A stretch of DNA of 26,350 bases. Origin: a virus. Below the pieces are notes generated by a model. That model did not search any database and was not told the origin of the DNA. It saw only the letters and a list, made by a program, of their open reading frames with translations. Both the position numbers and the translations under genes were made by a program. Shown here piece after piece: positions 1 through 26,350 of this stretch. Where the stretch lies: positions 1-26,350 of IMG/VR virus record IMGVR_UViG_3300023235_000114; one strand, given 5' to 3'. How positions within the stretch are numbered: the stretch's first letter is position 1; each line of letters starts with the position of its first letter.

Positions 1-360
1 GTTAGATACATCCGTTGGGATGTAGCCGCCAGAGAACCAACTCAACAGCCCACCGGCTTCATCGTTCGCCGTGGTAAATCGCCACTCGTGTAATAGAATC
101 TTCGCTCTGTCTATCGCCTGATCTGGGACCGCTGAATCAACTCCGTAATACCACAAGTCAAGAAAGTAGGAATGCGTGCTGTGGAACATGTCGCCGTTCA
201 ACGCGAGCCTATGCCAGAAATACGGCATCGAAGGATCGGCGGGCCCCATAACTCGGTAGAGAGATACAGGCGTTCCCATTACGCTCTTCATCGTTGCGTC
301 AGACGTAATGCGAGTCCATAGCGCAGTGATGATTGCTTGCCCTGTCTCAACAGCCGCCAC
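1..360 (-). CDS. Tail completion / tail terminator-like protein (partial)
   Basis: Open frame of 120 codons running off the left edge, so the C-terminus is missing. It starts with GTG at 360-358, whose first base overlaps the TAG stop of the upstream neck gene; a GAGGTGG sequence about 6 nt upstream can serve as ribosome-binding site. The protein begins MAAVETGQAIITALWTRI and continues with segments such as VMGTPVSLYRVMGPADPSMPYFWHRL and DRAKILLHEW, rich in aromatic residues and suggesting a compact alpha/beta fold. Its place directly after connector, head-closure and HK97-gp10-like genes is where tail-completion proteins (gpU or DUF3168 type) normally sit. The functional call rests mainly on position and general character, not on a diagnostic motif. 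Confidence 0.55.
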   Translation of the reverse strand, partial: MAAVETGQAIITALWTRITSDATMKSVMGTPVSLYRVMGPADPSMPYFWHRLALNGDMFHSTHSYFLDLWYYGVDSAVPDQAIDRAKILLHEWRFTTANDEAGGLLSWFSGGYIPTDVSN

Positions 361-776
361 TAGAACCACCTCTTGTTTAGCTCAAGTATCATTGCAGGCT
401 TAGCTTGATCCAGTGAACGCTTCAACCATGGGCGCTTCATGCCTGCTGTGAACCTTCCAGACGTATCGCGCCCGCCGCCGCCACCCTTCTCAAGGTACAG
501 CCCGTATTCAACATCAGTGCCAATCAACAAGTCGCCGCCGCTCGGTAGGATCCTCACGCTGCCTTTCAATCTTCCAGTCTGTACGGCTGGGAACTCTCCC
601 GGCGCAGACGCGGTATACATCACGCTCGTTCCTGGCACTCGATACGTGCGCCCAGATCGTCCGCCTGATAGATTCTCAACTGTCTGATTGCGCCCAATGT
701 CAGCAGTAGCACGAATAGCCCTAGCTCCCGTCGCTTCGATGGCGACTGTCACCGCTGGAAGAAAGGACACGAACAT
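360..776 (-). CDS. HK97 gp10-like neck / tail-component protein
   Basis: 138 aa from ATG at 776. An in-frame TTG at 815 would add 13 residues but would overlap the previous gene by 38 nt. The C-terminal half carries the typical layout of HK97-gp10-like minor tail or neck proteins: TGRLKGSVRI, then a beta hairpin GTDVEYGLYLEKG, a Gly-rich loop (GGGGGRD), and the ending KRPWLKRSLDQAKPAMILEL. In that family the motif reads roughly 'VEYA.YVE.G...RPFL.PAL'. It starts 1 nt after the head-closure stop and runs into the tail-completion gene by one base, so it is translated in the connector block. Role inferred: joining the head-tail interface to the tail. The family call is by motif memory and order. 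Confidence 0.65.
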   Translation of the reverse strand: MFVSFLPAVTVAIEATGARAIRATADIGRNQTVENLSGGRSGRTYRVPGTSVMYTASAPGEFPAVQTGRLKGSVRILPSGGDLLIGTDVEYGLYLEKGGGGGRDTSGRFTAGMKRPWLKRSLDQAKPAMILELNKRWF

Positions 777-777
777 C

Positions 778-1143
778 TTAGACACTGATCTTCTCACCTT
801 CCCTATCCTCTTCAACTAGTACCGTCGTCATTCTGCTTTCACCGTCTGCGTTCACTGGCGAACTCTTCGGCCAGTAGATCTTGAGATAGTCGTCACTCCC
901 ATTCGTGTACCACACAAACCGCGATCCGCCAAGCGTGATCGTCGGCTTATCGTAGAATCTGAATTCCTTGCGCACTACTGCGTCAAGTTCGATCTGATAC
1001 CGTTGAACGGCCATCGCCGGGCTAATAGACGACACCTCGCACCAACGAGTATCAGACGAAGCCGTAACCCACGTGCCCTGTGGAGAGGTGGCCGTGGTAG
1101 TCCGTGTGCCTGTGTCAATCCTTATCCGCTGATCTGCGTTCAT
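778..1143 (-). CDS. Head closure / head-tail joining protein
   Basis: 121 aa, starting with ATG in an ATGA overlap with the stop of the connector gene. The protein is beta-rich: DQRIRIDTGTRTTTATSPQGTW, then ASSDTRWCEVSSISPAMAVQRYQIELDAVVRKEFRFYDKPTITLGGSRFVWYTNG. The pattern of a small barrel containing 'R..iri' followed by 'W.ev' resembles the Phage_H_T_join / gp15-gp16 stopper class that plugs the connector after DNA packaging. Length and position between the connector and the gp10-like gene fit. No catalytic residues are expected. Alternative: another small adaptor of the same neck. Confidence 0.6.
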   Translation of the reverse strand: MNADQRIRIDTGTRTTTATSPQGTWVTASSDTRWCEVSSISPAMAVQRYQIELDAVVRKEFRFYDKPTITLGGSRFVWYTNGSDDYLKIYWPKSSPVNADGESRMTTVLVEEDREGEKISV

Positions 1144-1829
1144 CCTAACCCCGGCGTTAGTCTCAGATGGCTAATCGTGTCGAACGTATCCGCCATTCCA
1201 GACTCCTCGGATTTCATCGACACGTACATGTTCTGCCCAATGCCAGACTGCGACTCTGACATCAACGCAGAGCGGTTCCTGAAGTGCCGTCGTACTCGCT
1301 GATAGATCCACTGATTCACGTCTTCAGGTATCGTCTTCGATGTAAGCACGTCTCTAGCCAGTAGCGTGTCGTCATCCGAGCTAGTCACTACGATGCCGTC
1401 AGCGTTGCCGTAGTCGGCTGTTAGCGTAACCGAGCCGCTAGTGTTAGCCGCAGTCACTCCAGCGACTCCAGTAGCCCCGTAAGAGCCTCCTAGCGACGTA
1501 GAGTTCACATAGGCCGCGAAGTTGTCAGCGGTATCCGAGTCAGTAGCACCAAGCGCGAACTCCAGTTCGTCCTCATCAGCCGCCGCCTTGCAGGTGTATG
1601 TCTTGCCGTTGACGATGATATAGTCGTCTGCTACCACGCCATCGAATACGACAGTCGGCACGATCTCAGTGAACGGGTTGTTGAGGTATTCGTCTGCCTT
1701 ACGTTTCGATGCGTTGAATAGCACCGTAAGCAGAGCGTCGTGATCCGATCCATCGACGCCGCAATAGGCACGCACTAGAGACGTGTAAGTCGCCCAAGAT
1801 AAACCTGTATACACTGGACCGTCTGCCAT
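1140..1829 (-). CDS. Head-tail connector (gp6-like) with inserted beta domain
   Basis: 229 aa. The ribosome-binding site AGGAG is followed by GAGTAGAT and ATG. The N-terminal part (about 1-55, SWATYTSLVRAYCGVDGSDHDALLTVLFNASKRKADEYLNNPF) and the C-terminal part (about 165-229, IPEDVNQWIYQRVRRHFRNRS) look like the helices of a gp6/gp15-type connector, in which an N-terminal helical pair is followed by a C-terminal helix. Between them, about residues 58-155, sits an extra beta-rich domain (IIVNGKTYTCKAA...NFAAYVNSTS...GVAGVTAANTSGSVTLTADYGNADGIVVTSS). Similar insertions occur in other phage virion proteins, and a related stretch is seen in the protein encoded at 3478-4281. Probable role: ring attached under the portal. 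Confidence 0.62.
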   Translation of the reverse strand: MADGPVYTGLSWATYTSLVRAYCGVDGSDHDALLTVLFNASKRKADEYLNNPFTEIVPTVVFDGVVADDYIIVNGKTYTCKAAADEDELEFALGATDSDTADNFAAYVNSTSLGGSYGATGVAGVTAANTSGSVTLTADYGNADGIVVTSSDDDTLLARDVLTSKTIPEDVNQWIYQRVRRHFRNRSALMSESQSGIGQNMYVSMKSEESGMADTFDTISHLRLTPGLG

Positions 1830-1831
1830 AT

Positions 1832-2107
1832 CTACTCTCCTGTAGGCGTGCTATGTACTTCCGTGTAGGTAACTGTAATGTTGCAATCTGTATTCGCACT
1901 TGTAGTACCACACGTTGTGTCTGGAGTTTCCCAAGTGTAATACGGATAACCAGGCCACGGTGTATATGGCGGCATCGGGCATGGACATACAGGCGCGTTC
2001 AGCTTCTCTAGCACCTTGCCTACTTCCTCAGCCTTCTTCTGGATCTCGTCAAGATCACGAAGGATCTCTTCCTTGTTGATCGTGATCTTTATATCCACTC
2101 CAGACAT
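1832..2107 (-). CDS. Small virion-region protein, helical N-terminus with Pro/Tyr-rich tail
   Basis: 91 aa with a strong site (GGAGGTAGAG then ATG). Residues 1-37 form a charged amphipathic helix (KEEILRDLDEIQKKAEEVGKVLEKL) likely to make a coiled coil. Residues 38-62 are a Pro/Cys/Tyr/Trp-rich stretch with repeated PxP and two Cys (CPCPMPPYTPWPGYPYY). The last 28 residues are Thr-rich. I recognise no family. It sits among head proteins, and the gap to the connector gene is only 2 nt, so a structural or assembly role is inferred. Confidence 0.6.
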   Translation of the reverse strand: MSGVDIKITINKEEILRDLDEIQKKAEEVGKVLEKLNAPVCPCPMPPYTPWPGYPYYTWETPDTTCGTTSANTDCNITVTYTEVHSTPTGE

Positions 2108-2116
2108 CTCTACCTC

Positions 2117-2215
2117 CTACCTCTTCGGTACGCCAATCGGACCTTTACCGCCGCCGGTTCCGAGTCCCTTACCTTTCCCGCCTGAGCCGATCTTGCCGCC
2201 TGGACACTTAGCCAT
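2117..2215 (-). CDS. Gly/Lys-rich 32-residue peptide
   Basis: Short frame MAKCPGGKIGSGGKGKG... ending GVPKR. Its ATG at 2215 follows immediately after the TAG of the preceding gene (TAGATG), and its stop lies just before the GGAGG of the next gene, so it fills the space between two clear genes exactly. Of 32 residues, 13 are Gly and 7 Lys, with one Cys, a composition that could bind nucleic acid or act as a linker. There is no strong ribosome-binding site, so it would depend on coupling from the upstream gene. Function unknown. Confidence 0.5.
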   Translation of the reverse strand: MAKCPGGKIGSGGKGKGLGTGGGKGPIGVPKR

Positions 2216-2404
2216 CTATCTCACAACCTTATGCGCATTGAATACGCTCTTGCCTACTACTCGATTCTCAACAACGTCGATCACGCGATTAGCGATACCT
2301 TCATCTACCATCCGCGTTCCGACTTCCTTGTTGACGATAACCTCGTCGCCAGCTTCAAACTTCCTGCCTTTGATCGTTCGATCTTCTGCTAGGATAACTT
2401 TCAT
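2216..2404 (-). CDS. Small conserved-type phage head-region protein (62 aa)
   Basis: The start ATG follows a doubled ribosome-binding site AGGAGGAG. The sequence MKVILAEDRTIKGRKFEAGDEVIVNKEVGTRMVDEGIANRVID has the pattern 'MKV.ll.d..i.Gk.y.aGd.v.v......lv.eGiA', common in small proteins found beside capsid genes in many siphophages. It suggests a small SH3-like beta barrel with a helix that ends in the eGiA turn. The exact role is unknown. It overlaps by 4 nt with the stop of the 26-residue frame upstream. Confidence 0.72.
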   Translation of the reverse strand: MKVILAEDRTIKGRKFEAGDEVIVNKEVGTRMVDEGIANRVIDVVENRVVGKSVFNAHKVVR

Positions 2405-2481
2405 ATCTCCTCCTGAAACAGAGCGTAGGGGCCAGTGATGACCCCTATTGCTGAGGAGGCAGTTACAGCCGCTCTGTTCAT
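2401..2481 (-). CDS. Possible 26-residue leader peptide
   Basis: Frame MNRAAVTASSAIGVITGPYALFQEEI, starting at ATG 2481 with AGGAG 4 nt upstream and ending in an ATGA overlap with the next gene; its last codons contain that gene's ribosome-binding site. It fills the 84-base gap between two clear genes. The DNA also forms a 9-bp inverted repeat (separate entry), so the stretch may act as RNA structure rather than, or as well as, encode a peptide. No family recognised. Confidence 0.42.
   Translation of the reverse strand: MNRAAVTASSAIGVITGPYALFQEEI
2417..2478 (-). repeat. Inverted repeat with inner hairpin ahead of the 62-aa gene
   Basis: In the transcript, AACAGAGCG (from 2478) pairs perfectly with CGCUCUGUU (ending 2417). 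Inside lies a second stem AGGGG/CCCCU (2442-2446 with 2427-2431) and a CUCCUC segment (2453-2458) able to pair with the GAGGAG of the ribosome-binding site at 2407-2412, just downstream of the outer stem. No U-tract follows, so it is not a typical terminator. Confidence 0.5.
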
Positions 2482-2488
2482 ATCGCTC

Positions 2489-3040
2489 CTAGTACAAGTA
2501 GCCGAATACTTCACATTGCAACGTAGAGTCTGCGGTTGTGCATCCGGTAGTAGTGTGCCAGTTAAGTGCCTGCGTAGTTGTGCCAATAACAGGTGCTGTG
2601 CCGATAGTCAGCTCAGCCCACGAAGTTGTTGCAGTTAGCACCTTCGAGATGTCACCACTGGCTACAACATCAGTAGCCGCAGCAAACCCGATATTGCTAG
2701 TCGCGTCTGTATCTTGATCGAGGCTCTTGTTAGCAGAGCGGATAACGATCTTGGTAATGACGCATGAATAACCAGCCGGGACGGTATATAACAACGTGTC
2801 GGATGTAGTCTGTACGTCAACCTCTACGCTACCAAGCAAAGCAATATAGCTCGCCGGTACAGTAGACGATAGCGATCCAGTTACAACTACGTCGCCAGTA
2901 ATGCCACCATCAAGCGTGATGTCTCCCTCGACGTACATATTGTCGAAGTAGTTAGTCTTGGCGAATACCACCAAGCTCACAACGATGAAGAGGGCTACGA
3001 ATGTCCACGCCATAAATCGTTTGCGTTCAGTATTTCGCAT
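2489..3040 (-). CDS. Membrane-anchored virion-type beta protein
   Basis: 183 aa, ribosome-binding site AGGAGGGCGAC before ATG. Residues 1-8 are basic (MRNTERKR). Residues 9-27 are a clear hydrophobic helix (FMAWTFVALFIVVSLVVFA) without an obvious signal-peptidase site, so a type II anchor is likely. Next come short Gly-rich beta repeats (VEGDITLDGGITGDVVVTGSL). The C-terminal domain (about 65-183) contains SDTLLYTVPAGYSCVITKIVIRSAN, a pattern typical of phage decoration or receptor-type beta sandwiches, ending LNWHTTTGCTTADSTLQCEVFGYLY with two Cys. A membrane anchor is odd in the middle of a head block. It may be a prohead-assembly or cell-surface protein; function not known. Confidence 0.68.
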   Translation of the reverse strand: MRNTERKRFMAWTFVALFIVVSLVVFAKTNYFDNMYVEGDITLDGGITGDVVVTGSLSSTVPASYIALLGSVEVDVQTTSDTLLYTVPAGYSCVITKIVIRSANKSLDQDTDATSNIGFAAATDVVASGDISKVLTATTSWAELTIGTAPVIGTTTQALNWHTTTGCTTADSTLQCEVFGYLY

Positions 3041-3049
3041 GTCGCCCTC

Positions 3050-3469
3050 CTAGAGTGGCTGCGTAAACGAGACAGTCACGACGGCCTTACCAGTCGTCGG
3101 AGCTGTACTCGTATGCGTATAGATTGCCGAGACAACAACATCAGCAGTCGGCTCGTAATCGAGTACGTTTACCTCGTTCACTTCCGTATTGGCTGATGTA
3201 GGCTGTCCGTCTTCGATGAAGTAGTTTGTGTCAGTCGGGATGCCAACGATAAGCGCGTCTGTAGCGCCTGCGTTGAATGCGGTAACAACCCACACCTTAC
3301 ATCCAAGGAACGTAGCCCCAGCGGGGATAGTGCCAATGGCAACCGTCCCCGTCAGGTTAGATACGTCTGAATATTCAATCGTCTCAGAGATCGAGCCGAC
3401 TTGCTCTTGCGCCCACGCACAGGGATCACCCGGCGAGCGAACGCTCTTCGGTCTTAGCTTATCTACCAT
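3050..3469 (-). CDS. Virion protein, probable decoration or head-fibre type
   Basis: 139 aa, site AGGAGGGATC before ATG. The body is beta-rich: ISETIEYSDVSNLTGTVAIGTIPAGATFLGCKVWVVTAFNAGATDALIVGIPTDTNYFI. The 'IG.IPAGA...V.V.V.TAFN.G....L.VG' pattern is common in small phage structural proteins adjacent to the major capsid. The N-terminus (VDKLRPKSVRSPGDPCAWAQEQ) is polar. It lies in a run of three Thr/Ala-rich structural genes downstream of the capsid gene. Decoration of the capsid is an inference from order and composition. Confidence 0.68.
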   Translation of the reverse strand: MVDKLRPKSVRSPGDPCAWAQEQVGSISETIEYSDVSNLTGTVAIGTIPAGATFLGCKVWVVTAFNAGATDALIVGIPTDTNYFIEDGQPTSANTEVNEVNVLDYEPTADVVVSAIYTHTSTAPTTGKAVVTVSFTQPL

Positions 3470-3477
3470 GATCCCTC

Positions 3478-4281
3478 CTATGCGGATGTGTCAGTTACCG
3501 ATACTGCCTGGCCAACTGGACCATACCCAGCCATCGCGCGTTCAAGAATGCAGCATGACCAAGTGGTAGTTTCCAGATCGGTAAACGCTGCTCCGACGTG
3601 AGTGAAGCCGTCATCACGATCTAAGTCTTGGACGTACACCTCGAAGTCTGCCATCTGAATCAAGTCAGTGACTACCAGCTTGGCAACAGCGGACTCAGTG
3701 ATGTCGAATGCTCCGGTTCCATTATCAGCACACAATACCTGACGGTCGCCGCCGCCTGGTTCAGTGCAAGTGATCGTTACCGTGCCGGTATCAGCAGTAG
3801 CCAAGAGTCCAGGCACACCATACGCCGTGCTGTTGATGCACGCTGCGATGGATGCGCCCTCGGCAGTTGCGTTACCTGACTGATCCCACTCTCGCTCTGA
3901 CAGGTTCTCAGCAGCAGCAGCGGTAAACGTTAACGCAGTACCGGCAGTCATAGTCCCTTCACCGTTGAAGTAATACGGCGTAAGGATCAACGTGTCTGCC
4001 ACGGACGTAGTACCAGCACACGCGATCTGTGCCATGTTCACCTTGCTTCCCTGTGTGAACGTCAGAGCCGCGCCTAGTGCCGCCGCATCCGAGCCGGTGG
4101 CATCAGTCGCTTCATATACTGTCAGCGTCGATGTGGCCCCTGTGAGCTGTCCACGAACTACACCGTGGAACTTAGCCTTGGCGAACGTATCCATTCGGAA
4201 GTATTCACCGGCAATGCCCGTTGCGTTATCGCTGGGCTTGATACCGCAATCTACTTTCACGCCTTCTCTAATCATGTGCAT
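3478..4281 (-). CDS. Virion structural protein directly downstream of the capsid gene
   Basis: 267 aa, GAGGAG then AACTAAT and ATG. Two beta-rich halves are visible. The first (about 1-120) has repeated Thr/Ala strands (TSTLTVYEATDATGSDAAAL, VADTLILTPYYFNGEGTMTAG). The middle (about 121-190) has GTALTFTAAAAENLSEREW followed by ASIAACINSTAYGVPGLLATADTGTVTITCTEPGG, related in pattern to the insert of the connector at 1140-1829. The C-terminal part reads DLIQMADFEVYVQDLDRDDGFTHVGAAFTD and ends ILERAMAGYGPVGQAVSVTDTSA. It probably coats the capsid or forms part of a head fibre. No enzyme motif is seen. Confidence 0.66.
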   Translation of the reverse strand: MHMIREGVKVDCGIKPSDNATGIAGEYFRMDTFAKAKFHGVVRGQLTGATSTLTVYEATDATGSDAAALGAALTFTQGSKVNMAQIACAGTTSVADTLILTPYYFNGEGTMTAGTALTFTAAAAENLSEREWDQSGNATAEGASIAACINSTAYGVPGLLATADTGTVTITCTEPGGGDRQVLCADNGTGAFDITESAVAKLVVTDLIQMADFEVYVQDLDRDDGFTHVGAAFTDLETTTWSCCILERAMAGYGPVGQAVSVTDTSA

Positions 4282-4317
4282 ATTAGTTCTCCTCGCCCCG
4301 TAGGGCTAGACTTCTCT

Positions 4318-5634
4318 CTATGCTACGTCTGTCAGTTCGATGAACGGGCTGACAGTATTCGTGCCATCACGAAGCGTGAGAGCGGAAGTGATCCACGGTT
4401 TCGCATCGTCGTAGTACACCACTCGCAGCGTCTCTTCGCCAGACTTGAAGTTGCCATAGGTGTTATCGCTCTTGAGCGTTGCACCCATTCCAGGCTTCCT
4501 CATGTAGTAGTCCAAGTTCAGCAATCGCAAGTCACCCTGAGTACCAAGCGTCGGGCTAATCTCGTTGAAGAAGATTGGCATCCCCATCAGTGAAGTCGTA
4601 GGGATCGCGCTGTTGGCATCTCGTGTGTAGATGAGCTGCCCAGCACCATCGGTAAGCGTCGCAAGCTGAGGAAGCATCGAGACTCGCTGGCATACCCAGA
4701 CGAAGCTCCCTCCGCCATTAGACATCATGCGTGCGATCATGTTGACTAGATCGACGTAGTTCACCTGAGAGGCTACGCTACGTGCAATGGAGATCATAGC
4801 AGGGCTGGAAGCGAATCCCTTGAACTCGCCTGCGCCTGTCCCCGTTTGAATCTTGTCGTCACGATATGACATGATGGCGCCATTAACGAGAGGCTGCATC
4901 ATTGATCCCATCTGCGGGATGTTCGCCGAAGCCTCTTCAGATACGGACCAGAATACGCCAGTCTTCTCAGGCTTGAAGCTCACCTGCATGATCGTCGGTG
5001 TGTTCGTCTCAGTCACGTCGGCCAATTCCTTGGACGAATAGACAGCCACGCCACCGTATACACCCTTCGAGCCAGACTGATCGAATGCGTTGAACGTAAA
5101 CTCAGCATTCGGCGGATCCGTCGGAGGGAGCTCGCGGATAAGCGAAGACAAGAACTGCGAGTTCTCTGGAATCTGCAATAGCTGATCTGAGAACTGAGGG
5201 CGCATCCAGAAGCCGCCGCCTGTTCCTGTCAGCGTGTCAAGGCTACGTCGTTCAACCTCGCCCTTGTGCATCTTGCTCAATCGCTCAGGAATGCCCATGC
5301 CTTGTCCGGCTGCGCGTACCTCAGCTACCATGTCGTCAAAGCCACCGGCTTCGTTGCCATAGCCGTAGTCTTCCTCGCGCTCTTCGTTGTTGCCATTCTC
5401 AGGCGCTTGCTGTTCTTGGATCGCAGCGGTTAGCCGCTCTTCTACAGCAGTCAACTTCTCCTCCATCTCTTCGCGCTGGCCCTTCGCGTCGCCGGTGATC
5501 TCTTGGACGCGCCGCTCGACTTCCTCTTTCACTGTCTCAGGTACGCCTTCAAGCACGTCGGCCACACCCTTGAGTTGTACCTCTACGCGCTCAAGTGCTT
5601 TCTCCTGATCTGTTCTCTCGTCTTTCTCTGCCAT
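4318..5634 (-). CDS. Major capsid protein, HK97 fold, with N-terminal scaffold (delta) domain
   Basis: 438 aa from ATG 5634 (MAEKDERTDQEK); AGGAGTGTGTAGC precedes it. Residues 1-75 are a strongly charged coiled coil (EVERRVQEITGDAKGQREEMEEKLTAVEERL), as in the delta domain removed by the prohead protease. An acidic linker follows (about 76-100). The capsid body starts near 125 (SLDTLTGTGGGFWMRPQFSDQLL). Family marks are the pre-A-loop region (VSFKPEKTGVFWSVSEEASANI), MSYRDDKIQTGTGAGEFKGF, and the P-domain and strand segment MGMPIFFNEISPTLGTQGDLRLLNLDYYM. It starts 2 nt after the protease stop, the standard protease-capsid order. The scaffold being fused explains why no separate scaffold gene is seen. 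Confidence 0.93.
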   Translation of the reverse strand: MAEKDERTDQEKALERVEVQLKGVADVLEGVPETVKEEVERRVQEITGDAKGQREEMEEKLTAVEERLTAAIQEQQAPENGNNEEREEDYGYGNEAGGFDDMVAEVRAAGQGMGIPERLSKMHKGEVERRSLDTLTGTGGGFWMRPQFSDQLLQIPENSQFLSSLIRELPPTDPPNAEFTFNAFDQSGSKGVYGGVAVYSSKELADVTETNTPTIMQVSFKPEKTGVFWSVSEEASANIPQMGSMMQPLVNGAIMSYRDDKIQTGTGAGEFKGFASSPAMISIARSVASQVNYVDLVNMIARMMSNGGGSFVWVCQRVSMLPQLATLTDGAGQLIYTRDANSAIPTTSLMGMPIFFNEISPTLGTQGDLRLLNLDYYMRKPGMGATLKSDNTYGNFKSGEETLRVVYYDDAKPWITSALTLRDGTNTVSPFIELTDVA

Positions 5635-5635
5635 G

Positions 5636-6289
5636 CTACACACTCCTAAGTTTTGCGATCCTGTCAACCTGCGTCTGGATACCTTGCAAGTGGTTGCCCG
5701 GCTTGCCATGCGGCTCCGTTCGAGTGTCGTTGGACGGCTCAAGGAGTGCGTCGATCCGATCCATCTGCGATCGTATGCCATCGGGAATGAGCATCGGCTC
5801 TTCCTGTGGCTCTTCAATTCTCACTCCCGTGATAACAGCCTTCTCATTGGATGCGAAGTTCGCTGTCACCGGCGAGATCTCATATAACTTGACTTCGGTA
5901 TAGTGAAGGACTTCTCTACCGTCCTCGCCCTTCACCATCTTGCTCTTGATACCTTGGAAGGAATGGCTCATCTGTGTGATGTAGCCCTTCTTAATCCCGC
6001 TGTATACCTCAGCGCCACGCTGTACGTCTAGATCAAGCTGCCCAACGAAGCGTAGCCCATCCTCATCTTCTTCTAGCGTAGCGAGTCCAATCGGCGTAGC
6101 GGCATCGTGCATCCACACCATCGGCGCTCTGCCCTTGCGTTCCTTGAGCGTCTTCTTAAATGCTCTCGCGTCGAATATGGTTTCGTGAGAATCTTCCACA
6201 CCGAACACAGAGGCAAGTCCTTCGATTCGCCCTGGCTCGCCATCGTCCTCCGCGACCCTTACCTCGAATGCTCGTTCTGGCTGTGTCAT
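5636..6289 (-). CDS. HK97-family prohead protease
   Basis: 217 aa, GGGAG then AAAT and ATG. The N-terminal motif RIEGLASVFG (21-30) is the usual '.i.G.as.f.' strand of this family. PMVWMHDAATPIG supplies the likely catalytic His61, and GYITQMSHSFQG the likely catalytic Ser108 (the family has S-x-G/S-F here). VKLYEISPVTANFASNEKAVI matches the conserved 'l.EiS.v..PAn..A' region, with Pro replaced by Thr. The C-terminal 50 residues are charged and probably processed. It cleaves the delta domain of the capsid protein encoded next to it during prohead maturation. Confidence 0.92.
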   Translation of the reverse strand: MTQPERAFEVRVAEDDGEPGRIEGLASVFGVEDSHETIFDARAFKKTLKERKGRAPMVWMHDAATPIGLATLEEDEDGLRFVGQLDLDVQRGAEVYSGIKKGYITQMSHSFQGIKSKMVKGEDGREVLHYTEVKLYEISPVTANFASNEKAVITGVRIEEPQEEPMLIPDGIRSQMDRIDALLEPSNDTRTEPHGKPGNHLQGIQTQVDRIAKLRSV

Positions 6290-6323
6290 ATTTCTCCCTA
6301 TGCTGCTGCTAAGAATCCTTCGC

Positions 6324-6722
6324 CTACTGCATTAAGTGCGCGTGCACTGTGACAGTAGTACCAGTCGCAGAGGCCACCGCAGACGTGCATCGTATGATGA
6401 AGAACATCGCACCCTCATCAGTCGTTGCCTCCTCGTAGCTTGTCGCCGAAGACGTAACCGATGTTCCGATAAGGAAGACGCCAGGATCTCCTACAGCGGA
6501 TGTGATAGCAGGCGCGCCGTAGATCGTCACCGTCACGTCTTTGTCAGATGGATTGTCTACGCAGTACGTGATGTATCGCTTGCCCATCGTGTTGAAGATC
6601 ATCGCATGGTAGTCGGTATCGTTCGCCTCATACGTCCCAGTCACAAGAGCAGGCGCCATCGAATCCCGCAACCCAGTCGGGCCGGGATGTGTCATCGTCG
6701 CTGTAATTACTGTGTCAGCCAT
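6324..6722 (-). CDS. Small beta-rich virion protein upstream of the protease
   Basis: 132 aa from ATG 6722 (MADTVIT), with AGGTGATAGAT upstream. The protein is rich in Thr, Ala and Ser and looks like a beta sandwich: KRYITYCVDNPSDKDVTVTIYGAPAI, then GAMFFIIRCTSAVASATGTTVTVHAHLM. No signal or membrane segment is present. It lies between the Cys-rich small genes and the protease, unusual for a decoration protein, which more often follows the capsid gene. A structural role is inferred from composition and context. A 34-base gap separates it from the protease gene. Confidence 0.62.
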   Translation of the reverse strand: MADTVITATMTHPGPTGLRDSMAPALVTGTYEANDTDYHAMIFNTMGKRYITYCVDNPSDKDVTVTIYGAPAITSAVGDPGVFLIGTSVTSSATSYEEATTDEGAMFFIIRCTSAVASATGTTVTVHAHLMQ

Positions 6723-6737
6723 ATCTATCACCTACTC

Positions 6738-6935
6738 CTATTTGTCTATGTCCTCGCCAAGAATCGCGCTCGCCTCTTCGCATAGCTTCATCCCGAAGAG
6801 TTGATTCCCAGAACATATATCCTTCTCGGGCCACAACTCAGATGCCTTTTTAGCGATAGTTCGCCACGAGCAGCACGCGCTCCCATCAGTTCCGCATCGC
6901 CACGTCTTTATCTGCTCTGCTTCGCTGTGATTCAT
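6738..6935 (-). CDS. Small Cys/Trp-rich protein (65 aa)
   Basis: Starts at ATG 6935, directly after the upstream TAG (TAGATG), with AGGCGGGA as a modest ribosome-binding site. Sequence features are IKTWRCGTDGSACCSWRTIAKKASELWPEKDICSGNQLFGMKLCEEASAILGE. Five Cys (RCG, ACCS, DICS, KLCEE) suggest metal binding or an Fe-S/zinc knuckle, followed by an amphipathic helix. It is paired with another Cys-rich small gene and the portal. Function unknown. Confidence 0.62.
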   Translation of the reverse strand: MNHSEAEQIKTWRCGTDGSACCSWRTIAKKASELWPEKDICSGNQLFGMKLCEEASAILGEDIDK

Positions 6936-7202
6936 CTATCCCGCCTGTCCTAGTGCGCTGTCGATTTGAATCCGCGCTATATCGTTCTGTCGTTTATCAG
7001 CAAGCGTCAGCCTGTCTTTACCTTTCCAATGTCTACGAGGATTGCCGCACATATAGCACGAGCAAGGTACGCGGGTACGCCGTAGCTTCTTCTCGTATTC
7101 AGACCCAACACACCATGCCTCGCCCATGACCCCAAGGTCATCGATGTGCTGCGCCTGGCGTCTGGCCTTCTTCTTCGCGACTTGCAGGTTCAGATAGTTC
7201 AT
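6936..7202 (-). CDS. CSCxMCGNPR-type small protein
   Basis: 88 aa from ATG 7202 in an ATGA overlap with the portal stop; AGGAG lies 6 nt upstream. The core LRRTRVPCSCYMCGNPRRHWKGKDRLTLADKRQ matches a motif I know from short conserved bacterial and phage proteins of unknown function ('CSC.MCGNPRR....LT..E.R'), likely a small metal-binding site of three closely spaced Cys. The N-terminal third is basic and helical (AKKKARRQAQHID). No enzymatic role can be assigned. Confidence 0.7.
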   Translation of the reverse strand: MNYLNLQVAKKKARRQAQHIDDLGVMGEAWCVGSEYEKKLRRTRVPCSCYMCGNPRRHWKGKDRLTLADKRQNDIARIQIDSALGQAG

Positions 7203-9202
7203 CGTCCGCTCCTGTAGAGCATTGCGCACCTACAGTTAACATCGTCTGTACCGTCACCGGCATAGTCAGCACCGTCTTGGAACACGTCATCAAACGGTAT
7301 GAAGTTCTGCGCTCCGTTGTCTAGGTGCGCATCTCTGACTCGATTGTCGCCAGCGTTGCTCCATGCCTTCTCTTTGGCCACGCCTGACTGCTTAGCTCCG
7401 TTGTGCATCGCTGTGCCTGACGCTTGGTGAACCTCAGTACGTGCTATCATCATTGCCCTGTATACCTCTGTGCCAGCTTCCCATCCGTTGTAGACGCCCC
7501 TGATGCTCTTGGCTATCTGTACGTTGCTGCTTCCGTCCTTGATACCTTCAAGCACGATAGCGCGTATCTTCTTCTTCGTCGTCTCTTGGATGTAGTCGAT
7601 CTGAGAGGCGACTTGTGCATTCACGTACTTCTGAATCTCGTCATCCCACGGATCGTAGTCGCGTGACTCGAGTACGCTGATAGTTCTCTTCGTCAGTTCG
7701 TCATACGTCTCCTGGCCGAAGTCCTCAATAACTGCTCTGTATACGGCGGTGAGTGTCTTTATCCACGCGCCGCGCTGCGATTCAATAGCCGAGTCGGTAT
7801 CTTTCCGTCCATTTGTGACAGCTTTGACCACCGCTGACGACTCCACCGTAAACAGAGAGCTGATCTTGTCTGCCACTCCACGCTCCCATCCTTGGCGCTT
7901 ACGATCCACTGAGCGGTAGGCGGCATCTCTCACACTGTCAGTAGCGCGGATATGTCTCTCGCCGTCAGTTTCTCGCGTAGTGCCAACTGGAAGTAGTTTG
8001 ACAGATATATACCCTTCATCTGGGCAGTCAGCCTCATCGAAGCCAAATCCTAGTAGCTCGTTGATTGCCTTCGTTGAGATGCCCATGTCGAAGTATTTCT
8101 TACCTTCTTCGGCGTTCTCTCTCCGAGCTTCAACCATCGGAAGAGAGTTGGATAGATCGTAGTCGAAGTAGATGCCGTCGAAGTGTCTGTTGGCGAGCTG
8201 GATATTCAACGCACCTTTGAGCAGATTCAGCTCAGGGATAATCGTGTCTTCCCAAGCTGCTCGCTTCATCGCTCGTGCGTTCTCATACTTCGCAGGCACT
8301 AGCCCGATAGCCTCAGACGATACGCCGAAGCCAGCGCATAGCTCCTGGTTCGTGAGGTTCGTGCCGCCCATGAAGTCCATGTCTTGCGGCGTCGGCGTTG
8401 TAGGCGTCCACGACTTGCCATCCTCAATGACTAGCAAGCGTCGAGCGTTCGCCGGGCCTTCCTTCGTATCTTTGATCTGCTTCATGAGACGGTTGTACTG
8501 CTCTGTCTCTAGCTTCTCAGTTGCAAGCACACCGCTCGGCCACATGCCATTCTTCATCGCGTTGTAGTTGAAGTCAGTGTATGCGTTGCCAGTGTCAACC
8601 AGTCGAGCGTTCGCTCTTAGCACCGGCATCCCGAATAGATCATCCGACGGCGAATAGTTCTTGATATGAACAATCTCTTCTTCATCGAATGGTACGGGAT
8701 CTTCGTTCGGTAGCGTGTAGAAGTAGACTAGCTTATCGCGGTAGGCTTTAATCGACACCCTATCCGATCTCAGAGGATCTAGCCGGATGCTGTCGCCTAC
8801 CTTGTTGACATACCAGTAAGCGTCGCCAGCCATGCACAGGAACAACTCTGCCCTGAACTCTAGTTCGTTCATCGAGATGCGCGGGTTAGGATTGGCAATC
8901 ATCTTAGCTGCAGGGTGAGTATCTGGTACTGGATCTCCCGTATTGATGTCCTTAGCGACTAGGATAGCCGAGCGTACTGCGTTTGCCCTGAACGATGTAA
9001 GCCGATACACGAGCCAGTGAGACTCGTAGCCCTCTAATACTGCCTTCTTCGTATTCCAGTCCGTCCACTTCTCAACGCCATATTGGATCGAAGGCGTTGT
9101 CCTGATCTCTTGCGAGCGGGTTTCTGGAGCCAATAAATGAGCAAAGGCCACGCGTGGCCCGTCACTTGCCCAGTCTAGGACGATGTTCTTGAAGCGCCCC
9201 AT
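7199..9202 (-). CDS. Portal protein fused to a MuF-type head morphogenesis domain
   Basis: 667 aa. The portal domain spans about 45-420: YESHWLVYRLTSFRANAVRSAILVAKD, PNPRISMNELEFRAELFLCMAGDAYWYVNK, EEEIVHIKNYSPSDDLFGMPVL and LTNQELCAGFGVSSEAIGLVP are the standard HK97/SPP1-type portal signatures. After a linker with long helices (420-570), the last 80 residues (YRAMMIARTEVHQASGTAMHNGAKQSG...RVRDAHLDNGAQNFIPFDDVF...DDVNCRCAMLYR) form a Phage_Mu_F domain, with the usual 'RTE', 'D.RVRD.H..nG' and 'CRC'. In many phages these are two genes. The portal is the dodecameric DNA gate; MuF domains act in head assembly. The site GAGGGTGAGAT precedes ATG 9202. Confidence 0.92.
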   Translation of the reverse strand: MGRFKNIVLDWASDGPRVAFAHLLAPETRSQEIRTTPSIQYGVEKWTDWNTKKAVLEGYESHWLVYRLTSFRANAVRSAILVAKDINTGDPVPDTHPAAKMIANPNPRISMNELEFRAELFLCMAGDAYWYVNKVGDSIRLDPLRSDRVSIKAYRDKLVYFYTLPNEDPVPFDEEEIVHIKNYSPSDDLFGMPVLRANARLVDTGNAYTDFNYNAMKNGMWPSGVLATEKLETEQYNRLMKQIKDTKEGPANARRLLVIEDGKSWTPTTPTPQDMDFMGGTNLTNQELCAGFGVSSEAIGLVPAKYENARAMKRAAWEDTIIPELNLLKGALNIQLANRHFDGIYFDYDLSNSLPMVEARRENAEEGKKYFDMGISTKAINELLGFGFDEADCPDEGYISVKLLPVGTTRETDGERHIRATDSVRDAAYRSVDRKRQGWERGVADKISSLFTVESSAVVKAVTNGRKDTDSAIESQRGAWIKTLTAVYRAVIEDFGQETYDELTKRTISVLESRDYDPWDDEIQKYVNAQVASQIDYIQETTKKKIRAIVLEGIKDGSSNVQIAKSIRGVYNGWEAGTEVYRAMMIARTEVHQASGTAMHNGAKQSGVAKEKAWSNAGDNRVRDAHLDNGAQNFIPFDDVFQDGADYAGDGTDDVNCRCAMLYRSGR

Positions 9203-9248
9203 ATCTCACCCTCATTGAGCGAAGTCCGGTTATCTCGCTCGTTTGGTA

Positions 9249-9277
9249 AGAGTACCACTTGTTGGGCGTTGTTACAA
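9249..9277 (-). promoter_or_regulatory. Candidate promoter before the portal gene
   Basis: TTGTAA (9272-9277) and TACTCT (9249-9254) are separated by exactly 17 nt, and the -10 is preceded by TGG, an extended -10 form. The -10 itself is poor (3 of 6 match TATAAT). It lies in the 103-base non-coding gap before the portal gene, one of the few gaps in the window and a sensible place for a late structural promoter. No terminator hairpin is evident in the same gap. Confidence 0.3.
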
Positions 9278-9305
9278 TAGATGTGTGAACTATATAGATT
9301 TGGTA

Positions 9306-9539
9306 CTATACTGTAGAACGATCATCTTTAGTGAACCCGCTGTGCTTCGTCCACTTCAAGCGCATTATGTATCCATCCCAGTCGTTCATTGACGGATGGA
9401 TGAACTCTAGCTCCCACCTGCCGTCATAATCATTCTCTGGCCGATCATCTTCGAGCGATTCAACAAGAGCCTGCGTAACCTCTTTCTCATTGAACTCGAA
9501 GACGGATCGTTTTAGGTTCGCGTATTCTCTATGTTCCAT
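9306..9539 (-). CDS. Hypothetical 77-aa protein
   Basis: Begins at ATG 9539 (MEHREYANLKRSVF); GGAGG lies 8 nt upstream, and a GTG three bases earlier is an alternative start. Acidic, with a central EDDRPENDYDGRWELEFIHPSMNDWDGYIMRLKW that suggests alternating beta strands with Trp residues. No family recognised. It is the last gene before the 103-base gap in front of the portal gene. Confidence 0.55.
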   Translation of the reverse strand: MEHREYANLKRSVFEFNEKEVTQALVESLEDDRPENDYDGRWELEFIHPSMNDWDGYIMRLKWTKHSGFTKDDRSTV

Positions 9540-9544
9540 CACGC

Positions 9545-9634
9545 CTACCTCCTATGATGCCTCGTAATAATCGCCAATAACCCGTATACAGCGAAGAAGA
9601 TTATCACGAACTTAATCGCGTAATGTACTGTCAC
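9545..9634 (-). CDS. 29-residue single-span membrane peptide
   Basis: GTG start at 9634 preceded by GGGAGG and 5 nt. The translation is MTVHYAIKFVIIFFAVYGLLAIITRHHRR: one hydrophobic helix (residues 6-23) flanked by a basic tail, so a likely inner-membrane peptide with cytoplasmic C-terminus. Its final codons AGG AGG TAG provide the ribosome-binding site of the next gene, and it overlaps the previous gene by 23 nt. It is too short for a standard holin. Function unknown. Confidence 0.5.
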   Translation of the reverse strand: MTVHYAIKFVIIFFAVYGLLAIITRHHRR

Positions 9635-9878
9635 GACTACCTCCCATCTTCGGCGCGTCTCGAAACTTCTTGCTATTCCTGATCGTCTCAATCTGCGCGG
9701 CGTTGATTCCGTTCACCGCCAATGACTTATGACACCCGCCACCGTGTTCCTTCTCTAGTTCCTTGCGTCGCCATCGCTTGATAAACGCGGTTGTCTCTGA
9801 GCCTCGTGATGGCTGCTCAACGTCGAACGCCTTAACCATGTCGTCTAGGACGATGATGTTGTCTCGTAGTATCGGCAA
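9612..9878 (-). CDS. Hypothetical basic 88-aa protein with TTG start
   Basis: AGGAGG followed by TAGGA and TTG (9878) gives an ideal spacing, so I take the TTG rather than the later ATG at residue 14. The protein starts MPILRDNIIVLDDMVKAF and continues with a basic helix TTAFIKRWRRKELEKEHGGGCHKSLAVNGINAAQIETIRNSKKFRDAPK. It may contact nucleic acid. It lies between the terminase and portal genes, where some phages carry an HNH or small packaging factor, but no HNH residues are present. Family unknown. Confidence 0.55.
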   Translation of the reverse strand: MPILRDNIIVLDDMVKAFDVEQPSRGSETTAFIKRWRRKELEKEHGGGCHKSLAVNGINAAQIETIRNSKKFRDAPKMGGSRDSTLRD

Positions 9879-9919
9879 TCCTACCTCCTCAGTACTTTAT
9901 AAGCGTGTCGACAATCATT

Positions 9920-10090
9920 TTATTGCATGGATAGGCGGTTACGATTTTCACGCCATAGCCTACGAACTCGCTTCCTGTACATACGCTTGATTCGTTTTCG
10001 CTGTCCAGCCTGCCAGAAGCAGACATCCTTCCACGATGTAAGCGCATCTTGTTCGTCACCGCTTATCATCTTGATGCGTTGCTCTTTCAT
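9920..10090 (-). CDS. Small highly basic protein (56 aa)
   Basis: ATG 10090 with GAGGAGGTAGG directly upstream; the stop is at 9920. Sequence: MKEQRIKMISGDEQDALTSW, then KDVCFWQAGQRKRIKRMYRKRVRRLWRENRNRLSMQ. The C-terminal half carries about 13 Arg/Lys in 30 residues, forming a basic amphipathic helix likely to bind DNA or RNA. It follows the large terminase by 9 nt. No family known to me. The 41 bases between its stop and the next start hold only that gene's ribosome-binding site. Confidence 0.55.
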   Translation of the reverse strand: MKEQRIKMISGDEQDALTSWKDVCFWQAGQRKRIKRMYRKRVRRLWRENRNRLSMQ

Positions 10091-10099
10091 CCTACCTCC

Positions 10100-11413
10100 T
10101 CACCAATCAATCATCTCAGCTCGTCCGCCTTCCTTCTTGTCCAACTGAAGCAGACGCCTCATGCCAATCACCATTGCATCCATACCACCTGGACTCCACG
10201 CCGCGCCGTCTATCCAGTTACACAGATCGTATTCTAGCTTCGGCTGATGCCCAATCATACCACACTTAGCGCGTCCCCACCTGGATTTGACAGGCAACGC
10301 CCTGACGTACTTGTTCTGTATTGACGGTATCATGTTTTGATTCTTCGCTAGTGGAGCCATCGAGATCATCGCGCGCTCTACGCCCATCTCTTTAGCAATC
10401 GGATTGATCGTCGTGCGGATCATCTCTCCGCCTGCGTTCGACTCAACGAGGATGTATATCTCATTGCAGAATGGCTCCCATCGTTTGACAGCATCGACAG
10501 CAGTAACTCCCCATCGCTCAGGAGGTGCTACCTCAGTCAGATCCTCAAGCGCGTATACGATACCAAGCGCGTCCTGTCCACATGGTACGATTCCACACGT
10601 ATCGCTACCTGGCTTAGACGACTTACTGGGATCAATCGGGATGACGATTACCTCCCAAAACTTAGGCGCTACATCCTCATCAACTCGATAGGCATCAATC
10701 ATATCCTGCGTCCATAGTGCGCCAGGCGTCTCCCAGATGTCCTCAGCTAGAATCTCCTGACGGTAAGAACGATCATCCATGTCAAGCGTTATCTCATCTA
10801 GTGCTACGGTTGACAGGTACGGGTTATCGTGAGAGGTGAAGTGAAAGCACGCCCAGCGGCCTGTGTCGTCTGCCTCAGCCTTCTGGTACATGTGGGCAGC
10901 GAACATGGGATCACGCGCCCTTGATTTAGCCGCTGCCTCTGAGTCAGGCGGCGTATAGATGAACGTGGTAGTCCCATCGTTGTCTAGCATCATAGGAGCG
11001 CATACCTTCGTCCAGACACGCTCATCCATCATTTGAAACTCGTCTAGGATAATGTCATCGCCATAGTCGCCGCGAGCCGTATCGGGATTCCACGCAGTCT
11101 TAGCCTTGATTCGCTGCTCTGTGCCTGGTAGCTCGATGAAGCGTGACGATTCGTTCTTCTTGAATATGCCACCTGAGACAGCTTCCTCAAGCGCGCGCGT
11201 TATCTCAAACCAGAATCGCTCCGTCTGTTCTTGCGTAGGAGCCATGTAGAGAACGCGATGGCCCTCTAGGAACTTCTGAACGGCACGTATAGCAATGCCG
11301 GATGTCTTGCCGCCACGTCTGCCAGCCCGAATGATAATACGCTTCTCAGAGCATTCGACGAACTCGGACTGTTTAGGATGCGGCCTACGAAGATGGATCT
11401 TCAGGTTCGTCAT
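10100..11413 (-). CDS. terL: Terminase large subunit
   Basis: 437 aa. The N-terminal ATPase has Walker A AGRRGGKT (30-37, Arg in the usual place of deviant phage terminase loops), Walker B IILDEF (121-126, catalytic Glu125) and a coupling motif region TTTFIYTPP. The C-terminal RNase H-like nuclease starts near 255 with VIVIPIDPSKS (Asp261 likely metal ligand), then YILVESNAGG and a late GGMDAMVIG Asp. It cuts the concatemer and drives DNA through the portal. It overlaps the small subunit by 29 nt, so the two are translated together. The usual length for the family is 400-550 aa. Confidence 0.93.
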   Translation of the reverse strand: MTNLKIHLRRPHPKQSEFVECSEKRIIIRAGRRGGKTSGIAIRAVQKFLEGHRVLYMAPTQEQTERFWFEITRALEEAVSGGIFKKNESSRFIELPGTEQRIKAKTAWNPDTARGDYGDDIILDEFQMMDERVWTKVCAPMMLDNDGTTTFIYTPPDSEAAAKSRARDPMFAAHMYQKAEADDTGRWACFHFTSHDNPYLSTVALDEITLDMDDRSYRQEILAEDIWETPGALWTQDMIDAYRVDEDVAPKFWEVIVIPIDPSKSSKPGSDTCGIVPCGQDALGIVYALEDLTEVAPPERWGVTAVDAVKRWEPFCNEIYILVESNAGGEMIRTTINPIAKEMGVERAMISMAPLAKNQNMIPSIQNKYVRALPVKSRWGRAKCGMIGHQPKLEYDLCNWIDGAAWSPGGMDAMVIGMRRLLQLDKKEGGRAEMIDW

Positions 11414-11810
11414 ATACCACCGTTAGCGTTATGTCGCCAGATGCGTTCACGTCGTGCTTGTCCTTCCACTTATCGCCAGCCACGTTCTTCAGATAGAACT
11501 GAATCGCTCTCACGTCTGGATGCTTGATCTTATCGTGTCCGTCTTCCTTGTACACGTATCCTTTGCAAAGCCTGAACAGCGCATCCTCTACGTCCTTGAT
11601 GGGGTTCTCTTTACCTACGGTCACGGCCTGGCGAAACTCAGGGTGATCGTCCTTCCATCGGTACAGGGTTCGCACGTCGATCTCAAGCACACTAGCGATG
11701 TCTTCATCTATCATTCCAGCAGCGGCTAGTTTTGTCACTATGCCAGGATGGATCTTAGCGTCGTACTTCGTCGGGCGTCCGTTGGGATTACCTGTTGGTT
11801 TATTGGCCAT
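11385..11810 (-). CDS. terS: Terminase small subunit
   Basis: 141 aa from ATG 11810 (MANKPTGNPNGRPTKYD); it overlaps the methyltransferase end by 11 nt. The N-terminus has the 'GRPTKY' entry common in small terminases, then a helix-turn-helix at about 30-58 (AAAGMIDEDIASVLEIDVRTLYRWKDDHPEF) that would recognise the packaging site. The central region (AVTVGKENPIKDVEDALFRLCKGYVYKEDG) and IQFYLKNVAGDKWKDKHDVNASGDI are characteristic. It is the DNA-recognition half of the packaging motor. Confidence 0.88.
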   Translation of the reverse strand: MANKPTGNPNGRPTKYDAKIHPGIVTKLAAAGMIDEDIASVLEIDVRTLYRWKDDHPEFRQAVTVGKENPIKDVEDALFRLCKGYVYKEDGHDKIKHPDVRAIQFYLKNVAGDKWKDKHDVNASGDITLTVVYDEPEDPSS

Positions 11811-12738
11811 CAAGTACCGCCTTCACACACTCAGCTATAGCCTGCATCATCTTCGGAGGTACTGAGTTGCCGATCCTCTCTACTATCTTGCCTGCGCCGC
11901 CAATCCACTTAAACGACTCAGGGAACGACTGTATCATTCCTGTCTCTACACTTGTCAGCTTCCGCGGAACCTTGTAGTGCCAATGGCTATGCCCTTTGAT
12001 CTGCGTTGGCGCCGGTCTATCTGGACCTAACCGGCATGATTGGAATGATCCGACATACTTTACGGCCTTCCGTAATAATTGTGCGGGCTTACTCTTATGC
12101 CAAGCAGCGATTACCTGCTCACTATGATTGCCTTGGACTCCATCAGGTAAATGCCCTATCGCATCTCCAACGGTGATGATGGCTTGTCTCTTCGGCCACT
12201 CGATCTCTTGCCCTTCTCTCATGCCGATGAAGATAATTCGCTCTCGGCTCTGAGGCACACCGTAGTACATCGCATTCAGCTTCTTAACCTCTACGCGATA
12301 GCCAGTCGCCTTCAATCCTGCTAGGATCTCGTTGAACCGTCCGCGCATTCCACCCTTTGCCATGCCTGACACGTTCTCCATCACGAACGCACGCGGCTGC
12401 AATCCTTCAATCAATCGGATGAACTCCCATGCTAGATCGTTACGTGCGTCAGACACTTGCCGCTTACCAGCCGTTGAGAAGCCCTGACAAGGCGGTGAAC
12501 CGTCTAAGACATCAAGAACGCCTTTCTCTATGTCACATCGTTCAAGGACGCTCTCAGCAGATACCTTGCGGATGTCAGCTTGCCACACGTCAACGCCTGG
12601 AAAGTTCAACTTGAACGTCTCGACGGCATGAGGCTCGAAGTCAATAGCCAGAAGCTCGCGGAATCCAGCCCACTTGTAACCGAGGCTTGAACCGCCACAT
12701 CCTGCGAATGTTGAAACTACTGTCAGCTTACCACTCAT
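11800..12738 (-). CDS. DNA cytosine-C5 methyltransferase
   Basis: 312 aa from ATG 12738 (MSGKLTVV); a GTG two codons earlier is possible, and neither has a strong ribosome-binding site, so coupling to the ParB-like gene (11-nt overlap) is likely. The standard motifs are in order: I TFAGCGGSSLG (SAM binding), IV DGSPPCQGFS with catalytic Cys84, VI VMENV (Glu121), VIII QSRERIIFIG, a target-recognition region about 180-260, IX FPESFKW, and X RIGNSVPP. No cognate restriction enzyme is next to it, so it probably protects phage DNA from host restriction or marks it. The target sequence cannot be read from the protein. Confidence 0.93.
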   Translation of the reverse strand: MSGKLTVVSTFAGCGGSSLGYKWAGFRELLAIDFEPHAVETFKLNFPGVDVWQADIRKVSAESVLERCDIEKGVLDVLDGSPPCQGFSTAGKRQVSDARNDLAWEFIRLIEGLQPRAFVMENVSGMAKGGMRGRFNEILAGLKATGYRVEVKKLNAMYYGVPQSRERIIFIGMREGQEIEWPKRQAIITVGDAIGHLPDGVQGNHSEQVIAAWHKSKPAQLLRKAVKYVGSFQSCRLGPDRPAPTQIKGHSHWHYKVPRKLTSVETGMIQSFPESFKWIGGAGKIVERIGNSVPPKMMQAIAECVKAVLDGQ

Positions 12739-13225
12739 ATCCACACGACGGGCATTTGTTCTCTGTCTCTACGCCATCAGACAGATCTTGCCCATCCTCC
12801 TTCGGCTCCCATTCCTTGACGCCATCAAATCCCATCACGTCGAAGTCTATCTCACCAAGCAGCTCTCCCTTCAAGTCCTCAAGCACAACGTCGTCCCACT
12901 CGCCTAGCGTCGAGATCTGATTGTCTGCCAACGCCAGCGCCTTGCGCCGTGGATCGTCCGTCTTCAGATCAACGCGGCGAACAACCACAAGCTCGTCGCC
13001 GTTCGTCTCGATCTCGCGAACTGGTATGCCAAGCTCTTGTGCCTTGGTGTATACGGCGTTGCCCCCGATAATAATTCCATCTGCGTCTACGCAAATAGAA
13101 CGCCCTGCGCCTAGATCAGTCAGCGACTTACCTACGGCGTCCATGTTGCGCTCAGGATGCGTCCGTGCGTTGCGCGGATCTAGTTCGTACTTCCTCGGTC
13201 TACCGCCTGCGTGCTTCTCAGTCAT
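12728..13225 (-). CDS. ParB/sulfiredoxin-fold nuclease-like protein
   Basis: 165 aa, ATG 13225 overlapping the previous stop (TGATG), with AGAGGTG upstream. The N-terminus has ELDPRNARTHPERNMDAVGKSLTDLG, then RSICVDADGIIIGGNAVYTKAQELGI, matching the ParB N-terminal fold found beside phage methyltransferases ('p.NpR.H.e..i..l..SI...G...pi.vd..g.IiaGh.r..Aa..lG'), with GGN at the 'GH/GN' site. The helix DDPRRKALALADNQISTLGEWDD is also typical. The tail ends CPSCGYEW, half of a zinc ribbon. Directly upstream of a DNA methyltransferase, it probably works with DNA modification. CTPase or nuclease activity is not shown. Confidence 0.82.
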   Translation of the reverse strand: MTEKHAGGRPRKYELDPRNARTHPERNMDAVGKSLTDLGAGRSICVDADGIIIGGNAVYTKAQELGIPVREIETNGDELVVVRRVDLKTDDPRRKALALADNQISTLGEWDDVVLEDLKGELLGEIDFDVMGFDGVKEWEPKEDGQDLSDGVETENKCPSCGYEW

Positions 13226-13335
13226 CAGTCACCTCTTCCCGTCCACTTCTTGAGCAACTGCCTCTCTATCTCTTCCTTCGTTCTTTCGCGCGGCGGCTTC
13301 TTAGAGCCTGCCTGTTTAGCTGCTGTGTCATTCAT
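13225..13335 (-). CDS. 36-residue charged protein
   Basis: ATG 13335 with GGAGGTAGAGG just upstream; the stop TGA shares a base with the ATG of the ParB-like gene. Sequence: MNDTAAKQAGSKKPPRERTK, then EEIERQLLKKWTGRGD. A basic N-terminal half is followed by a short charged helix ending in LLKKW. No family known. The exact nesting between neighbours and the good ribosome-binding site support it as a real small gene. Confidence 0.55.
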   Translation of the reverse strand: MNDTAAKQAGSKKPPRERTKEEIERQLLKKWTGRGD

Positions 13336-13453
13336 CCTCTACCTCCTCAGGCGGTCCGCCCCATACCCACTGCGTGCCATCCCACAAGCCGGACCAGTCG
13401 TTTGCAACGTACATTCCAGGCGCATCTGTTAATTCCGGCCACTTCTCAGTCAT
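13328..13453 (-). CDS. 41-residue Trp-rich acidic protein
   Basis: ATG 13453, overlapping the upstream gene by 8 nt; stop at 13328. Sequence: MTEKWPELTDAPGMYVANDW, then SGLWDGTQWVWGGPPEEVEDE. Five Trp in 41 residues with a WDG.QWVWGG core suggest a small beta hairpin, similar in feel to short carbohydrate-binding or SH3-like repeats. The end is acidic and encodes the ribosome-binding site of the next gene. Function unknown. Confidence 0.5.
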   Translation of the reverse strand: MTEKWPELTDAPGMYVANDWSGLWDGTQWVWGGPPEEVEDE

Positions 13454-13622
13454 CAGCTATCACCTTGCACAGTATACAGCGAAACGGACGGAGGCCGCTG
13501 CTCAGGCGCTTGGTCAACCCAGCGACTAGCGGAATGAAGAGGTAAAAGGAGCCGAGTCTGAACTCGGAGAAAACCTCGCCAAGCTTGCGTGCGTATCTCA
13601 CTACGCGTGCCGTCCATTTCAT
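13446..13622 (-). CDS. Small basic protein with hydrophobic segment (58 aa)
   Basis: ATG 13622 with AAGGG 7 nt upstream, 3 nt after the RtcB stop. The sequence starts MKWTARVVRYARKLGEVFSEFRLG, then SFYLFIPLVAGLTKRL (a short hydrophobic stretch, residues 25-36) and ends RPFRCILCKVIADD with a CxxC pair. It could be a peripheral membrane or small zinc protein. It is immediately downstream of RtcB and so co-transcribed with it. No family recognised. Confidence 0.5.
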   Translation of the reverse strand: MKWTARVVRYARKLGEVFSEFRLGSFYLFIPLVAGLTKRLSSGLRPFRCILCKVIADD

Positions 13623-13625
13623 ATT

Positions 13626-14798
13626 CTATCCCTTCATCACACCGAGCGGGCGCAGTTTCACGACCACTTCAACTAGGTCCGATTCCGCAGCTATCACTTC
13701 GTCGATGTTCTTGTACGCTCCAGGGGCTTCGCTGATGTCAGGCGTTCCCTTGCGTGTCTTACCCCAACCACCGAACACGATGCCTTCCATGTCGGCCTCG
13801 CACTCTTCTACCGTATGCGTCCGGTTGAACTCAGCCCGTCCGCTTGCCCTTCCAGCGCCGTGGCTGCAGCTCTCGAATGATTCTGGATTACCTAGCCCGC
13901 GCACGATATAGCTAGACGTTCCCATACTGCCGGGAATAATGCCAAGCTGGTCCTTCTTAGCCTGCGTTGCTCCCTTGCGATGTACCCACACGTTCTTTCC
14001 GTAGTGGTTCTCGATAGACGCAAAGTTGTGATGGATGTTGATCTCACGCATGAAGTCAGCGCCAGTCATCTCTCTGACTACGCTCTTGAATACCGTAAGC
14101 ATTGCATCTCTATTAGCCTGGGCGAACGCGAGTGCAAACTTCATCGCGTCGATGTACTGCGCTGCCTCATGGCTACCGATCGGAAGGAACGAAAGCGAGT
14201 CCTCGCCATTCCCTGGAGGCAACTGCGAATGCCACATTGCGCATCTCTTCATAGCCGCCTGGTTGTATTCCTTGGCAATCTTGTACCCGAAGTTGCGACT
14301 GCCACTATGGAGCATGAGCCATATAAGGCCGTTATCTCCCATCTGAATCTCGATGAAGTGATTGCCGCCGCCAAGCGTCCCTAGCTGTCGCCTTGCAGAT
14401 GCCAACTCTCTCTGAACAACTGGCAAGTCAGGGTCCTTATCAAATCCATTCCACGCTTGATCTTCCTTGTGGTGATTGAATCCTGTCGGGATCAAGTATG
14501 AAAGCTCCTCAAGAACGTCCTCGATAAGCCCAGCGTCCATTCCAGTAAGATTCGTTTCTACTGACGCCATTCCACATCCAATATCGACACCAACAGCATT
14601 GGGGATCACGGCATTCTCACACGCAATGACACCGCCAATTGGCATCCCATACCCTCGATGGCAATCAGGCATCAATGCTACGTGATGGAACATAACTGGA
14701 TGGTTCGACAGGTTGATTGCCTGCTGCATAGCGCCGTCTTCTACATCTTCGCACCAACTCTTTATCGGTATACGCCCATCAGTGTTCACCCATTTCAT
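13626..14798 (-). CDS. rtcB: RtcB 3'-phosphate RNA ligase
   Basis: 390 aa from ATG 14798 (MKWVNTDGRIPIKSW). RtcB joins RNA 2',3'-cyclic or 3'-phosphate ends to 5'-OH ends using GTP and Mn2+. The metal and catalytic residues are all visible: VGVDIGCGM (Asp72, Cys75), GTLGGGNHFIE (Asn146, His147), HSGSRN (His164), INIHHNFASIE (His256/257), IPGSMGTSSYIVRG, and the guanylylated histidine in SHGAGR (His313). The family is usually 380-480 aa, so it looks complete. It has its own TATAAT-type leader. No archease or RtcR is nearby. In phages such ligases are thought to mend host tRNA cut by anticodon nucleases; that role here is inference. Confidence 0.95.
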   Translation of the reverse strand: MKWVNTDGRIPIKSWCEDVEDGAMQQAINLSNHPVMFHHVALMPDCHRGYGMPIGGVIACENAVIPNAVGVDIGCGMASVETNLTGMDAGLIEDVLEELSYLIPTGFNHHKEDQAWNGFDKDPDLPVVQRELASARRQLGTLGGGNHFIEIQMGDNGLIWLMLHSGSRNFGYKIAKEYNQAAMKRCAMWHSQLPPGNGEDSLSFLPIGSHEAAQYIDAMKFALAFAQANRDAMLTVFKSVVREMTGADFMREINIHHNFASIENHYGKNVWVHRKGATQAKKDQLGIIPGSMGTSSYIVRGLGNPESFESCSHGAGRASGRAEFNRTHTVEECEADMEGIVFGGWGKTRKGTPDISEAPGAYKNIDEVIAAESDLVEVVVKLRPLGVMKG

Positions 14799-14820
14799 TT
14801 CATGCCTCCTTACTCGATAC

Positions 14821-14826
14821 ATTATA
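14821..14826 (-). promoter_or_regulatory. Promoter -10 box for rtcB
   Basis: A perfect TATAAT lies 23 nt upstream of the rtcB start, followed by AAGGAGG. No convincing -35 is found at 16-18 nt (the best, TGTGTT, matches poorly) and there is no TG extension, so a phage or host activator may be needed. A transcript starting about 7 nt downstream would carry a leader of only about 15 nt. Confidence 0.5.
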
Positions 14827-14851
14827 CCCGATCCGCCGTGCAGAACACAGT

Positions 14852-14956
14852 TTAGAACACCATCCACCGCACGAACGCGAGCATCCCCCACACGGCCAGC
14901 GATGCTAGGCTGATTGCTATCAGGACGCCGATAGTCCTGCGTGGGCCGGGGATCAT
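14852..14956 (-). CDS. 34-residue single-span membrane peptide
   Basis: ATG 14956 in an ATGA overlap with the preceding gene, AGAGG 8 nt upstream; stop TAA at 14852. Sequence: MIPGPRRTIGVLIAISLASL, then AVWGMLAFVRWMVF. A basic N-terminus is followed by one long hydrophobic helix (residues 9-28). Similar in length to the membrane peptide at 23229-23333 but without clear sequence identity. Function unknown. Confidence 0.55.
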   Translation of the reverse strand: MIPGPRRTIGVLIAISLASLAVWGMLAFVRWMVF

Positions 14957-15273
14957 GCCGTTGCCTCTGGATACTTCTTCATCAGCCGCCGCAGATTTGC
15001 CATGTCCTGCGCCTTTTCTCGGTTTATGCGCTCGGCATCTCGCTTTGCGTATATCTCGTCGGATTCTTCCTGACTGATTACTCCAGCCTTAATAAGCGAT
15101 AGGTTGCTCGGCTCGTCCTCAAACTCTAACTTGACACCATCATCGTAATCGTGTTCAGGCGTTATGTGGATGAATTCGCCGCCGCCAAGGTTGAGAATAA
15201 TCTCCCAACTCCTGATAACCGCGCCCTCGATTGTCTTCCCAGATATATCGTCGCCTAACTTAAACTGTCTCAT
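14953..15273 (-). CDS. Hypothetical 106-aa protein
   Basis: ATG 15273 with GAGGAGGTAAGAA upstream. The N-terminal half looks like a small beta barrel (FKLGDDISGKTIEGAVIRSWEIILNLGGGEFIHITPEHDYDDGVKLEFEDEP). The second half is helical and charged (EESDEIYAKRDAERINREKAQDMANLRRLMKKYPE). No known family. It overlaps both neighbours by 4 nt. Confidence 0.65.
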   Translation of the reverse strand: MRQFKLGDDISGKTIEGAVIRSWEIILNLGGGEFIHITPEHDYDDGVKLEFEDEPSNLSLIKAGVISQEESDEIYAKRDAERINREKAQDMANLRRLMKKYPEATA

Positions 15274-15449
15274 TTCTTACCTCCTCGTGAGGGATGAAAA
15301 TGGTTAGCCGGGCTCGGCATCATTGCCGCCATCGCAGACTTCTCAAGGCACGCCGTACAGTTCATGCGCCGCGGATGTATCTCCCAGCTATGGAACCGGA
15401 CGTTGTGTTCTGCGCCGCACTTCTCACACTCGTATCTGATGCGCTTCAT
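15270..15449 (-). CDS. Small zinc-ribbon protein (59 aa)
   Basis: Start ATG 15449 (MKRIRYECEKCG) in an ATGA overlap, with GGAG upstream. Two CxxC pairs (CEKC at 8-11 and CTAC at about 31-34) separated by a basic and His-containing stretch make a zinc ribbon. The tail is Met/Pro-rich and ends with RGGKK. Such proteins are common as unassigned phage accessory factors. DNA or RNA binding is possible but not shown. Confidence 0.6.
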   Translation of the reverse strand: MKRIRYECEKCGAEHNVRFHSWEIHPRRMNCTACLEKSAMAAMMPSPANHFHPSRGGKK

Positions 15450-15853
15450 TCGTCTCCAGGCCACTCGCCAGCGATCAATACACCGCCGCGCTTCTCATTG
15501 GCTATCTTGATGGCGTGTTCTTCGTCTCTTGCCCATACGTTGAACTCTACGTGAGCCGGATTGCCGCCATATCCTTGCACCACATTTCTGTCTGCATAAT
15601 CGCCGCTACACTCATACACATTTATCTTATTCGTCCACTTACTTAATGGAACATTGCCTTCTCTGTCCATCGCAACGCAGAATGCTTTCATACCAGCAGG
15701 ACGCTGCTTCAACTCCGAGTCTAAATCATACTCCTCGATGCGTTCATTGGCGTTGAAGTATTCAGCAGCATCTTTCGCTTTCTTGTATGTAGAGAACGCG
15801 CCGATAATCGTGTAGTCTTCGTAATCGCCATCACTTATCAGATAGACTTTCAT
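15446..15853 (-). CDS. Hypothetical 135-aa protein
   Basis: Start ATG 15853 with GGGAGGCG upstream; the ATG overlaps the upstream TGA. The N-terminus MKVYLISDGDYEDYTIIGAFSTYKKAKDAAEYFN resembles small phage proteins of the DUF7336 kind ('MKVy.i..g.yedy.i.gvfst.e.A..aa'). A later beta region (NPAHVEFNVWARDEEHAIKIANEKR) adds a second 'A...A...A' helix. No enzymatic residues seen. The family name is a guess. Confidence 0.62.
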   Translation of the reverse strand: MKVYLISDGDYEDYTIIGAFSTYKKAKDAAEYFNANERIEEYDLDSELKQRPAGMKAFCVAMDREGNVPLSKWTNKINVYECSGDYADRNVVQGYGGNPAHVEFNVWARDEEHAIKIANEKRGGVLIAGEWPGDE

Positions 15854-16128
15854 CACGCCTCCCATACCTGGCCGTCGTTCTGCGTAGGACTACTCCCCGC
15901 GCACCATTCGCACCACTCCTGATGGATAGCCAGCGGCACATACGGAACGTCTAGCACTAGCGTACCGGCGAGGCCTTCGTTAAGCAGGAACCGTTTCGTC
16001 TCGAACATGATTAGCCCCTTCTCAGCTAACGCGGCCAGCGTCCTCGGATTGTGTGCGCCCATCCGCCCTGTCGCTATCTCGCTGAAGCAATCACGCTGTC
16101 GCCCTCTAAGCCCTCGGAAGCGTTTCAT
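15853..16128 (-). CDS. Small winged-helix-like protein
   Basis: 91 aa, ATG 16128 in an ATGA overlap. Residues 5-40 (RGLRGRQRDCFSEIATGRMGAHNPRTLAALAEKGLIMF) follow the pattern of a short winged-helix reader ('l..rqr..l..ia.g....n.rtl.aL..kGLi'). The C-terminus has WCEWCAG, a possible metal pair, and ends with GQVWEA, whose codons hold the next ribosome-binding site. Probably DNA-binding; target unknown. Confidence 0.58.
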   Translation of the reverse strand: MKRFRGLRGRQRDCFSEIATGRMGAHNPRTLAALAEKGLIMFETKRFLLNEGLAGTLVLDVPYVPLAIHQEWCEWCAGSSPTQNDGQVWEA

Positions 16129-16136
16129 CGTTCACC
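16119..16136 (-). repeat. 18-bp direct repeat, copy 1
   Basis: Identical to 16304-16321. Each copy covers the stop of one tandem membrane-protein gene and the ATG of the next gene (transcript GGTGAACGATGAAACGCT). The two copies are 185 bp apart, about one gene length, and mark the ends of a tandem duplication. Confidence 0.75.
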
Positions 16137-16313
16137 AATCCTGCCCACGTTGCCAGCTCCCATGAATAGGCTAATCGCGGCGGCTGGTATCAGTCCTGAG
16201 AGATACCACGATATGCCAACGAATACAATCCCGTAGCAACAGCCAGCGAAGATAGCCGTCCACAGTATCGCCCACCTCGTCGCGTTCATGTGCCTGCCTA
16301 CCCAGCGTTTCAT
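16125..16313 (-). CDS. Two-span membrane protein, tandem paralogue B
   Basis: 62 aa, ATG 16313 overlapping the stop of paralogue A. A basic start (MKRWVGRHMNATRW) is followed by two hydrophobic segments, AILWTAIFAGCCYGIVFVGISWYL and GLIPAAAISLFMGAGNV, and ends RIGER. It lines up with the protein at 16310-16522: [R/H]M(N/H)A(T/G)RWA..W...FAG, then a second helix ending P[A]..AIS.FM.A.N..R.GER. So one is a copy of the other. Function unknown; inner-membrane location is predicted. Confidence 0.65.
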   Translation of the reverse strand: MKRWVGRHMNATRWAILWTAIFAGCCYGIVFVGISWYLSGLIPAAAISLFMGAGNVGRIGER

Positions 16314-16321
16314 CGTTCACC
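16304..16321 (-). repeat. 18-bp direct repeat, copy 2
   Basis: Second copy of the repeat at 16119-16136, spanning the stop of paralogue A and the start of paralogue B. A further partial copy of the end (CATCGTTCACC on the plus strand) follows at 16323-16333, giving a short local slippage repeat. Confidence 0.75.
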
Positions 16322-16522
16322 CCATCGTTCACCCATCCGCCTCAAGTTGACTGCCACCATGAACGCACTGATCGCGCACGCTGGCACAGTTATCACTAGC
16401 CACAACGTTGCCCAGCCCCATACAGTGACGAACAGATAGCCAGCGAATTGAACGCCCCAGAATGCCGCCCACCGCCCCGCGTGCATCTTTCTGCTGATCC
16501 ATATATCTAGTCGCCTAAACAT
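16310..16522 (-). CDS. Two-span membrane protein, tandem paralogue A
   Basis: 70 aa from the second ATG of the ATGATG at the junction (16522), because GGAGG is then 5 nt away. Sequence: MFRRLDIWISRKMHAGRWAA, then FWGVQFAGYLFVTVWGWATLWLVITVPACAISAFMVAVNLRRMGERWGER. Two membrane helices are predicted (about 19-40 and 42-60) with a basic C-terminus inside the cell. It shares the RW...FAG and AIS.FM.A.N..R.GER motifs with the next gene. Confidence 0.65.
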   Translation of the reverse strand: MFRRLDIWISRKMHAGRWAAFWGVQFAGYLFVTVWGWATLWLVITVPACAISAFMVAVNLRRMGERWGER

Positions 16523-16773
16523 CATGCCTCCTTTAGCTGCCGTATACGCGCATCAGTCTCAGAAATGGCATCTTTGCACTTAGCATTCTGATAATCCAGC
16601 TTGGCCTCTAGCCATTCCTTCTCTGAGTAGAATCTATTAAGGATCTTGTCACAGTCTTCACACACCTCAACGTATTCACTATACACATCAAACCTCACGT
16701 TCTTGTGAGGGCATTCGAGTTGCTTCACACGAATCTCTAGATTTCTCAATTTGAACATTGTCTTCTTCTTCAT
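16522..16773 (-). CDS. Small zinc-binding coiled-coil protein (83 aa)
   Basis: ATG 16773 (second ATG of ATGATG; GGAGG 5 nt upstream). A lysine-rich N-terminus (MKKKTMFKLRNLEIRVKQLE) is followed by a zinc ribbon CPHKN...CEDCDKIL with four ligands (C, H, C, C). A charged helix ends the protein (YSEKEWLEAKLDYQNAKCKDAISETDARIRQLKEA). No family assigned. The final KEA codons plus TGA encode the next gene's ribosome-binding site. Confidence 0.62.
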   Translation of the reverse strand: MKKKTMFKLRNLEIRVKQLECPHKNVRFDVYSEYVEVCEDCDKILNRFYSEKEWLEAKLDYQNAKCKDAISETDARIRQLKEA

Positions 16774-17624
16774 CATGCCTCCTTTGGAACGAAGTGAATG
16801 AACGGTTCTTCGCTGCCGTCTGGCCGCATCAGATGTCCGTTCTCGGCTCGGATGCCGTATACGGTTTTCGCCAGTTTGTACAGGCGATCACCGATAACCA
16901 TCTCGTCGCGGAGCTCTTGCTCGTATGCCGTCCGATAGTAGACTTCAGGCCGCGACCCTATCCGGTTGACTGTTCCTCGGATCTTGACGTAGAAGTATTC
17001 TCGCTTCGATCCATGCCCAGATTCCTTCAACAGACGCCGGTAGTCTGACACAGTAGTTCCATCTTGCCACTCGACGCCGTTATCCAGACTCTTAGCCCAC
17101 AGTGACGCCGCGCCAATCAGCCGTCGCGTGTCTAGTCCTTTCGACGCAAGGCATTCCCGCAGCGTCCTAGCGTCTGGATCCGTAGCGGCAACCACCTGGC
17201 CTAGTCTGTATACACGTTCGGCGATAGTTGAGTCCAGCATAGCGAACGATGATAGCTGCGTGAGTATCTCTTCGCCTTCTTCGGCGTCGTGTCGCAGATA
17301 AAACCACAGCTTAGACGTATCAACCTTGCCTACGCCATGCCCAAGAACATCCTGATTGTCAATCACACTAAGAACTCCATTGGATCTATCCCACTCAGCT
17401 ATCACAAGCTGGCCAGTCTCGACCATAACGTGTACATGTGCCTGTAGCGTTATGCAATTTTCCACTACATCTTTTTCATCGCTGCCACCAACGCCAAGCG
17501 GACGAACGTGATGGACTTCAAGATGTCTCCTGCCTTCCTCGGATCTGCCGTCATATCCCGTGATCTGACAACGATTACCATCTAGCCTCAACGCCTCCTC
17601 GCGTACTGCGTTACTCCGTGACAT
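16773..17624 (-). CDS. HNH endonuclease-domain protein with C-terminal unknown domain
   Basis: 283 aa. The start ATG 17624 (MSRSNAVREEALRL) is chosen because AGAGG lies 6 nt upstream; the upstream ATG at 17630 touches the ribosome-binding site. Residues 5-75 form an HNH module: GNRCQITGYDG, LEVHHVRPLGVGGSD, and VENCITLQAHVHVMVETGQL, with the usual His-His and Asn/His positions. The second Cys pair is absent, so structural zinc may be incomplete. The remaining 200 residues (TLRECLASKGLDTRRLIGAASLWAKSLDNG..., VKIRGTVNRIGSRPEVYYRTAYEQEL) are not known to me. It overlaps the ribbon-helix-helix gene by 14 nt and shares its promoter. Confidence 0.75.
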   Translation of the reverse strand: MSRSNAVREEALRLDGNRCQITGYDGRSEEGRRHLEVHHVRPLGVGGSDEKDVVENCITLQAHVHVMVETGQLVIAEWDRSNGVLSVIDNQDVLGHGVGKVDTSKLWFYLRHDAEEGEEILTQLSSFAMLDSTIAERVYRLGQVVAATDPDARTLRECLASKGLDTRRLIGAASLWAKSLDNGVEWQDGTTVSDYRRLLKESGHGSKREYFYVKIRGTVNRIGSRPEVYYRTAYEQELRDEMVIGDRLYKLAKTVYGIRAENGHLMRPDGSEEPFIHFVPKEA

Positions 17625-17766
17625 TCTCATCCTCTAGTGCGATCCAGAATCGTATCGCCTTCCTGATTGCCTCTGTCCGGTTATCTCGCGAATCGAGATA
17701 TGCTATCACGTCAGCGTCTGTCTCAACGTTGAGCGAGAAAGGGAACTGTCTAGTCACTGCTGGCAT
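17611..17766 (-). CDS. Ribbon-helix-helix DNA-binding protein (51 aa)
   Basis: ATG 17766 with AGGAGGCAAC upstream, stop TAA at 17611. Sequence: MPAVTRQFPFSLNVETDADV, then IAYLDSRDNRTEAIRKAIRFWIALEDENVTE. This is an Arc/MetJ-like layout: a beta strand (RQFPFSLNV), helix A (DADVIAYLDS), the turn RDNRTEA and helix B (EAIRKAIRFWIAL), close to the frequent pattern 'i.l....D.dvi..Ld...nRseaIR.Ai'. It sits directly behind a good promoter and probably represses it. The partner HNH gene follows in the same transcript. Confidence 0.75.
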   Translation of the reverse strand: MPAVTRQFPFSLNVETDADVIAYLDSRDNRTEAIRKAIRFWIALEDENVTE

Positions 17767-17787
17767 GTTGCCTCCTATGGCTTGTCT

Positions 17788-17816
17788 ATTATAGCATACT
17801 AGCTAACTCATCTCAA
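17788..17816 (-). promoter_or_regulatory. Strong sigma70-like promoter for the RHH-HNH operon
   Basis: TTGAGA (17811-17816) and TATAAT (17788-17793) are separated by exactly 17 nt, with TGC just before the -10 (extended -10). It is the best full promoter match in the window. It lies in the 41-base gap after the helix-turn-helix gene, with the -35 partly inside that gene's end. No clear palindromic operator is seen in the short leader. Confidence 0.75.
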
Positions 17817-18230
17817 TATCCCGTCAGTGTCTTCTCGTTGCATAGCCGGTTGTCTAAGCGCCCTCAGGTACTTGCCATTCGACTTACGAAACACCCGAGT
17901 ATCAATTACGCCCTCCACATCTCTGCGGCCATACGCAGCGCATACGTGAGCCAAGATAGCTTTATCGTGCGGCCATCGTTTCAGCCCGTCAGCCCACGCG
18001 ACGATCTTCCGCGTGTTGTCAGCCTTGCCGTGATGCCGTTCTCGCTTAACAGATAGATGATCCATAGCGTAGGCGTCAACGTCTGACTTCAGGAACGTGA
18101 TACGTATCCCGCCATCGGCACGCGACTCTCGCCTAGTGTCTGCCTTCGCTTTTCTCATCAGCTTTCTAGCGTGAGTGAGTGAGCAGTGAAGTATCCTCGC
18201 TGTCTCAGCTGTGCCTATGCGTTCATTCAT
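17808..18230 (-). CDS. Helix-turn-helix protein, MerR/excisionase-like
   Basis: 140 aa from ATG 18230 (MNERIGTAETARIL), overlapping the previous gene by 8 nt, GGAG upstream. Residues 4-55 read RIGTAETARILHCSLTHARKLMRKAKADTRRESRADGGIRITFLKSDVDAYA: an HTH_17-type reader with 'GtaeaArIL.cs...vrkl......GG..i.f.ksDVdaya'. The rest is basic, with ADGLKRWPHDKAILAHVCAAYGRRDVEGVIDTRVFR. It could regulate the phage or assist recombination. It is the last gene before the strong promoter. Confidence 0.68.
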   Translation of the reverse strand: MNERIGTAETARILHCSLTHARKLMRKAKADTRRESRADGGIRITFLKSDVDAYAMDHLSVKRERHHGKADNTRKIVAWADGLKRWPHDKAILAHVCAAYGRRDVEGVIDTRVFRKSNGKYLRALRQPAMQREDTDGILR

Positions 18231-18696
18231 CGTTCTCCACAACGCGCTCAACGAGCTTCTTGCCACAGTAATGGCAGAACTCCATATCATTGTCGGATGG
18301 TGTTCCGTCGTTCAAGGAGAAGTCATGGCCGCAATCTGTCTGCCACATGTCATTGGAATCGTCCGCCGGGTCATTGAGCCATTCGCACTCTTTAGGCTCG
18401 GTCGGTGGGGAGATGGCGGCTTCGCAAGTATCTATACTGCAAGCAAGCGCGTTGAACCACTCCGCAACTTCTGCGAGAGATTCCTCGCTATGCCCCGTAA
18501 CAGTCTTCACCCATTCTGCATGGGCACGGATAAGCACTGTGCTAGAATTGCCAGCATCGTCATCCACAACACCGATAAGCGCCTTATCCTTCGCAGCCAG
18601 CGCGGTTTCTATGGCTGTGAGTTCTTCCTTCGCTGCAAGTGCATCACGGATATCAGACCCATTATCTATGCACCTCTGAATCTTCTCAGTCTCCAT
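18223..18696 (-). CDS. Zn-finger-containing hypothetical protein
   Basis: 157 aa from ATG 18696 (METEKIQRCIDNG), which overlaps the HNH stop (ATGATG); AAGGAGGA is 4 nt away. The N-terminal half is alpha-helical (RDALAAKEELTAIETALAAKDKAL). Then a Pro-rich linker leads to the C-terminal zinc ribbon WQTDCGHDFSLNDGTPSDNDMEFCHYCGKKLVE, a module (C.H...C.YCG) found at the end of many small phage proteins. Function unknown. Confidence 0.65.
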   Translation of the reverse strand: METEKIQRCIDNGSDIRDALAAKEELTAIETALAAKDKALIGVVDDDAGNSSTVLIRAHAEWVKTVTGHSEESLAEVAEWFNALACSIDTCEAAISPPTEPKECEWLNDPADDSNDMWQTDCGHDFSLNDGTPSDNDMEFCHYCGKKLVERVVENDE

Positions 18697-19247
18697 CATT
18701 CCTCCTTCAACCACGCCCAGTTTCTTCCTGTAGAGATATGGCAAATCGTCGCCCGACAAACATGAAACCGTTTAGCAATTGACGCCTGGGTTTCTTTCGC
18801 TAGCAACCGCCGCCTGATTTCGTGGACCTTCTCTTCCGTAAGTACCGCGCTCCCGTGTCGTTCTCCGTGGACAGCAACTTTCAATCCATTGCGATAGGCG
18901 TGCAATGCGTTTTCTGACTGAGTCACGTATTCAAGATTTGTAGCTGCATTGTTTGGCTTAACGCCATCTCGATGATTGACTTCCTTCCCGTCAGGACATT
19001 CACCAAGAAACGCTGCTGATACAAGTCGATGAACCTTTACAGTGTGCTGACTCCCATCCTTATGCAATCCAACGTCCATATAACCACAATCGCCTAATGA
19101 CTCTTTCAGGATTCTTCCTACAAGCGCGCCTGGTCCTTTCTTCATCCTACGGATACGCCCTAGGTTGCTGACATCGTAGATGCCTTCATAGCCAACAACT
19201 GGCAACCATCGTTCGTTTTGGATAGATGTGTCTTGTGTCTCTGTCAT
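18696..19247 (-). CDS. NUMOD4-HNH homing endonuclease
   Basis: 183 aa from ATG 19247 (MTETQDTSIQNERWLPVVG) with GGAGGTAGAGAT upstream. NUMOD4 at about 12-35 (ERWLPVVGYEGIYDVSNLGRIRRM). HNH core at about 68-115: VHRLVSAAFLG, KEVNHRDGVKPNNAATNLEYVTQSENALHAYRNG, with the His-Asn-His triad visible. C-terminal HTH at about 135-178 (LTEEKVHEIRRRLLAKETQASIAKRFHVCRATICHISTGRNW), for target binding. It is free-standing; no intron halves are evident around it. It has its own promoter and a structured leader that could mask its ribosome-binding site (separate entry). Confidence 0.9.
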   Translation of the reverse strand: MTETQDTSIQNERWLPVVGYEGIYDVSNLGRIRRMKKGPGALVGRILKESLGDCGYMDVGLHKDGSQHTVKVHRLVSAAFLGECPDGKEVNHRDGVKPNNAATNLEYVTQSENALHAYRNGLKVAVHGERHGSAVLTEEKVHEIRRRLLAKETQASIAKRFHVCRATICHISTGRNWAWLKEE

Positions 19248-19334
19248 ATCTCTACCTCCTACAGTAGAATTGCAGGAGCCTTTCCCGTCTGTAGGACGGG
19301 CACAGAGTAGGCCCACGAGTCCAGCTCCCTGCAA
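19248..19334 (-). promoter_or_regulatory. Structured 5' leader of the NUMOD4-HNH gene (element B)
   Basis: Outer stem: TTGCAGGGAGC (19324-19334) with GCTCCTGCAA (19270-19279), 10 bp with a one-base bulge. Inner hairpin: CCCG (19297-19300) with CGGG (19284-19287), extendable to CCCGTC/GACGGG. Its loop TCCTACAG (19289-19296) is perfectly complementary to CTGTAGGA (19257-19264), which contains four bases of the AGGAGG site (19255-19260). An alternative helix GGGC/GCCC competes with the inner hairpin. Element A at 22645 has the same architecture with a different loop pair. A possible translation-masking pseudoknot; no RNA family recognised. Confidence 0.65.
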
Positions 19335-19338
19335 CATG

Positions 19339-19367
19339 ATTATACCACACCCACAGTAGGATCACAC
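19339..19367 (-). promoter_or_regulatory. Extended -10 promoter for the NUMOD4-HNH gene
   Basis: TGG followed by TATAAT (19339-19344) is an extended -10 promoter. The -35 position at 17 nt (19362-19367) reads GTGTGA, only 3 of 6 matches. The -10 ends 4 nt before the TTGC that opens the structured leader, so the transcript should start at the base of that stem. The same 4-nt spacing occurs at 22725-22730. Confidence 0.65.
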
Positions 19368-19368
19368 A

Positions 19369-19608
19369 TCATGCCCCCTTGAACAGATACTTCATCTTCT
19401 CTTCGTCTGATAGCCGACAGAATTTCTTCCACATAAACCAGAAACCAGTTGGAATGTTCCTCCGTGGCTCATGGTCTTTGCGCCGTAAAGGTATCGGACC
19501 GCCATAGCCATGGACCTCGAACAGGAAGCCGTCGTACTCGTAGATCGGATGGAAGCCGCAGACGAAGCCATCAGGTACGCATTCACTCTTCAGTCGTAGA
19601 CACGTCAT
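19369..19608 (-). CDS. Hypothetical 79-aa protein
   Basis: ATG 19608 with AAGGAGGCTC upstream, 8 nt after the dCTP deaminase stop. Sequence features: SECVPDGFVCGFHPIYEYDGFLFEVHGYGGPIPLRRKDHEPRRNIPTGFWFMWKKFCRLSDEEKMKYLFKGA. Aromatic-rich, probably beta, with three Cys and two His in the first two thirds. No family known. It is the last gene before the HNH element and its promoter. Confidence 0.6.
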   Translation of the reverse strand: MTCLRLKSECVPDGFVCGFHPIYEYDGFLFEVHGYGGPIPLRRKDHEPRRNIPTGFWFMWKKFCRLSDEEKMKYLFKGA

Positions 19609-19616
19609 GAGCCTCC

Positions 19617-20168
19617 TTACTGCGGTACTGTTACTCCAGTCTGGCCTTGATAGATGCCGCCGCTCTCTTTCTCCGTATACGTTCTGTCTGGCCTGTCACC
19701 TCGGAAGAATACCACTTGCGCGATTCCTTTCCCAACGTGTAGACGAATCGGATTAGGACTGACGTTCGCCAGCTCTAGCGTGAGGATCCCTTTCCAGCCT
19801 GGTTCAAGCGGAGTTACGTTCACCAACAACCCGCAGCGAGCATAGGACGACTTGCCCCAGCACACGCCACAGACATCCTCAGGCATGTTAAACGTCTCGA
19901 CGGACTCAGTTAGGACGTGATGCCCTGGATGCAGGATGAACTCGTTATCGCGCTTGAGGACGTGACAGAGATTCTTATCGTAGTCGATAGGATCGGCAAT
20001 GATGTCGATGCGTGACGCGAGCAGGAACTTCTTACCAAGTCGAATATCGTAGCCGAAGGAGCCTAATCCGTAGGATGGCTTTCCTTTCTGCTCAGGAATG
20101 AACGGGTACAGCATTGACGACTCTGCGAACATGCACATTCCGCGTATCTGCCTATCGTTGAGAATCAT
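19617..20168 (-). CDS. dcd: dCTP deaminase
   Basis: 183 aa, ATG 20168 with GAGGAGGCGAA upstream and an ATGA overlap. Converts dCTP to dUTP (or to dUMP in the bifunctional form), feeding dTMP synthesis. Motifs: LGSFGYDIRLG (35-45), WGKSSYARCGL (104-114, with the Ser and Arg that hold the phosphates), EPGWKGILTLEL with catalytic Glu132, and the nucleotide-binding tail YQGQTGVT (173-180). Length matches the family. It could also be a dUTPase of the same fold, but the Glu in 'LTLEL' favours deaminase. Its neighbour upstream has ThyX-like features, so the pair may work on pyrimidine nucleotides. Confidence 0.88.
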   Translation of the reverse strand: MILNDRQIRGMCMFAESSMLYPFIPEQKGKPSYGLGSFGYDIRLGKKFLLASRIDIIADPIDYDKNLCHVLKRDNEFILHPGHHVLTESVETFNMPEDVCGVCWGKSSYARCGLLVNVTPLEPGWKGILTLELANVSPNPIRLHVGKGIAQVVFFRGDRPDRTYTEKESGGIYQGQTGVTVPQ

Positions 20169-20692
20169 TTCGCCTCCTCAAGGAACTCTGGATATTCGCA
20201 CTGCCCAAGCACATCGTCGCAGAAGTCTTGCCACTCAGTTAGCTTGTGGTTGTATCGCTGCCGGATGATTCGCTGTAGCGCCATGTAGTTCGTGCATACT
20301 ATCCGACGCTGCAAGAATGATTCAGGTAAATCGTGCTTGACTTTCTCCCAGTTACCGCGCCGTATCAATTCGTTCAAGTGCCGCATATACGGCGCAAGAA
20401 CATGATGCTCGAAGTCATCTTGAGTGAGAGGGCGTTTACATATCGTGTGCATCGTTGACTCTGACTGCTTCGTAACTCCAACTCGATAGGTGTCAAATTG
20501 CTGCCAGAACTCACGCGGCGCGTCGATGTCAATCCACACGGCTATCGACTCCAGGTACTTTCCGTGGCCGTCGCCTTTGAACGCCAGCCGCTTCGCTACA
20601 TCATACGCGCCATCGTAGTCCGAGTTGTACGACAGCGATAGCCCCAGCATAGCTTCTTCAAATCCCGCCTCGCGGATTATTGATGTTTTCAT
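20165..20692 (-). CDS. Phage protein with distant ThyX-like features
   Basis: 175 aa, ATG 20692 in an ATGA overlap with the helicase-loader stop. PREFWQQFDTYRVGVTKQSESTMHTI resembles the position of the ThyX motif (RHRxxSxNExSxR), but here only the second Arg and a Ser remain. The C-terminal SFLQRRIVCTNYMALQRIIRQRYNHKLTEWQDFCDDVL resembles the ThyX 'N...L..f...R....a..Ei' helix. So it may have a ThyX-like fold without standard flavin thymidylate synthase activity. Related proteins occur in Firmicutes phages as hypotheticals. It sits beside dCTP deaminase. The function is uncertain. Confidence 0.45.
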   Translation of the reverse strand: MKTSIIREAGFEEAMLGLSLSYNSDYDGAYDVAKRLAFKGDGHGKYLESIAVWIDIDAPREFWQQFDTYRVGVTKQSESTMHTICKRPLTQDDFEHHVLAPYMRHLNELIRRGNWEKVKHDLPESFLQRRIVCTNYMALQRIIRQRYNHKLTEWQDFCDDVLGQCEYPEFLEEAK

Positions 20693-21282
20693 GAGCCACC
20701 GTCCCTTCTATCGTCACCGCGCAACGATAGCATCTTGCAGGATCCTCGCCACCTAGAGAGCACGCGATCGCCGTATCTCTTCGCAATCTCTGTCGAGTTC
20801 AAGTTCGTCGTCACCATGATCGGCTTCTCATTCTCCCACCTGTAATCAAATATCGCCTGCAACGCTACCCAGATGAAGTCGCTGCCAACCTTCTCATACT
20901 CTGTGCCGAGATCGTCTATGAATAGAACGTCCGCTCTATTGGCGTCTTTAACTGGATCAGTGTAATCTGCCACTGATGATCTCACAGCGTTCGCTAGATC
21001 GTTCGCCTTCCAATACACATATCGCCTACTCGGAGACATACATTCGATACCGTCATCCATTTCTCTTATCACTGGAATGTGCGCCGCTTCGATGTCGTTC
21101 AGAGCCGCGATGATGATATGCGTCTTCCCAGTGCCTACCGGCCCACTGATAACGAGTCCGCCTATCTCTTCGGATACAATCTTGCGTGCATGTTCAACGG
21201 CTGCTTTGTTGGTTGCGTTGACGGTGCATGTCTCTAGCGATGCGTCCTTGAATCTACTTCCTATCTTAGATCCCATAATCAT
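20689..21282 (-). CDS. DnaC-like AAA+ helicase loader
   Basis: 197 aa, ATG 21282; GAGGAG lies 8 nt upstream inside the end of the previous gene. Walker A GPVGTGKT (47-54), Walker B VLFIDD (119-124), sensor 1 PIMVTTN (154-160), and an arginine-finger region YGDRVLSRWRGSC (170-182). The short N-terminus lacks a zinc domain. This matches DnaC/DnaI-type loaders that place a replicative helicase on DNA opened by the initiator, here probably the protein encoded just upstream. Alternative: IstB-like ATPase, but no transposase is near. Confidence 0.88.
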   Translation of the reverse strand: MIMGSKIGSRFKDASLETCTVNATNKAAVEHARKIVSEEIGGLVISGPVGTGKTHIIIAALNDIEAAHIPVIREMDDGIECMSPSRRYVYWKANDLANAVRSSVADYTDPVKDANRADVLFIDDLGTEYEKVGSDFIWVALQAIFDYRWENEKPIMVTTNLNSTEIAKRYGDRVLSRWRGSCKMLSLRGDDRRDGGS

Positions 21283-21284
21283 GA

Positions 21285-22106
21285 TTACGACTCCTCGAAT
21301 ACGTCTGCGAACTCTTCAGCGCCTCTAGTCAGCGCGCGGTTAGTGCCGTTGCCGTTGCTCGATGGCTTCTTGCGCCCACTAGCATCCCACTTCTTCGCCG
21401 CGTTCAAGTTGTTCTCAAACTTCGATGGCCTGAATAACGTCTCAGGCGTCAGGTACTTGTCGAAGTCTGTGCCGATCCACTCGCTACACTTGAAGTCGAT
21501 TACCAGCTTGCAGTTATCAAACGTGAATAGTTCTGCCAATCGTCCGCCGATGTTCTTTCTTGATGCTGCGCTGTGGCGAAATGATGAGCTTGCTTTCTCG
21601 TTGAGATAGTCAATCACTGAATCGGTTTCTGAGAAACTTTCAATCATACCTTTACCATTACTCTTACTGCTACCCTTACCTGTACTTATACTTGTGAGGC
21701 TTAGAAGCCCCTTACCAGCACCTTCATAAGGGCTTGGAAGTTCAATCCTATTCAACACTCTAGAAACATTCTCTGAGAATCCTTCTCTTGCCCTCAGCAA
21801 TCGCATGATTCCTAGATGCGCCTTATTCTGTTCGTTGAGATCCTTATTGCCCTGGAAGCTGATGAATCGCGTAATCCATATACGATCACCGTTCACTTCG
21901 TAGCACCTCTCAAGCCCCTTCATAGCTTCTAGGATGTCTTGATGCTCGACGCCTATCTCGAAGGCCGCAGCCTCCAAGTCTATCTCCCAGAATCCCGCTA
22001 TGTCGCAGCGGTCGTATAGGTATAGGCACATGAGTTTTGCAGTTGGAGTGAGCTTACGAAACCACGGATCATTCCATTTCTCTGAGTCGGTGAATCGCTT
22101 AGGCAT
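21285..22106 (-). CDS. Replisome organiser / replication initiation protein
   Basis: 273 aa from ATG 22106 (MPKRFTDSEKWNDPWFRKLTPTAKLMCLYLYDRCDIAGFWEID), overlapping the HNH gene end by 8 nt. The first 90 residues look like a winged-helix DNA-binding head. A Ser/Gly/Lys-rich linker follows (about 130-160). The C-terminal domain (VIDYLNEKASSSFRHSAASRKNIGGRLAELFTFDNCKLVIDFKCSEWIGTDFDKYLTPETLFRPSKFENNL) matches the 'conserved phage C-terminal' Phg_2220_C type: 'i..YLNek....fr.t......i..rl.eG.t..d...vId.K...W.....m..YLrP.TLF...kFe.yLn'. It is next to the helicase loader, as in other phage replication modules. It would bind the origin. Confidence 0.8.
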   Translation of the reverse strand: MPKRFTDSEKWNDPWFRKLTPTAKLMCLYLYDRCDIAGFWEIDLEAAAFEIGVEHQDILEAMKGLERCYEVNGDRIWITRFISFQGNKDLNEQNKAHLGIMRLLRAREGFSENVSRVLNRIELPSPYEGAGKGLLSLTSISTGKGSSKSNGKGMIESFSETDSVIDYLNEKASSSFRHSAASRKNIGGRLAELFTFDNCKLVIDFKCSEWIGTDFDKYLTPETLFRPSKFENNLNAAKKWDASGRKKPSSNGNGTNRALTRGAEEFADVFEES

Positions 22107-22644
22107 TGTCCACCGCCATTCGATCAGGGAAGTTAAGCGTTGCAAACTCTCCGAATAATTCACAGGCCATTATGTCGCGCTCGGCCGCCGCCTGCTCTGC
22201 ATCTACGAAGTATCCTATATGGATGTTTTTGTAGTTATGCATGATGCTTGCTCGCCATTGCTGCTTGCCTTTATGCCAATACACGCCGTAATATCCAGAC
22301 TTTGATTTAGGCCCATTGTTGATGTTAGCTGCGTTCTCGCTGTGCGAACATACTCGAAGATTACTCTTGCGGTTGTTCAGCGCGTCTCCATCTATATGGT
22401 CAATGCACATATCTGGAGGAGGATTCATTATCTCTCTGTGTAGATAAACGCCTTCCTGCTTTTGTCCTTCCTTGATGTATGCTGTGCGTTTTACGGCTCT
22501 TGGAGTCCCGTCGCCTTTCTTTAGGCAGCACCATCTATGCTTTGATATGCGCTGGTAATCTTCTGAATCTATCAGCGCAAATAGGCCGTGCGGTAGTTGG
22601 ATTCTTCTGACGTGGTTATCATCAATCTCTTTCTGCGTTCCCAT
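22099..22644 (-). CDS. HNH-AP2 homing endonuclease
   Basis: 181 aa from ATG 22644 (MGTQKEIDDNHV); the GAGGTGAT site covers the ATG at 22650, so the second ATG is used. HNH core at about 65-105: VYLHREIMNPPPDMCIDHIDGDALNNRKSNLRVCSHSENAAN, with His-Asn-His visible. AP2-type DNA-binding domain at about 117-172: SKSGYYGVYWHKGKQQWRASIMHNYKNIHIGYFVDAEQAAAERDIMACELFG. Free-standing mobile gene, with its own promoter and leader RNA of the same type as the NUMOD4-HNH gene, although the protein architectures differ. It overlaps the replisome organiser, so it sits precisely at a gene border. Confidence 0.9.
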   Translation of the reverse strand: MGTQKEIDDNHVRRIQLPHGLFALIDSEDYQRISKHRWCCLKKGDGTPRAVKRTAYIKEGQKQEGVYLHREIMNPPPDMCIDHIDGDALNNRKSNLRVCSHSENAANINNGPKSKSGYYGVYWHKGKQQWRASIMHNYKNIHIGYFVDAEQAAAERDIMACELFGEFATLNFPDRMAVDNA

Positions 22645-22725
22645 TCCCATCACCTCTATGATTAGGTTTGCGAGGGGGCCGCCGATCATAGACGGCCTGG
22701 GAAGGCCCGGAGACCCCTCCCGCAA
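22645..22725 (-). promoter_or_regulatory. Structured 5' leader of the HNH-AP2 gene (element A)
   Basis: Outer stem: TTGCGGGAGGGG (22714-22725) with CCCCCTCGCAA (22668-22678), 10 bp with a two-base bulge. Inner hairpin: GCCG (22693-22696) with CGGC (22681-22684), closing an 8-nt loop TCTATGAT (22685-22692). The loop is perfectly complementary to ATCATAGA (22655-22662), which runs into the AGAGGTG site. A competing helix GGCCT/AGGCC (22703-22707 with 22694-22698) overlaps the inner stem. Same layout as element B at 19248. Confidence 0.65.
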
Positions 22726-22729
22726 CTCA

Positions 22730-22758
22730 AGTATAACACGTCACGACGTTGAATCCAA
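22730..22758 (-). promoter_or_regulatory. Extended -10 promoter for the HNH-AP2 gene
   Basis: TGT followed by TATACT (22730-22735) with TTGGAT (22753-22758) 17 nt upstream. The -35 keeps the TTG; the -10 matches 5 of 6. The -10 ends 4 nt before the TTGC that opens the leader stem, exactly as in the promoter at 19339. Confidence 0.6.
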
Positions 22759-22995
22759 CCTGCTAACCGCCGCCGGTCCGCACTTCGGACAATACCGCCG
22801 CGTCTGCCACTTGCCTGGATAGTTGTAATCGCTGAAATACATGATCGTCCAGTGGCGAGCCTCAAGTCCGCGGCATTCTTCAAAGCCTGGAGCCATCGTT
22901 GCAGCTCCGCATGTATCGCAAATCCACTCACATCGATCCCAAGGTATGCCCTCTACCTTCGGTTCATCATTCGGTATTAGTTGCTCCTGCTTCAT
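22741..22995 (-). CDS. Small zinc-ribbon protein (84 aa)
   Basis: ATG 22995, GGAGGCGTG upstream, TGATG overlap with the previous gene. Two CxxC pairs: WICDTCGAATMAPGFEEC (about 25-41) and RYCPKCGPA (about 68-74). Between them is a Trp/Tyr-rich segment (ARHWTIMYFSDYNYPGKWQTR). Zinc-binding is likely; the role is unknown. It is the last gene before the HNH-AP2 promoter, whose -35 and -10 lie at its very end and just after it. Confidence 0.65.
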   Translation of the reverse strand: MKQEQLIPNDEPKVEGIPWDRCEWICDTCGAATMAPGFEECRGLEARHWTIMYFSDYNYPGKWQTRRYCPKCGPAAVSRLDSTS

Positions 22996-23219
22996 CACGC
23001 CTCCTCGAATAGTGCGAGGGATGGCCGCACGTACGACAAAGCAATGTCGTCAGTAATCACTAGGTACTCTATCGCATTCAGCGCCTCATGGATAGGCTTT
23101 AGCTTCTCGGTAATGATGTTCAAAGCGTCGGTTACTTCGATGTTGTCATCACCAAACCTGAACTCTGGCAACAATCTATGATGAATCATCGTCATAACAA
23201 TCTCTTTAGCTATCTCCAT
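22995..23219 (-). CDS. Hypothetical helical 74-aa protein
   Basis: ATG 23219 (MEIAKEIVMTMIHHRLL), GGGAGGCGTG upstream. Mostly alpha-helical: NIEVTDALNIITEKLKPIHEALNAIEYLVITDDIALSYVRPSLALFEEA. No family recognised. The C-terminal EEA codons carry the next gene's ribosome-binding site. Starts 9 nt after the stop of a membrane peptide. Confidence 0.6.
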   Translation of the reverse strand: MEIAKEIVMTMIHHRLLPEFRFGDDNIEVTDALNIITEKLKPIHEALNAIEYLVITDDIALSYVRPSLALFEEA

Positions 23220-23228
23220 CACGCCTCC

Positions 23229-23333
23229 CTACTCACTAGAATCCAAGATACGAACCGCCACATAGAACAACACGCACACTGCCAACGCTCCGAATAAAGT
23301 ACCGCCTAAGAAGAACCACCCAGCGCCGAACAT
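23229..23333 (-). CDS. 34-residue membrane peptide
   Basis: ATG 23333 with GAGGAGGTAGA upstream, stop TAG at 23229. Sequence: MFGAGWFFLGGTLFGALAVC, then VLFYVAVRILDSSE: one long hydrophobic helix (residues 4-28) with a short polar end. Predicted single-span membrane peptide. Sits between the nuclease gene and a helical unknown. Function unknown. Confidence 0.58.
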   Translation of the reverse strand: MFGAGWFFLGGTLFGALAVCVLFYVAVRILDSSE

Positions 23334-23334
23334 T

Positions 23335-23673
23335 CTACCTCCTCGATTCGATTACAGCCTTGACACGCCGCGCCCAGCCAAGCGGATCTTTCTTGCACAT
23401 ACCACCTGTTAATTGGAATACAATAAATCCCATTTCGATTGCGCTATTTCTCTTCTCGTAATCCTGCGCACGCCTTACGCCGCGATTGTGGGCTGACGTC
23501 TTCTTGCCAGTTAGGAACTCTCCACCGTCGATTTCTACCGCCACCTTCGTGCCATCTTCTGTTGCAAAATCGAGACGCCATCGCCGTACAGGATGGAACT
23601 TCACTTGCTGCGCCATCTCGCATCCGACTGACTTCAACGCGAGCGCGAAGGTCGCTTCTAGGTTACTCTTCAT
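23335..23673 (-). CDS. PD-(D/E)XK-type nuclease (Vsr/DUF559-like)
   Basis: 112 aa from ATG 23673 (MKSNLEATFALALKSVG); an in-frame TTG at 23685 is an alternative. The fold marks are visible: helix with Glu6 (NLEATFALAL), then PVRRWRLDFAT with Asp35, KVAVEIDGGEF with Glu47 (D...V-E-I), a helix HNRGVRRAQDYEKRNSAIEMGF, and the final strand IVFQLTGG. This is the usual order in Vsr/DUF559-like small nucleases. Possible roles are mismatch or structure-specific cutting, such as junction resolution, in the recombination module. Substrate not shown. Confidence 0.72.
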   Translation of the reverse strand: MKSNLEATFALALKSVGCEMAQQVKFHPVRRWRLDFATEDGTKVAVEIDGGEFLTGKKTSAHNRGVRRAQDYEKRNSAIEMGFIVFQLTGGMCKKDPLGWARRVKAVIESRR

Positions 23674-23782
23674 CGGCAGGCTCAATGATAATCGTCTCGC
23701 ATATTGTGATAGTCATCACGCTAGGATCACTCATCAGCACGCCTCGGTATCTGTTGCCGTCTCCGTAGAAGTCGCCGATCAT
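23663..23782 (-). CDS. 39-residue acidic protein
   Basis: ATG 23782 with GGGAGGCAAC upstream; stop TAA at 23663, 11-nt overlap with the nuclease gene. Sequence: MIGDFYGDGNRYRGVLMSDP, then SVMTITICETIIIEPADEE. Mostly beta with an acidic tail. It exactly fills the space between two genes and has a good ribosome-binding site. No family known. Confidence 0.5.
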   Translation of the reverse strand: MIGDFYGDGNRYRGVLMSDPSVMTITICETIIIEPADEE

Positions 23783-23961
23783 GTTGCCTCCCTTGTTCCC
23801 GAAACAGACTTCGGGGACATACGCCGCTTGCGCTTCTTGACGATTACGAACGACACGCCGTAGTGAAGTGCCTTGTGTGATTCAGTCCCGCGCTCGCCGA
23901 TAGTGTCTTCGTCGATGCCCTCGAACCGTCCGCGATCTCCCCACGTCGCCATCGGATTCAC
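23779..23961 (-). CDS. Hypothetical basic 60-aa protein
   Basis: ATG 23961 in an ATGA overlap (alternative start at 23952). Sequence contains TWGDRGRFEGIDEDTIGERGTESHKALHYGVSFVIVKKRKRRMSPKSVSG, i.e. a charged N-terminus and a strongly basic KKRKRR near the end. No ribosome-binding site of note, so coupling is assumed. Function unknown. Confidence 0.48.
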   Translation of the reverse strand: MNPMATWGDRGRFEGIDEDTIGERGTESHKALHYGVSFVIVKKRKRRMSPKSVSGTREAT

Positions 23962-24440
23962 GATGCAAGCCGCGTCACTTCGTCAAGCCATGCAGCTCTA
24001 GCCTCGTGCGCTCGCAGATCTGCCTGGACGGCTTCCAGCGCCAAGCGGCTCAGACGCTCAGTGTTGTACTTGGCGACTACTTGCTCAGGATTAGATGGCG
24101 AATCGACTACAGACGCCTCTCGCTCGATCTCAGGCGCTACTTCGTCGGTAAGCTCGCTGGATGTTTCAAGCGCGATATCTTCAATCGTAGATGGCCATCG
24201 ATCACCATCGTCCGGCCCCGACTTATCTTTCAATCCGCCGCGCTTCGCAGTGTATACGATTCGCTTATCAACGAACTCGTGACAATCGCAGATAGGTTCA
24301 GGATTGCTCTCGCTCGGCTTGCCTGCAAGCTCCCACTTCCACAAGTTGAACTTATGTTCGCCGTGATCGTCAACTTCTATTACGAGTCCGAAGTTCTTCT
24401 CATTGTCCCAGATTTTCTTGAGTAGGCCGTGTGTCGCCAT
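23958..24440 (-). CDS. Hypothetical acidic 160-aa protein
   Basis: ATG 24440 is preferred over ATG 24443 because GGAGG is then 5 nt away. The N-terminal part (MATHGLLKKIWDNEKNFGLVIEVDDHGEHKFNLWKWELAGKPSESNPEPICDCHEFVDKRIVYTAKRGGLKDKSG) is beta-rich and may form an OB-like barrel, with one CxCH cluster. The middle is acidic and Ser-rich. The C-terminus is an amphipathic helix (RLSRLALEAVQADLRAHEARAAWLDEV). No family recognised. It lies among recombination genes and could be a DNA-binding accessory; that is a guess. Confidence 0.6.
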   Translation of the reverse strand: MATHGLLKKIWDNEKNFGLVIEVDDHGEHKFNLWKWELAGKPSESNPEPICDCHEFVDKRIVYTAKRGGLKDKSGPDDGDRWPSTIEDIALETSSELTDEVAPEIEREASVVDSPSNPEQVVAKYNTERLSRLALEAVQADLRAHEARAAWLDEVTRLAS

Positions 24441-24679
24441 CATGCCTCCTTGTTCATCCGCTTGAGATCGTTGCGGTATTTGGCTAGCTCGTTCTCCATG
24501 TGATGGTGCTTATCCATCGGATGCTCGATACCGTCGTCTACGCTGTATTGATCCTCCATCACGGCAACCCACATCGGTACAGAGCCGCCGTCGTATATGA
24601 TGTTGTAGTAGTCGTGTAAGCATTCGAGTATCGCCTGCTTCAAGTCTGCGTCCATCTTGTCAACTACATCAATCGGCAT
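24440..24679 (-). CDS. Hypothetical 79-aa protein
   Basis: ATG 24679 overlapping the exonuclease stop (GTGATG; GTG 24682 is less likely because it is only 3 nt from AGGAGG). Acidic and His/Met-rich, with MDADLKQAILECLHDYYNIIYDGGSVPMWVAVMEDQYSVDDGIEHPMDKHHHMENELAKYRNDLKRMNKEA. The His cluster (DKHHHMEN) may bind a metal. The end, KEA, carries the next gene's ribosome-binding site. Family unknown. Confidence 0.58.
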   Translation of the reverse strand: MPIDVVDKMDADLKQAILECLHDYYNIIYDGGSVPMWVAVMEDQYSVDDGIEHPMDKHHHMENELAKYRNDLKRMNKEA

Positions 24680-25287
24680 CACTTACCTCCTAGCTTCATG
24701 CAGATCGTATCCAGCTCTTCGCAGAACTCAATTAGCGCAATCTCCAGCTTGTCACAGAAGATGCTGTCTCGGTATACGCGCAGGGTGAACAGCGGCAAGC
24801 CTGGGACGTACGATACGAAGTCGCACCATAGCCGCCCTGTTACGAGTAGCTGTCCTTGCACCTGCTGGATATACGCTGTCGGCAGTTTCGGCTCTAGCGT
24901 CAACAGCCGCTCTACCTGCGTCTTCCCAAGCGGGTTCTTCAGCTCAACCAACCCGTCATCTCCTACTAGCCCGTCAGGACTTGCACCCCATCGGCCACAA
25001 TCGCTGATGCACAATCCAACCTGGACGACTTCAACCTCGTTCTCCATCTCGTACACCTGGCGACTCAGAGATTCACGCTCGGATCCCTTCTGCATTGCAA
25101 TAGAGATGAACGTGTCCTCCTGTGCACCTGTCAATCGTTCAGCGGCCAGCTCGTGCATGTAGGCTGTTCGCTGCTTGGACGGCTCTCCCTTGCTCGTGAC
25201 GATCTTCGAGTATTGAGAAGACGTTGGATGTGCGAGGCGTTCCGCCCACCATTCCGGCGAGTATTGTTCACAGTTGATAATCCTCAT
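24679..25287 (-). CDS. YqaJ/lambda-type recombination exonuclease
   Basis: 202 aa from ATG 25287 (MRIINCEQYSPEWWAERLAHPTSSQYSKIVT), AGGAGG 7 nt upstream, ATGA overlap with the ERF gene. The start pattern 'Q.speW...R.g..TaS....i' is typical. AMQKGSERES holds the conserved Glu (70/72). GRWGASPDGLVGDDGLVELKNP holds Asp105, Glu115 and Lys117 of the PD-(D/E)XK site. AYIQQVQGQLLVTGRLWCDFVSY is the conserved 'Y..Q.q..m.vtg...cdf..y' helix and strand. A 5'-3' exonuclease that makes single strands for the annealing protein encoded just upstream. It is the phage's recombinase pair. Confidence 0.88.
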   Translation of the reverse strand: MRIINCEQYSPEWWAERLAHPTSSQYSKIVTSKGEPSKQRTAYMHELAAERLTGAQEDTFISIAMQKGSERESLSRQVYEMENEVEVVQVGLCISDCGRWGASPDGLVGDDGLVELKNPLGKTQVERLLTLEPKLPTAYIQQVQGQLLVTGRLWCDFVSYVPGLPLFTLRVYRDSIFCDKLEIALIEFCEELDTICMKLGGK

Positions 25288-25898
25288 TCCGATGCCTCCT
25301 GTTTTAGTCGTTCGTAGTACGTGGCCCACATAGGATAGACACTATCAGCCGCGCCAACCTCTCCGCAGTCTGACTTGATCTGTTCTTTGTTCTTCTCCCA
25401 CCACTTCTTTGCACCGTCAACGGTCGTGCAAGCTGGGCCGCACTTCTCTTGCCAGCCGGCTATCGCTTGCTTGTGAGGATCCTCTCCCTGTCCATCTGAT
25501 GCTGAATCTGCCTCAGGATCGTCGCCCCACGAGATGAGGAACGCTTTCGCCAGGCAATACTTGACGGCGGCGGTGTTCGCCTTCATCGCGCTTTTGTCCC
25601 CTGCGTCGATACCTTCACCGAGCGCAGCCACAGATAGCGTGTCAGTGCCGTCTGTGAATGTCAGCGTATGCTTCGCTACCACGAGATGCTTATCCTTCGG
25701 GCCGACGATCTCAGACGCTACGAGTTCAACGTCGCCGCCTACCGCAATCCCGCGAGCGGATAGCTCCTTGCGTACCTTATCGAAGACAGCCTGTGCGCTT
25801 GCGTAGGTGTATTTTTGAAAGTCGTTCGTCGCATCCTTCTGGACGTAGCCAACCTTCTCCATCACTTCGGCCATGTTCGCGGCTAGTGTCTTGCTCAT
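25284..25898 (-). CDS. erf: ERF-family single-strand annealing protein
   Basis: 204 aa, ATG 25898 with GGAGG upstream. The ERF domain (about 1-130) shows FQKYTYASAQAVFDKVRKELSARGIAV, HTLTFTDGTDTLSVAALGEGIDAGDKSAMKANTAAVKYCLAKAFLISWGDDPEA, the last being the strongly conserved 'a.D.gDkA..KA.T.A.KYal.k.f.i..gdDpd' block. The C-terminal part (150-204) is a helical tail with Lys/Trp. Anneals single-stranded DNA ends during recombination or genome circularisation. The pair with a YqaJ exonuclease is common in siphophages. Confidence 0.9.
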   Translation of the reverse strand: MSKTLAANMAEVMEKVGYVQKDATNDFQKYTYASAQAVFDKVRKELSARGIAVGGDVELVASEIVGPKDKHLVVAKHTLTFTDGTDTLSVAALGEGIDAGDKSAMKANTAAVKYCLAKAFLISWGDDPEADSASDGQGEDPHKQAIAGWQEKCGPACTTVDGAKKWWEKNKEQIKSDCGEVGAADSVYPMWATYYERLKQEASE

Positions 25899-26137
25899 TC
25901 TTCCTCCTTGGTCTCCATCGCGTCAAGCTTGTCAATCGCGTAATTGAGTTCGTCGCGAAGCTCTACCAGATAGTCACGAGTCCAGTTGCGTCCGCCAGGT
26001 GTGAAGATTGTCACCGGCGATATGCAGAGATTCCGTATCTTTACAACCGCGTACAGTGGCACGTCTGGGATAATCTCTACGTCAAACGTGTCTCCAGTTC
26101 CTGCGTGATAGTTCACTGTTGTGATTGGGTCATTCAT
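25895..26137 (-). CDS. Hypothetical 80-aa protein
   Basis: ATG 26137 (MNDPITTVNYHAGTGDTFDV) with AGGAGGCAGACG upstream; ATGA overlap with the ERF gene. Beta-rich N-terminal half (TVNYHAGTGDTFDVEIIPDVPLYAVVKIRNLCISPVTIFTPGGRNW), then a helix (YLVELRDELNYAIDKLDAMETKEEE). No family recognised. Part of the recombination operon by position. Confidence 0.6.
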   Translation of the reverse strand: MNDPITTVNYHAGTGDTFDVEIIPDVPLYAVVKIRNLCISPVTIFTPGGRNWTRDYLVELRDELNYAIDKLDAMETKEEE

Positions 26138-26147
26138 CGTCTGCCTC

Positions 26148-26348
26148 CTACCACAAATCTGTCTGATGCTCACTCGCCGTCTTGTCAAGCTCACACTCTT
26201 TTGCGAACGTGTCGTCTTCTTCGGCCATCTCAGCAACCGCCATTGCGAAGATCGCGTCGATGGTTCGCTGTTGGTTTTCAGTCGGATGCACAAGATAGCT
26301 GTGATCGCGTTCAACTGAATACTCGTTGCGGACTTCGTTGAAGAACAC
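26148..26348 (-). CDS. Hypothetical protein, probably partial at right edge
   Basis: The frame ends with TASEHQTDLW and a stop at 26148. It stays open up to the right edge; the GTG at 26348 would give 66 aa, but no ribosome-binding site can be seen because only two bases remain upstream, so the true start may lie outside. Acidic and helical (PTENQQRTIDAIFAMAVAEMAEEDDTFAKECELDKTASE). No family recognised. Confidence 0.5.
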   Translation of the reverse strand: MFFNEVRNEYSVERDHSYLVHPTENQQRTIDAIFAMAVAEMAEEDDTFAKECELDKTASEHQTDLW

Positions 26349-26350
26349 TT

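Follow-up and report, generated by a model that had tools for sequence, protein, structure and literature searches.

The window, by which we mean the whole stretch of 26,350 bases of viral DNA analysed here (an IMG/VR virus record), has the majority of its genes on the minus strand. Two short leaders, elements A and B, lie on this strand, each directly before an HNH gene (Table 1). The earlier note on this DNA had given the two genes different architectures, HNH–AP2 behind A and NUMOD4–HNH–HTH behind B; NUMOD4–HNH_3 with weak HTH matches holds for the B gene and HNH_3 for the A gene, with the AP2 match of the latter below the cut-off. A third HNH gene (HNH_2; positions 16773–17630, minus strand) has no such leader. 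Both HNH stop codons overlap the start of the next gene (18690–18705 and 22095–22110, minus strand), and downstream of B the C-terminal KEE codons of the HNH gene (AAGGAGGAA) serve as the Shine–Dalgarno sequence (SD) of the next gene. We considered the stop/start overlap as a special feature and rejected it: such overlaps are common in these dense genomes and one is found, for example, behind the initiator gene that follows a related leader (L304, see below).

The leaders share a scaffold made of a P1 stem of about 10–12 bp, a small internal loop, a P2 stem of 3–5 bp and a P3 hairpin of 4–6 bp with its loop. Between P3 and P2, the 3′ side carries a bulge of 9–10 nt with an 8-nt strand (PKa) that is complementary to a second strand (PKb) just 3′ of P1, which overlaps the 5′ half of the SD. 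The outer stems of A (TTGC-[GG]-GAGGGG / CCCCTC-GCAA) and B (TTGCAG-[G]-GAGC / GCTC-CTGCAA) do open with TTGC, as the earlier note had said, and the 8-nt complementarities that it had reported are exact in both elements. It had erred on the position of the first strand, which it had put in the loop of an inner CCCG/CGGG hairpin. A and B both have this hairpin, which in some members vies with P3 and elsewhere fails; it shows no covariation, and the fold built on it is rejected, with 63.6% of cells paired and 293 of 500 shuffles as good. When the pseudoknot strands are kept free, ViennaRNA returns the same P1/P2/P3 scaffold in all six leaders folded, and A, B, L016 and, nearly so, L003 already adopt it in their minimum-energy folds without constraint. 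A dinucleotide-shuffled leader has such an 8-nt match with a probability of about 0.002 for A and about 0.007 for B, and the ribosome-site match of either copy taken alone is only suggestive.

Table 1. Features of elements A and B and of the genes behind them (window coordinates).
Feature	Position	Strand	Sequence	Basis or remark
Element A, whole leader	22645–22725	minus		
A, −10-like box	22730–22735	minus	TATACT	4 nt before P1; aligns with TATAAT of orthologous leader L304
A, P1 5′ strand	22714–22725	minus	TTGCGGGAGGGG	covariation
A, P2 5′ strand	22708–22710	minus	CCG	constrained fold
A, P3 hairpin	22694–22707	minus	GGCC-ttccca-GGCC	fold
A, PKa	22685–22692	minus	TCTATGAT	3′ bulge, between P3 and P2
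A, P2 3′ strand	22682–22684	minus	CGG	
A, P1 3′ strand	22668–22677	minus	CCCCTCGCAA	covariation
A, PKb	22655–22662	minus	ATCATAGA	overlaps SD
A, Shine–Dalgarno	22651–22657	minus	AGAGGTG	
HNH gene downstream of A	22099–22644	minus		HNH_3, E = 2.5e-9; AP2 weak, E = 0.0027, below cut-off
Element B, whole leader	19248–19334	minus		
B, −10-like box	19339–19344	minus	TATAAT	4 nt before P1; one of only three TATAAT on the minus strand of the window
B, P1 5′ strand	19324–19334	minus	TTGCAGGGAGC	covariation
B, P2 5′ strand	19315–19319	minus	CTCGT	covariation
B, P3 hairpin	19298–19314	minus	GGGC-ctactctgt-GCCC	covariation
B, PKa	19289–19296	minus	TCCTACAG	3′ bulge
B, P2 3′ strand	19284–19288	minus	ACGGG	covariation
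B, P1 3′ strand	19270–19279	minus	GCTCCTGCAA	covariation
B, PKb	19257–19264	minus	CTGTAGGA	covers AGGA of SD
B, Shine–Dalgarno	19255–19260	minus	AGGAGG	
HNH gene downstream of B	18696–19247	minus		NUMOD4, E = 1.2e-12; HNH_3, E = 4.6e-14; HTH matches weak

Six further distinct leaders were found in related IMG/VR phages, giving eight in total (A, B, L003, L016, L101, L102, L299 and L304). A protein search with the product of the B gene led to an HNH gene that is 52% identical, in a phage of 112.9 kb; its leader (L003) follows the same plan, with the knot TCCTACGG/CCGTAGGA carrying one compensated change. The second HNH gene of this phage is preceded by L016, which has another version of the knot (CATCTCATGG/CCATGAGGTG). 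We also scanned 2.9 million viral contigs with a DNA pattern (a −10 box, TCCTAC.G and C.GTAGGAGG), which gave seven stretches, six of them before HNH genes, including the new leader types L101 and L102/L103. The pattern itself demanded the box and the greater part of the knot, so for these two features L101 and L102 cannot count as independent evidence; their independent support is limited to the stems and the gene association and, as their knot sequence is identical to that of B, they add no covariation events to the knot.

The earlier note had proposed a covariance-model search for further homologues. Our models contain no pseudoknot pairs, so that the knot in the leaders they find tests a pairing that lies outside the models. 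The first model (R1), built without A, recovers A with 20.1 bits (E = 0.006 in 44 kb), and the second (R2), built from six leaders, finds L299 (34.1 bits) and L304 (27.4 bits), in phages G007 and G012. The knot is paired at 8/8 positions in A, at 8/8 in L299 (one G–U) and at 7/8 in L304. All family members belong to a single group of related phages, and three of these phages (G000, G002 and G007) carry two copies each. Scans of IMG/VR with a relaxed B-type knot pattern and with the A-type and L016-type patterns returned chance matches and known members only. No match was obtained with a third model (R3), built from all eight leaders, on about 190 further loci, nor when A and B, each taken with its gene, were compared with phages by blastn, and the HNH relatives from cultured phages and bacterial genomes included no leader of the family. 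A search with R1 of 398 bacterial genomes from a single phylum and of six others had no match and is uninformative.

We compared the alignment of the eight leaders with 500 shuffles and with slid alignments. The alignment was fitted to the stems and is thereby biased towards them, but not towards the knot. In the knot, 63 of 64 cells are paired (98.4%), compared with 71% in shuffles and 33–56% in slid alignments, and the covariation score is 0.857, compared with 0.272 in shuffles; neither the score nor the percentage paired was reached by any of the 500 shuffles. Both sides have changed in six of the eight knot pairs, with 17 doubly changed cells, a count of pairs that is less extreme, being reached by 19/500 shuffles. 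In the six-leader alignment, for which the model likewise contained no knot pairs, pairing of the knot is 100%, and 6/8 pairs are again changed on both sides. The helices of the hairpin covary too: over the whole fold, 90.7% of cells are paired (38–49% in slid controls) and 22 of 29 pairs have changed on both sides, a number that no shuffle attained. The compensatory changes that the earlier note had read, from two copies, as the mark of a conserved RNA structure are thus borne out by eight. A and B belong to a real, covariation-supported family of phage leader RNAs.

The family is not restricted to HNH genes. Six of the eight leaders precede such genes, so that the earlier description as a leader of HNH genes was right for most copies and too narrow for the others: behind L299 lies a ParB-like gene (ParB_N match, below the cut-off), and behind L304 a replication-initiator-like gene, with an HTH_36 domain and an RP-C match that is weak, and then a DnaC-like gene. 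The element is an operon leader of the phages, which HNH genes share with others. A and L304 align across the promoter, the leader and the first codons and are orthologous; both head an initiator–DnaC module, with an HNH gene between leader and module in the window. The simplest reading is that the HNH gene moved in behind a pre-existing phage leader, which would make this a traceable case of a selfish nuclease gene placed behind the leader of a replication gene. The likeness also runs about ten codons into the coding region (from window position 22642 and L304 position 10085; MGTQKEIDD versus METQDDIEH), as if the HNH gene had taken over the start of the initiator gene; the B product starts with MTETQD.

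A TATAAT or TATACT box stands 4–8 nt before P1 in all six leaders measured. L003 and L016 have a perfect TTGACA-17-TATAAT, and the promoters of the window are weak by consensus: A has a weak −35 match (TTGGAT, spacer 17), and its −10-like box was not called by the consensus scan, which found no sufficiently good −35 match for B. With the box just before P1, this stem should lie at or near the 5′ end of the mRNA, and each transcript from the adjacent promoter should contain the whole knot. Neither A nor B has an intrinsic terminator (a G+C-rich stem followed by a T run), which makes transcriptional attenuation unlikely.

Our preferred reading, to which we give a probability of about 0.75, is that A and B represent a family of cis-acting 5′ leader pseudoknots that occlude the SD and would lower translation of the first gene. 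If the adjacent promoter is used, the message would begin at or near the first base of the P1 hairpin. The bulge strand PKa would then pair with PKb, just 3′ of P1, over the 5′ half of the SD, and the pseudoknot would compete for the SD with the 30S subunit, which pairs there through its 16S rRNA. This competition is expected to reduce translation of the first gene, in cis and on every transcript from the adjacent promoter, and a protein or another signal might relieve it. Judged from the sequences, such a clamp on the SD is likely. Before HNH genes, keeping expression low would make a selfish nuclease less costly, and the leader would be a regulatory part of the phage that HNH genes acquired or moved in behind. 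A conserved pairing does overlap the SD, as the earlier note had proposed in speaking of a pseudoknot that would hide the ribosome-binding site. A point against the clamp is that PKb reaches only part of the SD, GG(T) remaining free in most members.

The stability of the knot bears on whether it is a permanent state. According to ViennaRNA, the knot helix contributes −7 to −14 kcal mol−1 in the six leaders folded, and the pseudoknot is favoured over the best nested fold by a small margin of about 1.6–8 kcal mol−1 before any pseudoknot penalty, so that occupancy of the knot could be low. A competing local hairpin with the SD in its loop can form in B, L102, L003 and A. We may wonder whether the pseudoknot is one state of a conditional switch, opened by a phage protein or a host condition, perhaps towards this SD-in-loop hairpin; the factor may be the HNH protein itself, a replication protein or another RNA-binding protein. 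The marginal stability and the mutual exclusion of the two structures are what such a switch would show, and two copies per phage would suit a small regulon. The alternative hairpin is however poorly conserved, autoregulation by one product is unlikely as the downstream proteins have no domain in common, and there is no aptamer-like core: the sole conserved unpaired residue within the hairpin is a T in the P3 loop (7/8 rows), which also argues against a metabolite riboswitch. We regard the switch as possible and no more than a tentative proposal. Somewhat more speculative still is its extension to a class of switchable SD-clamp riboregulators that would control a small regulon (in each phage about two operons, with replication-initiation and ParB-like genes among their members), respond to a phage or host factor, and be parasitised by HNH homing endonucleases inserted directly behind them.

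Stems at the 5′ terminus can stabilise bacterial mRNAs, and P1, which starts 4–8 nt past the −10 box and so at or very near the 5′ end, could mainly shield the message from decay, with the SD pairing being secondary. This protection would leave unexplained the covariation of the knot, which is as strict as that of P1 or stricter, and we consider it unlikely as the main function.

An inverted-repeat operator in the DNA, bound by the HNH protein or another DNA-binding protein, would also give paired sequences, and the proteins concerned have modules that bind DNA (NUMOD4, and HTH and AP2 as weak matches); I-TevI, for instance, represses its own promoter (PMC2988022). We find this very improbable. 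G–U accounts for 46% of the non-Watson–Crick cells, compared with 18% expected from composition (p = 4e-5), which favours a fold of RNA over a DNA palindrome. Moreover, P1, P2, P3 and the knot make up a single nested-plus-knot fold, the knot meets the SD in every case, and two members serve genes without an HNH domain. Least probable of all is a timing device of the kind known for I-TevI, I-TevII, I-TevIII, segB and Aeh1 mobE (PMC2988022), in which the structure forms only on read-through transcripts and an internal promoter yields unstructured late ones, as the −10-like boxes here lie before P1 and not inside it, and transcripts from them would carry the whole knot.

A leader pseudoknot that occludes the SD would fit a known theme. 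Sequestration of the ribosome site is an established control of phage homing endonuclease genes (PMC2988022; PMC3014915), for which the documented cases are mostly simple hairpins of T4-like phages. The T4-type hairpins also place a leader structure over the ribosome site of a homing endonuclease gene, but they are simple hairpins on read-through transcripts, with a late promoter placed so that the late mRNA lacks the structure, as for T4 I-TevI (PMC2988022). The A/B family, by contrast, has a pseudoknot conserved across several genes, a promoter-like box before the structure, and members before non-HNH genes. It brings in, from a distant group of phages, a pseudoknot family that is supported by covariation and has no entry in Rfam. 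The T4 gene 32 leader has a pseudoknot tied to translation control (PMC3014915), located 67 nt upstream of the start codon, where it nucleates gp32 binding and does not itself pair with the SD, whereas the A/B knots do. A 2010 review regarded it as perhaps still the sole viral RNA pseudoknot in translational autoregulation (PMC3014915); a phage knot that sits on the ribosome site itself would offer a second case on which to test this remark, and we do not claim autoregulation for A and B.

The earlier note had not recognised the fold, and neither does Rfam 15, in which the whole window has no match of any kind at E ≤ 1, HEARO included. HEARO is likewise a structured RNA beside an HNH gene, but the A/B element is an mRNA leader overlapping the ribosome site. 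Searched alone, A and L102 gave chance-level matches only, far below the gathering scores, and the related loci gave weak matches to unrelated families, except for int-alpA (RF02996) in phage D6E. This family is the nearest in logic, in that its P1 surrounds helices together with an unpaired segment whose complement lies 3′ of P1. It differs in having two side-by-side hairpins, conserved CUAG and CGAAAAG segments, and its pseudoknot strand in the loop of the second hairpin, whereas A/B has stacked P2–P3 and its strand in a bulge. The CUAG and CGAAAAG joining segments and the two adjacent hairpins are absent from all eight aligned leaders, and neither the window nor the member-carrying records match RF02996 (gathering score 35.8 bits) at E ≤ 1; the same search gave 31.2 bits in D6E and 27.9 bits in MetMV. 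We found no pseudoknot leader of HNH genes in the literature searched, and the family appears to be undescribed, an earlier description elsewhere being possible.

Several other leaders met in these searches deserve mention. The int-alpA-like RNAs of D6E (L152:517–580) and MetMV (MK170447.1, 16873–16939), both below the 35.8-bit cut-off, lie directly before an HNH gene and before an apparently truncated HNH–AP2 remnant, respectively. In several int-alpA loci of Pseudomonadota (L359–L388), the second hairpin has a loop whose complement occurs once or twice downstream of P1, in some cases as an SD-like stretch (for example CCTTCA/TGAAGG), a pseudoknot that is not in the Rfam structure line. L294 and L285, before small coiled-coil-like genes, have a TATA box, a P1 with a pair of hairpins, and a loop, CCTAC, that is complementary to the SD GTAGGAGGT; they follow an int-alpA-like logic without matching RF02996. 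Before the HNH genes of three Actinomycetota loci (L159, L164 and L165) there is a −10-like box, then a similar hairpin whose inner stem is of the GGTG/AACACC type, and after it a CTGACC segment; these are possibly another type of HNH leader. The HNH leaders L040 and L081 have knot-like SD pairings of their own (CCAATAC/GTATTGG and TTAATCCT/AGGATTAA) in different folds. In a wider set, a complement of at least 7 nt to the SD region occurs in 11 of 41 intergenic HNH leaders, compared with 9 of 152 leaders of other genes (Fisher p = 0.0005, or 0.008 without the family members; a rough test on selected loci).
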